Below, in pieces: positions 1-64,000 of a DNA stretch of 64,000 bases. This stretch comes from an uncultured Pseudomonadota bacterium (GTDB lineage: Bacteria > Pseudomonadota > Gammaproteobacteria > Steroidobacterales > Steroidobacteraceae). The position numbers and the translations under genes are program-made. The number at the start of each line of letters is the position of its first letter. Positions within the stretch are counted from its first letter, which is position 1. A model generated the notes under the pieces. The model saw nothing but the letters and a program-made list of their open reading frames with translations, ran no database searches and was not told the origin of the DNA. The stretch covers positions 1 through 64,000 of the forward strand of contig CAIVRI010000005.1 of assembly GCA_903908265.1 (NCBI GenBank). Reading direction: 5' to 3'.

Positions 1-18
1 GCCGCTTGGTGGCCTCGC

Positions 19-137
19 CGGTGGTCCCAGTTCACGAAATCGGTGGTACCCAACTCAGGAAATCGGGTGGGTCCGAACTCAGGAAATCAGGTGGTACCCA
101 ACTCAGGAAATCGACTGGGTCCCATCAGAGGAAATCG
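19..137. repeat. Five imperfect ~24-bp tandem repeats (consensus about GGTGGTACCCAACTCAGGAAATCG)
   Basis: Direct reading: ggtggtcccagttcacgaaatc / ggtggtacccaactcaggaaatc / gggtgggtccgaactcaggaaatc / aggtggtacccaactcaggaaatc / gactgggtcccatcagaggaaatc. Confidence 0.85.
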
Positions 138-576
138 TGCACGCAAAGCGGTCAAAGAATCTGACGAAATTGAAATTGGCGAATATGACCCGGCCAAACA
201 TGGCGGAGAAATCGCGCCACCACCGCCCGCTTTTCGATCCAACACTCCATTGACGGCCCTGCACTATCACGTCGGCTTGAGCGGCATCGACGATGCTGAT
301 GAGCGGCGAGAGTTACTGCGGAGCATCATCAGTTGCTCTTTTAAGCTATTGCCAAAGGTTGGCTCGCCGGATTACATGCGCCAGTGGGGCGAAGGCAAAA
401 GCCCGCAGCGGGTCAGATGCATGGCTTATCACCTCAGCTGGAACATCGGTTTCCCGGGTGCAAAAGAGACTAACGAGCTAGCGCGGCAGCACTGGGTGGA
501 AGACCTCAAATGGTTGACCAAAAACTACAAAGCAAAGATACCTGCGTCCAGGTGGCCGAAGGTGCCAACCTCTTGA
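43..576 (+). CDS. Hypothetical protein; N-terminus encoded by 24-bp repeats (VVPNSGNR-like 8-mers), C-terminal helical region (ALHYHVGLSGIDDADERRELL...DYMRQWGEGKSPQRVRCMAYHL)
   Basis: ORF track; true start uncertain because the N-terminal part is just translated repeats. Confidence 0.4.
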   Translation: MVPNSGNRVGPNSGNQVVPNSGNRLGPIRGNRARKAVKESDEIEIGEYDPAKHGGEIAPPPPAFRSNTPLTALHYHVGLSGIDDADERRELLRSIISCSFKLLPKVGSPDYMRQWGEGKSPQRVRCMAYHLSWNIGFPGAKETNELARQHWVEDLKWLTKNYKAKIPASRWPKVPTS

Positions 577-822
577 AGAGTGCTGGCATCTTTAAAAAGA
601 GGTCTAACTGGATCGGTGAGGATGTCCTAAAAGCCCGACAGCCAGCCTGGCCTCGGAACGGCGGAGGTTGTATGATGTCTTGGTTGAATAGGCGTGGCCA
701 CTCCTAAAACTCAGGCGAGTTAGGGAATGCTATCGATGTATTTTTATATTCGGCATTCAGGTAAGTGCGCCAAATAGAGGCAGTTAAGGTCAATAAAGCC
801 GCGACAACAGGAGGAGAGCAGA

Positions 823-3800
823 ATGTCCATGCATCAAATCCTGGGTGATGTCGCAGCGACGCTCGCAGCCTTATTGGAAAGTAATCTACCTCAAGTTGGT
901 AAAGACTGGTGGCAGTCATGCGTTATTGATCGACTCTCGATTCAGCAGCAGCGACTGGTAGCCGAGCGACGCGTTGACTCGCTGGCAGGTTTAGACCTCG
1001 CGGGATTGCTGCGGGTGTTCGATCAGAACTGGAATCCGCTTGGGTATCGACTGAACCTCGATCAGCAGACGCGCAGTTGGCTGAAGGAGGCGCAAGGAAT
1101 CCGCAACAGATGGGCTCACTTGCCTCCTGGGGGACTTCGATCAGAAGATGCCTACCGCGACGTCGACACGCTCCATCGGCTTCTCGTTGTACTTGGCGCA
1201 GACCAAGTAACCTTGGATCGGGCACAGGCTGAACGTGGACGTGTGCTAAGTGAGTTGTCCCCGCGACCGAATATTGGTGACGTCGCTACACAGGTTGCAC
1301 AGGCCAGGGGCGGCATCTCGAAGGGGACCGTCGTTCGCCTCAAGGCGCGCCCCGATATCACTGGGGCGGTGCTTGATGTCGTTCCCGGCGACCCGGAGGC
1401 TCGCTTCACGGTTTTTCATGGGGGCGAGGTCGCGACATACTACGAATCTCAGGTCGAGCCTATAGTCCTGAAGCCGAGCAGAAAGAATGTCGAACCAGAA
1501 GCGCTGCACGCTGCGCTCACGGCTACTCAGCTCAGGCACCCCAGCACCGGGCACCTCTACTCCCTTTACGCGTCACGGATCAATTTCGTCCCCTACCAAT
1601 TCCGGCCGGTACTGAAGTTGATCCAGGCGGATCGTCCTCGACTGCTGATCGCAGACGAGGTCGGCGTTGGCAAGACGATCGAAGCAGGCCTCATATTGAA
1701 GGAACTTCAAGCTCGTCGAGAACTGAAGTCCGTGCTGGTCATCTGCCCGAAGCCGCTGGTCGCCGAGCGCAAGTGGATGGAGGAACTCAAGCGTTTCGAC
1801 GAGCAGTGCACCCATATCGACGGCGACGCCCTGCGCTACTGCATCGAGGAGACCCACCTCGATGGGACATGGCCTCAACAATATGCGCGCTCGATCGTTC
1901 CGTATTCGCTGTTCGACGAAACTCTTCTGCTGGGAAAGCAGGGTAAGGGCCGCAAGATCCGGGGACTTCTGGATCTGGATCCACCGCCGGCATTCGATCT
2001 CGTCATTGTGGACGAGGCGCATCACATTCGGAATACGGACACCTGGGCCTACAGGACGGTCAGGTACTTCTGCGACAACGCTGAGGCGGTGGTGCTGCTG
2101 TCGGCGACGCCCATTCAATTGGGCGACAACGACCTCTTCACGTTGCTCCAGCTGGTTCGCCCCGACTTGCTCCCTAGCCGTCGCGATTTCGACCACATGG
2201 CGGAGCCCAACCCCCACATCAACGCGGCGATCGAAATCGCACGTAATGCGAAACCGGGGTGGATGGCTGCCGCGCGAAAAAGACTCGCGCTGGCCTTAGG
2301 GACCGATTGGGGAGCCTCGGTCCTGTCAGCAGACGCGCGGGTCCAACCACTCCTCGACGCGTTGGCTCAGCAAGAACTGCGAATCGAAGACCGCCTGACG
2401 GTAGTTAGGGAACTGGAGTCGCTCTACACCTTTGCGCCGATCATCAATCGGACGCGTCGGCGCGACATCGGAAATTTCACGACACGAAAGCCCGAGACGG
2501 TGTCTGTCGACTTCACGACAGAGCAGGAACTTCTGCACAGCGGAGTTCTCGACTTGGTCGGCAGGATTCTTGCCCATCGTCACGGTGACCGAAACCTGCC
2601 GTTCATGATGACGACGATCCGCAGGCAAGTGGCCAGTTGCGTGTTTGGTCTCGCGCCTTACCTAGAGGCTATCCTTTCAGGCCAGTTGACCCGACTTGAA
2701 TTGAGTGAGACGGATACCGATGACGGGGTGCAGGTGATGACAGAGGCGTTCGCAGAGTTCCGCGCCGACGTTGATGCGCTCCTTCGCCTAGCCAAGGGGC
2801 TGAGTTCGGAAGATCCCAAGTTTTCAAAGTTCGCCAAGGTAGTGTTGGACAAGCAGGCCCTGCCGAACAATAAACTGCTGGTATTTAGCACCTTCCGTCA
2901 CACGCTCGCCTATTTGGTGGACAAGCTCCAGAGTGAAAGTATCCGCATCGGACTGATCCACGGGGATGTGCCAGAGGAAGAACGCCGCGAACTGCGCAAC
3001 CGATTCAGCCGCCCGAAGGATGATCCTCGTGCGATCGATCTGCTGCTGTCCTCGGAGGTGGGCTGCGAAGGCCTCGACTACCAATTCTGTGACGGCATCG
3101 TCAACTACGACTTGCCATGGAACCCGATGCGGGTGGAGCAACGCATCGGCCGTATCGACCGCTATGGGCAGAAAAGCGAAACCGTGGCGATCTTCAACTT
3201 CATCACGCCTGGCACCGTGGATGCAGAGATCTACGAGCGGTGTCTGCTTCGAATTGGCGTGTTCCGGCAGGCGCTCGGTGGCAGCGAGGAAATCCTTGGA
3301 AAACTCACACGCGAGATCCGCTCTATCGCCGAAAACCTTCAGTTGACCTTGGAGGAGCAGTCCCACCGGCTCCAACAACTTGCCGATAACGAGATCCGTG
3401 TGGTGCAGGAACAGACACTTCTTGAAGAACAACAGGCGACGCTGTTCGGACTCTCGGTGCCAAAGCAAGATGAGGAATTGATCAAAAGTGCATCGAGCTT
3501 CTGGCTCACGCCATCCAGGATTCGAAACCTCATCGAGGCGTACCTGTCGACGCTCGACTCGGGCCGGTCGTACAAGCTGCAGGGCCGACAGCCGATCGTG
3601 AGCATTCAGCTCAATCAAGAAATCCGGAACCGATTGATCAGTGATTTCAAGGCAGTCTCGCAGATTGGTGCCGTTGACCGAACCTGGGAACGCTGGCTCA
3701 AGGGCAACGACCCCTATCTGCGATTGACCTTCGACCCGGCGGCTGCTGACGAGGACCGGTCGGCTACGTTCGTCACGCCTACGCATCCCTTGGCCAGGCA

Positions 3801-4365
3801 AGCCGCCAAGATATCTGAGCCCCTATCGACGCTCGCGTGTGCCGTTTCAGCCAAGTCATCGATTGTGGCGTCGGGTCGCTATCCGTTCGCGATCTATCGG
3901 TGGAAAGTCATGGGCGTGAGGGAGTCCTTCGCGTTCCAACCAATCTGCGAAAGCGAGGAGCACTCGAAAGCCTTGCTGGAGTTGCTTGAGGGTGCGACCG
4001 CCGCTCAGGGTGCGGCAGCAATCACGGTCGCCGAAGAGGAACGACTGGAGGCCATTCACTACCGGGTCTGGATGAGCCGGCGTGGAGAACACATCGAGTC
4101 TGTGACTCAGTCTGCAGAAATCAGGATGGCATCGCTCAAGGCCTCGCACCAGGCCCGCTTGGCTCTGCTTGAAGAGCAACGTGATCAAGCGACTGATGCG
4201 CGCATCAGGCGGATGAAGGATGGACAGATCGAAGCTGCCAACCGCGATTTCGAGCGGCGGTCTTCAGAATTGGATCGGGTCGCAGGGCAGGCCGAGATCG
4301 TAGCCGAAGCCGCTGTCCTTGGGGTTCTGACTGTGGAATCACTATCCGCGCAGACGGGAACATGA
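823..4365 (+). CDS. Swt1-type HEPN domain-containing SNF2/DEAH-box helicase
   Basis: N-terminal HEPN with RX4H (R94-NRWA-H99); Walker A ADEVGVGKTIEAG; VDEAHHIRN; LLSATP; helicase C-terminal motifs VFSTFRHTLAYL and MRVEQRIGRIDRYGQ; RBS aggagg upstream. Confidence 0.85.
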   Translation: MSMHQILGDVAATLAALLESNLPQVGKDWWQSCVIDRLSIQQQRLVAERRVDSLAGLDLAGLLRVFDQNWNPLGYRLNLDQQTRSWLKEAQGIRNRWAHLPPGGLRSEDAYRDVDTLHRLLVVLGADQVTLDRAQAERGRVLSELSPRPNIGDVATQVAQARGGISKGTVVRLKARPDITGAVLDVVPGDPEARFTVFHGGEVATYYESQVEPIVLKPSRKNVEPEALHAALTATQLRHPSTGHLYSLYASRINFVPYQFRPVLKLIQADRPRLLIADEVGVGKTIEAGLILKELQARRELKSVLVICPKPLVAERKWMEELKRFDEQCTHIDGDALRYCIEETHLDGTWPQQYARSIVPYSLFDETLLLGKQGKGRKIRGLLDLDPPPAFDLVIVDEAHHIRNTDTWAYRTVRYFCDNAEAVVLLSATPIQLGDNDLFTLLQLVRPDLLPSRRDFDHMAEPNPHINAAIEIARNAKPGWMAAARKRLALALGTDWGASVLSADARVQPLLDALAQQELRIEDRLTVVRELESLYTFAPIINRTRRRDIGNFTTRKPETVSVDFTTEQELLHSGVLDLVGRILAHRHGDRNLPFMMTTIRRQVASCVFGLAPYLEAILSGQLTRLELSETDTDDGVQVMTEAFAEFRADVDALLRLAKGLSSEDPKFSKFAKVVLDKQALPNNKLLVFSTFRHTLAYLVDKLQSESIRIGLIHGDVPEEERRELRNRFSRPKDDPRAIDLLLSSEVGCEGLDYQFCDGIVNYDLPWNPMRVEQRIGRIDRYGQKSETVAIFNFITPGTVDAEIYERCLLRIGVFRQALGGSEEILGKLTREIRSIAENLQLTLEEQSHRLQQLADNEIRVVQEQTLLEEQQATLFGLSVPKQDEELIKSASSFWLTPSRIRNLIEAYLSTLDSGRSYKLQGRQPIVSIQLNQEIRNRLISDFKAVSQIGAVDRTWERWLKGNDPYLRLTFDPAAADEDRSATFVTPTHPLARQAAKISEPLSTLACAVSAKSSIVASGRYPFAIYRWKVMGVRESFAFQPICESEEHSKALLELLEGATAAQGAAAITVAEEERLEAIHYRVWMSRRGEHIESVTQSAEIRMASLKASHQARLALLEEQRDQATDARIRRMKDGQIEAANRDFERRSSELDRVAGQAEIVAEAAVLGVLTVESLSAQTGT

Positions 4366-4401
4366 CCAACGCTGATTGCAAAGTAAAAAGAGAGGTGGCC
4401 G

Positions 4402-7400
4402 ATGACCTTTAGCAAACCAGAGTTCGATCAACTCCAGTCGGATCGACTTGCTTACGTTGATGGCCTCCGAAGAAATAAGGGATTCGAAGCTGGCATTCTT
4501 CGGCTGCTGACGCAACTCTACCCCGACAACGCACACTTCATTTACGAACTACTGCAAAACGCAGAAGATGCGAAGGCTTCATACGCGCGATTTACCCTCT
4601 CCAAGGAGGCACTGCTCTTCGAGCATGACGGATCACGTCTCTTTTCGGCAAGGGATGTGGAGTCGATTACCAGCATAGGTGACAGTACCAAAGCGGACTC
4701 TCCAACAGAGATTGGTAAGTTTGGAGTCGGCTTCAAGGCGGTCTTCGCTTACACAAAGACGCCAGAAATTCACTCCGGCGAATATCACTTTCGCATTCGT
4801 GACCTCGTGGTTCCAGAACTCCTGCCCTCATCGCACATTTCTGCAGAAGGGTTCAAGACAACGTTTCTGTTTCCATTTGATCATCAGAAAAAAGATGCGC
4901 AGCAAGCCGCGCAGGAGATCACCGGGGCTCTGAAGTCGTTGGACGATACGGCTCTACTTTTCTTGTCGAATATTTGCAAAATTAGCTTTGTACTGCCGGA
5001 TGGTTCTGAGGGAAGATTGGAGCGAAATACTCCAACGGATATTCCTCAGTTATCCAGCAAAGGCCAGCAGATTCAAGTTATTGTGAACACACCCTCGACC
5101 GCGCCTCGCAAGTCAAACTGGCTTTTATACAGTCAAGTCGTAACTATCGACGATGAATCGACGCGCAAGGATTGCACCGTTGCGATTGCCTTTAGCCTCG
5201 CAGAGAACGAAGGCAAAACCAAAAAGTCGAACTGGAAAGTGGTCCCCCTCCACCCAGGCCGAGTTTCAATCTATTTTCCAGCTGACAAGGAAACATCGAA
5301 CCTTCGGTTCCACATGCATGCGCCATTCGCTTCGACAGTGGCGCGCGATAGCGTTCGGGACTGCCAAGGAAATCACCAACTCTTAGCAGCTCTTGCACAA
5401 TTGACTTCCGAATCCATGATTAACTTGCGCGATCGGGGTTTGCTAACAATATCGGCACTTGAGGTACTTCCTATCGAGGACGACAACCTGCCGAAGTTTT
5501 ATGAACCAATTAGAGAAAAACTTATTCTCTCATTCGCAGAACAGGCTCTGGTCCTCACTATTTCCGGTGAATATCGTAAGTCCGGCGATCTTTTTCGTGG
5601 TCCCGCCGATATTGCAGCAGTCTTGGGCGACAAAGATCTTGCCTTAATTACTGGGGAAAAGTTGACTACACCACTTTGGTGTGCGAACCCGCCTCAAGTA
5701 AACCAACGCGCGGATAAGTTTCTAGACAGTCTCTTAATTAAATTATGGGGCTGGGAAGAGTTGTCCGAAGCGTTAGATTGCACTTCATGCAAGGTTGCAT
5801 ATGGAGAGGATAAAGGGAGGTTGAAGCGGCTTAGTTCTTGGATCGCCTCTAAAGAGGACGCATGGTTACAGAAATTCTATGCAATGCTGCATGATGCAAT
5901 ACTGCGACATCACGAGACTTTTGATGTAGCAGATCTTTCTTTTGTTCGCGTGATCAAGGATGGTCAGAACCATATGGTCCGACCTCGCGAGGCCTTCTTC
6001 GCACTTGACGAGGCAGAGAGAAAGTCTGATGTACTTTGGGTTAAGCAAGAAACTTATTCATCAGGTAAATCCGTTGCTCAGAAAGAGAGCGCCAAACGAT
6101 TTCTCGTGCACGCTGGAGTCAAGGTTTTTAATGAAAAAGAAGCTTTGGCCGTACTTCTTTCAACATACAAAGAGGGGACATTTCCGAATGACTCGACGCA
6201 CTTAAGACATATTCGGCAGTTTGTTCAATTTCACAAGAGGCAACCCCGGGATGTAGATGTTTTTGCAGGAAAGAAATTTCTTCGAGCAATCAATTCAAAA
6301 CATCCAGACAAAAATATATTCTGCGATCCTTCGCGAATTTACTTAGATACACCATATGAGGAAACCGGACTAGCATCCATAAAAAGTGCACAGCCAAAAT
6401 ATATATTGTGGAACGGATACGTAGATTTAAAAGCAGGCTTCGTTGATTTCGTAAAGGCCGTGGGAGTGCAGGCAGAACTGACAATTGTCGAAGCCCGAGT
6501 ATCAGATAACGAAAATTGGCAACGGCTATCTAAAGACTATGGATATAGAGTTCGCTGTACAGCATCAGCCATTGTCGCAGATTGGACGATCGAAGGTATT
6601 TTTTTATTGCTTCAAGAGCCATCGCTCGAAGCAAGTCGTCTTATCTGGAAGGCTTTGATTCGTGCGGATAGAAGGGTAGCAAAGGCTCGGTTTCGACCGA
6701 ACCAAAGTTACGACGTTATCGAATCGGAATCTCAGCTGATTTGTCATCTCAAGGGGACCGCGTGGATTCCAGATTCCGATGGCAATTTCCACTTGCCGAA
6801 CGAGATATCTCGCACCCAACTTAGGGCGGATTTTCCGTTCGATAATCAGAATGGGCTCCTTGACGCAATCGGACTCGAGAGCAGTGTGCTGAAAAAGAGC
6901 GAAGAATTTCAGCGCAAAGATCTGACAGTTAGGGAAATCGGGTTTAGCGGCGTTAACGGCGCCACCAATGTGGCAAATGCCGCGAAACAGGCCGGCCTTA
7001 GCGAAGAGGATTTAGTGGCAATGATCAGGCAACATGCGCCAAGCCCCGATCAACCGGAAGAGGAAGTTCGCAACACAGATCGTCGCCGGCGTGGTGTTCT
7101 AGAGCACCGCGATAACGCTCCCTCAAGGGAGTCTGTTCAGCGCGAGCGATTAATTCAATCCAACGTGCAAGGCGTCATGGCAGAGGCGAAGGCATACCTG
7201 CGAGCGAAGTACACCAATGGGCAGGGGCAGATGGTCTGCCAAGTTTGCAAAAATGAGATGCCCTTTAAATTGGGCACGGGCGAGCACTACTTTGAGGCAG
7301 TTCAGGCGATCCGAGGTCTTTCTCAGCACTACTACGAGAACCGGCTGGCTCTATGTCCCACCTGCGCTGCGATGTATCAGTACGCGAGAGCATGTACCGA

Positions 7401-7563
7401 TCCTGAGTTGAAGGACCGAGTTGAAGCTATCGACGGTGAAACTGCTGGTTTATCTGTCGAGTTAGAAGTGGTGCTGGCGGGGTTGACGCGGAAGATCCGT
7501 TTTGTCGGAACGCACTTCTTCGATCTCAGGGTGGTCCTAGACGGATCAGAGGCTAAGGATTAG
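4402..7563 (+). CDS. Sacsin/GHKL-type (HSP90-like) ATPase protein with C-terminal degenerate HNH-like zinc module
   Basis: FIYELLQNAEDA (N-box), ITSIGDSTK and GKFGVGFKAVF (G2); C-terminal CQVCKNE...YFEAVQAI...NRLALCPTCAAMYQYA; 36 bp downstream of the helicase gene on the same strand. Confidence 0.8.
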   Translation: MTFSKPEFDQLQSDRLAYVDGLRRNKGFEAGILRLLTQLYPDNAHFIYELLQNAEDAKASYARFTLSKEALLFEHDGSRLFSARDVESITSIGDSTKADSPTEIGKFGVGFKAVFAYTKTPEIHSGEYHFRIRDLVVPELLPSSHISAEGFKTTFLFPFDHQKKDAQQAAQEITGALKSLDDTALLFLSNICKISFVLPDGSEGRLERNTPTDIPQLSSKGQQIQVIVNTPSTAPRKSNWLLYSQVVTIDDESTRKDCTVAIAFSLAENEGKTKKSNWKVVPLHPGRVSIYFPADKETSNLRFHMHAPFASTVARDSVRDCQGNHQLLAALAQLTSESMINLRDRGLLTISALEVLPIEDDNLPKFYEPIREKLILSFAEQALVLTISGEYRKSGDLFRGPADIAAVLGDKDLALITGEKLTTPLWCANPPQVNQRADKFLDSLLIKLWGWEELSEALDCTSCKVAYGEDKGRLKRLSSWIASKEDAWLQKFYAMLHDAILRHHETFDVADLSFVRVIKDGQNHMVRPREAFFALDEAERKSDVLWVKQETYSSGKSVAQKESAKRFLVHAGVKVFNEKEALAVLLSTYKEGTFPNDSTHLRHIRQFVQFHKRQPRDVDVFAGKKFLRAINSKHPDKNIFCDPSRIYLDTPYEETGLASIKSAQPKYILWNGYVDLKAGFVDFVKAVGVQAELTIVEARVSDNENWQRLSKDYGYRVRCTASAIVADWTIEGIFLLLQEPSLEASRLIWKALIRADRRVAKARFRPNQSYDVIESESQLICHLKGTAWIPDSDGNFHLPNEISRTQLRADFPFDNQNGLLDAIGLESSVLKKSEEFQRKDLTVREIGFSGVNGATNVANAAKQAGLSEEDLVAMIRQHAPSPDQPEEEVRNTDRRRRGVLEHRDNAPSRESVQRERLIQSNVQGVMAEAKAYLRAKYTNGQGQMVCQVCKNEMPFKLGTGEHYFEAVQAIRGLSQHYYENRLALCPTCAAMYQYARACTDPELKDRVEAIDGETAGLSVELEVVLAGLTRKIRFVGTHFFDLRVVLDGSEAKD

Positions 7564-7597
7564 TGACAGTGACAAGTTGCTGGATTTGCCCAATACG

Positions 7598-7858
7598 TCA
7601 AACCGAAATTCGTAGCGATTTTTTCCGATTCCCCACCGCCCGACTGACCAAATTACTTATCGAACCTGCTGCCTGTATGTCATTGAAAATACTTGAAGTG
7701 GCGTCGCGAGCGCTCGCGCCCACTAGGTTTTTGACCATAAGCAGCAAAATCACTCCGAAAAATATGAATCCAAAAACACCTTTGACTAGAGCGAATACGA
7801 GTCTGAGCCCAGCCAAAGCTAGCGGAATCATGGCTAACAGAATCAAGATCTGAATCAC
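7598..7858 (-). CDS. Small hydrophobic (membrane) hypothetical protein
   Basis: 86-aa ORF with long hydrophobic N-terminal segments. Confidence 0.4.
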   Translation of the reverse strand: MIQILILLAMIPLALAGLRLVFALVKGVFGFIFFGVILLLMVKNLVGASARDATSSIFNDIQAAGSISNLVSRAVGNRKKSLRISV

Positions 7859-8246
7859 GTGTGCCTATGATGAGGTTATTGCTGCGAACCCTACTTGACG
7901 CCAGTCCGAAGCCTGCAAGGAGTCCAAACTCGTGATTTGCAGCGATTGAGACTGAATCGCGACATTTGAGAGTTCATGCTAACCATTGAGAAGCTCACCC
8001 AATGAGCTTTCAGTTCTCTTTTGCTATCCAATGCCACAAAAAAACCGCTCGATTCGTCCGCGCGTAAGTCATTGATTTATATGAGGGTGACGGTCGTACC
8101 TTCCGGACTTCGACCTGCAACGGGTGGGGAGGGTCGGAGAGAGAATACGCAAACGGAGAGTAAAACGCGCCGGTTACTGGCAGAAATGGCCCTCTCCTTA
8201 GTCCGCAAGAACCCGCAGCAACCCGCGCAAACACGTGCTAGTAGGC

Positions 8247-8278
8247 AAAAAAAAGCCAACCGGTTAGGGTTGGCTTTT
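8247..8278 (-). terminator. Rho-independent terminator of tmRNA
   Basis: Minus strand AAAAGCCAACCctaacCGGTTGGCTTTTTTTT-type hairpin plus T-tract just beyond the tmRNA 3' end. Confidence 0.8.
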
Positions 8279-8285
8279 AAGGTAT

Positions 8286-8636
8286 TGGTGGAGCCGGGGG
8301 GAATCGAACCCCCGTCCGCAAGTCCTACGCTACAAGATCTACATGCTTATCCGGTCTATTGATCTCGCTTCGAGCTACCCGATCGGCAGGGAAAACTCGA
8401 GGCCAGACCCGTCCTTTTTAGCGATGTGCGACCCGGGTCACGCGCACACCACGATCCTGAGTTTGCGACCCCATCTCCCCCCGCTCAGGCACGGAAGAAG
8501 TGGAGTAGGCGGGGCTTAAGCCGCCAGAGCGTAGCTGTTGTCGTTCGCAGCTAAAATTTGCAAATGGTTTAACGAGGAATCCGCACCTCGGCATGCACCT
8601 GGAGTTTCGTAACCCACGTCGAAACCGGTCGGCCCC
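8286..8636 (-). ncRNA. ssrA: tmRNA (tag ANDNSYALAA)
   Basis: Minus strand 5' GGGGCCGACCGGTTTCGACG ... 3' GGACGGGGGTTCGATTCCCCCCGGCTCCACCA; tag reading frame GCG AAC GAC AAC AGC TAC GCT CTG GCG GCT TAA at 8548-8516. Confidence 0.95.
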
Positions 8637-8734
8637 AGAAGCAGGAACAGCATACCAGATCATCGTCCTGATCCGTTAATTGGGTTAGAGTTTCCCCATT
8701 GCAACGGGGCGACGCCCCTTATTTGGAGTCCGCC

Positions 8735-9082
8735 ATGCTGCAGCGTCTCGATACCGGTCCCCGCATGTCCGAAGCGGTCGTTCACGGCCAGACCGTCTAT
8801 CTCGCCGGGCAGGTCGCCGACGACACGACCCTCGACGTTGCCGGCCAGACTCGGGAAGTGCTGGCCTCGATCGACAGCCTTCTCGAGCGCGTCGGCTCCG
8901 ACAAGAAACACATCCTGCAGGCGACGGTGTATCTGGCGGACATCGCGACCTTCAAGGATATGAATTCGGCCTGGGATGCGTGGGTCGCGCAAGGGCACAC
9001 GCCAGCCCGTGCGACCGTCGAGGCCAAGCTGGCCGCCCCCGAGTACAAGGTGGAGATCGTGGTGGTGGCCGCGCTGGCCTGA
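8735..9082 (+). CDS. RidA family protein
   Basis: VYLAGQVADD...VYLADIATFKDMNSAWDAW...PARATVEAKLAAPEYKVEIVVVAA. Confidence 0.85.
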   Translation: MLQRLDTGPRMSEAVVHGQTVYLAGQVADDTTLDVAGQTREVLASIDSLLERVGSDKKHILQATVYLADIATFKDMNSAWDAWVAQGHTPARATVEAKLAAPEYKVEIVVVAALA

Positions 9083-9138
9083 AGTGCCGGGGTCGGCCGG
9101 TGCCGACCCCGATTTGATCATCTGCGCGAGGGGCTGGT

Positions 9139-10347
9139 ATGCGACGACTGAGTGGGGTGATCGCGATCGGTCTGTGGTGCGCGAGTGCCGCGGCGGCAGC
9201 ACCCGAGTGGCTGGTGAACGGCCATTTGATCGATGGACGCAACCGCGCGGAGGCCCCGTTGGTCGATGTGCGACTCGAGGGGGCGCGCATCGCCGAGATT
9301 CGCCCGGCGGTGGCGAACGCGGTCGGGTTGGATCTGCGCGGCGCGTTTTTGCTGCCGGGTTTCATCGACGCGCATACGCACATTGAGGATCCGGCGGCAG
9401 CACGACGGGCGTTGCAAGCGGGCGTCACGACGGCCCGTGTGCTGGGCGATGCGTATCTCAAGGCGCTAGCGACGCGCGATCTCATCCGGCACGGTTATGT
9501 CGACGGCCCCGAACTGTTGGCTTCCGGTGGTCACATCCGGCCTCGGCTCGGTGAGCCGTTCATCTTAAGTTTTCCGCAGTTCGGTCCGTATCTCGAGACG
9601 CCCTTGACCGGTGCCGAGAATGTGCGCGCGGTGGCGGAGGCGGTGATCGCCCGTGGTGCGGATGTGCTCAAGGTCGGTGCCAGTGAGCGCGCCGGGCTGG
9701 CTGCCACGGATCCGCGCCGTCAGGAACTGTCTTTTGCAGAGATTCGCGCGGTGGTCGAGGTCGCTACTCAGGCGGGGCTGTATGTGGCGGCCCATGCACA
9801 TGACCGCAAGGGCGCAAATGCAGCCGTGCGGGCCGGGGTGCGCAGCATCGAACACGGTACTTATCTAGATGATGAGACCTTGGCGTTGATGCGGCAGAAA
9901 GGCACGTTCTTTGTACCGACGCTGGCCATCATGAGCCCGCTGGGGGATCCGCGTGGCGACAGTGCCGATGCTATTGCCTTGCAATTGCGCACGCGCGCGA
10001 TGATGCGACCACTGCGCGAGGCGGTGAAGAAAGCACATGCGCTGGGGATCCCCATTGCGGTCGGCACCGACGGCGACTACGGGGAAGGCGAGAGCGCTCG
10101 CGTGCGACCGGCACACGAGATTGAGGAGCTCGTGGCGGTCGGGTTCACGCCCACCGAGGCGATCAGTGCAGCGACCTATCAGTCGGCGCGGGTGCTGGGT
10201 ATTGAAGCGCGCACGGGAAGCGTGGCCGTAGGGCTCGAGGCGGATTTCGTCGTCGTGGAGCGCGATCCCCGTCACGACACCTCGACCTTGTATGAGCCGA
10301 TTTTGGTCCTATCGAATGGCCGTGTGGTGTTGAATAGGCTTTACTGA
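9139..10347 (+). CDS. Amidohydrolase family protein with signal peptide
   Basis: DLRGAFLLPGFIDAHTHIED; AVGTDGDYGE; C-terminal LEADFVVVERDP. Confidence 0.85.
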   Translation: MRRLSGVIAIGLWCASAAAAAPEWLVNGHLIDGRNRAEAPLVDVRLEGARIAEIRPAVANAVGLDLRGAFLLPGFIDAHTHIEDPAAARRALQAGVTTARVLGDAYLKALATRDLIRHGYVDGPELLASGGHIRPRLGEPFILSFPQFGPYLETPLTGAENVRAVAEAVIARGADVLKVGASERAGLAATDPRRQELSFAEIRAVVEVATQAGLYVAAHAHDRKGANAAVRAGVRSIEHGTYLDDETLALMRQKGTFFVPTLAIMSPLGDPRGDSADAIALQLRTRAMMRPLREAVKKAHALGIPIAVGTDGDYGEGESARVRPAHEIEELVAVGFTPTEAISAATYQSARVLGIEARTGSVAVGLEADFVVVERDPRHDTSTLYEPILVLSNGRVVLNRLY

Positions 10348-10359
10348 GTGTCGTTGCCG

Positions 10360-10549
10360 CGATGCGCGCGCTTAGGCGCCGGGCGAGCAGGGGCTGTAGG
10401 TCGGGGCGACCGTCCACGATCCGGAAAAGAGCGACCTGCCGACTGAGCGTGCGGTAGAGCACCCGATAGGGCTTGGGCACGACCTGCCGAAAATATTTGA
10501 TGCTTAGTGCGCCCGTTCCTGCGGGTGGCTGCCACGCCCAGGAGAGCAC
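10360..10549 (-). pseudogene. Remnant of a ParE/RelE-type toxin (C-terminal half only)
   Basis: IKYFRQVVPKPYRVLYRTLSRQVALFRIVDGRPDLQPLLARRLSA resembles ParE C-terminus; in-frame stop just upstream, no N-terminal half; stop lost into neighbouring gene. Confidence 0.4.
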
Positions 10550-10732
10550 TTCGTTGGCGTTGGCTTTTAGGTAACTAATCGATTTGACTTAGGAGGAGTG
10601 CCGCACGGGTTCACTCTCCAATTGAGAAAGACTAAAGGCGGATCTTTAAAGGTCTTCCGGCACGTCACCAGCGCCGAAACCGACTGCGCGCGTGTCCGAT
10701 GCATAGGCCCTGCCCCGTTCGCCGTGGGCGAC

Positions 10733-11215
10733 TCAGCGGTTACGGGCGCGTAGCGCGCGCGACTTCTCCCGCGCCCAGTCGCGATCTTTCTCCGTATCAC
10801 GTTTGTCGTGCTGTTTCTTGCCGCGCGCCAGTCCTACTTCGAGCTTGGCTCGCCCGTCTTTCCAATACAGCGACAGCGGGACCAGAGTAAAGCCCTTGCG
10901 TTCCACCGCGCCGACCAGATGGTCAAGTTCCTTGCGGTTCAGCAGCAATTTGCGGGTTCGTATCGGGTCGGCGATCACGTGGGTCGACGCCGAGTTCAAC
11001 GGCGTGATGTGTGCCCCGTGTAAGAACGCCTCTTCATTGCGGATGAAGACGTAGCCTTCGGCCAGTTGGGCGCGTCCCGCGCGCATGGCTTTGACTTCCC
11101 AGCCCATCAGCATCAGGCCCGCTTCATAGCGCTCGTCGATGAAGTACTCGTGGCGAGCACGGCGATTCAGCGCAATAGTGCCAGCGCTCGCGTCCTTGTC
11201 TTCCTTGGCGGCCAT
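10733..11215 (-). CDS. smpB: SsrA-binding protein SmpB
   Basis: [40 protein letters not shown]...[19 protein letters not shown]. Confidence 0.97.
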
Positions 11216-11317
11216 GTTGTCAGTCGTTCCTCGTACGGTCGTCCATTCTAGCCGCGTTGTGGGCTTCGCGCCTTGGCCGCAGAATAGAGGGGTGTCACAC
11301 CCCCCCTCAAATCGCCC

Positions 11318-11779
11318 ATGCGCCTAGTCCACCGTACTGCCCTGGTGCCCCAAACCCCGGCGCAGATGTACGGTCTGGTGAATGACGTGCGCCGTTACCC
11401 TGAGTTCCTGCCCTGGTGCCCGGCGACGGTGGTGCATACCGAGGATGCGCAGAGTTTGGCGGCCACTCTGACGTTCGAGCGGGTCGGCGTGCGCACCACC
11501 GTGACCACGACCAACCGGAATGTCCCGGGCGAGTCGATCGAGATGGTGCTGACCGACGGGCCGCTCAAGTCGTTCCGTGGGCTTTGGCAGTTTCACCCCC
11601 TGCGCGCCCGTACCAGCGACGGGTCGCTCGGTGAAACTCGCGGCTGTAAAGTGGAACTCTCGATCGAATTTACCTTTCTGAATGCGGCTTTGGACCTGGT
11701 TTTTGGGCCGTTCTTTGCGTCGACCTGGGACTCCATAGTCGATGCCTTCGTGCAGCGCGCTCGGCGCGTGCACCCATGA
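11318..11779 (+). CDS. ratA: RatA/CoqI-type (START-like) ubiquinone-associated protein
   Basis: [22 protein letters not shown]; adjacent rnfH. Confidence 0.9.
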
Positions 11780-12117
11780 GCGACCTGACCATTTTGGTGG
11801 TCTATGCCGAGGTCGATCGGCAGACCCAGGTGGCGCTGCAGGTGCCGGTCGGTACGACCGTGGCAGATGCGGTGGTGCTGGCTGGGCTCGAGAGCAAACA
11901 CCCAGGATTGCCGGCCGGGTTGGCAGTCGGAGTCTGGGGTCGGGAAGTGCCGCCAGAGACGCTGCTGCAGTCCGGTGATCGGGTCGAGTTGTATCGACCT
12001 CTGCCTCAAGATCCCAAAGAGACCCGCCGGGCGCTGGCGCGGGAGGGGCGCTCCATGGGCGGCGGCATCGGCATGAAGAAGCGCAGCAAGGCGCGGCCGC
12101 CCCGCTCACGGGCTTAA
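11776..12117 (+). CDS. rnfH: RnfH family ubiquitin-fold protein
   Basis: VYAEVDRQTQVALQVPVGTTVADAV...GDRVELYRPLPQDPKETRR; 4-bp overlap with ratA. Confidence 0.9.
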   Translation: MSDLTILVVYAEVDRQTQVALQVPVGTTVADAVVLAGLESKHPGLPAGLAVGVWGREVPPETLLQSGDRVELYRPLPQDPKETRRALAREGRSMGGGIGMKKRSKARPPRSRA

Positions 12118-12156
12118 CGGACTGGCGTTTGGACGACGCCCAATGCCGGCTGCCCG

Positions 12157-12192
12157 CCGCTGTATGGGGCCTGCGTAGGCCCCATACAGCGG
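12157..12192. terminator. Bidirectional terminator-like perfect inverted repeat between rnfH and bamE
   Basis: CCGCTGTATGGGGCCT-gcgt-AGGCCCCATACAGCGG, 16-bp perfect stem. Confidence 0.65.
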
Positions 12193-12206
12193 TCTTAACA
12201 ACGCAA

Positions 12207-12557
12207 TTAAATCGACGGGCGCTGCGCGATCGGATCTTTCCATGCGCCGGGCGGACGATCGATTTTCGTGACCTTGTCCTCGGCAAACCAGATCGTGATG
12301 TTGCGCTGGTCGACCTTCTGGGTCTTGCCGGTCTTGAAGTAGTAGACGTAGTCCCAGCGCTCGGGATGGAACGGATCCGAGAGCATTGGCGTGCCCAGTA
12401 GGTAACGCACCTGACTGCGCGTCATGCCGACGTTGACCTGATCGAGGTACTTGGCCTCAATATAGTTGCCCTGCGGGATGTTTACTTTGTACACGCAGCC
12501 GCCGAGGGCAAGGCCGAGGGTAAGGGCAGCGGCAAGCAGGGTCTTCGGTGCGGGCAT
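12207..12557 (-). CDS. bamE: Outer membrane protein assembly factor BamE (SmpA/OmlA)
   Basis: Lipobox LALGGC; VNVGMTRSQVRYLLGTPMLSDPFHPERWDYVYYF; start chosen within longer ORF 12207-13055. Confidence 0.93.
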   Translation of the reverse strand: MPAPKTLLAAALTLGLALGGCVYKVNIPQGNYIEAKYLDQVNVGMTRSQVRYLLGTPMLSDPFHPERWDYVYYFKTGKTQKVDQRNITIWFAEDKVTKIDRPPGAWKDPIAQRPSI

Positions 12558-12641
12558 CGTGAAGTCTCGGCGGCGCGGGTTGTCCCCGGCGTCGCGGGGT
12601 GGATAATGGGGGCTGATCATACCGGATCGGGGGAGTACAGA

Positions 12642-13067
12642 GTGGAAAGCCAAGATCTGCGCAAAGCGGGCCTGAAGGTCACGACGCCGCGCGTCAAGAT
12701 CCTCGACATTCTGGCCGTTGAAGCCGGACATCACCTCTCGGCCGAGGACATTTACCGCCGCTTGCTGGAAGCCGACCAGGACATCGGTCTGGCCACGGTC
12801 TATCGGGTCTTGACCCAGTTTGAGGCTGCCGGCCTCATCACCCGCCACCACTTTGAGGGCGGTACGGCGGTGTTCGAGTTGAACCGGGGTGAGCATCATG
12901 ACCATGTGGTGTGTGTGGACTGCGGCCGGGTCGAAGAGTTCACCGACGATGCGATCGAATCGTTGCAGCATCAGGCGGCGGCGCGTCTGGGCTTTGACCT
13001 GACGGACCACGCGCTGATTTTGTATGGCCACTGCCGTCAGGTGGCGTGCCCGCACCGTAAGGCCTGA
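12642..13067 (+). CDS. fur: Ferric uptake regulator Fur
   Basis: LRKAGLKVTTPRVKILDIL...LATVYRVLTQFEAAGLI...EHHDHVVCVDCGRV; GTG start inferred. Confidence 0.93.
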   Translation: MESQDLRKAGLKVTTPRVKILDILAVEAGHHLSAEDIYRRLLEADQDIGLATVYRVLTQFEAAGLITRHHFEGGTAVFELNRGEHHDHVVCVDCGRVEEFTDDAIESLQHQAAARLGFDLTDHALILYGHCRQVACPHRKA

Positions 13068-13082
13068 GTCCGTAGCGCCCGC

Positions 13083-15119
13083 TTACTGGTGGTCGCGGGG
13101 TACGGCCTCGGACCAAGTGCGCTGCCGCAGTACCGTGCCATCACGCGATAGCGTGCGTGTGTATTGGTAATGGAACGTGGTGGCATCACTGCTGACTTCC
13201 AAGAGACCCACCCAGTCCAACACGTGATCGCCGTGGACTTGTCGATAGGTGGAGTCCCCGCGCACCGTGGCGAGTGCGGGCGTGTCGTCGGCGACGCTAT
13301 AGGTTAGTTTTTCGGTGTGATCGAAGCGGCCCCACGGGTAGGTCGTGCCGGTTTGCCCTTGCCAGACCACGGTGGTGCGGTGCCGTACTTCATCGCGCAA
13401 CTGGCTCCATTCTCCGGGCCACGCCGCACCCGCCTCGGCGGTGCCTTTGTTCCACTCCGGTTGTCTGATCGGTTCGGGCGGCGCGAATGCGACGGCCGCC
13501 GGCGCCTGCGGCGGCACGCGGGGCAAGTCGATCCGGGAGGGCGTCACACCGCCGAGCGTCAGCGTCGTGGTCATCGGGTCCGGCGTGGGCCAGTGCATCG
13601 GCCACAGCGCGTTGGAGACCGCCACCCGGATACGGTGCCCGACTGGAAACACCCAGGTGGCCAGATGCAGATTCAGATGCAGCGTGTACTCTGCGCCCGG
13701 CTGCAGTGCGGTGGGCGCACTGAGGCTATCGCGCTGGGCGCCATTGAGGCCGGCGCCGGTGATCTGGGTGACCTGGCCGTCGGGTGCGACGTCCTCCAGA
13801 CGCACGAACCAATGGGCTAGCGGGGCGCTGGCCGAGGCCTGCAAGGTGACCGGTACCAGTCCGAGGATCGCCAGGTCCTCCGTCAGGGGTGCGCTGTCAT
13901 AGGTCAGTGAGAAGGCATCAATTGGGCGCGGATCCGCCGCCAGTTCGCCCCACCAGAACCCTGCTTGCACACCGACAGAGGGTACGTAGCGCAGTGTGTC
14001 TTGTGCCGCGCGCGTCGCCGTCCGGAGCAGTTGATGGTCCGGTTGCAGATACAGCGTGTAGTGCGTGCGCGCTTGCGGCGGCCAGGTCTCGACCCGCCAC
14101 TGCCCGGGCACGTCCTGCGCCGCGCTACCCGGTGGATGATAGTGCTGCTCATAGATGACCAGGCGCGGGTCGTGCTCGACCCCGTTGTTGATGCCTTTGA
14201 GCCAGTGGTCGAACCAGCGCACCGCCTGATCACGCCACTCCATATGCGGGCCATAGTCCGCTTCGTTGGGGTAACCGTGGTTCCACGGTCCGACCCAGGC
14301 TTTGATCGGCGCCGGTGTGGCTTCCAGCATGCGAATCACGCTGTCGCGATAGCCATCCTGCAAGCCCCCGATCAAAAAGGAGGGTACCGTCAGTGCACTG
14401 AGCGGCCGCACGGGGGACTGCCAGAACGCCCCATCGCGTTGGTGACGGATGTAATCGAGCGACCATGGTTCGCTGTCCATGCGCGCGTTCAGCGTCGCCT
14501 CGTCCAACACAAAATCGGGCGCGCCCGGGCGGCCCTGATCGAGATCCATCGTGAGTTCGAACTCATCAATGTGAAAGATCCCATCGATGTAGTGCACGTC
14601 TTCTTTGAAGAGGGCTTCGGTGGCGTCTGCGGCCAAGATGGCTTTGAGCGCCGGCGGTTTGCGCATCGCCATCTGAATGGAGTTGAAGCCACCCCAAGAG
14701 ATGCCGAGCATGCCGACATTGCCGTTGCACCACGGCTGGCGGGCCAGCCAAGCGATGACGGCGTCCCCATCGACTTGTTCCTGCGCGGAGTATTCGCGCG
14801 CCGGTGGATGGCCTTCACTGTTACCAAAGCCACGGATGTCCACCCGTGCCCCTACATAGCCATGCTCGGCGAAATAACTGTGGATGCCGAGGTCACGCGC
14901 GGCTTCGTCGTCGTCCTTACGGTAGGGCAGGTACTCGAGCAGCACAGGATGCTGTTCTTCGCGGTCCGTGGCGGCCGGTCGATAGAGCGTGACCGCAAGG
15001 CGGGTGCCGTCTGGCAGCGGAATCCACGTCTTCTCTATCCGGATCGCAGCCTGCGCATTGCTCGCGACGAGCTCCCAGAGGAGCGCGACCAGACCGGTCC
15101 ACCGTGCGTGCCGTGTCAT
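13083..15119 (-). CDS. CocE/NonD family hydrolase (X-Pro dipeptidyl-peptidase S15-like), secreted
   Basis: VLLEYLPYRKDD; GNVGMLGISWGGFNSI nucleophile elbow; WFDHWLKGI; N-terminal signal peptide. Confidence 0.9.
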   Translation of the reverse strand: MTRHARWTGLVALLWELVASNAQAAIRIEKTWIPLPDGTRLAVTLYRPAATDREEQHPVLLEYLPYRKDDDEAARDLGIHSYFAEHGYVGARVDIRGFGNSEGHPPAREYSAQEQVDGDAVIAWLARQPWCNGNVGMLGISWGGFNSIQMAMRKPPALKAILAADATEALFKEDVHYIDGIFHIDEFELTMDLDQGRPGAPDFVLDEATLNARMDSEPWSLDYIRHQRDGAFWQSPVRPLSALTVPSFLIGGLQDGYRDSVIRMLEATPAPIKAWVGPWNHGYPNEADYGPHMEWRDQAVRWFDHWLKGINNGVEHDPRLVIYEQHYHPPGSAAQDVPGQWRVETWPPQARTHYTLYLQPDHQLLRTATRAAQDTLRYVPSVGVQAGFWWGELAADPRPIDAFSLTYDSAPLTEDLAILGLVPVTLQASASAPLAHWFVRLEDVAPDGQVTQITGAGLNGAQRDSLSAPTALQPGAEYTLHLNLHLATWVFPVGHRIRVAVSNALWPMHWPTPDPMTTTLTLGGVTPSRIDLPRVPPQAPAAVAFAPPEPIRQPEWNKGTAEAGAAWPGEWSQLRDEVRHRTTVVWQGQTGTTYPWGRFDHTEKLTYSVADDTPALATVRGDSTYRQVHGDHVLDWVGLLEVSSDATTFHYQYTRTLSRDGTVLRQRTWSEAVPRDHQ

Positions 15120-15168
15120 TGCTTTCTCCTGCGGTTATCGGCGCCGCGGTGCCCCGTGCGGACACCGT

Positions 15169-16878
15169 TTAGCGACGCTTACGTGCACTGGTCGTGGTTT
15201 TGGGCGCGACGTGGCGTCGCTCCAGCAGTTCGCGTGCATGGCTGCGCGCCGTATCGGTGACTTCGACACCCGCTAGCATGCGCGCCAACTCCTCGACCCG
15301 TTCCTCCGTGGTGAGGACCGCGAGGCGTGTCCGACTGGTCTTGCCATCGGAGAACTTAGCGACCCGGATGTGGTGATCCGCCTGACTGGCCACTTGCGGC
15401 AAATGGGTCACGCACAGCGCTTGTCCACGACGCCCGAGTGCGGCCAACTCGCGGCCGACCATTTCGGCCACTGCGCCGCCGACACCGGCGTCGACTTCGT
15501 CAAAAATCATGCACGACGGCCCACTGGACTGATGCGCTGCAGCCACCTGTACCGCCAAGCTGATGCGCGACAGTTCGCCACCCGAGGCCACTTTCGCAAT
15601 GGGCTTGGGTGGCTGTCCGGGGTTGGCGCTCACGAGGAAGTCGATCTCATCGCGACCGGAGGGATCCGGTGCCCCTTCCATCGGGCGCACGGCAATCTCA
15701 AACACGCCACCGGGCATCCCCAAGCCGCGCATCAAGGCGGTGACCGACGCGGCGAGCGCAGCGGCCGCCTGCTGACGGGCGGCGGTTAGTTTTGCGGCGG
15801 CTCGATCGTAGTCGGTGCGTTGGCGGGCCTGTTGTTGTTCCAGTGCCGCCGCCGTGGTGTCAGCGTGCTCGAGTGATTCGAGTTCGCGCTCCAGTTGCGC
15901 AAGCACGGCGTCCAGCGTCTGCGGCTCGACCCGATGCTTACGCGCCAGTTGTTCGATCGAGGCGATGCGCGATTGCACAACTTCCTGCCGCGTCGGGTCC
16001 GCTTCGAGCGACTCGAGGTAGTCGGCCAGCGCGCGGCCAGCTTCCTTCAGCGGAATCAGCGCCTCTTCCACTAGCGCGATCACGGGGGCTAGTGTCGGGT
16101 CCAGATCGGCGACTGGTCGTAGCGCGGCCGCGCCCCGGCCGATCAGAGCGTGGGCGTCGAGCCCTTCGCCTTCATACAAAGCATCGAGCGCTGTTTGGGC
16201 CGCTTGGGCGAGTTTGCCGCGGTGGGCCAGTCGCTGGGCTTCTGCCAGCAAGCGCTCCACCTCACCGGCTTCCAGTGACAGGGCTTTGAGTTCCTGTACG
16301 TGGTAACGCAACAGATCCAGACGGGCATCGCGATCGTTAGCGGCGCCGCGCAGGATGGCCAGTTCTCGTTCGAGCCGGCGCAGTTCGCGGGCTAGTTGTC
16401 CGACCGGAGCGAGCAGGGCTTCATGGCTGCCGTGGGCGTCGACCAAACCACGCTGCGCTTCGCGCCGGGTCAGCGTGAGAAACTCCTGCTGCCCATGGAT
16501 GTCGATGAGCAATTCACCGAGTGCGCGCACGTGCTGCAGGGGCTGCGTCTGGCCATTGATATAAGCGCGCGAGCGGCCGTCACTACCGACCGTTCGACGC
16601 AGAATGACTTCGCCCTCGTGCTCTAGTTCCTGCTCACGCAGCCACGCTTGTGCGGCGGTATTGCCACGCAGATCGAACACCGCGGAAATCTCCGCGCGTT
16701 CGCTGCCATGGCGCACGACGCCGGCATCAGCGCGTGCGCCGATCGCAAGCATCACCGCATCCACCAGAATCGACTTGCCGGCGCCGGTCTCCCCGGTCAG
16801 TGCCGTCAGGCCCTGGCTGAGCTCGAGTTCGGCGGATTCAATGATCGCGAAGTCGCGGATCTGTAGTTGGGTCAACAT
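15169..16878 (-). CDS. recN: DNA repair protein RecN
   Basis: LTQLQIRDFAIIESAELELSQGLTALTGETGAGKSILVDA...MIFDEVDAGVGG...CVTHLPQVA. Confidence 0.97.
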   Translation of the reverse strand: MLTQLQIRDFAIIESAELELSQGLTALTGETGAGKSILVDAVMLAIGARADAGVVRHGSERAEISAVFDLRGNTAAQAWLREQELEHEGEVILRRTVGSDGRSRAYINGQTQPLQHVRALGELLIDIHGQQEFLTLTRREAQRGLVDAHGSHEALLAPVGQLARELRRLERELAILRGAANDRDARLDLLRYHVQELKALSLEAGEVERLLAEAQRLAHRGKLAQAAQTALDALYEGEGLDAHALIGRGAAALRPVADLDPTLAPVIALVEEALIPLKEAGRALADYLESLEADPTRQEVVQSRIASIEQLARKHRVEPQTLDAVLAQLERELESLEHADTTAAALEQQQARQRTDYDRAAAKLTAARQQAAAALAASVTALMRGLGMPGGVFEIAVRPMEGAPDPSGRDEIDFLVSANPGQPPKPIAKVASGGELSRISLAVQVAAAHQSSGPSCMIFDEVDAGVGGAVAEMVGRELAALGRRGQALCVTHLPQVASQADHHIRVAKFSDGKTSRTRLAVLTTEERVEELARMLAGVEVTDTARSHARELLERRHVAPKTTTSARKRR

Positions 16879-17786
16879 CGGGGTGCGTCCGGTGGGCCTT
16901 GGCGTCCGCCGCGGCCCCAGTGCAACTTGGAGCGCAGGATGCGGAAGTAGTCATAGCCGAGCGGATGCAGCAAGGTCACCCGCCGTGGGCACGGTTCGAT
17001 CACGAGGCGACCGTCCGGCGGCAGATCGCCGAGCACCACGCCGTCGCAGGTCACTTCGGCGCGTACCGGGGCTTGGGACGTCAGTCGCAATTCGATCGTC
17101 GACTGTCCGCCGATCACTAGCGGCCGATCCGACAGCGTGTGCGGGGAAATCGGTGCGATCACGATGGCATCGATATCGGGGGTCAGAATCGGCCCGCCGC
17201 AGGATAGTGCATAGGCGGTGGAACCGGTGGCGGTCGAAATGACTAAGCCATCACCGCCATGGGCGTTAACGAAGTTGCCATTGATGGCACTTTCGAAGTC
17301 GAGCATGCGGCCGGTATCGCGTTTTTGCAGCACCACGTCGTTGAGGGCCACGAGCACGCGGTCGGCCATCTGCGGGACGATCAGGCGCGCACTGAGCGTG
17401 CGGCGCAGATCGCGCTCAAAGCGCCCAGCCAACACATCGTCGAAGCGCTCGATCATTTCGGTTGCGCTGATGTCGGCGAGAAACCCCAGGCGCCCGCGGT
17501 TGATGCCGAGCAGGGGCACGGCGGCATCACCGACCAGACGCGCGGTATACAGCAGCGTGCCATCGCCGCCGACCGAGACCATGAGGTGCGCGCCAAGTAC
17601 GAGGTTCGCTTCCGCTCGGCGCTCGACCGCCGCCGGGTAGGGCAGGCCGCCGGCGGCATCGACAAACACACGGATGCCGCACCCGACCGCGTGACGGGCG
17701 AGCGCAACCATGGCGTCCGCGACAAGCGGGTCAGCCGGGCGTCCGACTAGGGCGATGCAGGAAAACGCGTGGGTCATCGGATGCAA
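16872..17786 (-). CDS. nadK: NAD(+) kinase
   Basis: VSVGGDGTLLYTARL; LGINRGRLGFL; TATGSTAYALSCGGPILTP. Confidence 0.95.
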   Translation of the reverse strand: MHPMTHAFSCIALVGRPADPLVADAMVALARHAVGCGIRVFVDAAGGLPYPAAVERRAEANLVLGAHLMVSVGGDGTLLYTARLVGDAAVPLLGINRGRLGFLADISATEMIERFDDVLAGRFERDLRRTLSARLIVPQMADRVLVALNDVVLQKRDTGRMLDFESAINGNFVNAHGGDGLVISTATGSTAYALSCGGPILTPDIDAIVIAPISPHTLSDRPLVIGGQSTIELRLTSQAPVRAEVTCDGVVLGDLPPDGRLVIEPCPRRVTLLHPLGYDYFRILRSKLHWGRGGRQGPPDAPRC

Positions 17787-17922
17787 ACGTTATCACGGTA
17801 TGATGGCTTTCGGCGTGTCGGCGCGGGCCGGTGTCGTCGGATCGACCTTGACCGCAAGAGCGGGCCTCGTTAGATTTTGGGTCAGCGCGAAAAAAACGAT
17901 CTTCCACAGGGGCTTAGCCTAC

Positions 17923-19020
17923 ATGTCCGATGATCATCGAGGGCTTGGGCGCGAGGCGGGTGATGCACCGCAGCGCCTGAGTGAGCGGGCAGAAACGCTG
18001 TTGAATGTGCTGGTCGGGGCCTACATCCGCGATGGGCAGCCAGTCGGCTCGCGCACACTGACGCGCGAGTCTGGGCTCACGGTCAGCGCCGCCACGGTCC
18101 GTAACGTGATGGCGGATTTGGAGGACTACGGGTTCGTCAGTTCGCCGCACACCTCCGCGGGCCGCATTCCGACCGATAAGGGCTACCGGGTCTTCGTCGA
18201 CGCCTTGCTCAAACTCAAGCCAGCAGAATATGACCGGGAGATTTTACGGACCTTGCAAGACCGCTTTGGCGCCAGCGCGGACGACCCGCGCCAGTTGGTT
18301 GCCACCGCGTCCCAGTTTTTGTCGAATTTCACCCAGTTGGCCGGCGTGGTCACGGTACCGCGGCACACGCACGCTGCCGTGACGCAGATCGAGTTCATGC
18401 CGCTCTCGGAGAATCGGGTGCTGGCGATCATGGTGGTTAATGGTCGGGAAGTGCAGAACCGTATCCTCAAGTTGGCGCGGCCGTATACGTCCGAGGAATT
18501 GCGCCGCGCGGCGACGTTTTTGAATGAACAATTTGCGGGTCGCGAACTGGAGTCTATTCGTCACCAATTGCTGCACCAGCTGCAAGACACCCGCTCGTCG
18601 ATGAATCAGCTCATGACGGATGCGATTTCGATGGCCGAAGCCATGATGGGCTCAGCAGAGGGGGGCACGGGCTCGGCGGACGTCGTGATCGCGGGCGAGA
18701 CTAATCTGATGGGCGTGGCCGAACTATCTAGCGTCGAGAAATTACGGCGCCTGTTCGATGCGTTTAATGAGAAACGCGACATCCTGCATCTGTTAGATCA
18801 GTGCCTGCGCGCTGATCGGGTGCAGATTTTCATCGGCCGGGAGTCCGGTTACGGCATTTTTGATGACTACAGCCTGGTGACGGCTCCCTATACCGTCGAC
18901 AACGAGGTGGTCGGGGTACTCGGCGTCATTGGGCCCACCCGGATGGCCTACGAGCGGGTCATCCCGATCGTGGATCTGACGGCGCGGTTGCTCGGTTCCG
19001 CCCTGAATCAGACGCGCTGA
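17923..19020 (+). CDS. hrcA: Heat-inducible transcription repressor HrcA
   Basis: LSERAETLLNVLVGAYIRDGQPVGSRTL...SAATVRNVMADLEDYGFVSSPHTSAGRIPTDKGYRVFVD. Confidence 0.96.
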   Translation: MSDDHRGLGREAGDAPQRLSERAETLLNVLVGAYIRDGQPVGSRTLTRESGLTVSAATVRNVMADLEDYGFVSSPHTSAGRIPTDKGYRVFVDALLKLKPAEYDREILRTLQDRFGASADDPRQLVATASQFLSNFTQLAGVVTVPRHTHAAVTQIEFMPLSENRVLAIMVVNGREVQNRILKLARPYTSEELRRAATFLNEQFAGRELESIRHQLLHQLQDTRSSMNQLMTDAISMAEAMMGSAEGGTGSADVVIAGETNLMGVAELSSVEKLRRLFDAFNEKRDILHLLDQCLRADRVQIFIGRESGYGIFDDYSLVTAPYTVDNEVVGVLGVIGPTRMAYERVIPIVDLTARLLGSALNQTR

Positions 19021-19330
19021 AGCCGTAGAGCCCGCGCCAGATGACGGTACCCCAGCGGTTGCCGATCCGCGTGTCCTGCGCGGCCTAGATCCGCGCAGCG
19101 CGCCGAGCAAACCCGTGCAGGGGGCGTTTGGCCCCTCGGCACAATGCAGGCTGCGGTGTGCCGGCTGTAGCGGCGCTCGGACGGTTAGGGCAGGGGCGAA
19201 AAGAAAAAAAGCCTGTTTTTAAATACTAAGCTATTGATAATAAACATTTTTAGCGATCTTTTATTGATTGCTTCAGAGGCATAAAGCCCTCGCCGAGCGC
19301 GGTTGTCCTAGAGGGGGCCGGCGTCTTGCT

Positions 19331-19360
19331 CTTGAATCAGCCCCTGCGAATCCCCATCCT
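19331..19360 (+). promoter_or_regulatory. Predicted sigma-32 heat-shock promoter upstream of grpE
   Basis: CTTGAA - 15 nt - CCCCATCCT, matching CTTGAA/CCCCATnT consensus. Confidence 0.65.
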
Positions 19361-19407
19361 CCGCGCCGGGCGCGCGCCGCCTGCACTGGTTTTTGGAGAG
19401 GACATTC

Positions 19408-19929
19408 ATGACGGACGACACGAACGACTCCCTGGGCGACGACACGGTCACGCCGCTGGACGCGCCCGTCGATGCGCTGGCGGCCGCTCAAGCCAAGGCC
19501 GACGAGCATTACGCGCAATATGTGCGGGTACTCGCTGAGTTCGACAATTTCCGTAAGCGCGCGGCGCGCGACCTGGAGCAGTCGCGCCAGTACGCCGTCG
19601 AGCGCTTCGCCCAGGAGTTGCTGCCGGCGATGGACGGCTTTGAGTTGGCCATTGCCAATGGCGTCGGCACGGATGTGCAGAGTCTGATCGAGGGCCAGAG
19701 CGCCACGCTGCGGTTGCTGCAAAAGGCGTTTGAGAAGGCTGGCATTCGGGAGCTCACGCCGCAGCCCGGGACGACCTTTAACCCCGAAGAACACGAGGCG
19801 ATGGTGGCCCAGCCGACCGCCGAGATGCCGCCGAATGCGGTGCTCCTGACCGTCCAAAAAGGCTACGCCCTGAATGGGCGGGTGCTGCGAGCAGCCCGGG
19901 TCATCGTTTCGCGCGCGCTAGACGCTTGA
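19408..19929 (+). CDS. grpE: Nucleotide exchange factor GrpE
   Basis: YVRVLAEFDNFRKRAARDLEQ...LLPAMDGFELAI...FNPEEHEAM. Confidence 0.96.
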   Translation: MTDDTNDSLGDDTVTPLDAPVDALAAAQAKADEHYAQYVRVLAEFDNFRKRAARDLEQSRQYAVERFAQELLPAMDGFELAIANGVGTDVQSLIEGQSATLRLLQKAFEKAGIRELTPQPGTTFNPEEHEAMVAQPTAEMPPNAVLLTVQKGYALNGRVLRAARVIVSRALDA

Positions 19930-19992
19930 GATCGTCCTAAGCGTCCCCATCTAGCCTTCAACGAATTTGAGTTTCCTTTAGAGGATCAGCAC

Positions 19993-21915
19993 ATGTCGAA
20001 AGTAATTGGTATTGACCTCGGCACGACCAACTCGTGTGTGGCGGTGATGGAGGGGGGTAAGCCCAAGGTCATCGAGAACAGCGAAGGCGACCGCACCACG
20101 CCGTCGATCATCGCCTTCACCAAGGACGACGAAGTATTGGTCGGCCAGTCCGCCAAGCGGCAGGCGGTCACCAATCCGCAGAACACGTTGCATGCTGTGA
20201 AGCGTCTGATCGGCCGCAAGTTCGGCGACGACGTCGTGCAGCGCGACCTCGATCTTGTGCCTTACAAGATTGTGAAGGCCGAGAACGGGGATGCCTGGGT
20301 CGAAGCGCAAGGCAAGGCGATGGCGCCACCGGAGATCTCGGCGCGCGTGCTCATGAAGATGAAGAAGGCCGCCGAAGACTACCTCGGTGAGCCGGTCACT
20401 GAGGCCGTGATCACGGTGCCGGCATACTTCAACGACTCACAGCGGCAGGCGACCAAGGATGCCGGCCGTATCGCAGGCCTCAACGTCAAGCGCATCATCA
20501 ACGAGCCGACGGCGGCCGCGCTGGCGTATGGTCTCGACAAGTCGGGCGGTGATCGCAAGATTGCAGTCTATGATTTGGGTGGCGGCACCTTCGACATCTC
20601 GATCATCGAGATCGCCGAAGTGGACGGCGAACGTCAGTTCGAAGTGCTGTCGACCAACGGCGACACCTTCCTCGGTGGTGAGGATTTCGACCGCCGCGTC
20701 ATCGATTTCATCAGTGACGAATTCAAGAAAGAGTCCGGCGTCGACGTGCGCAAGGATCCACTGGCCATGCAGCGCCTCAAGGAAGGCGCCGAGAAGGCGA
20801 AGATCGAGTTGTCTTCCAGTCAACAGACGGATATCAACCTGCCGTATATCACGGCGGATGCCTCTGGGCCTAAGCATCTCAACGTCAAGTTGACGCGCGC
20901 CAAGCTCGATTCGTTGGTCGAAGATCTGGTGACGCGCACGATCGCACCGTGCCGTATGGCGGTGAAGGATGCGGGCGTGGCGCTCACGGACATCGCGGAG
21001 GTCATCCTGGTTGGTGGCCAGACCCGCATGCCGCTGGTGCAGAAGGCCGTGAAGGACTTCTTCGGTCAGGAGCCACGCAAGGACGTGAACCCGGATGAAG
21101 CGGTAGCCGTAGGTGCAGCCGTGCAGGGTGGCGTCCTTTCTGGCGAGGTCAAGGACGTGCTGTTGCTCGACGTGACGCCGCTGTCACTCGGTATCGAGAC
21201 GCTCGGTGCCGTGATGACCAAGCTCATTGAGAAGAACACCACGATCCCGACCAAGGCGGCGCAGGTGTTCTCGACCGCGGATGACAATCAGCCGGCGGTG
21301 ACCATTCACGTGTTGCAAGGCGAGCGCGACCGTGCACATGACAACAAGTCGCTCGGACGCTTTGATCTGACCGAGATTCCCTCGGCACCGCGCGGTGCGC
21401 CGCAGATCGAGGTGACTTTCGATATCGACGCGAACGGTATTTTGCATGTGTCGGCCAAGGACAAGGGTACCGGTAAGGAGCAGAAGATCGTCATCAAGGC
21501 CTCGTCGGGCCTGTCTGAAGACGAGATCAAGCGTATGGTGTCCGACGCCGAGGCGCACGCGGCGGAGGACAAGGCATTCCGCGAATTGGTGGAGTCCCGT
21601 AACCGTGCTGATGCGCTGGCGCACCAAGTCGACAAGTCCCTCAAGGATTTGGGTGATAAGGTTGCTGGTGAAGATCGCGCCAAGATCGAGGCAGCGCTGT
21701 CGGACCTGAAGTCCGCCATGACCGCTGACGAGAAGGAAGCGATTGAGCACAAAGCGCAAGCGCTGCAGGCCGCCGCAGGGGAGATCCTGCAGCGTGCCCA
21801 AGCGGGCGCGGCCGAAGGCGCGGCATCGGCTGGTGGCGGCGCGGGCCCGTCGGCGAAGGACGACGTGCTGGATGCCGAGTTCGAGGAAGTCAAAAACAAA
21901 GATCCTAAGGCCTAA
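19993..21915 (+). CDS. dnaK: Molecular chaperone DnaK
   Basis: [21 protein letters not shown]...[39 protein letters not shown]. Confidence 0.99.
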
Positions 21916-21942
21916 GAGCCTGACGATCGGCGCAGAGGATCG

Positions 21943-21974
21943 TGCCGCCGCGGGCTCTAGTGCCCGCGGCGGCA
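21943..21974 (+). promoter_or_regulatory. Strong dnaK-dnaJ intergenic hairpin
   Basis: TGCCGCCGCGGGC-tctagt-GCCCGCGGCGGCA, 13-bp perfect stem. Confidence 0.6.
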
Positions 21975-21996
21975 TTCTGGTTTTAAGGGTGGTGGC

Positions 21997-23130
21997 ATGG
22001 CGAAGCGCGATTACTACGAAGTGCTCGAGGTCTCCAAGACCGCGACCGAAGCCGAGATCAAGAAGGCGTATCGCCGCTTCGCAATGAAGTTTCATCCGGA
22101 CCGCAATCCGGGCAATGCGGCGGCCGAAGAGTCTTTCAAGGAGGCCAAAGAAGCCTACGAGGTGCTGTCGGATCCGCAGAAGCGGGCCGCGTATGACCAG
22201 TTCGGTCACGCTGGCCTGAACGCCCAGCACGGTGGTGGCGGGGGGATGGATCCCGGTGAAGCCTTCGGCGACATCTTTGGGGAAGTCTTTGGCGACATCT
22301 TTGGTGGTGGCCGCCGCGGCGGTGGCCGCCAAGTGTTCCGCGGCGCCGACTTGCGCTATGAACTCGAACTCCAACTCGAACAGGCCGTGTTCGGCCATAC
22401 CGGCGAGATTGACGTCACGACCTTGGTCGAATGCACGCCCTGTGGCGGTAACGGCGCGGCGAAGGGCACGACGCCGATCCGTTGCACCACGTGTGGCGGT
22501 ACCGGCCAGGTGCGCATGCAGCAAGGCTTTTTCGCCGTGCAGCAGCCGTGCAGTCGCTGCAAAGGGCGGGGGATGCAAATCGAAACCCCTTGCGATCACT
22601 GCTACGGCCACGGCCGTGTGCGCAAGGCGCGCACGTTGCAGGTCAAGATCCCGGCGGGTGTGGATACCGGTGATCGGATCCGCCTGTCGGGCGAGGGCGA
22701 AGCGGGACGCAATGGGGGTCCGGCGGGCGATTTGTACGTCGAAGTCGCGGTTCTCAAACACGACATTTTCGAGCGCGATGGAGCGGATTTGTCCTGTGAA
22801 GTGCCTGTGACCTTTACGACCGCCGCCTTGGGTGGCGAGGTCGAGGTACCGACCCTGGAGGGCAGCGCCAAGATCAAAGTACCGGCGGAGACCCAGTCCG
22901 GTCGCGTCTTCCGCCTGCGCGAGCAGGGCGTTCGGCCCGTACGGGGTGGCGGCCGCGGCGATCTGTACTGCCGGGTGGTAGTGGAGACGCCGGTGAACCT
23001 TTCGCATGACCAGAAGGCGTTGCTGAAAGAGTTCGAGGCGACTCTACAAGGCGATCCATCCCGGCATAATCCCCGCGAAGCCACGTGGCTGGATGGGGTG
23101 AAAAAATTCTTCGGTAGTATGCGTACATGA
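21997..23130 (+). CDS. dnaJ: Molecular chaperone DnaJ
   Basis: J domain with HPD (KFHPDRNPG), Gly/Phe-rich region, four CxxCxGxG-type repeats. Confidence 0.99.
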
Positions 23131-23936
23131 GTCCTCCCCGCCCCGTGCATATCGCGCTCTATGGGGCGGCCGGCCGCATGGGCCGTAGCATCCTCCGGGC
23201 CGTACATGAGAGCACCGACTATGCGCTAGCGGCGGCGTTGGTCTCGGCGGGTAGTCCCTTGCTTGGCGCCGATGCCGGTTCGAGCGCAGGAATCGCTGCG
23301 CCATTGGGCGTGGCTTTACACAGTGATGCGGCTGCGGACTTGTCCGGCGCCGATGTCGCGGTCGATTTTTCGGTGGCCGGCGCAGTCCCGGCGCATCTCG
23401 CTGCCTGCGTGGCGGCCCGTATCGGTCTGCTCGTTGGCACGACGGGTCTGCAGGACACGGCGCTGGAGGCGGTCGCGCGGGCGAGTCACAGCATCCCGGT
23501 GCTGGTTGCGCCAAATACCAGTATTGGCGTGAACTTGCTGGCGCAACTTATTGAAAAAGCAGCGGCATTGCTTCCTAGAGACTATGACATTGAGGTCTTC
23601 GAAGCCCATCATCGCTACAAGCAGGACGCGCCTTCGGGGACCGCCCTGCAGTGGGGCGAGGCTGCGGCGCGTGGTCGTGGCGAGACCCTGGGGGCCGTGG
23701 ATCTGGACCGGCGCGGGACCCGGGAAGCCGGTTCCATCGGGTTCTCCGTGCTGCGCGCCGGCGATATTGTCGGCGAGCACACCCTGTACTTTGCCGGTCC
23801 CGGTGAGCGGATCGAGATCACCCACCGAGCGCATGACCGGATGACTTTCGCCTATGGCGCACTACGCGCCGCGGCGTGGTTGGCTGGCCGCGCGCCGGGT
23901 TGTTACTCCATGGCGGACGTTTTGGCGCTGGACTGA
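23127..23936 (+). CDS. dapB: 4-hydroxy-tetrahydrodipicolinate reductase
   Basis: [34 protein letters not shown]; 4-bp overlap with dnaJ. Confidence 0.97.
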
Positions 23937-24070
23937 TCCGGCGCCGAAGCTAGGTCTTCGCACCGGGTGTGAGGGCTGAGAACGGTCGCCCTGACGCGAT
24001 TCAAGACTGGTGCGGACGGGGCCCGTGCCGTAGAATTCATGCCCGGATCGACATACACGCGTAACGACCG

Positions 24071-24106
24071 AAGCGGGCGGAGTCTACAACCAGACTCCAC
24101 CCGCTT
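24071..24106 (+). promoter_or_regulatory. Leader hairpin upstream of carA
   Basis: AAGCGGGcGGAGTCT-acaacc-AGACTCCaCCCGCTT, 15-bp stem with a single mismatch, no T-tract. Confidence 0.6.
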
Positions 24107-24174
24107 TGCGCATCTGCGCCCTGCACGGGAAGACGGTGGGCTTCACGTGCCGCTCGACTCGGGAGAATGAGCCG

Positions 24175-25323
24175 TTGACGACGTCTGCTGTACTCGCCCT
24201 CGAAGATGGCTCGGTATTTAAAGGGATCTCCGTCGGTGCCGCTGGCCGTACGGTCGGTGAGGTCGTGTTCAACACGGCGATGACCGGCTACCAGGAAATC
24301 CTGACCGACCCTTCTTACAATCGTCAGATTGTCACCCTGACGTATCCTCATATCGGCAATTACGGCACCACGCCGGAAGACATGGAGTCCGGTGGCATCT
24401 ACGCGGCGGGCCTTGTGATCCGCGATCTGCCGGCCTTGCACTCCAGTTGGCGGGCGGCAGAATCGCTTGGCGATTTTCTAAAACGTGGCAATACCGTCGC
24501 CATTGCCGATATTGATACTCGGCGATTGACGCGCATTCTGCGTAGCAAAGGCGCCCAAGCGGGCTGCATCCTGACGGGCACGGAGGTGAACGCGGATGCG
24601 GCTATTGCAGCGGCGCGTGGTTTCCCGGGCCTCAAAGGGATGGATCTGGCTAAGGTGGTCTCCACGCAGGAGGTCTACCAGTGGAACGAAGGTACCAACT
24701 GGGTGGGCGACACGCCGCGTTCGGCGCGCCCCGGCAGTCGCTTGCACGTCGTCGCCTACGACTATGGGATCAAGCGCAACATCCTGCGCGTGCTGGCGGA
24801 CCATCGTTGCCGTATCACGGTGGTGCCGGCACAGACGCCGGCCGCAGACGTGTGGGCGCTGGAACCGGATGGCATCTTCCTGTCCAACGGCCCCGGTGAT
24901 CCGGAGCCGTGTGATTACGCCATTACGGCGATTCGTCAGTTCCTCGAGACGGATATCCCGGTGTTCGGTATCTGCTTGGGCCACCAGTTGTTGGGACTTG
25001 CTGCAGGGGCACGCACCTTGAAGATGAAGTTCGGGCACCACGGCGCGAACCACCCGGTGCAGGATTTGCAGACGGGTCGGGTGCTGATCACCAGTCAGAA
25101 TCATGGTTTTGCGGTGGATGAGGCAAGCTTGCCTGCCAATGTGCAGGCGACGCACCGCTCGCTGTTTGACGGTTCCTTGCAGGGGATCGCATTGACTGAT
25201 CGCCCCGCCTTCAGTTTTCAAGGACACCCCGAGGCGAGCCCGGGGCCACACGACGTGGCGGGCCTCTTTGGCCACTTCGTTGATTTGATGCGGACGCGCG
25301 CCGGCCGCGTCCAGACCGCCTGA
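24175..25323 (+). CDS. carA: Carbamoyl-phosphate synthase small subunit
   Basis: [10 protein letters not shown]...[17 protein letters not shown]...[15 protein letters not shown] start inferred (ORF extends to 24106). Confidence 0.95.
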
Positions 25324-25338
25324 CGAGAAAGCCAGCTC

Positions 25339-28559
<3,221 letters not shown>

Positions 28560-28563
<4 letters not shown>

Positions 28564-29036
28564 AGCGTCCTCCCATCACTGTCCGTGGCGCTGAGCGTCT
28601 GCGTGCTGAGTCCAAACGTCTCAAGTCGGAGGATCGCCCGGCGGTCATTCGGGCCATTGCTGAGGCACGCGGTCACGGCGACCTGTCCGAGAACGCGGAA
28701 TATCACGCGGCGCGCGATAACCAGAGTTTCATCGAGGGCCGCATAGCGGAAATCGACTTTCGCCTCGGCAACGCAGAGGTCATCGATGTCAGCAAACTGC
28801 CGCACAACGGCCGCGTGGTCTTTGGCGTGACGGTGGACCTGGAAAGTCAGGACGATAGTGTCCAGGTGACCTATCAGATCGTCGGTGAGGACGAGGCGGA
28901 CATCCGTCAGAATCTGATCGCGATTACCTCGCCGATCGCACGGGCGCTCATCGGCAAGGAAGAAGGCGACGAGGTCGAGGTACAGGCCCCGGGCGGCGTG
29001 CGCCGCTATGAGATCGTCGCCGTTCGCTACGAATGA
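28560..29036 (+). CDS. greA: Transcription elongation factor GreA
   Basis: [28 protein letters not shown]...[18 protein letters not shown]. Confidence 0.98.
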
Positions 29037-29446
29037 AGTTGACGCGCCAACTGCTTTTGGCGCTACTCGCAGGCCTGCTGGTCACGGTCGGCGGGCTGGT
29101 CGCACCGCTGCTGTTCGTGGGTCTGGATGACCGAGCGTTGGCGGGGCGGATGGCGGGCCAGTTGTTTCACGTGACGAACCTGCTCACGTTGGTGCTCGTG
29201 CTGATGGTCGTCGCACTGGGCGCGTTGCGGCAGACCGGCCCGTGCGGGCGCGCGATGCTACTGGCGCCGGCGGTGCTGCTCGGGGCCAGCGAGTGCCTGA
29301 TCCGTCCCCTGCTGGAGACCGAGAAGGTCGCGCACGGGACACAGACACTGGCCTTTGCCCAGTGGCATGGGGTGTCGAGTCTGCTATATGCGCTAGCTAC
29401 CGTCGCGGCCGTGACCGCGTTGGTGCAAGCACTGCGTCGCCGCTGA
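29033..29446 (+). CDS. DUF4149 domain-containing membrane protein
   Basis: Hydrophobic 137-aa protein in the typical greA-yhbY position. Confidence 0.75.
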   Translation: MKLTRQLLLALLAGLLVTVGGLVAPLLFVGLDDRALAGRMAGQLFHVTNLLTLVLVLMVVALGALRQTGPCGRAMLLAPAVLLGASECLIRPLLETEKVAHGTQTLAFAQWHGVSSLLYALATVAAVTALVQALRRR

Positions 29447-29452
29447 GTGGGC

Positions 29453-29749
29453 TCAGTCCGGCAGGATGAGGCGGCTGAGTTTCGCGTTGCGCCGGTAAAA
29501 GACGCCGACGTTGCCGATGCGCTGGACCAGTTCGCTGCGGGTACGCTGCGCGAGCAGGTCGAGCGTGGCGTTGCGGTCGTCGCGTTCGCCGACCCGGGCG
29601 CGGACTTTGATCAACTCGTGATCGGTCAGCGCGCGGTCCATTTCGGTGACGACCGCGTCGGTCAGGCCGTTGTTGCCGAGGGCCACGACGGGATGGAGGG
29701 CGTGGCCGAGGCGACGCAGGTATTTCTTCTGGCGTTCAGAGAGTTGCAT
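29453..29749 (-). CDS. yhbY: YhbY family CRM-domain RNA-binding protein
   Basis: [48 protein letters not shown]. Confidence 0.95.
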
Positions 29750-29793
29750 CTCGTGAGTATAGTGGAGCCAGAGCCCCGAGGCGGCGGCAGGAC

Positions 29794-30420
29794 ATGACCA
29801 AGCGCAGTAAATCGAGCAAACGGTGGCTCCAAGAGCATGAGAGCGACGCCTATGTGCAGCGCGCCCGCAAGGAGGGGCTGCGCTCGCGGGCGGCTTTTAA
29901 ACTCGAGGAACTGGACGTTGCAGAGCGGCTGCTCAAACCCGGCATGGTCGTCGTCGATCTCGGTGCCGCGCCTGGCGGCTGGAGTCAGTATGCGGGTAAA
30001 GTACTGAATAATAAAGGATTTGTGGTCGCTCTGGATATCTTGCCGATGGACGCGCTGACGGGTGTCGAGTTTGTTTTAGGGGACTTTAGGGAGGAGCAGC
30101 CGCTGCAAGAACTGCATCGTTTGCTCGCCGGACGACCCGTAGACCTTGTGATGTCCGACATGGCCCCCAATATGAGCGGCATCGACGCTGTTGATCAGCC
30201 ACGGCAACTGTACTTGTGTGAATTGGCACTGGAGTTCTGTCGGCAGGTTCTGAAACCCGGTGGAAATTTTCTCACGAAGATTTTCCAGGGCGTGGGCTTC
30301 GATGCGTATCTACGGACGGTGAAGGCGGAGTTCGGCCAAGTGAAGATGAAAAAACCGCCGGCGTCCCGTGCGCGTAGCGCTGAAATGTACCTGTTGGCCA
30401 CCGGCAGGCGTATCCTCTGA
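29794..30420 (+). CDS. rlmE: 23S rRNA 2'-O-methyltransferase RlmE (FtsJ/RrmJ)
   Basis: [12 protein letters not shown]...[15 protein letters not shown]...[13 protein letters not shown]. Confidence 0.97.
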
Positions 30421-30453
30421 TCCCCCCGGGGCGGTCTGCATTGACCCCCCTTT

Positions 30454-32385
30454 TTGGAGTTGGCTTTGAAAGATTTCACGAAGAATATCTTCCTCTGGGG
30501 CGTGATTTTGCTGGTGCTCGTCACCGTATTTGCCAATTTTGGCAACCGCACGGCACCGAACCCGGAAATGCCATATTCCCAGTTCTTGACCGAAGTCGAG
30601 AACAACGCAATTCGCACCGCCGTGATCAAAGGCGAGTCGATCTCGGGCAACCGGTCCAGTGGGGATGCCTACGTCACCTACAGCCCTGAGACCGACAACA
30701 CGGCGCTGATCGGTTTTTTGAAAAAGCACGACGTCAACTTCAGCACGCCGGCGCCGGAACGCTCGAGTTGGCTGATGCAATTGTTTCTGTCGAGCTTCCC
30801 GGTGCTCTTGCTGATCGGATTGTGGTTTTATCTGATGCGCCAGATGCAGGGTGGTGCCGGTGGCCGCGGTGCGATGAGCTTTGGTAAAAGCCGGGCCCGC
30901 CTGCTGGGCGAGGAAAAGGTCGCTATCACGTTTGCCGATGTGGCCGGCGTTGAAGAAGCTAAGGACGAGTTGCGCGAGATCGTCGAGTTCCTGCGCGACC
31001 CCGGCAAGTTCCAGAAACTTGGCGGCAAGATCCCGAAGGGGGTCCTGATGGTCGGTAGCCCCGGTACCGGCAAGACGCTGTTGGCTCGTTCGGTCGCCGG
31101 TGAGGCCAAGGTGCCGTTCTTCACCATCTCCGGCTCGGATTTTGTGGAGATGTTCGTCGGTGTCGGCGCGTCGCGCGTGCGCGACATGTTCGAGCAGGCC
31201 AAGAAACATGCGCCGTGCATTATCTTCATCGATGAAATCGATGCCGTCGGTCGTCACCGGGGTGCCGGCTTAGGGGGTGGTCACGACGAGCGTGAGCAGA
31301 CCCTGAACCAGTTGCTGGTCGAGATGGATGGCTTCGAGGGTAACGAGGGCATCATTGTGGTTGCGGCGACTAACCGCCCCGATGTGTTGGATCCGGCGTT
31401 GCTGCGCCCGGGTCGCTTTGATCGACAGGTGGTGGTGCCGCTGCCGGACGTCCGTGGTCGCGAGCAGATCCTCAAGGTCCACATGCGCAAGGTCCCACTC
31501 TCCGATGACGTGGATGCGATGGTCATCGCGCGTGGTACACCGGGGTTTTCCGGCGCGGATCTTGCGAACCTGGTCAATGAGGCGGCGCTGTTCGCTGCCC
31601 GCGCCAATCAGCGCGTGGTCAACATGTCTGAATTTGAACGTGCTCGCGACAAGATTTACATGGGCGCAGAGCGGCGCTCATTGGTCATGTCCGATGCGGA
31701 AAAAAAGATGACCGCCTACCACGAAGCCGGTCACGCGATCGTCGGCTTCCTCGTGCCGGAACATGATCCGGTTTATAAAGTGACGATCATTCCGCGTGGC
31801 CGTGCGCTCGGTGTGACTTGGTATCTGCCTGAACAAGATCGCTTGAGTCTCAGTAAGCGCCGACTGGAGAGCAAAATTTCCTCGGCCTTTGGGGGGCGAG
31901 TAGCGGAAGAGTTGATCTTCGGTAGCGAGGGCGTCACCACCGGGGCGCAAAGCGATATCGAATATGCCACCGATATGGCACGCAATATGGTGACCAAGTG
32001 GGGCTTGTCAGAGCGTCTCGGTCCGCAGACCTATAGCGAGGACCAAGGTGAGGTGTTCTTGGGCCGTAGCGTGACCCAGCATAAGCAGGTGTCGGATGTG
32101 ACGGCGCACGTGATCGACGAGGAAGTGCGTCGTGTCATTGATGCCAATTACGCGCGTGCGCGTCATTTGCTTGAGGCGAATGTCGAAAAGTTGCATGCGA
32201 TGGCGGACGCCCTGATGCGCTACGAGACAATTGGCGATGATCAGATCCGCGACATCATGGAAGGCCGTGAGCCACGACCGCCCGTGGGCTGGGAATCCGG
32301 CACCAAGTCCAACGATCCACCGCCGTCGGCACCCGCTGGTGCGACGGCCGGTCTTGGTGTGGCGACCCCGGCCGGTCAGCACTGA
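30454..32385 (+). CDS. ftsH: ATP-dependent zinc metalloprotease FtsH
   Basis: [46 protein letters not shown] start (30454, 30460 or 30466). Confidence 0.98.
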
Positions 32386-32396
32386 CCGGAGTTCGT

Positions 32397-33236
32397 ATGC
32401 AACTGCGCTGCCGGACGCGCTGGCTCGCGCTCGATCAGCCGGTGGTTATGGGCGTTCTGAACGTAACGCCCGACTCTTTTTCAGATGGGGGTCTGTACGC
32501 GGCGCCGGCGGCGGCGCTCACCCAAGCGCGGCGCTTATTGGCAGCGGGCGCGGCCATTATCGACGTGGGCGGTGAGTCCACCCGACCCGGCGCCGTGCGG
32601 CCCAGCGTGGCTGAGGAAATGGATCGCGTGCTGCCAGTCATAGAGCGGATCGCCGCTGAACTGGACGTGGTCATCTCGGTGGATACCAGCCGCCCGGAAG
32701 TCGTGCAGGCCAGCTGTGCAGCAGGGGCCCATCTCATCAACGATATTCGCGGTTTACGCGCGCCGGCCACGTTGGCGGCGGCGGCCGCTGCGGGCGCCGC
32801 CGTGTGCGTGATGCACATGCAGGGAGAACCCCAGACGATGCAGCAGGCACCGTACTACGCGGACGTGGTCGAGGAGGTGGAGGCCTATCTGCGCGCGCGC
32901 ATCGCCGAGTGTCGCGCCGCCGGTATTGCGGCGGATGCGATTCTGATTGATCCGGGCTTCGGCTTTGGGAAGACGCAGGACCATAATTTGGCCTTGTTCC
33001 GTCATCTGGGGCGCTTCACGCGCCTGGGTGTGCCCTTGTTGGTGGGGGTATCGCGCAAGTCGATGGTGGGTCAACTCACGGGCCGTCCCGTGGGTGAGCG
33101 CTTGGCGGGCAGCGTGAGTTTGGCGGCATTGGCCGCCGCACGCGGTGCGGCGGTCTTGCGCGCGCACGATGTGGCTGAGACAGTGGATGCGGTTAGGGTC
33201 GGGGCGGCGTTACGCAGCCCCTTAGAGGAGGGATGA
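32397..33236 (+). CDS. folP: Dihydropteroate synthase
   Basis: VMGVLNVTPDSFSDGG...IDVGGESTRPGA...DPGFGFGKTQDHN. Confidence 0.97.
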   Translation: MQLRCRTRWLALDQPVVMGVLNVTPDSFSDGGLYAAPAAALTQARRLLAAGAAIIDVGGESTRPGAVRPSVAEEMDRVLPVIERIAAELDVVISVDTSRPEVVQASCAAGAHLINDIRGLRAPATLAAAAAAGAAVCVMHMQGEPQTMQQAPYYADVVEEVEAYLRARIAECRAAGIAADAILIDPGFGFGKTQDHNLALFRHLGRFTRLGVPLLVGVSRKSMVGQLTGRPVGERLAGSVSLAALAAARGAAVLRAHDVAETVDAVRVGAALRSPLEEG

Positions 33237-34570
33237 TGGGACTTCATTACTTCGGCACCGACGGTATACGCGGGCGCGTTGGTGATGCACCGATGACGGT
33301 GGAGTTTGCCGTGCGCCTCGCTAGTGCGGCGGCCACCGTGCTCGCTCCGGCGGGTGGTTCTGTACTGATTGGGAAGGATACCCGGGTGTCGGGCTACTTA
33401 TTCGAGGCAGCGCTCGAGGCTGGGTTTGTGGCCGCTGGCGTGGATGTGCGCCTGATTGGGCCCTTGCCGACGCCGGCCGTGGCCTACATGACCCAGAGGA
33501 CCGGTTGCGATTTTGGCGTGATGATCAGTGCCTCACACAACCCCTATGAAGACAACGGCATCAAGTTCTTTGACCGTGAGGGCGGCAAGTTGTCGGATGC
33601 AACGGAAGCGGCGATTGAAGCGCAGTTGGCGCATCCGCCCGTGACGGTGCCTTCGCAGCGCCTCGGACGCGCGACCCGTATTGATGATTCGCGCACCCTG
33701 TACCAAGAACACTGCCTCGGTACCCTAACGAAGGGATTGCGCTTAGACGGATTGAAACTCGTCGTGGATGCGGCCAATGGGGCGGCCTACAAGGTGGCGC
33801 CACGGGTGTTTTCGGATCTGGGCGCCGATGTGGTGCCGATTGGTTGTTCGCCCAACGGCCGCAATATTAATGATGGTTGTGGTTCGACGGCGCCGTCCTT
33901 GTTGCAGTTGACGGTGCCTGGCGTGCGCGCGGATGCTGGATTGGCGCTCGATGGCGATGGCGACCGACTGATCATGGTCGATCATCTGGGTCGGGTCATG
34001 GACGGTGACCAACTGCTCTACGTGATTGCCAAGGCGCGCCAAGCGGCGGGTACCTTGTCAGGCCCAGTGGTGGGTACGGTGATGAGTAACCTTGGCCTTG
34101 AGCACGCGTTGGCTCGGCTAGGCATACCGTTCCTGCGGGCAAAGGTGGGCGATCGGTACGTGTTGGAGCGCTTGCGGGAGACGGGTGGGACTATCGGTGG
34201 CGAGACCTCGGGGCACCTCTTGTGTCTGGATCGCACCACGACGGGCGACGGTATCGTGAGCGCGTTGCAGGTTTTGGGCGTCATGCGCCAGACCGGTGCT
34301 TCGCTGGCGGAACTGACAACGGGAATGACCAAATATCCGCAAGTCCTGCTCAATGTTGCGATGTCACGGAAGGTGGATCCGCAAACGCTGCCGGCGGTGG
34401 TGGAGGCGGTGGCTGCGGCCGAAGCGGCGCTGGCGGACACGGGGCGCGTCGTGTTGCGCTCCTCCGGGACGCAAGCGCTGATCCGTGTCATGGTGGAAGG
34501 GGAAGACGAACGGCAGGTACAAACACTCGCCGAACGCCTGGCCACGGTCGTCCGGGTCGCGACCGCTTAA
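33233..34570 (+). CDS. glmM: Phosphoglucosamine mutase
   Basis: YFGTDGIRGRVG; GVMISASHNPYEDNGIKFF; LDGDGDR. Confidence 0.98.
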   Translation: MMGLHYFGTDGIRGRVGDAPMTVEFAVRLASAAATVLAPAGGSVLIGKDTRVSGYLFEAALEAGFVAAGVDVRLIGPLPTPAVAYMTQRTGCDFGVMISASHNPYEDNGIKFFDREGGKLSDATEAAIEAQLAHPPVTVPSQRLGRATRIDDSRTLYQEHCLGTLTKGLRLDGLKLVVDAANGAAYKVAPRVFSDLGADVVPIGCSPNGRNINDGCGSTAPSLLQLTVPGVRADAGLALDGDGDRLIMVDHLGRVMDGDQLLYVIAKARQAAGTLSGPVVGTVMSNLGLEHALARLGIPFLRAKVGDRYVLERLRETGGTIGGETSGHLLCLDRTTTGDGIVSALQVLGVMRQTGASLAELTTGMTKYPQVLLNVAMSRKVDPQTLPAVVEAVAAAEAALADTGRVVLRSSGTQALIRVMVEGEDERQVQTLAERLATVVRVATA

Positions 34571-34638
34571 TTTTAAGCCGTTGATTTTGGTGGGGGTCGC
34601 GGTTATTCTCGCGCGCCTCCACTGTGGGATCGATCACG

Positions 34639-35406
34639 ATGCGCCGACCAATCGTCGCCGGTAACTGGAAAATGCACGGCTCCCGTGAGGAGAACGCGCG
34701 CCTAGTGGCGGGGTTGGTGGATGGGATCGGTCACGGTGGCGCCGAAGTGATCGTGTTTCCGCCCGCGGTGTACGTCGCCGAGGTGGTACGCCTTGCCGCC
34801 GGTAGTGCAGTGGCGGTGGGTGGGCAGAATCTGTGCACCGAAGCGGTAGGTGCCTACACCGGTGAGACCTCAGGGGCCATGTTGCGTGATGTGGGCGCCA
34901 GCCACGTCTTGGTCGGCCATTCCGAGCGCCGTACGCTTTATGGGGAGTCCGAGGCGACCGTGGCCGTTAAATTCGTCGCCGCCCAGGCGGCCGGTTTGGT
35001 GCCGGTCCTCTGCGTCGGTGAAAGCCTTGAGGAGCGTGAGGCGGGGGTGACCGAGACCGTGGTGGCGCGCCAGTTGGATGCGGTTGTGGCGTTGGCCGGC
35101 CTTGGGGCCTTCGTGCAGGCGCTGGTGGCCTACGAACCGGTCTGGGCTATCGGTACGGGCCGGACCGCGTCCCCTGATCAGGCGCAAGCGGTGCACGCAT
35201 TTATCCGTGGATATTTCTCGGCCGGGGATGCTACACTTGGGGATCAACTGCGTGTCCTTTACGGCGGCAGTGTGAAGGCTTCGAACGCCGCCGAATTATT
35301 CGGAATGGCGGACGTTGATGGGGCGCTCGTCGGGGGTGCCTCGCTTAAGGCGGATGAATTTTTGAGGATCTGCGATGCCGCTCATTCAGTCGGCGGTCGT
35401 GGGTAG
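34639..35406 (+). CDS. tpiA: Triosephosphate isomerase
   Basis: RRPIVAGNWKMHGS; VGHSERR; AYEPVWAIGTG; YGGSVK. Confidence 0.98.
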   Translation: MRRPIVAGNWKMHGSREENARLVAGLVDGIGHGGAEVIVFPPAVYVAEVVRLAAGSAVAVGGQNLCTEAVGAYTGETSGAMLRDVGASHVLVGHSERRTLYGESEATVAVKFVAAQAAGLVPVLCVGESLEEREAGVTETVVARQLDAVVALAGLGAFVQALVAYEPVWAIGTGRTASPDQAQAVHAFIRGYFSAGDATLGDQLRVLYGGSVKASNAAELFGMADVDGALVGGASLKADEFLRICDAAHSVGGRG

Positions 35407-35412
35407 ACGGTA

Positions 35413-35715
35413 ATGCTGCAACAGTTGTTATTGATCATTCATGTTCTCTTGTCGCTGGCCATCATCGGCCTCGTGCTGCTTCAGCGCGGCAAGGGTGCGG
35501 ACGCGGGCGCCGGATTCGGTTCGGGCGCCTCGGGTACCGTGTTCGGTTCCAAAGGTTCGGCCACCTTCTTCTCGAAGTTGACGGCGATCCTGGCCACCTG
35601 TTTTTTTGTAACGAGCTTGACGCTCGCTTACTTCGCGAGTCACCAGTCGAGTGGTGCGCCTAAGAGTCTGCTTGAGCAGACCCCGGCGGGTTCGCCTGCA
35701 GCGCCTTCGAAGTAA
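35413..35715 (+). CDS. secG: Preprotein translocase subunit SecG
   Basis: [49 protein letters not shown]. Confidence 0.96.
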
Positions 35716-35767
35716 GGCGCTTGCGGCACAAGGCGATCCGGAATTTCATTTTTACAAGACTGTTAAT

Positions 35768-35852
35768 GCCGGCGTGGCGGAATTGGTAGACGCACTAGCT
35801 TGAGGTGCTAGCACCGTAAGGTGTGCCGGTTCGAGTCCGGCCGTCGGCACCA
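35768..35852 (+). tRNA. tRNA-Leu (anticodon GAG)
   Basis: gccggcgtggcggaattggtagacgcactagcttgaggtgctagcaccgtaaggtgtgccggttcgagtccggccgtcggcacca; class II variable arm, CCA encoded. Confidence 0.97.
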
Positions 35853-36011
35853 GGTCTTGTTGGAGTTCCAGGCAGCGCTCGTTTAGGTATATACCTACGA
35901 GGGTTTGCGCAAAACGGGGCCAGCCCCTGAATTTTTTGGGTGACGTAGCCCCCTGCGTAAACTAAAATCCGCAGCGATTACGAGGCGTACGTTCGCGACC
36001 TCGGGACAGGG

Positions 36012-36371
36012 ATGATGCTGCAAAATTATCTGCCGATCCTGATCTTTCTGATCGTAGCCGCCGGACTGGGTGGTTTATTGATCGTGCTCGGTTTTCTGCT
36101 CGGGCCGCGCCGACCGGATGCAGAGAAGAATTCCCCTTACGAATGTGGCTTCGAGCCGTTCGAGGACACACGTATTAAATTCGACGTGCGCTACTACCTC
36201 GTCGCTATCTTGTTCATTCTGTTCGATCTGGAAATCGCGTTTCTGTTCCCTTGGGCGGTTTCGCTCAAGGCGATCGGTACCGTCGGCATCGTGTCGATGC
36301 TCGTCTTCCTGGCGATTCTCGTGGTCGGGTTCATCTACGAGTGGAAGAAGGGAGCGCTCGAATGGGATTAG
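36012..36371 (+). CDS. nuoA: NADH-quinone oxidoreductase subunit A
   Basis: [31 protein letters not shown]. Confidence 0.97.
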
Positions 36372-36853
36372 TCGCAGAAGTCGATGCGGAGCTCCAGGAT
36401 AAGGGCTTCGTCACGGCTCGTCTGGATGACCTCATGAACTGGGCGCGTACCGGTTCGATGTGGCCGATGACCTTTGGTCTGGCGTGCTGCGCGGTCGAGA
36501 TGATGCAGGCGGGTGCCTCGCGTTATGACCTGGATCGTTTCGGTGTGGTCTTTCGCCCCAGTCCGCGCCAGTCGGATGTCATGATTGTCGCCGGTACGCT
36601 GACCAATAAAATGGCGGCGCCGCTGCGCAAGGTCTACGACCAGATGGCCGAGCCGCGTTGGGTCATTTCCATGGGTTCGTGTGCCAACGGCGGCGGCTAT
36701 TACCACTACTCCTATTCGGTAGTGCGTGGCTGTGATCGCATTGTGCCGGTGGACGTTTATGTCCCGGGATGCCCACCGTCTGCCGAAGCGCTGATTTATG
36801 GGATCCTGCAATTGCAGAACAAGATCCGTCGCACGAGCACGATCGCCCGATGA
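36362..36853 (+). CDS. nuoB: NADH-quinone oxidoreductase subunit B
   Basis: [35 protein letters not shown]...[14 protein letters not shown]. Confidence 0.98.
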
Positions 36854-37581
36854 GCGCTGTCAGCACCGAAGCGGCGGCACCGCTCTCCAAAATGGCGACA
36901 CTAGCAGCGCACCTCGAAGCGACCTTTGGCGCTCGTCTGACACGCCTCGCTGCGCTCGATCAAGAATTGGCGTACGAAGTGGTGCCAACGGACCTGATTG
37001 CCGTGTGCACGGTGCTGCGGGACGACCCGCGATTTGCCTTCGAATCGGCGATCGATGTGTCGGGCATTGATTACTTGAGTTACGGCCACCAAGAGTGGGA
37101 TACCCACGACGCGACTAGCACCGGCTTCGGTCGTGGCGTCGTCGGTCAGGACAGCGTGTTTGTCCCGCCGGAGCCGAGGGCGCGGCGCTTCGCCGTGGCC
37201 TATCACCTGCTGTCCTACGCGAATAATCAGCGTCTGCGCTTGCGCTGCTACTGCGATACCGCGGAGCCGCCGACGGTGCCGAGCGTTGTGGCCGTGTGGC
37301 CGTCTGCGAATTGGTTCGAGCGTGAGGCCTTTGATCTTTTTGGGATCCTGTTCCAAGAACATCCCGATCTGCGTCGCCTGCTCACCGACTACGGCTTTAT
37401 CGGCCACCCGTTCCGCAAGGACTTCCCGCTCTCTGGTCACGTTGAAGTGCGCTACGACGCTGAGCAGGGTCGGGTCGTGTACGAGCCGGTGAGCATCGAG
37501 CCGCGTGTCCTCGTGCCGCGCGTGATTCGCGATGACAACCGCTACGACGCCGCGCTCACGGCTGGCCGTTCGGGGAATTAG
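36850..37581 (+). CDS. nuoC: NADH-quinone oxidoreductase subunit C
   Basis: [45 protein letters not shown]. Confidence 0.97.
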
Positions 37582-37582
37582 C

Positions 37583-38836
37583 ATGTCCGAGATCCAGAAT
37601 TTCACCCTGAACTTTGGCCCGCAGCACCCTGCTGCGCACGGCGTTCTGCGCCTGATTCTTGAGCTCGATGGCGAGGTAGTGCAGAAAGCCGACCCGCATA
37701 TTGGGCTCCTGCATCGCGGTACCGAGAAGCTGGCGGAGTCGAAGCCGTTCAATCAAAGCATCGGTTACATGGACCGGCTCGATTATTGCTCGATGATGTG
37801 TAACGAGCACGCCTATGTCATGGCGATCGAAAAAATGCTCGGCGTACAGATCCCTGAGCGTGCGCAGTACATCCGAGTCATGTTCGATGAAATAACCCGC
37901 ATCATGAATCACCTCATGTGGCTTGGTGCACATGGGTTGGATATCGGCGCGATGACGGTGTTCTTGTATTGCTTCCGTGAGCGCGAAGATCTGATAGACG
38001 CTTATGAGGCCGTGTCGGGTTCGCGCATGCACGCAACCTATTATCGGCCGGGCGGTGTGGCGCGCGACTTGCCGGACTCGTTGCCAAAATATGCGCCGTC
38101 GAAGTTCCGCTCGAAGCGCAATATCGATCTTTTGAACGAAGCGCGTTCGGGTAGCTTGCTCGATTTTCTACAAGATTTTACGGATCGTTTCACGAAGTGC
38201 GTGGACGAATACGAGACCCTGCTGACCGATAACCGGATTTGGAAGCAGCGCACGGTGAACATTGGCGTCGTGACGCCGGAACGCGCGAAGGCGCTCGGGT
38301 TCACGGGACCTTGTCTGCGCGGTTCGGGCGTGGTCTGGGATCTGCGCAAGCACCAGCCTTACGATATTTACGATCGGCTAGACTTTGACATTCCAGTGGG
38401 CGTGAACGGCGACTGCTACTCGCGCTATCTCGTGCGTATCGAGGAATTGCGTCAGTCGAATCGGATCATTCGGCAGTGCATTACTTGGTTGCGCGCCAAT
38501 CCCGGCCCTGTGCTCGTGGCCGACCACAAGATTGTGCCGCCCCGTCGGGTGGAGATGAAGGGGGACATGGAGTCCCTGATCCATCACTTCAAATTGATGA
38601 CCGAGGGCTATACGGTCCCCGTGGGTGAGACCTACGCGGCGGTAGAGGCGCCTAAGGGTGAATTTGGCATTTGGCTGGTGTCTGATGGCGCCAACAAGCC
38701 GTACCGATTGAAGTGTCGTGCGCCGGGATTCGTGCATTTGTCTGCGCTGGACGAGATGGTGCGCGGTCACATGCTTGCGGACGTGGTCGCTGTGATTGGC
38801 ACGCTCGACATCGTATTCGGGGAGGTCGACCGATGA
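37583..38836 (+). CDS. nuoD: NADH-quinone oxidoreductase subunit D
   Basis: [22 protein letters not shown]...[14 protein letters not shown]. Confidence 0.98.
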
Positions 38837-39327
38837 GTGATCCGATGACTGTGCTCTCGGAGCATACCCGCCATGATATCGACACGTGGGTGGCCAAATT
38901 TCCAACGGGTCAACAGCGCTCTGCCTCGTTGGCCGCGTTGCGGGCTGCGCAACACCAGAACAATGGTTTTTTGACTGTTGAACTGATGGACGCGGTGGCC
39001 GAGTACCTACAGTTGCCGACGATCCAGGTGTATGAGGTCGCGAACTTCTATTCGATGTTCGAGGTCAAGCCGGTCGGTCGCATCCATATCTCCGTCTGCA
39101 CCAACATCTCCTGCATGTTGTGTGGCTCCGAGAACATCGTCGCGCACGTTGAGAAAAAGTTGGGTATCCGCACCGGCGAAAGCACACCGGATGGCAAGTT
39201 CTACCTCAAGCAGGAAGAAGAGTGTCTCGCGGCCTGCAACAACGCGCCGATGATGATGATCGATCACGTCTACTACGAGCATTTGACGCCTGAGAAGGTG
39301 GATCAGATTCTCGACAATTTGAAGTGA
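38833..39327 (+). CDS. nuoE: NADH-quinone oxidoreductase subunit E
   Basis: [29 protein letters not shown]...[14 protein letters not shown]. Confidence 0.97.
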
Positions 39328-39334
39328 GACTCGT

Positions 39335-40642
39335 ATGTCGCGCGTGATGAATCAAGTTGTCTTTGAGCCCTTGCATCTGCCGGAAAGCTGGACCTTGTCG
39401 GCATACCGCAGCATCGGTGGCTACGAGGCGTGGGAGCGCATCCTGCGTGAGAAAGTCACCCCAGAGGCGGTGATTGAGGAAGTGAAGGCGTCCGGCTTGC
39501 GTGGTCGCGGCGGTGCGGGCTTTCCTACCGGACTGAAGTGGAGTTTCATGCCCCGCAATGCGCCTGGCGCGAAGTACGCGGTGTGCAACTCGGATGAGTC
39601 CGAGCCAGGGACTTGTCATGACCGCGACATCTTGCGCTACAACCCGCACTCGGTAGTAGAGGGCATGCTAATTGGCGGATACGCCATGGGCGCAACGGCC
39701 GGGTACAACTATATTCGTGGTGAGTTCTTGGCTGAGCCCTACGTGCGCTTTGAAGCGGCCGTACAAGAGGCTTATGCGGCCGGTTATATCGGCAGCAATA
39801 TTCTCGCGTCCGGCCATCAGTTTGAATTGTATTCAGTGGCTGGTGCTGGCGCTTACATTTGCGGTGAAGAGACCGCACTGCTCGAATCGCTTGAGGGTAA
39901 GCCTGGTCGTCCGCGTTTCAAACCGCCGTTCCCGGCGAACTTTGGTCTTTATGGGCGCCCGACCACTATCAATAACACGCAGAGTTTTGCGTCTGTGCCA
40001 ACGATCCTACGCAAGGGCGCCAAATGGTTCGCTGAGATGGGCGTGGCGAACTCCGGTGGCAGTGCCGTGTTCTCGGTGTCGGGTCACGTCAACAAACCGG
40101 GCAACTACGAGTTGCCCCTGGGTATCCCATTTCTGGAGCTGCTTGAAGACATCTGCGGTGGCATGCGCAACGGCAAAGCGCTCAAGGCGGTCATACCCGG
40201 CGGCTCTTCCTGCCCGGTCATGCCAGCCGCTGCAATTCTCTCCGCCACCATGGACTACGATGGTTTGCGCAAGGCCGGTAGTTCACTCGGTACGGGCGCG
40301 GTGATCGTGATGGACGAGGACACCTGCATGGTGAAAGTGCTGGAGCGACTCACCCGTTTTTATCGTGCCGAGTCCTGTGGTCAGTGCACACCGTGTCGGG
40401 AAGGCACTGGTTGGCTGAACCGTTTGGTGCGCCGGATTATGGCGGGCGAGGGCAAGAAGTCGGACATCGACCTCTTGGTCGACGTGGCCAACCGCATCGA
40501 AGGGCACACGATCTGTGCGCTCGGCGACGCAGCGGCGTGGCCGGTGCAGAGCTTCGTGAAGCACTTCCGACACGAGTTTGAATACATGGTCGACAACGGC
40601 GGCCGCAGCATCGTCGACGACCCCGCGCGGCGGGCCGCGTGA
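39335..40642 (+). CDS. nuoF: NADH-quinone oxidoreductase subunit F
   Basis: [31 protein letters not shown]. Confidence 0.98.
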
Positions 40643-40661
40643 TGCTGGACCGGGAAAGCGC

Positions 40662-42854
40662 ATGAGCCAGGATATCGTCAATCTCGAAGTCAACGGCGTT
40701 GCGGTGCAGGGCCGCAAGGGTCAGATGATCATTCAGGTCACTGACGCGGTGAACGCCTATGTGCCGCGCTTCTGCTATCACGAGAAGCTGACCGTGGCGG
40801 CCAACTGTCGCATGTGTCTGGTTGAAGTGGAAAAAGCGCCGAAGCCGCTACCGGCTTGCGCGACGCCGATCAACGAAGGCATGAAGATCTTCACGAAATC
40901 GCCAAAGGCGATTGCGGCCCAGAAGGCCACCATGGAATTCTTGTTGATCAACCATCCGCTGGACTGCCCGATCTGCGATCAGGGTGGCGAGTGCGAGTTG
41001 CAAGACCTGGCGATGGGCTTCGGTCGTGACGCTGCGCGCTATGAGTTGGATAAGCGCGTCGTCAAGGACAAGAGTTTCGGTCCGTTGATCTCGACCGACA
41101 TGACCCGCTGCATTCACTGCACGCGCTGTGTGCGCTTCACCCAAGAAATTCAGGGTGTGCAGGAGTTGGGGACGATTGGTCGTGGCGAAGACATGCGCAT
41201 TTCGATGTTTGTCGAGAAGGCGGTCGATCACGAACTGTCGGGCAACATCATCGACCTCTGCCCGGTCGGTGCGCTCAACTCCAAGCCGGCACGATTCCAA
41301 GGCCGGTCGTGGGAAATGACCGAGCAGCCACTGGTGTCGCCACACGACGCGATCGGTACCAACCTAGCGGCCCACGTGCGCCGTGGCCAATTGATGCGGG
41401 TGGTGCCGCGCGTCAATGAAGCGATCAACGAGACCTGGATCTCAGATCGCGACCGGTTCTCCTATGAAGGGGTGTACGCGGCCGATCGTGCCCAAACGCC
41501 ATTGATCCGCCGCGGCGGTACGCTGGTGCCAACGACGTGGGAAGTGGCGCTCGAGGCCGCAGCGCTCGCCCTCAAGGACGCCGTTTCGGCCTACGGCGCG
41601 GAGCGTATTGGTGTGCTCGGTCTGCCTACGGCCACTTTGGAAGAATCTTATTTGCTGGCGCGTCTCGGGCGCGGCCTGGGTACGCCGAATCTCGACCACC
41701 GACTGCGTCGCCGGGATGTGCGCGATCAGGATGCGGACCCGGACTATCCGGGTCTGGGATTCCCCATTGCGGAACTCGATCGACTCGACGGCGTGTTGGT
41801 CGTCGGTGCCGATCTACGCAACGAGGCGCCGCTACTGGCGCACCGTCTGCGCACGGCGGCGACGAAGAATCAGGCGAAGGTTGGGTTCGTGAACCCGGCG
41901 CGTTACGAATATCGATTCCCGGTAGCCGGCTATGAGGCCGTCGCGGCAGGGCAGATGGTCGCTGTACTGGCGTCTGTCGGGCGCGCAGTCGCCGAAGCTG
42001 CGGGGCAAGGCCTGCCACCGGCGTTGGCTTCTGCGGTAGCCCCCACCGAGGCACAAGCGGCGATCGCGCGGGCGCTCACGAACGGCACGCGTCGCTTGCT
42101 CCTGCTCGGCAATCTAGCCGAGCGTCACCCGGCTTATGCCGACCTGCGCGCCGTTGCGGGCGCTGTGGCCGCGCTGGCTGGGGCGACACTGGGTTACCTG
42201 CCGAACGGGGGCAATGCGGCGGGCGCCACGCTCGCGGGGCTGCTGCCGCATCGCGACGCGGGCGCGCGCCCGGCGCCGAAAAGAGGCCTGGGTGCCGGGG
42301 CCATGCTCGCCGCTGGTCTCGAGGCCTATGTGCTCTTTGGTGGGATTGAACCCGATGCCGATACGGCACATGGCGCCGTGGCAGCCACAGCGTTGGCACA
42401 GGCCCGATTTGTGCTCGCGATCACCCCGTTTGCGTCGGACGCCGCCATCGCGCACGCCCATGTGGTGCTGCCGATCGGTACCTATGCGGAGACTTCCGGT
42501 ACCTACGTCAACGTCGAAGGCCGCTGGCAGTCCACTACGGCCGTTGCTCGCGCCGTCGGTGAATCCCGTCCGGGTTGGAAGGTACTGCGGGCGCTGGGCA
42601 CCCTGATGGGTTTGGATGGGTTTGAGTATGGCTCGTCGGAAGACGTGCGCAAAGAACTCGAGCAGTCGATGAACGGTACCGGCCTGAGTCTCGATACGAC
42701 CTATCGCGGCCAGTGGCTGCCGGCGGGTGCGGTGCCGGGTGTGCTCGATGTGGTCGGCCTCTATGCGTCCGATCCGATCGTGCGTCGCGCGCCCGCTCTG
42801 CAGGAGACCCCTGCAGCGCAGCGCGCCGCGGCGACTAGCGGAGTCTACCCATGA
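40662..42854 (+). CDS. nuoG: NADH-quinone oxidoreductase subunit G
   Basis: [44 protein letters not shown]. Confidence 0.97.
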
Positions 42855-43951
42855 TGGCGCATGTGCCCGGATTGGCCTGGCTGCTCGCCCAGTGGTCAGC
42901 GATGCCTGCGTATTTACAGCTGCTGATTGTCAAAACGGCTGAAATTATTGGCGTGATGCTGGCGGTCGTGATCTCGGTGGCACTGTTGACCTACGCTGAG
43001 CGGAAGGTCATCGGTTGGATGCAGTCGCGCCATGGCCCGAACCAGATCCGCATCTTTGGTCTGCCCATCCTGAAGGGCGTCGCGCAGCCGTTTGCCGATG
43101 TGATCAAGTTGCTATTGAAAGAAGTACTGGTGCCATCCAAAGCAGACAAAGTGCTGTTCCTCTTGGCGCCGATGATCGCGATCGTGACTGCCTTGACCAC
43201 GTGGGCGGTTGTGCCGTTCTCGCCGGACTTCGTGCTGGCCGACGTCGACGCTGGTCTTTTGTACATTTTGGCGCTGACCTCACTGGGTGTGTACGGCATC
43301 ATCATTGCCGGTTGGGCGTCGAATTCGAAATACGCCATGCTCGGCGCGATGCGCGCCGCGGCACAAATTGTCGCCTATGAGATTGCGATGGGCTTTGCCC
43401 TTGTTGGTGTGCTGATGGCGTCCGGATCTTTAAATATGACCGCCATCGTCAGTGCGCAGTCGGGCAGCATTCTGCATTGGAACCTGCTGTGGCTTTTTCC
43501 GCTGATGATCATCTACTTCATCTCCGGTGTAGCCGAGACCAACCGGGCGCCCTTTGACGTCGTGGAGGGCGAGTCGGAAATTGTTGCAGGCTTCCACGTG
43601 GAGTACTCCGGCGCGACCTTCGCCACCGTGTTTGCCCTGCCCGAATACGCGAACATGATTTTGATCGCGACCCTGACCTCGGTATTTTTCTTAGGCGGCT
43701 GGCTCTCGCCGTTTCAGGGCCTTGTCCCAGCCGACTGGCTGTTGGCGCAGTCCTCGTTCCTTTGGTTGTTCATCAAAATTCTTTGGTTCCTGTTTTGCTA
43801 CCTGTGGATTCGCGCGACGTTCCCGCGCTACCGCTATGACCAGATCATGCGTCTCGGCTGGAAGGTATTTATTCCGCTGACGATCGTCTGGATTCTCGTC
43901 GAGTGCGGCATGGTCGCCTTGCGGGTCGGGCCTTGGGCCCAGTTCGGATGA
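42851..43951 (+). CDS. nuoH: NADH-quinone oxidoreductase subunit H
   Basis: [46 protein letters not shown]. Confidence 0.98.
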
Positions 43952-43968
43952 GGAGTGCATCACCCGTC

Positions 43969-44457
43969 ATGACGTCTCTACGCAGCCTGACCAAGACCCT
44001 ATTCCTTGTGGAGCTTCTGCAAGGCTTAGCCGTGACTTTCCGCTACCTGTGGAAGCCAAAATTCACCGTCCACTACCCGGAAGAGAAGACGCCGCAGTCG
44101 GTCCGCTTCCGTGGCTTGCATGCGTTACGCCGCTACCCGAATGGGCAGGAGCGATGCATTGCCTGCAAGTTGTGCGAGGCGGTGTGTCCGGCGCTGGCCA
44201 TCACTATCGAGTCTGACGTCTCCGAGGACGGCACGCGCCGCACGACGCGTTATGACATCGATCTATTCAAGTGCATTTTTTGCGGATTCTGCGAGGAAGC
44301 ATGCCCCGTGGACGCAATCGTAGAAACCCGCATCCACGAGTACCACATGGAAAACCGTGGCGAAAACATCATGTCGAAAGACAAGTTGCTCGCTGTGGGC
44401 GACCGCTATGACGCGATGATCACCGCGGACAAGACGGCCGACGCGCCGTACCGCTGA
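43969..44457 (+). CDS. nuoI: NADH-quinone oxidoreductase subunit I
   Basis: [40 protein letters not shown]. Confidence 0.98.
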
Positions 44458-44475
44458 TCCAAAGGCAGGCCAACC

Positions 44476-45078
44476 GTGTTGACGACCATACTGTTCTACT
44501 TCTTCTCCACGATTCTGGTCGGGTCGGCCGCGGGCGTGGTGCTGTCGCGCAACCCGGTGCGGGCGGCGCTATTTCTTGTACTGGCATTCTTCGAGAGCGC
44601 GGTGCTCTGGCTGTTGCTCGACGCTGAGTTTCTCGCCTTGGTGCTGGTGCTCGTTTACGTCGGCGCGGTAATGGTATTGTTTTTGTTCGTCATCATGATG
44701 CTCGACATCAACGTCGCCAAAATGCGCGAAGGCTTCACCAAGCACGCGCCACTGGGTGCCGTCGTCGCGGGTCTGATGATTGCCGAGATCGTGTACGTTG
44801 TCTGGTTCCGCCATTTGGGCATTACGCTGGCAACCACGGCGCCGCCGTTGCCAGCGAATTACTCGAATGTGCATCTGCTCGGGCAGGTGCTTTATACCGA
44901 TTACATGTTGCCGTTTGAATTAGCGGCGATCGTGCTGCTGATTGCCATGGTCGCTGCGATCTCGTTGACGATGCGGCATCGCACGGGCTTCAAGAAGCAA
45001 GATATTAGTGCGCAAGTGGCGCGCCGGCGTGAGGACGCGGTGCGAATCGTTAAAGTCGATTCGGAGAAAGCCTCATGA
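44476..45078 (+). CDS. nuoJ: NADH-quinone oxidoreductase subunit J
   Basis: [31 protein letters not shown] start. Confidence 0.96.
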
Positions 45079-45380
45079 TCACGCTGCCCCATTTCCTCGT
45101 TCTTTCGGGGATTCTTTTTAGCATCGCCGTCGCGGGAATTTTTTTGAACCGCAAGAACGTGATCGTGCTGTTGATGTGCATCGAACTGATGCTGTTGGCA
45201 GTGAACTTTAATTTTGTGGCATTCAGTCGTTGGTGGGGAGACGTCGCCGGTCAGGCGTTTGTCTTTTTCATATTGACGGTGGCAGCCGCCGAATCGGCGA
45301 TTGGCCTTGCGATCCTCGTGGTGTTATTCCGCGAGCGTAAGAGCATCAACGTCGAGGACTTGGACACGATGCGGGGTTGA
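45075..45380 (+). CDS. nuoK: NADH-quinone oxidoreductase subunit K
   Basis: [24 protein letters not shown]...[14 protein letters not shown]. Confidence 0.97.
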
Positions 45381-47338
45381 TGATGCAGAACTTCTATCTC
45401 GCTATCCCGCTGGCGCCGCTTTTTGCGGCCATCTTGGCGGGTTTGTTTGGCCGTCTGATCGGGCGCGTCGGTGCACATACGGTCACCATTCTGGGCGTGG
45501 GCGTTTCGTTCGTGCTCTCGCTGTTGGTCTTGAAAGCGCAAGCCCTTGATGGGGCCGCGACCTATAACGCGCCGGTGTACACGTGGCTCGTCTCGGACGG
45601 ATTGTCCATGCAGATCGGTTTTCTAATCGATCATTTGACCGCTTTGATGATGGTCGTCGTCACCTTCGTCTCCTTGATGGTGCACATCTATACGATCGGG
45701 TACATGCATGAGGATCCCGGCTACCAGCGGTTCTTCTCCTACATTTCGCTGTTTACCTTTGCGATGTTGATGTTGGTGATGAGCAACAACTTCTTGCAAC
45801 TCTTTTTCGGGTGGGAAGCGGTCGGACTGGTGTCGTACCTCTTGATTGGCTTCTGGTTCACAAAGCCGAGTGCGATTTTTGCCAATATGAAGGCGTTCCT
45901 GGTGAACCGGGTCGGTGACTTCGGTTTTCTGCTGGGTATCGCGGGGGTGGTCTACTACACCGGTTCGTTGGATTACTTGGCGGCCTTTAAGGCCGCGCCC
46001 GTGATTGCGCAGCACAGCATGACGATTCTGGATGGCAATGCCTGGAATGCCATGACGGTCATTTGCATCTGCCTGTTTATCGGCGCGATGGGAAAATCTG
46101 CCCAGGTGCCCTTGCACGTATGGCTACCCGATTCGATGGAAGGCCCCACGCCTATTTCTGCCTTGATTCACGCGGCTACCATGGTGACGGCCGGCATCTT
46201 CATGGTGGCGCGTATGTCGCCACTGTTCGAGTTGTCGGATGCGGCGCTGGGTTTTGTGATGGTGATCGGTGCGACCACGGCACTGTTTATGGGCTTCTTG
46301 GGCATTGTGAACAACGACATCAAGCGGGTCGTTGCTTACTCGACGCTCTCGCAACTGGGCTATATGACTGTGGCCTTGGGCGCCTCGGCTTATGGGGCCA
46401 GTATTTTCCATCTCATGACCCACGCGTTCTTCAAGGCCTTACTGTTCTTGGGCGCGGGCTCCGTGATTATAGCGATGCATCATGAGCAAGACATGCGGCG
46501 CATGGGTGGGCTGCGCAAGTACTTGCCAATTACCTATGCCACCTCGTTAATTGGTGCGCTGGCCTTGATCGGATTCCCCGGATTCTCTGGGTTCTTTTCG
46601 AAAGATGCGCTGATTGATGCGGTCGGTCTGTCGCACGCCCCAGGCGCGGCCTATGCCCAGTTCTGCGTCACGGCCGGTGTCTTCATTACCGCCTTTTATA
46701 CCTTCCGTATGATTTTCATGACCTTCCATGGTCAGGAGCGGATGGATCATCACACCCGCGAACACTTGCACGAGAGTCCGTGGGTCGTGACCTTGCCGCT
46801 AGTGCTGTTGGCCATTCCGTCGGTCTTGATTGGGTGGTTCACGGTCGGGCCCGTGCTGTTCGGTCACTACTTTGATGGTGTGATCGTGGTGGCAGAGCGC
46901 CATGACGTCCTGCGCGAGCTGGGTCACGAGTACACCACGCCGCTGGCGTTTGTCCTTGAGGCCTTTAAGGCGCCTGCTTTGTACTTGGCGGCAGCAGGGG
47001 TGGCCTCGGCATGGTTTTTGGTGCTCAAGCGGCCCGATCTGGCGACCGCGATCAGTGCGCGCCTTGCGCCGCTCGCCCGGGTGCTGGACAACAAATACGG
47101 CTTTGACTGGTTCAATGAGAATGTGCTGGCGCGAGGCACCCAGGCGCTGGGCAAACTGTTCTGGAAAGTCGGCGACGAGATGGTTGTCGATGGGGTGCTA
47201 GTCAATGGCACAGCACGGTCCGTGGGTTGGTTAGCGGCGGTTGTTCGCCACCTCCAGTCCGGATATCTCTATCACTACGCCTTCGCGATGATCATCGGCC
47301 TTGCGGCGATGCTCGCCTGGCTACTTGCGCGGGCGTGA
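45377..47338 (+). CDS. nuoL: NADH-quinone oxidoreductase subunit L
   Basis: [39 protein letters not shown]. Confidence 0.98.
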
Positions 47339-47353
47339 GCTCGGCTTAACGGA

Positions 47354-48871
47354 ATGCACCCGATGAACCTTCCTCTGCTCAGTATTTTGACTTGGTTACC
47401 GGTGATCGGTGGCATTGTCGTCATGTTGATCGGCGACCGCCCGGTCGTGCTGGCGCGTTGGGTCGCGCTCGCAGTCTCGTTGGCGGCGCTCGGATTTAGC
47501 GTGCCGCTTTGGTCCCATTTCGATGCCGCGTCTGCGGCGTTGCAGTTCGTCGAACGCACCGCGTGGGTGCCTACGCTGCACAGCGATTACCACCTCGGGA
47601 TTGACGGGATTTCCTTGCCGTTGATTGTGCTGACCACCTTTTCCACGGTGCTCGTGATCATCGCGAGTTGGTCGGTGATTGAGAAGCGTCCGAGTCAGTA
47701 CTACGCGGCCTTCCTGATTATGGAAGGATTGATGGTGGGCGTTTTCTCAGCGGCCGATGCGCTGTTGTTCTATGTGTTCTGGGAAGCGATGTTGATTCCG
47801 ATGTTCTTGATCATCGGTATCTGGGGTGGGGCGCGGCGGATCTACGCGACCATCAAGTTCTTTCTCTATACCTTCCTCGGCTCCGTATTGATGCTGGTCG
47901 CCCTGATTTACCTGTATCTCAAAGCCGGTTCCTATGACCTCGCGGCGCTGTATGAGTTGCCTCTGTCGCGGCCGGAACAGACCCTGATTTTCCTCGCGTT
48001 TTTCGCCGCCTTCGCCGTCAAGGTGCCGATGGTGCCGGTGCACACCTGGTTGCCGGATGCGCACGTCGAGGCGCCGACGGGTGGCTCGGTGATTCTGGCG
48101 GCCATCATGCTAAAGATGGGTGGCTACGGCTTCCTGCGCTTTAGCTTGCCCATTACGCCCGATGCGGCGCACCAACTGGATTGGCTGGTGATTGCGTTGT
48201 CGCTGATTGCGGTCGTCTACATCGGCTTGATCGCGCTGGTACAGACGGACATGAAGAAGCTGATCGCCTATTCGTCTATCGCGCATATGGCCTTCGTGAC
48301 GCTGGGCTGTTTTGTGGGCTATGAGATTGTGGCCGTTACGGGTAGCGCGGCCGGTGAGACCTTGGCGTTGTCGGGCGCCATGGTGCAGATGATCTCCCAT
48401 GGCTTGGTGTCGGGTGCGCTGTTCTTGTGCGTCGGGGTCTTGTACGACCGACTGCATACCCGAGACATTGGCGCTTATGGTGGCGTGATCAATACGATGC
48501 CTTATTTTGGTGCGTTCATGGTGCTGTTCGGGATGGCGAATGCGGGCTTGCCCGGCACGTCGGGATTCGTCGGCGAGTTCATGATTGTGTTGGCGAGTTT
48601 CCGGGCCAATTTCTGGTTTGCCGCCGTCGCTGCGCTCACCTTGATTACGGGCGCGGCCTACACGCTGTGGTTGATCAAACGGGTCGTGCTGGGTCCTGTG
48701 GCGAACGAGGGCGTCGCCTCGCTCAAAGACTTGAATGGTCGCGAATTCTTGGTGCTCGGTGTGCTGGCTATCGCGGTGATCGCGATGGGCGTATATCCGA
48801 AGCCGCTCACGGATGTGATGGAGCCCACGCTGCGCCATCTCGTCCAGCTCATGTCCGTCAGCAAGCTCTGA
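47354..48871 (+). CDS. nuoM: NADH-quinone oxidoreductase subunit M
   Basis: FWEAMLIPMFLIIGIWGG; HTWLPDAHVEAPTGGSVILAAIMLKMGGYG. Confidence 0.98.
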   Translation: MHPMNLPLLSILTWLPVIGGIVVMLIGDRPVVLARWVALAVSLAALGFSVPLWSHFDAASAALQFVERTAWVPTLHSDYHLGIDGISLPLIVLTTFSTVLVIIASWSVIEKRPSQYYAAFLIMEGLMVGVFSAADALLFYVFWEAMLIPMFLIIGIWGGARRIYATIKFFLYTFLGSVLMLVALIYLYLKAGSYDLAALYELPLSRPEQTLIFLAFFAAFAVKVPMVPVHTWLPDAHVEAPTGGSVILAAIMLKMGGYGFLRFSLPITPDAAHQLDWLVIALSLIAVVYIGLIALVQTDMKKLIAYSSIAHMAFVTLGCFVGYEIVAVTGSAAGETLALSGAMVQMISHGLVSGALFLCVGVLYDRLHTRDIGAYGGVINTMPYFGAFMVLFGMANAGLPGTSGFVGEFMIVLASFRANFWFAAVAALTLITGAAYTLWLIKRVVLGPVANEGVASLKDLNGREFLVLGVLAIAVIAMGVYPKPLTDVMEPTLRHLVQLMSVSKL

Positions 48872-48890
48872 CTCGGGAAGGCCAGACTCC

Positions 48891-50327
48891 ATGAACCAGA
48901 TCCTTGCCAACTCGCTGACGCTCGCATCGCCGGAGATTGTCTTGGCCTGCGGTGCCTCCTTGGTGCTGCTGGTCGATGCGTTCTTGACAGATCGCCAACG
49001 CGGTATCAGTTATCTATTGTCGATGGTTACTTTGGCGCTCACGGCAGTTGTCGTGGCCAGCCTGCCGGAGGGTCGGAATGTTGGCTTCTCGGGCATGTTC
49101 GTCGTCGATGGCGTTGCGCGTTTTCTGAAACTCGCGGCCTGCGGCACGGTCGCTGCCGTACTGCTCTATTCACGTGACTATTTGCGGATCAGGGGCCTGT
49201 TTCGGGGCGAGTACTTCGTTCTCGCGCTGTTTGCGACTTTGGGCATCTTTGTCATCGTCTCCGCTGGGAGCCTGTTGTCGCTGTATATGGGTATCGAAGT
49301 GCTGGCGCTATCGCAGTACGCGCTGGTGGCGTTTGATCGCGACTCTTCGATTGCGGCAGAGTCGGCAATGAAGTATTTCGTACTCGGTGCCATTGCCTCG
49401 GGCGCCTTGCTGTATGGCATTTCGCTTGTTTATGGCGTGTCGAGGACCTTTGACCTCGCCCAATTGGCCGTTTTCGTGCAGTTGGGTGGGGCTAGCAACA
49501 TTGGTCTGCTGTTTGGCATGGCATTTATGGTGGCCGGAATCGCCTTCAAATTTGGTGCGGTTCCGTTCCATATGTGGGTGCCGGACGTGTATCACGGCGC
49601 ACCGACATCAGTCACCATGTTGGTTGGTTCGGCACCTAAATTCGCCTACTTTGGTCTGATTCTGCGGGTGCTGGGTGAGGGGCTAGGGGGGGCTGTGGCC
49701 GAGTGGCAGGGCATGCTGATTGTGCTTGCTGTCCTGTCGATTGCGATAGGTAATGTGGTGGCCGTTGCCCAAACCAATTTGAAGCGGATGCTTGCTTACT
49801 CCACGATCTCGAATGTTGGCTTCATCCTGCTGGGTATCCTTGCCGGTACGTCGGCCGGCTACCGCGGTGCACTGTTCTATACCGTGGCGTACGTGCTGAT
49901 GGCATTGGGCAGTTTTGCGATGATTCTGCTGTTGTCCCGCAAGGGCTTTGAGGCGGACCGCATTGAGGACTTTCGTGGTCTTGCCCAGCACCGGCCGTGG
50001 TTCGCTTGGATGATGCTATTCCTGATGGCTAGCACCGCGGGTTTGCCGCCGTTTGTCGGCTTTTTCTCGAAGCTTTATGTCATCCAGGCGGTCCTGGATG
50101 TGGGCCTGACCTGGCTTGCCGTGGTGGCCGTCCTGTTCTCGGTCGTGGGTGCCTTTTACTACCTGCGGGTCATCAAGGCGATGTTCTTCGAAACTGCCGC
50201 GGGTGAGGTGGTCGTCGAGGCGAGTCCTTCGTTCAAGTTCCTTTTGAGCCTCAATGCCCTATCGGTGCTCGCACTCGGGCTGTGGAGCGGACCGTTGAGC
50301 GATGCGATTGCCAAGGCGTTCCACTGA
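48891..50327 (+). CDS. nuoN: NADH-quinone oxidoreductase subunit N
   Basis: PFHMWVPDVYHGAPTSVTMLVGSAPKFA; AYSTISNVGFILLG. Confidence 0.97.
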   Translation: MNQILANSLTLASPEIVLACGASLVLLVDAFLTDRQRGISYLLSMVTLALTAVVVASLPEGRNVGFSGMFVVDGVARFLKLAACGTVAAVLLYSRDYLRIRGLFRGEYFVLALFATLGIFVIVSAGSLLSLYMGIEVLALSQYALVAFDRDSSIAAESAMKYFVLGAIASGALLYGISLVYGVSRTFDLAQLAVFVQLGGASNIGLLFGMAFMVAGIAFKFGAVPFHMWVPDVYHGAPTSVTMLVGSAPKFAYFGLILRVLGEGLGGAVAEWQGMLIVLAVLSIAIGNVVAVAQTNLKRMLAYSTISNVGFILLGILAGTSAGYRGALFYTVAYVLMALGSFAMILLLSRKGFEADRIEDFRGLAQHRPWFAWMMLFLMASTAGLPPFVGFFSKLYVIQAVLDVGLTWLAVVAVLFSVVGAFYYLRVIKAMFFETAAGEVVVEASPSFKFLLSLNALSVLALGLWSGPLSDAIAKAFH

Positions 50328-50379
50328 AATTAGGTTGCAAAAAAGCCTGAAACTGAGTATATTTTCGGGCTCGATCTGG

Positions 50380-50444
<65 letters not shown>

Positions 50445-50456
<12 letters not shown>

Positions 50457-50502
50457 ACTCACTCGGTGAGACTGAATGGCCCGTGAAAGCGGGCTTTTTT
50501 TT
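50445..50502 (+). repeat. R0: tRNA-fMet 3' end plus rho-independent terminator (reference copy of array repeat)
   Basis: CCCCCGCTACCAACTCACTCGGTGAGACTGAATGGCCCGTGAAAGCGGGCTTTTTTTT. Confidence 0.9.
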
Positions 50503-50526
50503 CTACCTCTAAACGGTCTCTGCCGA

Positions 50527-50832
50527 CTATCCGAGCGCCTTGCCACTGTAGGGCAATATGGAAGCTAGCATCTCGGCGGTACCGTCTTCGGCGCATTGCA
50601 GATCGTAGTTGGACTGCAAGTTGATCCAGCTGTGAACGTCCGTCTTGAAGAAGCGGGCGAGGCGTAAGGCGGTATCCGCCGTAATTCCCCTTCTTTCCCG
50701 GACAATCTCATTGATTCGGGCAGGCGTGACCTTCAACGCGCGCGCAAGCGCGGTGCTTGAGAGTCCCAGTGGCACCATGAATTCTTCGCGGAGGATCTCT
50801 CCGGGATGAATGGGTTTTAGCTTGGTCGTCAT
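50527..50832 (-). CDS. higA: HigA family addiction module antitoxin
   Basis: IHPGEILREEFMVPLGLSSTALARALKVTPARINEIVRERRGITADTALRLARFF. Confidence 0.93.
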   Translation of the reverse strand: MTTKLKPIHPGEILREEFMVPLGLSSTALARALKVTPARINEIVRERRGITADTALRLARFFKTDVHSWINLQSNYDLQCAEDGTAEMLASILPYSGKALG

Positions 50833-50842
50833 GATGTTTCTC

Positions 50843-51124
50843 TCAGTGATAGTCCACGATCTCTACGTCGCTTGGGCCATGGATCGTCCAGATGAAGCAA
50901 AGCCGCCACTGTTGATTGATACGAATGCTGTGTTGGCCCTTTCGATCACCCCGCAACGCCTCGAGACGATTGCCGGGTGGGATACGCATGAATTCCAGAT
51001 CAGCGGCAGCGTCAAGTTGAGCAAGCTTGCGGCGAGCGATTGGTTCAATGTGGACAAACCGTTTGACGCGAAAGCGGGCGTGTAGCGCGGCGGTGTCTTT
51101 ACACTTGAACGACACAATACCCAT
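50843..51124 (-). CDS. higB: HigB/RelE-type toxin
   Basis: RIPPGNRLEALRGDRKGQHSIRINQQWRLCFIW...DVEIVDYH; start at MGIVSF inside a longer ORF; directly upstream of higA. Confidence 0.92.
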   Translation of the reverse strand: MGIVSFKCKDTAALHARFRVKRFVHIEPIARRKLAQLDAAADLEFMRIPPGNRLEALRGDRKGQHSIRINQQWRLCFIWTIHGPSDVEIVDYH

Positions 51125-51132
51125 CTCCGTAT

Positions 51133-51155
51133 CGTATATCGATAATCGATATACG
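51133..51155. promoter_or_regulatory. Palindromic operator upstream of higBA
   Basis: CGTATATCGAT-A-ATCGATATACG, perfect 11-bp arms, 8 bp upstream of higB start. Confidence 0.65.
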
Positions 51156-51244
51156 GCAATAGGGTATGTGTGGCTGTGTTGTCGGCTCGCTGGAATTGGG
51201 TCCCTGTTGGCCCGTTTACTGCAATTTACCGAAACGTCGTCTCG

Positions 51245-51325
51245 TAGGGACATGACAAAGCCAGCCCCCGCTACCAACTCACGAAGTGAGACCAAATGGC
51301 CCGCGAAAGCGGGTTTTTTTGTATC
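51245..51325 (+). repeat. R1: array repeat (tRNA-fMet 3' end/terminator copy)
   Basis: tagggacatgacaaagccagCCCCCGCTACCAACTCACGAAGTGAGACCAAATGGCCCGCGAAAGCGGGTTTTTTTgtatc. Confidence 0.9.
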
Positions 51326-51519
51326 TGTGGCGCTGATTCGCGCCGATTTGCGCCGATTTGCACCAGGTTGTCCGCTTCCGCACCAGAGTCCCGCAGGCGG
51401 ATTGCCTCTGACCGCGAGAATGGCGGTGCCATCCCGGCGGTCAGGCACGCGTTTAGATTCCCCGCCGAATTGTGGGCCTTCGCTCTCTGGGCGAGTTCCC
51501 GACGCGCCTCGCACCGGAA

Positions 51520-51813
51520 TTACGGGACGAAGCCGATCTCACGTTGATGGCGCAAGGCCAGGATTCGGACCTCATCGCGTGCCAATATGAAGCGGTACAG
51601 GGCGATATAGCCTGTCTTCCCGTACGAGATCACGAGTTCGCGAATGTCGCCCTCAATCCGGCGACCGAGGAGCGGGTGAGAACTCAAATGATCTACGGCT
51701 GATCGAATCGCCGCGACGGCATCAGCAGCCACCGAGGGATTCTCATCCCGCAGGAACTCGAAGGCTCTCTCCAAATGCGCAAGGGAGCGCGCCGAATAGA
51801 CTACCGTTGCCAC
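51520..51813 (-). CDS. ParE/RelE family toxin
   Basis: VVYSARSLAHLERAFEFLRDENPSVAADAVAAIRSAVDHLSSHPLLGRRIEGDIRELVISYGKTGYIALYRF; GTG start proposed. Confidence 0.88.
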   Translation of the reverse strand: MATVVYSARSLAHLERAFEFLRDENPSVAADAVAAIRSAVDHLSSHPLLGRRIEGDIRELVISYGKTGYIALYRFILARDEVRILALRHQREIGFVP

Positions 51814-52082
51814 GGCTTCGGGCGCGGTGCGGCTTCGTCCTTCACAAGGCGCTCCAGCCACGCATGGACATCGTCGGCCCGGTACACCTCGCCCGTCTGG
51901 TCGATGTCGGCGTCTGCAGCCAAGGCTTCCGCGACCAGACTGCGCATCTCTTCTTCGTAGCCAGCGTGACGTTCTACGGCTTCCACTATGAAGCTGTGTG
52001 CCGAACGTCCTGTTTGCTTCGCGAGCGCCTGGATTCTTGCGCGAAGCTTGGGTGGCAGGCGGATCGTAGTCGTGGCGGACAT
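51801..52082 (-). CDS. CopG/RHH-type antitoxin of the ParE module
   Basis: MSATTTIRLPPKLRARIQALAKQTGRSAHSFIVEAVERHAGYEEE; overlaps toxin start. Confidence 0.88.
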   Translation of the reverse strand: MSATTTIRLPPKLRARIQALAKQTGRSAHSFIVEAVERHAGYEEEMRSLVAEALAADADIDQTGEVYRADDVHAWLERLVKDEAAPRPKPWQR

Positions 52083-52267
52083 CTCGGCTATCCTAGAAGC
52101 AGCGCGGGCGTGTAACACGTTTGTAGCACTGTCTGTGCCTGCTTGCAAGTAAGACATCGCCGGTGGTGCCTTGCGCCGTTATGGGCGTTCGCGGACTCGG
52201 CCCTCATTCAGCCTCTTCGCCGAGCGTGCTGCCTCCTGTTGACGTAGCCGGCCGGATCTTGCCCGTG

Positions 52268-52350
52268 TAGGAACATGACAAAGCCAGCCCCCGCTACCGA
52301 CGCACACGGTGAGACTGAATGGCCCGCGAGAGCGGGCTTTTTGTATTCGG
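52268..52350 (+). repeat. R2: array repeat
   Basis: taggaacatgacaaagccagCCCCCGCTACCGACGCACACGGTGAGACTGAATGGCCCGCGAGAGCGGGCTTTTTgtattcgg. Confidence 0.9.
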
Positions 52351-52381
52351 AGAAGTTAAAGCAGCTACGTCGCGTGCGGCG

Positions 52382-52810
52382 TTATTTGCGTTCGGTGATT
52401 TGCAAATTAGCCACTGACGCCACGCAAACGAGACGCATCGTTTTCGGCTTGACTGGTTCGAAAGGGCAAACCGTGAAGTCGCCAAAATACTCCGTGTCAA
52501 ACCCAGTCCGCTGCGCAATTTCCGGTGGTAGTAATTCGTATTCGTTCGGGGCGAATTGCCCTTCGCTCACTCCAAGGATGCGTTTGGTGCCCACCACCCA
52601 TATTCGATAGGTTGGAGTTCCGTTCCAAGCACTCAATCGACCGTGAACTGTAAAACACGGCGCAATAACCCGGTTGTCGGTAGCGCAACTCGGCCCTGCA
52701 ACTGCCAATCCCTGTGTCTGGCCGATGAGTATGACGAGCAACAGAGTCAGCCGGCGCCCAATTGCGATCTCCGAACTCCTCAACCAATCACGAGGCTGAC
52801 CATGCGTCAT
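52382..52810 (-). CDS. Hypothetical secreted protein, array cargo
   Basis: Hydrophobic signal region RRLTLLLVILIGQTQGLAVA then Cys-containing mature region; 3' end duplicated at 53655-53797 with frame and stop conserved. Confidence 0.65.
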   Translation of the reverse strand: MTHGQPRDWLRSSEIAIGRRLTLLLVILIGQTQGLAVAGPSCATDNRVIAPCFTVHGRLSAWNGTPTYRIWVVGTKRILGVSEGQFAPNEYELLPPEIAQRTGFDTEYFGDFTVCPFEPVKPKTMRLVCVASVANLQITERK

Positions 52811-52818
52811 TGCGTCAG

Positions 52819-53163
52819 TTAAATTCTGGCGATAAGCCGTTTGTTGATTTCATTCAGAACCTGCATCGATCGTTCTTCGCCGATGGACCCAAGGCGTTGG
52901 GCGTCTTTGGCTTCGATCGTCGCAATTTTCGTCGGCCGAATGACGGATGCGGCGGGCAACCCGGCTGAAGTGAGATCTTCGATTCTCACATCTCCAGGCC
53001 AAGATCTGTTTTCTGCGCTCGTGATCATCACTACCCATAGCAATCCGTGGTTCGCTTCCAAATCCCGGATCGAAACGACGAGGGCAGGACGGGATTGTCG
53101 GGTGGAGCGGTCCGTATAGGGAAACGGAACCTTGACGACGTCGCCTTGGTTAAAGGTTCTCAT
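52819..53163 (-). CDS. mazF: PemK/MazF-type toxin
   Basis: FNQGDVVKVPFPYTDRSTRQSRPALVVS...SVIRPTKIATIE. Confidence 0.9.
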   Translation of the reverse strand: MRTFNQGDVVKVPFPYTDRSTRQSRPALVVSIRDLEANHGLLWVVMITSAENRSWPGDVRIEDLTSAGLPAASVIRPTKIATIEAKDAQRLGSIGEERSMQVLNEINKRLIARI

Positions 53164-53368
53164 AGGCCTTCCGGTCGGCATCCGAATTCCATTCATTAAA
53201 CGTTTGGAACGGATTGTCGGGTTCGGCCACTTGCCGGGCTCGCGTCAGGACGACTTCTGCGCCCCGAATTTCGTAGGCCAATTCGTCGCCTTCCGCGATG
53301 TTGAGCGCGGCGCGGATGGGCTGCGGAATGGTGGTCTGCGCCTTGCTCGTCAGCTTGCTCGTGATCAC
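53150..53368 (-). CDS. AbrB/MazE-type antitoxin
   Basis: MITSKLTSKAQTTIPQPIRAALNIAEGDELAYEIRGAEVVL; overlaps toxin start. Confidence 0.9.
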   Translation of the reverse strand: MITSKLTSKAQTTIPQPIRAALNIAEGDELAYEIRGAEVVLTRARQVAEPDNPFQTFNEWNSDADRKAYENL

Positions 53369-53384
53369 GTTAGTGCTCTGATGT

Positions 53385-53415
53385 AAGGAAATTCCTTGCG
53401 GTAAGGATATTCCTT
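53385..53415. promoter_or_regulatory. Tandem palindromic operator upstream of the AbrB/MazF module
   Basis: AAGGAAATTCCTT (53385-53397) and AAGGATATTCCTT (53403-53415), 18-bp period. Confidence 0.65.
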
Positions 53416-53533
53416 GTTACCGTCAATGGCAACGCCCTTCGCCACGACGTGCGATCGCGTACTTCGTTTTCAACCAGCCTGTTCTTCACACATGCTGACC
53501 ATCGTTATCGCAGGCGGCCGGAGCGTGCCCATG

Positions 53534-53616
53534 TAGGAACATGACAAAGCCAGCCCCGGCTACCACCTCACGAAGTGAGACCGAATGGCCCGCGAAAGCG
53601 GGCTTTTTGTATCCGG
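53534..53616 (+). repeat. R3: array repeat
   Basis: taggaacatgacaaagccagCCCCGGCTACCACCTCACGAAGTGAGACCGAATGGCCCGCGAAAGCGGGCTTTTTgtatccgg. Confidence 0.9.
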
Positions 53617-53652
53617 TAAATGAATCTTGAGGTCAGCGGTTGCGACGCGCGC

Positions 53653-53797
53653 GACGTTATTTGCGTTCGGTTATTCGCAAATTAGCCACGGCCGACACGC
53701 AAACGCGACGCATCGTCTTCGGCTGCACTGTTTCGAAAGGGCAAACCGTGAAGTCCCCAAAATACGCCGTGTCAAAGCCAGTGGGCTGCGGAATTTC
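53653..53797 (-). pseudogene. Truncated second copy of the 3' end of the secreted cargo gene 52382-52810
   Basis: Translates to PQPTGFDTAYFGDFTVCPFETVQPKTMRRVCVSAVANLRITERK*, vs IAQRTGFDTEYFGDFTVCPFEPVKPKTMRLVCVASVANLQITERK* in the full gene. Confidence 0.85.
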
Positions 53798-54315
53798 GAT
53801 CTAAAACGACCGTATTTACCCCTAAGGGAGATCCGTGCATTCTCCTCGTCCGCGCTGTAGAACCGGCACGGAGTGCAACTGCAACGGTCGACGATATAGC
53901 CTCAGGCATTGGGTAAAGTTGTTCTGGATACGCGCACGCAGCTGCGCCAACAACCGACCAGGCTTCCGCCGTTGGCAAAGCGCCAGCGCGCACAGCACGC
54001 AGCACTTCTCGAGAGACTTCAGTAAATGGAGGAAGAAGGTTCATTTGGTGTTCCAGGCGATTGATCCAAAGCCGACTATGTGTAATCGCGACTCTTTTAG
54101 GCGGTGTTTTGGCGGCGACCTTCACCGCCGTAGCAGTCACCAAAACCATTGAAAGCGATTGGTGGTCACTACGCCGATGGCATGCGGTTCGCGTGTCGTC
54201 GCGGCGTTCGACGTATCATTTGGTTCCCTGATTTGGCTGCCAAGGTCTACGGACGGGGTGCAGATCGCATCGTTCGTTAAAGCAGGCGTCGTGTTCGATC
54301 GTTGACGGTGTATTG

Positions 54316-55506
54316 ATGACCCATCCTCTGTTCCCACCCACACGCGAGGCCGCACTCGCGCGCCTGCGCGAATTCGCTCCGTGCGCCGGCGCCCGCTACG
54401 CCCAGAGTCGCAACACCGACGCGGGTCCCGATGCGCCATCCGCCGCCTCGAGGCTCTCGCCGTATCTGCGGCGACGTCTAATCACCGAGGAAGAACTCGT
54501 GTCCGCCGTGTTGTCAGAGCACTCGTTGCAGGCGGCGGAGAAGTTCGTGCAGGAGGTCTTATGGCGCACGTACTGGAAGGGATGGCTCGAACTGCGTCCT
54601 TCCGTCTGGGCGCGGTTTTTGGCGACCCGTGATCGCACATCCTTGGCCGACGCGAGGGCCTTGGCCGATGCCGAACAGGGTCGGACGGGTATTGAGGGCT
54701 TTGATGACTGGGCCCGGGAACTGCGCGAGACGGGGTATCTGCATAACCATGTCCGGATGTGGTTCGCCTCGATCTGGATCTTCACGCTGCGCCTGCCCTG
54801 GGCGCTCGGTGCGGACTTTTTCTTGCGGCATCTGATCGATGCGGACCCGGCGAGCAACACACTCTCGTGGCGGTGGGTGGCGGGGCTGCAGACCGCCGGC
54901 AAGACTTATCTTGCGACTCAAGAGAACATCGCGAGATATACCCAGGGTCGCTTTGCTCCCAAGGGACTCGCGCGCGCGGCCACCGCTTTAACCGAAGCTC
55001 CGCTGGAACCGGTGCGGCCGGTGCGGGCGCTGACAGCCGCCGATCCCGCGACACCGGCGCTGCTGCTCGTTACCGACGAGGACATGTACCCCGATTTTTT
55101 GCTGACCGGTGGGTCGTCGATTCGCGCTGCAACGATCGTTGCGGACCCGGACCTTTTATGGGGCGATGCCGCTCGGGTCTTTGCCGCTTCGGCCGCTGAG
55201 GATGTGGCGGCGCGCCTCCGAGACGGGCTCGACGATCGAGTGACGGTAGCGGGGTGCCTTGACGCGCAGACCCTGATCAACGCGGCCCAAGCGGCCGGTG
55301 TGGACCGGATCGTGACGGCATACGCGCCGGTGGGGCCGGTTGCGGATCGACTGGCAGCCGTCACCGCGGCGGTGGCGACGGAGGGGATCATGGTCGATTG
55401 GGTGCGCCGCGACTGGGATACTCGGTTCTGGCCGCACGCGACCAAGGGGTTTTTTCCGTTCAAGGAACACATCCCGAACATCCTGCGGGAGCGGGGGCTC
55501 GTGTGA
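54316..55506 (+). CDS. Cryptochrome/photolyase-family FAD-binding protein with C-terminal Rossmann-like domain
   Basis: GYLHNHVRMWFASIWIF...FFLRHLIDADPASNTLSWRWVAGLQTAGKTYLATQENIARYTQGRF. Confidence 0.82.
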   Translation: MTHPLFPPTREAALARLREFAPCAGARYAQSRNTDAGPDAPSAASRLSPYLRRRLITEEELVSAVLSEHSLQAAEKFVQEVLWRTYWKGWLELRPSVWARFLATRDRTSLADARALADAEQGRTGIEGFDDWARELRETGYLHNHVRMWFASIWIFTLRLPWALGADFFLRHLIDADPASNTLSWRWVAGLQTAGKTYLATQENIARYTQGRFAPKGLARAATALTEAPLEPVRPVRALTAADPATPALLLVTDEDMYPDFLLTGGSSIRAATIVADPDLLWGDAARVFAASAAEDVAARLRDGLDDRVTVAGCLDAQTLINAAQAAGVDRIVTAYAPVGPVADRLAAVTAAVATEGIMVDWVRRDWDTRFWPHATKGFFPFKEHIPNILRERGLV

Positions 55507-57038
55507 CGCGTTCTTTACAGGTCGTCTGGTTCAAGCGCGACTTGCGGGTCCACGACCACCGGCCGTTGGCCCAGGCGGTCGCGGCGGGCCCCGTGTTGCC
55601 GCTCTACATCGCGGAACCCGAACTCTGGACGCAGCCGGACGGGTCGGGTCGACAGTGGGAGTTCGCCGCGGAAAGTCTCCGGGAGCTGCAGGCGACGCTG
55701 GCGGCTCTCGGCCAATCATTGTGCGTCGTGGTGGGCGGGGCCGTTTCGATCTTTCGGCGGCTGCACGCCCGTCACGGCATCGCCGCCCTGTGGAGTCACG
55801 AGGAGACGGGCAATGGGTGGACCTACGCCCGCGATCGTGCGGTCCGGACATGGACGAAGGACGTTGGTGTGTCGTGGCATGAGGTCCCGCCGTTCGGCGT
55901 TATCCGTCGCCTACAGTCCCGTGACGGCTGGGCGAAGGCCTGGGATCGGCAGATGGCCGAACCGCAGATGCCCGCCCCAGCTGCGCTCCAGCCCCTTACG
56001 GGTCCTTGGCCGACGCGCATACCCACTGCGGCGGAGTTGGGTCTTGCACCGGATCCTTGCCCGCGTCGGCAACGGGGTGGGCGATCTCAGGCCGTGCGTA
56101 CACTGGGCAGTTTTCTCAACCAACGCGGTCGGGAGTATCGCTTGCAGATGTCGAGCCCCGTCACGGCGTTCCGGGCCAGTTCACGGCTGTCGTCGCACCT
56201 GAGTTGGGGAACGGTCTCCATGCGGGAAGTGGCGCAGGCGACTTGGGCCCGGAGACAGGCGCTCGAAGGCTCAGAGGCTCCCGCTGCCGGGCGATGGCGG
56301 GCGTCGTTGACGTCGTTTCTCGCGCGGCAGCACTGGCACTGCCATTTCATGCAAAAACTTGAGGATGAACCGCGGATCGAGTTCGAGAATTTGCACCGGG
56401 CCTACGATGGGCTTCGGCCCGATGTGGCCGATCCGCATCGGTTGGCTGCTTGGATGGCAGGCAACACGGGCTTTCCGTTCATCGACGCGTGCTTGAGAGC
56501 TCTCGACCAGCACGGCTGGATCAACTTTCGGATGCGCGCGATGCTGATGTCGTTCGCGAGCTACCACCTGTGGCTGCCGTGGCGGGAGACCGGCTTGCAC
56601 CTCGCGCGACAGTTCGTCGACTACGAACCCGGCATCCACTGGTCACAGGTGCAGATGCAGTCGGGGACAACCGGCATCAACACAATGCGGGTCTACAACC
56701 CGGTGAAGCAAGGTTTCGATCAGGACCCCAACGGGCACTTCGTGCGTGCCTATGTGCCTGAGCTGGCGCCCGTACCGGACGAGTGTCTGCACGAGCCGTG
56801 GCTGTGGCCGGGTGCTTACCGGCTGGCCTACCCGCCACCTATCGTTGACCATGCGGTCGCCGCACGATCGGCCCGCGATGCGGTCTATTCGGTTCGGCAA
56901 GGGCCGAACCACAAGCAGGCGGCGAACGAGATCGTCGCCAAACACGGCAGCCGCAAGACGGGACTCCCGACAACGGGACGCAAGCGCAAGCCTGCAGTTG
57001 AGGAAGACGCCGATCCGCAGATCCGCCTCGAGTTCTGA
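55503..57038 (+). CDS. Cryptochrome/deoxyribodipyrimidine photo-lyase family protein
   Basis: LQVVWFKRDLRVHDHRPLAQA; WMAGNTGFPFIDACLRALDQHGWINFRMRAMLMSFASYHLWLPW; GTGA overlap with upstream gene. Confidence 0.9.
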   Translation: MTRSLQVVWFKRDLRVHDHRPLAQAVAAGPVLPLYIAEPELWTQPDGSGRQWEFAAESLRELQATLAALGQSLCVVVGGAVSIFRRLHARHGIAALWSHEETGNGWTYARDRAVRTWTKDVGVSWHEVPPFGVIRRLQSRDGWAKAWDRQMAEPQMPAPAALQPLTGPWPTRIPTAAELGLAPDPCPRRQRGGRSQAVRTLGSFLNQRGREYRLQMSSPVTAFRASSRLSSHLSWGTVSMREVAQATWARRQALEGSEAPAAGRWRASLTSFLARQHWHCHFMQKLEDEPRIEFENLHRAYDGLRPDVADPHRLAAWMAGNTGFPFIDACLRALDQHGWINFRMRAMLMSFASYHLWLPWRETGLHLARQFVDYEPGIHWSQVQMQSGTTGINTMRVYNPVKQGFDQDPNGHFVRAYVPELAPVPDECLHEPWLWPGAYRLAYPPPIVDHAVAARSARDAVYSVRQGPNHKQAANEIVAKHGSRKTGLPTTGRKRKPAVEEDADPQIRLEF

Positions 57039-57474
57039 TTGGCCGAGATCGCTTTTTGACGCGTGAGGTGGCTGCTCTCTGGTTGCCGTGCCAAGCATCG
57101 TGCCGTTGATGATTCGCCGTGCATCGCGATGGGGGGCCTCTGCATCCCATGACGTCGGCTTGGCGGTGCCCGGCTGTGATGTGGGCATGATGAGCCGCTG
57201 AACGAGGGGGTCGTCCTGTTTAGAAGGTGCCTGATGCCGCAACATCCTAGAACCCTTGCTGACGACACCGGTCCGTCGGGTTGGGCATTTGAAAGTGCCG
57301 GTAGGGGCGAAGTCCCCGCGACTACTGCCGCAGTCTGCACTGTATTGAAAGCGTGGCTTTGTACTGGACTGCAGGTCGTCGGTCGAGCCCGTTGCGCCAA
57401 CCGTCGTTGTTAGTTACTCCGCACATCGTGTCCTGTACAGAATTTTTTGACTTTCATACGAAATGAAAAATTTG

Positions 57475-57503
57475 TTGACATGTATCGATCTGAGAAATAA
57501 AAA
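57475..57503 (+). promoter_or_regulatory. Candidate sigma-70-like promoter of the rhodopsin operon
   Basis: TTGACA - 17 nt - TAAAAA in an AT-rich stretch ~60 bp upstream of the rhodopsin start. Confidence 0.45.
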
Positions 57504-57565
57504 GAGAGTCGAAAAAAAACCGCAATCATGGTTTTTACTTAGTTAAAACTGTTTCGGGGGTTTCG

Positions 57566-58312
57566 ATGGATATCATTTCAACTGCTCAGTTCAGTCTTGT
57601 TTATAACGCGTTCTCATTTACGATTGCCGTGATGGGCGCAGCGACAGCGTTCTTGTTTTTGTCGCGTTCGCAAGTGGCTCCTGCCTATCGGACGGCGTTG
57701 ACCATCAGTGGCATCGTGACGTTGATTGCGGCGTATCACTACGTACGCATATTCAACAGCTGGGAAGGTGCCTACACGGTCGCTGACGGCGTTGTGCGTC
57801 AGACCGGTACCAAGTTCAACGACGCCTATCGCTATGTGGACTGGCTCTTGACCGTCCCACTCCTGTTAATCGAATTGATTCTAGTAATGCGTCTATCGGC
57901 TGCAGAGACCTCGGCCAAGGCGTGGAAGCTCGGTACCCTCGCGGCACTCATGGTCGCACTTGGTTACCCGGGTGAGATATCGGGTGACGCAGGCACGCGT
58001 TGGGTGTGGTGGACGCTCGCGATGGTGCCATTCGTCCTGATCGTGTACGACTTGTTCGTCGGTCTGGCGAAATCAATCGACTCGCAGCCTGCGGCCGCCA
58101 AAGGGCTCGTGGGCAGCGCACGCACGCTGACCGTCGTCGCATGGCTATTTTACCCCGTCGTCTTTGTCTTTCCGATGATTGGGTTTACGGGCGGCGCGGC
58201 GACCACTGCTGTGCAGGTCGGCTACACCATCGCCGACGTTGTAGCGAAAGCAGTCTTTGGCATCATGATCTACCTGATCGCGATGCGGAAGTCCGCTGCC
58301 GAAGGCGCGTAA
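57566..58312 (+). CDS. Xanthorhodopsin-like type I rhodopsin (predicted light-driven proton pump)
   Basis: Seven hydrophobic helices; RYVDWLLTVPLLLIE (D92/T96/E103), AYHYVRI (H58), YTIADVVAKAVFG (K228). Confidence 0.95.
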   Translation: MDIISTAQFSLVYNAFSFTIAVMGAATAFLFLSRSQVAPAYRTALTISGIVTLIAAYHYVRIFNSWEGAYTVADGVVRQTGTKFNDAYRYVDWLLTVPLLLIELILVMRLSAAETSAKAWKLGTLAALMVALGYPGEISGDAGTRWVWWTLAMVPFVLIVYDLFVGLAKSIDSQPAAAKGLVGSARTLTVVAWLFYPVVFVFPMIGFTGGAATTAVQVGYTIADVVAKAVFGIMIYLIAMRKSAAEGA

Positions 58313-58329
58313 AGTCACTGACGGCTTGC

Positions 58330-58358
58330 GGGTGGGCGTCGGATTCCGGCGCCCACCC
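58330..58358 (+). promoter_or_regulatory. GC-rich hairpin between rhodopsin and crtI
   Basis: GGGTGGGCGTCG-gattc-CGGCGCCCACCC (one G-U), no T-tract. Confidence 0.5.
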
Positions 58359-58405
58359 ACGCTTCTGCACCTACGCCGCGCTGCGGCCCAAGAGCAACGC
58401 TCGTC

Positions 58406-59998
58406 ATGAATGCTCGACCCAATGCGCAGGCGCGGGCTGCCACGAGCGAAGGCCCGGCTTCGATAACGCCGCTGCGCAATGACGATGCCCGCGCGGTAGT
58501 CGTCGGGGCGGGCTTCGGTGGTATGGCCGCTGCGCTTCGGTTGGCTGCTAAGGGCTTTGCTGTCACCGTAATCGATCGGTGTGCGCAGCTTGGCGGCCGA
58601 GCGCAGGTCATCACTCGCGCCGGTTTCACGCACGATGCCGGCCCTACCGTCATCACCGCTCCCTTTCTCTTCGAGGAATTGTTTGCCCTGTTTGGTGAAC
58701 GTTTTGAGGATCACGTGGAACTTGTTCCCCTCAACCCGTGGTACCGGTTCGTCTTCGCAGACGGTGATCGGTTCGATTACGGCGGAACCCTCGAGCAGAC
58801 ACTCGCGGAGGTGCGCCGCATCTCCCCGGGCGATGAGGCAGGTTATCTGCGTCTGCTTGAACAGTCCCGGCGTATTTTTGAGGCGGGCTTTTCTGGACTT
58901 GCCGATCAACCCTTTAATCGCCTGCGCACCATGCTCGATGCGGTCCCGAGTCTGGTGCGGCTGCGCTGTGATCGCACCGTCTGGGGGCTCGTGACGGCCT
59001 TTCTAAAACATGACAAGTTGCGGCGAGCGTTCTCGATTCAGCCCCTGTTGGTTGGTGGCAATCCTTTCGATACGACGAGCATCTACGGACTGATTCATTA
59101 CCTCGAGCGCGCCTACGGCGTTTTTTTTGCGCGCGGCGGCACGGGTGCCATTACTCGCGCAATGGGCGCCCTCATGCAGCGCCAGGGTATACAGATGCGG
59201 CTGGCGACGACGGTTCGGCGTATCAGAATCGAGCAGGGCGCGGCGACGGGCGTGGAACTCGAAGACGGGGAAGTCGTGGACGCAGGTCTCGTCGTCTCCA
59301 ACGCGGACGCGGCGTACCTCTACCGGTCCATGGTGCCGAAACGGGCTCAGGCCTGGACGGCACGGGCAAAACTAGCGACCGCGCATTACTCGATGGGACT
59401 TTTCGTTCTGTATTTCGGAACGCGCGTGCAATACCCGAATGTCGCCCACCACACAATCTGTCTCGGCGACCAGTATCGGCAGCTGCTGAAAGATATTTTT
59501 CACCGACGCGTGTTGAGCGCTGACTTTTCACTGTATGTACATCGGCCGACAGCGACTGATTCGAGCTTTGCGCCGGCGGGATGTGACAGCTTCTACGTGC
59601 TTTGTCCGGTGCCGAATTTACAAGCCTCGATCGATTGGTCGGTGGAGGGGCAGAAGTTGCGCGACGCGATTGTCACTGCGCTCGATCGAACCCTCTTGCC
59701 CGGCCTCGCGAGCACGATTACCGAAGATTTTTTCAAGACGCCGGAGGATTTCAGCGCGGATTACCTCAGCGTGCACGGTGCCGGTTTCTCTGTTGCCCCA
59801 CTGTTTCGCCAGTCGGCGTGGTTTCGCTTTCATAACCGGGCGGAAGGAATTTCCAATCTTTATCTGGTCGGCGCCGGCACGCATCCGGGGGCCGGAGTGC
59901 CCGGGGTACTGTGCTCGGCCAAAGTGGTCGATGCGTTGGTGCCCGATCGGCGTCGCGTGGCGGCGCCGACGCTGTTGCCGCAGGTTCCTGTGCTATGA
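58406..59998 (+). CDS. crtI: Phytoene desaturase
   Basis: AVVVGAGFGGMAAALRLAAKGFAVTVIDR...GGRAQVI...NLYLVGAGTHPGAGVPGVLCSAK. Confidence 0.94.
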   Translation: MNARPNAQARAATSEGPASITPLRNDDARAVVVGAGFGGMAAALRLAAKGFAVTVIDRCAQLGGRAQVITRAGFTHDAGPTVITAPFLFEELFALFGERFEDHVELVPLNPWYRFVFADGDRFDYGGTLEQTLAEVRRISPGDEAGYLRLLEQSRRIFEAGFSGLADQPFNRLRTMLDAVPSLVRLRCDRTVWGLVTAFLKHDKLRRAFSIQPLLVGGNPFDTTSIYGLIHYLERAYGVFFARGGTGAITRAMGALMQRQGIQMRLATTVRRIRIEQGAATGVELEDGEVVDAGLVVSNADAAYLYRSMVPKRAQAWTARAKLATAHYSMGLFVLYFGTRVQYPNVAHHTICLGDQYRQLLKDIFHRRVLSADFSLYVHRPTATDSSFAPAGCDSFYVLCPVPNLQASIDWSVEGQKLRDAIVTALDRTLLPGLASTITEDFFKTPEDFSADYLSVHGAGFSVAPLFRQSAWFRFHNRAEGISNLYLVGAGTHPGAGVPGVLCSAKVVDALVPDRRRVAAPTLLPQVPVL

Positions 59999-60954
59999 CG
60001 GTCTCCGTGGTGAGCGCGCCTGATGAAGCCGCGGTATATAGGAACGCTGACGCGGTGTTTACACAGCGCGCGAGCAGTTTTTACTGGGCTAGACGATTTT
60101 TGAGCGCGCGCCACAGCGAGCGGGCGACGCGCCTCTATGGATTTTGTCGTCAGGTAGACGATCTGGCCGATGATCGCTCATCGGTTGGTGAGGCGCAGTC
60201 GGCACTTTTGGTGGTCCGCGAGGCGCTGGAAAGTGGCCGGTCTGACAACCCAGCTCTGATGGATATGCTTCTGCTCATGCGCGAGTGCGGTATCGATCGG
60301 GCGATTCCGCTTGATCTTGTCACTGGCGTGCAGGGTGATTTGACGGATGTGCGCGTGGCCGACATGGAAGAGTTGTTGCGGTACTGCTATCGGGTGGCAG
60401 GCACCGTCGGCCTGATGATGACGGCCGCACTCGATGTCACGGCACCGCAGGCGTTACCGCATGCCATCGATCTGGGTATTGCCATGCAACTTACCAATAT
60501 CTGTCGGGATGTGCGCGAGGACGCGCTTAACGGGAGACGGTATCTGCCGGCTACTCTAGTCGGATCAATTGAGCCTGTAGCGCTGATCGATCCGGCCGGT
60601 GAAATGCGCGCCCAGGCAGTCAATGCCGTGGCGACGCTGCTGGATCTCGCCGATAGCTACTACGCCCGTGGTGAGGCGGGGCTTGCCTATCTTCCTGGGG
60701 GGGCCCGGTTCGGGATATTGGTGGCGGCGCGGCTTTATCGGGCGATTGGTGGCGTCCTGCGTCGGCGCGAGTGTGACTGTTGGACTTCGCGCGCGCGGGT
60801 GGGGACCTTGAGCAAAGTGGCCGTTACGGTGCGTGCGCTCGCGGCGGTGCCGCGGGCGGCACGGGTCGCTGAGACCGCCTCCTGCGTGTTACCGCAGGCA
60901 GTAAAGCGGCCGTCAGTCGGCGTGCGCGAGGCGGGAGCGCGCTTTGGCGATTGA
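59995..60954 (+). CDS. crtB: Phytoene synthase
   Basis: ARRFLSARHSERATRLYGFCRQVDDLADD; AMQLTNICRDVREDALNGRRYLP; ATGA overlap with crtI. Confidence 0.93.
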   Translation: MTVSVVSAPDEAAVYRNADAVFTQRASSFYWARRFLSARHSERATRLYGFCRQVDDLADDRSSVGEAQSALLVVREALESGRSDNPALMDMLLLMRECGIDRAIPLDLVTGVQGDLTDVRVADMEELLRYCYRVAGTVGLMMTAALDVTAPQALPHAIDLGIAMQLTNICRDVREDALNGRRYLPATLVGSIEPVALIDPAGEMRAQAVNAVATLLDLADSYYARGEAGLAYLPGGARFGILVAARLYRAIGGVLRRRECDCWTSRARVGTLSKVAVTVRALAAVPRAARVAETASCVLPQAVKRPSVGVREAGARFGD

Positions 60955-62113
60955 TGCCGATGTCACGGTTCTGGGTGGAGGCTGTGCAGGCTTGAGTCTG
61001 GCATTGCGACTGGCTGAAAGGCCCGGTCGCACCCGGCGGGTTGTCGTGCTTGAGGCACGGGATGCCTACCAACACGATCGGACCTGGTGCTTTTGGCGCC
61101 AGACGCCGGATCGGTTCGACGCCCTGATACGCCATCGCTGGGAGCACCTGCGGGTACGCTCCCCCGAGCGGGACGTTGAGGTGGATTGCCGCCTGACGCC
61201 CTATCAAATGCTCGAATCCGGCGATTTTTATGCGTACGTGCAGGCCGTGATCGCCGGCCAACAGGCGGTGCGCTTAGAGACGTCCGTGACCGTGCGCGGC
61301 GAACCGGTGCGCATCCCGGGCGGATGGCGCGTGGAGACGTCTGCAGGGGATCATACAACGGCACACGTCATTGATACCCGACCGCCGCGTTCGCCAGGGC
61401 GCGGCGATGCACTTCTTTGGCAGTCCTTTCTTGGCGAAGAGGTGCTCTGCGAACAGCCAGTATTCGCTCCTGACCGTGCCGATCTCATGGAGTTTGACGA
61501 GACGACTCCGCCGGAGGTGGCGTTTACTTATGTGTTGCCGTTGGCAGTGGATCGGGCGCTCATTGAGACGACATTATTTCATCCACAGCCACACCACCCC
61601 GAGGATCTTCGTGCGCGGCAGCGCCAGGCGGTGGCACAGCGGTGTAGGGGTGCTCCTTATCGCATCGTTCGCAGCGAGAGCGGGATCCTGCCAATGGGTC
61701 TGCGGGGCGCGCCTACTAAAACGCGTGCAGGCTATGTCGTGGCTGGCCTAATGGGTGGTGGCGCAAGGCCGGCAACTGGTTATGCGTTCCAGCGTATCCA
61801 AGTATGGGCGGAGCGTTGCGCGGTGGCTCTGAGGGCGGGGCGCGCACCGGTCACCCACGCGGCCGATCCGCGCCTCACGCAGTGGATGGATCGGTTGTTT
61901 CTTGAGGTGCTACACGCGGAACCTGCGTGCGGACCTAGCCTATTTACGGCTCTCTTTGCCAATGTGCCGACGCCACGTCTCGTACGCTTTCTCAGTGATC
62001 AGGCGACCCTGCTCGACCGGGCTTGCGTTGTCACAGCCTTGCCATACAGTATCTTTCTCCGGCAATTGTTCGCGCGTCTCCCGGTCTCGGGTCTGCGTCG
62101 AGACCTAGGGTGA
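60944..62113 (+). CDS. crtY: Lycopene beta-cyclase
   Basis: DVTVLGGGCAGLSLALRLAE...DRTWCFW...FDETTPPEVAFTYVLPL...GILPMGLRGAPT. Confidence 0.9.
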   Translation: MAIDADVTVLGGGCAGLSLALRLAERPGRTRRVVVLEARDAYQHDRTWCFWRQTPDRFDALIRHRWEHLRVRSPERDVEVDCRLTPYQMLESGDFYAYVQAVIAGQQAVRLETSVTVRGEPVRIPGGWRVETSAGDHTTAHVIDTRPPRSPGRGDALLWQSFLGEEVLCEQPVFAPDRADLMEFDETTPPEVAFTYVLPLAVDRALIETTLFHPQPHHPEDLRARQRQAVAQRCRGAPYRIVRSESGILPMGLRGAPTKTRAGYVVAGLMGGGARPATGYAFQRIQVWAERCAVALRAGRAPVTHAADPRLTQWMDRLFLEVLHAEPACGPSLFTALFANVPTPRLVRFLSDQATLLDRACVVTALPYSIFLRQLFARLPVSGLRRDLG

Positions 62114-62979
62114 AAACGAAACTTAGTCTGCAGGGCCTTGTCTTCTGCGCTCTTGCGGGCACGGTGAGTGTGGCTGCGCTACTGGGGATTGGCCTGCCCC
62201 CCGAGCACGAAGTGCTCACGGCAGGCCTGCTCATCGTGCTGCTTGGGATGCCACACGGCGCGCTTGACACGGTCTTCGCGCAGCGACTTTTTGCGATTAG
62301 TCGACCAGAGGGATGGGTGGTATTCACCAGCCTCTATCTTGTAGTGGCGGCGGGTGTGGTCGGATTGTGGTGGCTCGCCCCGACGCCGTTTCTCCTCGGC
62401 TTTCTGTTTCTCTCGGCCGTTCATTTTTCGGATGACCTGCCCCTGTCGATGTCGCGCCTCGGGCGCGCACTGTACGGCGGTGCGGTGATCGTGTTGCCGG
62501 CGCTAGGACACCAGCCGGAGCTTGAGCGGTTACTGGGCTTGGTTTCCGGCGCACCAAGTGCCGCAAACGTGGTGCCATTCTTGCGCGTGTTAGCCGTGCC
62601 ATGGATTGTGCTGATGTTGGTGGTACTCGTACGAGAAGCGAGAGTGCGCCCGCGGACAGCGGCGGAGTTCGGCGCCTTGGCAGCCCTGGCCTTGATCGTG
62701 CAGCCGCTGATGGCATTCGCTTGTTATTTCTGCGCGATGCACAGCCCACGGCACATATTAAAGACACTTGCGAGTCTGCCAGAGACGAGTCGAACACGAG
62801 TGCTACAGTATGTTTTTTGGCCGAGTTTGGTTACGTTCGTCGTGCTCGGTGTGTTTGCTTGGTGTTGGCGTGCACATCCCGTGGCGCCGCTTGTGATGCA
62901 ACTTGTGTTCGTTAGCCTGGCGGCATTGACGCTGCCGCATATGATTGTTCTTGCGTACGATCGGCAGTCTAAAAATTGA
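62110..62979 (+). CDS. blh: Brp/Blh-type beta-carotene 15,15'-dioxygenase
   Basis: LLGMPHGALDTVFAQRLF; FLFLSAVHFSDD; YFCAMHSPRHILKTLASL; GTG start overlapping crtY stop. Confidence 0.9.
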   Translation: MKTKLSLQGLVFCALAGTVSVAALLGIGLPPEHEVLTAGLLIVLLGMPHGALDTVFAQRLFAISRPEGWVVFTSLYLVVAAGVVGLWWLAPTPFLLGFLFLSAVHFSDDLPLSMSRLGRALYGGAVIVLPALGHQPELERLLGLVSGAPSAANVVPFLRVLAVPWIVLMLVVLVREARVRPRTAAEFGALAALALIVQPLMAFACYFCAMHSPRHILKTLASLPETSRTRVLQYVFWPSLVTFVVLGVFAWCWRAHPVAPLVMQLVFVSLAALTLPHMIVLAYDRQSKN

Positions 62980-63223
62980 TGCTCATGGGGATCCGCTTAA
63001 GTCGACTCGCCAATGAGTTTTTGTCCTGCACTATCGGCGCCTTGCGTAAGCGACGCGGACGGCGTTCGGTTGCTCTGTGCGCGTTGGGCGAGGCACACGC
63101 CTTGAGCAGACGATGAAATCTCCCCACTCCGATCTCAATCGCCATCAAGAACAGTTCCGTTATCGCTAATAACCTATTAAGTGAGTGCCGCACCCGCACC
63201 CGCACCCGGGCAGTGAACAAGCC

Positions 63224-63631
63224 TCATAGAAAGCGATAAAGAACGGTTCCAGCAGCTATCAACTGCATAACATTTAGAAAGACCGCGAAGCCATGAAGAC
63301 GCCGAAAGCGCACTTTTTCTGCGGCATTCGCCTGTAACGGCATGTCGCGTGCAGAATTAATCTGAGGCATCAGAACTTGGCGCGCGTAGATAGCGACTGC
63401 GGCAATCGCGAGCGCCAGTGCGGCGGATAAAACATTCAACAGCAAGAGGATGCCGCCGCTTAAGGCAGAACTCACAATGACGAACAAATAGTACTGCGGA
63501 AACGCGGCTCTTAAGAAACGGCCCGCGTGTTCTACTGGCAAAGCGCGCAATACCATTGGCGCGAAACCGAAAGAATAAAGCAACATTCCCCCGAATAGCG
63601 TTGAAACCAGCAGCAAAGCCACAAAATTCAC
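63224..63631 (-). CDS. DUF4149/TMEM205-like membrane protein
   Basis: LLLVSTLFGGMLLYSFGFAPMVLRALP...FPQYYLF...MPQINSARD...FRRLHGFAVFLNVMQL. Confidence 0.65.
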   Translation of the reverse strand: MNFVALLLVSTLFGGMLLYSFGFAPMVLRALPVEHAGRFLRAAFPQYYLFVIVSSALSGGILLLLNVLSAALALAIAAVAIYARQVLMPQINSARDMPLQANAAEKVRFRRLHGFAVFLNVMQLIAAGTVLYRFL

Positions 63632-63633
63632 AA

Positions 63634-64000
63634 TCAGCCTAGTCCCGAATGGGGGCGATTTACATCGATTTTATCAAGAAATGCGTCCGCTTCTGCGAGG
63701 ACCTCGGCTGTGCGCTCAAGGGACCAACCGGCAAGGGTGCGATAGGGCATTGCCATCCGAGGATTGCTGGACAGTCGCTCTTTCTGTCGGATTAAGAAAG
63801 CCCAGTAGAGATAGTTGAATGGGCAGGCATCGGGTCCTATTTTCTTCTTCACGTCATAAGTGCACCCGGTGCAAAAATCGGACATTCGATCGATATAGGC
63901 GCCCGAAGCAGCATAAGGCTTTGACGCCATCTGACCGCCGTCCGCGAAGACGGCCATACCGAGCGTGTTGGGCATCTCGACCCACTCAAACGCATCGGCA
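63634..64000 (-). CDS. FeS-type bacterial cryptochrome/photolyase (PhrB-like), C-terminal part, truncated by window end
   Basis: YIDRMSDFCTGCTYDVKKKIGPDACPFNYLYWAFLIRQKERL, Cys ligands of FeS-BCP family; ORF continues to the window end. Confidence 0.85.
   Translation of the reverse strand, partial: ADAFEWVEMPNTLGMAVFADGGQMASKPYAASGAYIDRMSDFCTGCTYDVKKKIGPDACPFNYLYWAFLIRQKERLSSNPRMAMPYRTLAGWSLERTAEVLAEADAFLDKIDVNRPHSGLG

Follow-up and report, generated by a model that had tools for sequence, protein, structure and literature searches.

Two large neighbouring genes near one end of the 64,000-nucleotide stretch of DNA analysed here (the window) raise the question of whether they constitute a single defence system and, if so, which of their parts carry its function. 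The original prediction proposed an anti-phage pair in which a helicase and an ATPase sense invading nucleic acid and license killing by a HEPN RNase.

Domain architecture of the two genes

The predicted arrangement of two co-directional genes was exact: two open reading frames on the forward strand are separated by 36 bp. Their features are as follows.

823–4365, + strand: gene 1, HEPN-SNF2 (RapA/DrmD-like) helicase; open reading frame with ATG start, 1180 aa
859–1191, + strand: HEPN_Swt1 domain, residues 13–123; PF18731, 4.4e-15, above the profile cut-off; all-helical in the model
1102–1119, + strand: RX4H motif RNRWAH, residues 94–99, located in the translation; R94 and H99 intact
1330–1491, + strand: Tudor/SH3-like β-barrel, about residues 170–223; strands at residues 170–222 in the AF2 model
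1603–3312, + strand: SNF2 helicase core, about residues 261–830; Walker A at 1663, DEAHH at 2011, motif VI at 3139
4402–7563, + strand: gene 2, sacsin-type GHKL ATPase; open reading frame with ATG start, 1053 aa
4507–4797, + strand: GHKL/sacsin ATP-binding domain, residues 36–132; PF25794 (SACS), 9.8e-20, with support from alignments and an Hsp90-like fold
4546, + strand: N-box ELLQNAEDA, residue 49; conserved in family alignments
4714, + strand: G2 motif GKFGVGFKAVF, residue 105; conserved in family alignments
7222–7392, + strand: C-terminal HNH-like treble-clef zinc domain, CQVC at residue 946 and CPTC at residue 985; aligns with the EcoKMcrA HNH domain

Profiles and the predicted model order gene 1 as the HEPN_Swt1 domain, the β-barrel, the SNF2 core and a C-terminal region with a long coiled-coil end. 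The barrel and the coiled-coil C-terminus, along with the HNH-like zinc domain of gene 2, had been missed in the original prediction. The barrel is provisionally named Tudor/SH3-like by analogy of its modelled fold with RapA and BrxHII, the latter having a named TUDOR domain (PMC12839542). The helicase, correctly described as a complete SNF2/DEAH enzyme, matches the profiles SNF2-rel_dom (4e-19) and Helicase_C (3e-19), and its motifs (GVGKT at residue 281, DEAHH at 397, SATP at 427 and QRIGRIDRYGQ at 773) are intact and conserved among homologues (alignment A1). RapA is the top structural match of the predicted fold, over 1102 columns, and also comes first in a sequence search against solved structures, while DrmD and BrxH rank first and second among the PADLOC profiles. 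The gene 1 helicase thus belongs to the RapA/DrmD/BrxHII class, with all motifs present.

The Swt1-type HEPN assignment was likewise borne out. The PF18731 profile is found in all seven members of alignment A6, and gene 1 combines this profile with the RX4-6H motif that marks Swt1-type HEPN RNases, so that it is a predicted RNase. A sequence search of the HEPN domain against solved structures returned chance matches only. The AF2 models are single-chain, low-depth predictions (pLDDT 68–69) that speak to each fold alone and not to a complex.

Gene 2 begins, as proposed, with an HSP90/sacsin-like ATPase fold, and it scores 93 bits with the NCBIfam sacsin N-terminal domain against a cut-off of 50. 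The gene 2 model is mostly confident up to about residue 825 and resembles the N-terminal and middle domains of Hsp90, sacsin SR1, MutL, GyrB and MORC2. When compared with viral proteins, the gene 2 structure matched only the common GHKL fold, many of the matches being phage RIIA, which says nothing on function. In the alignment of the gene 2 tail with EcoKMcrA, EVHHVI is replaced by EAVQAI and CPNCH by CPTCA, with replacement of the catalytic histidines. These histidines are missing in most of the family, and the zinc ligands are also lost in some relatives (family alignment). DNA cutting by HNH chemistry in gene 2 is therefore unlikely, and an active HNH nuclease was rejected as a candidate because of the missing histidines. 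No active nuclease can be recognised in gene 2, so that the HEPN domain is the evident candidate for the effector.

Genes 1 and 2 form a conserved unit

The sacsin-GHKL gene lies directly 3' of the HEPN-helicase gene in ten of ten unrelated loci with readable downstream DNA (the window, L020, L021, L022, L035, L038, L039, L040, L108 and L117). Three loci (L029, L118 and H65), whose sequence breaks off within the helicase or at its edge, lie outside this count. Two others were treated as exceptions and not as support for pairing: in L025, the first half of the helicase is joined in frame to a GHKL tail, and L123 carries a GHKL remnant in inverse orientation. The two genes overlap by 4 bp in L035 and L038. 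Co-occurrence across genomes, which had been named as a check on the prediction, was also found: among 399 sampled Pseudomonadota genomes, gene 1 is present in five, gene 2 in seven and both in four (Fisher p = 1.7e-7). Their spread is patchy (6/399 genomes, including the window's own). The notion that the genes are chance neighbours with no functional link is refuted by these co-occurrence data; given the adjacency in unrelated contexts, the Fisher test and the 4-bp overlaps, its probability is negligible, and nothing was found in its favour.

In L020 and L022, only the two genes are inserted, alone between housekeeping genes, and the minimal unit therefore comprises two genes. On the evidence of gene order and co-occurrence, genes 1 and 2 form one unit. 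More distant helicases, with no more than about 30% identity (L126, L128, L129 and L130), have other neighbours. On an archaeal plasmid (L017), a 28%-identical helicase adjoins a sacsin-GHKL gene, and the helicase–GHKL association may therefore be older than the HEPN domain.

The HEPN domain is conserved where present and has been lost repeatedly

The motif RN[RKNHD]WAH (RNxWAH) is kept in 12/12 aligned HEPN-bearing homologues at 38–65% identity, and R-x4-H is present in L123. Related pairs without HEPN occur in L014–L016 (Rhizobiaceae) and L036; the L037 helicase also lacks HEPN, and its partner gene would be past the contig end. The pattern indicates that HEPN is under selection and not universal. 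A HEPN profile of the same family found no separate HEPN gene of that family in the HEPN-less loci, and supply of HEPN in trans by such a gene was rejected. Where HEPN is absent, the pair would therefore act without it. In the Rhizobiaceae versions, a small, weakly sigma-like gene lies just upstream and overlaps the helicase start.

The Rhizobiaceae that lack HEPN, together with L036 and L037, are nested among HEPN-bearing homologues in the helicase tree. Although support at its deep nodes is weak, this placement fits about three losses of HEPN with retention of the pair. Because the pair was kept through these losses, the conserved core, as judged from comparative sequence data, is the helicase with the GHKL ATPase, and HEPN is its usual, replaceable output. 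The predicted HEPN-helicase/ATPase defence pair is supported in part, as a unit with a conserved HEPN motif and defence-island company, of which HEPN is not an essential part.

The same losses bear on the leading alternative: the core of helicase and GHKL ATPase would by itself block invading DNA, much as in DISARM or BREX, by stalling replication or transcription or by loading a host nuclease, and HEPN would be a backup suicide module used when the core fails. The continued pairing of helicase and GHKL after about three losses would follow directly from this scheme, the helicase class is common to DISARM, BREX and ARMADA, and back-up HEPN effectors have been proposed for BREX-related systems (PMC12839542). 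However, PglZ and DrmB are absent from the genome, a self-marking methylase is absent from the stand-alone loci, the core has no active nuclease domain and the HEPN motif is strictly retained wherever HEPN is present. We consider this alternative possible but unlikely, and favour a defence pair in which HEPN, where present, is the effector.

Mobility and defence-gene company

Two further features delimit the window locus.

141–7733, + strand: segment 99.1% identical to contig L013, the visible extent of the mobile cassette (blastn)
8286–8636, − strand: tmRNA gene ssrA, with the cassette at its 3' end (ARAGORN)

The flanks of the cassette differ on both sides between the window and L013, which is filed under an Acidobacteriia bin, and the near-identity may mean that the cassette moved recently or that L013 is a strain variant placed in the wrong bin. 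A scan of genome contigs with gene 2 yielded only one near-identical contig. Between the window and L013, dN/dS is 0.07 for gene 1 and 0.27, from only 13 differences, for gene 2; both therefore look like real, constrained genes. The GC content of the cassette is 0.45–0.59, compared with 0.61–0.66 in the neighbouring core. The 3' end of ssrA is a usual island insertion site. No second copy of this end is present in the window's genome; an att duplication at ssrA was thus rejected, and att sites are putative. No similar DNA was found in E. coli genomes.

Carriers include conjugative and other plasmids, viral or prophage-like contigs and islands. As plasmids and mobile contigs are frequent carriers and HEPN is a common toxin, we considered a selfish, toxin–antitoxin-like maintenance module, in which the ATPase restrains the HEPN toxin and plasmids or islands are kept in the population. 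This explanation is improbable: a small antitoxin is absent, toxin–antitoxin components do not resemble proteins that exceed 1000 aa and carry ATPase motors, and HEPN has been lost while both partners were retained.

The company of the pair is defensive at several loci, with type I restriction in L036 and L040, BREX PglX and PglZ in L117, McrBC in L039, GmrSD in L035, Vsr in L038, Lamassu LmuB and a Cap4 nuclease in L014 and a Mokosh-like protein in L015. These neighbours, the HEPN RNase domain and the patchy spread all argue against a transcription-linked, RapA-like factor of mobile elements that recycles or silences RNA polymerase and confers no immunity. RapA being the best structural match and the weakly sigma-like gene in Rhizobiaceae speak for such a factor, which is nevertheless very improbable, a shade more so than the maintenance module.

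Proposed mechanism

We consider it highly likely that the HEPN-helicase and GHKL pair is a defence system, overall a mobile two-gene module against phages or mobile genetic elements. Gene 1, as a RapA-class dsDNA translocase, would engage foreign DNA or RNA polymerase on such DNA. Gene 2, as an Hsp90/sacsin-type ATPase, would close in a clamp-like manner on ATP and relay or license the signal. The N-terminal HEPN RNase of gene 1 would then be released or dimerised and would cut host and/or phage RNA, so that growth might stop ahead of phage release. The ATPase of RapA, described as restrained by its N-terminal domain and turned on by RNA polymerase (PMC8501970), is a fitting precedent, by analogy, for control of gene 1.

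We lean towards HEPN as the killing output at the window locus, and regard the full mechanism, from translocase sensing through the ATPase-clamp relay to RNA cutting by HEPN, as having about an even chance of being correct. Animal sacsin unites GHKL and HEPN. A bolder proposal, which we hold only tentatively and think rather doubtful, is that a RapA-class translocase and a HEPN RNase are linked by a sacsin/Hsp90-type ATP clamp, which would act in trans as their obligate switch; such chaperone-gated abortive infection would be a prokaryotic counterpart of that union.

If defensive, the pair would be a compact system of two genes and 6.7 kb that is widespread yet has no name in the PADLOC-DB and NCBIfam releases searched. 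Two kinds of protein known from separate systems, the RapA-class helicase and the sacsin-type GHKL ATPase, would then work together as a single machine whose HEPN effector is exchangeable. The pair would, moreover, offer a bacterial model for partner control by Hsp90-like sacsin ATPases.

Comparison with known systems

The original prediction recognised no named system of this composition and set a match to one as grounds for refutation. None was found: no complete system in PADLOC 2.0 or NCBIfam is matched by both genes, whose best component names differ (DrmD versus TmtA). Gene 1, like DISARM DrmD, is a RapA-type SNF2 helicase, and DrmD is its best PADLOC match (3e-117, residues 229–1035), but it scores 319 bits, half of the NCBIfam DrmD cut-off of 610. 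It differs from class 1 DISARM by its HEPN domain, and its partner here is a GHKL ATPase. A DrmB-type protein (MZB/DUF1998, PF09369) is absent from the window's genome and from 4/5 other carriers, the sole match (G204) being on a different contig of a contaminated bin. No methylase lies beside the helicase in the stand-alone L020 and L022; the window's upstream side ends with the contig. DISARM membership was rejected on the missing DrmB and the low DrmD score.

Gene 2 matches two profiles of PADLOC TmtA (1.2e-58 and 3.4e-57), which we take to be a component of the Tiamat system. Residues 31–802 align to positions 29–804 of one profile of 1302 positions; the profiles span 1302–1486 aa, and their last 500 positions are unmatched by gene 2. 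The match is confined to the first 800 positions in other loci too. By these alignments, the gene 2 ATPase belongs with the TmtA relatives. Tiamat is a one-gene system, whereas a GHKL partner adjoins every HEPN-helicase with readable downstream DNA, and in the window gene 2 has a helicase as its partner and ends in an HNH-like domain.

BREX membership was rejected because PglZ (PF08665) is absent from the window's genome; it adjoins the L117 copy only. BrxHII of type 3 BREX and the DUF499/Hma helicases share with gene 1 the layout of TUDOR, Swi2/Snf2 and RapA-like C-terminal domains, and HEPN is a recurrent component of BREX-related systems, where the DUF499 ATPase carries it as a fusion (PMC12839542). 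In contrast, PglZ, BrxC and the MTase are not in the window pair, HEPN is fused to the helicase itself and GHKL replaces AAA+. ARMADA, a tested anti-phage operon, has a BrxHII-like RapA helicase (ArmA), but it is a four-gene operon that also encodes the helicases YprA and GajB together with a methylase, and its description does not mention HEPN or GHKL (PMC12458937).

The exact HEPN-helicase and sacsin-GHKL pair was not found described in the open-access papers searched. The HEPN-SNF2 half has been known since 2013, as a fusion of the Swt1 family (WQE_15321) is listed as active by Anantharaman et al. (PMC3710099). Gene 1 carries a HEPN-SWI2/SNF2 fusion of the same kind, and the relevant passages of that survey mention no partner of the sacsin ATPase type. 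Ymh HEPN domains fused to paraMORC GHKL ATPases, reported there in restriction–modification neighbourhoods, also couple a HEPN RNase with a GHKL ATPase, but involve another HEPN family, fusion in cis and no helicase. The window pair is thus probably an unnamed two-gene anti-virus system assembled from parts of known ones.

Altered and variant copies of the pair

Two loci depart from the adjacency of the HEPN-helicase and GHKL genes and were not counted as support for it. In L025, the HEPN domain and the first lobe of the helicase run on into the GHKL protein's zinc tail within a single open frame (570–2495). The arrangement looks like an in-frame loss of ~1600 codons spanning both genes; the fused frame may also be an assembly artefact. 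A HEPN/MNT toxin-antitoxin-like pair lies downstream of this frame. L123 (2–4949) is a rearranged copy of the pair: after its HEPN-helicase comes a remnant of the GHKL gene in inverse orientation.

At the start of the window contig, 24-bp tandem repeats (GGTACCCAACTCAGGAAATC-like; 42–136) lie within an upstream ORF. The sequence of L013, the nearly identical contig, differs at this site, which therefore marks a rearrangement or assembly breakpoint. The ORF is common to the window (1–576) and L013 (1–711) and had no match in Pfam or NCBIfam; its N-terminus is unlike between the two, with a coiled coil in L013.

In the HEPN-less Rhizobiaceae versions, and only there, the start of the helicase gene overlaps with a small gene that is weakly sigma-factor-like:

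Small genes, weakly sigma-factor-like, overlapping the helicase start
L014, 8239–8769
L015, 8226–8780
L016, 8235–8765

Related proteins and systems

Viral contig L109 encodes a full-length GHKL protein with the zinc tail (7968–11177) and no adjacent helicase, suggesting that the GHKL ATPase may also function alone or in trans. A separate conserved locus in L023, L026, L112 and L113, possibly another sacsin-based defence system, comprises a UvrD-type helicase, two large uncharacterised proteins and a divergent sacsin-GHKL protein of ~1090 aa; a relative, L018, ends with NOV_C and adjoins Qat genes.

Comparison of the predicted model of gene 2 (4402–7563) with viral proteins showed a GHKL fold common to many phage RIIA proteins, a likeness that might, speculatively, be a link to counter-defence. 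In L117, a fecal phage record, a BREX-like operon with PglX, Schlafen/AlbA-like and PglZ genes runs straight on into the HEPN-helicase and GHKL genes (3–16144), and the pair adjoins PglZ, a position where a BREX helicase might be expected.
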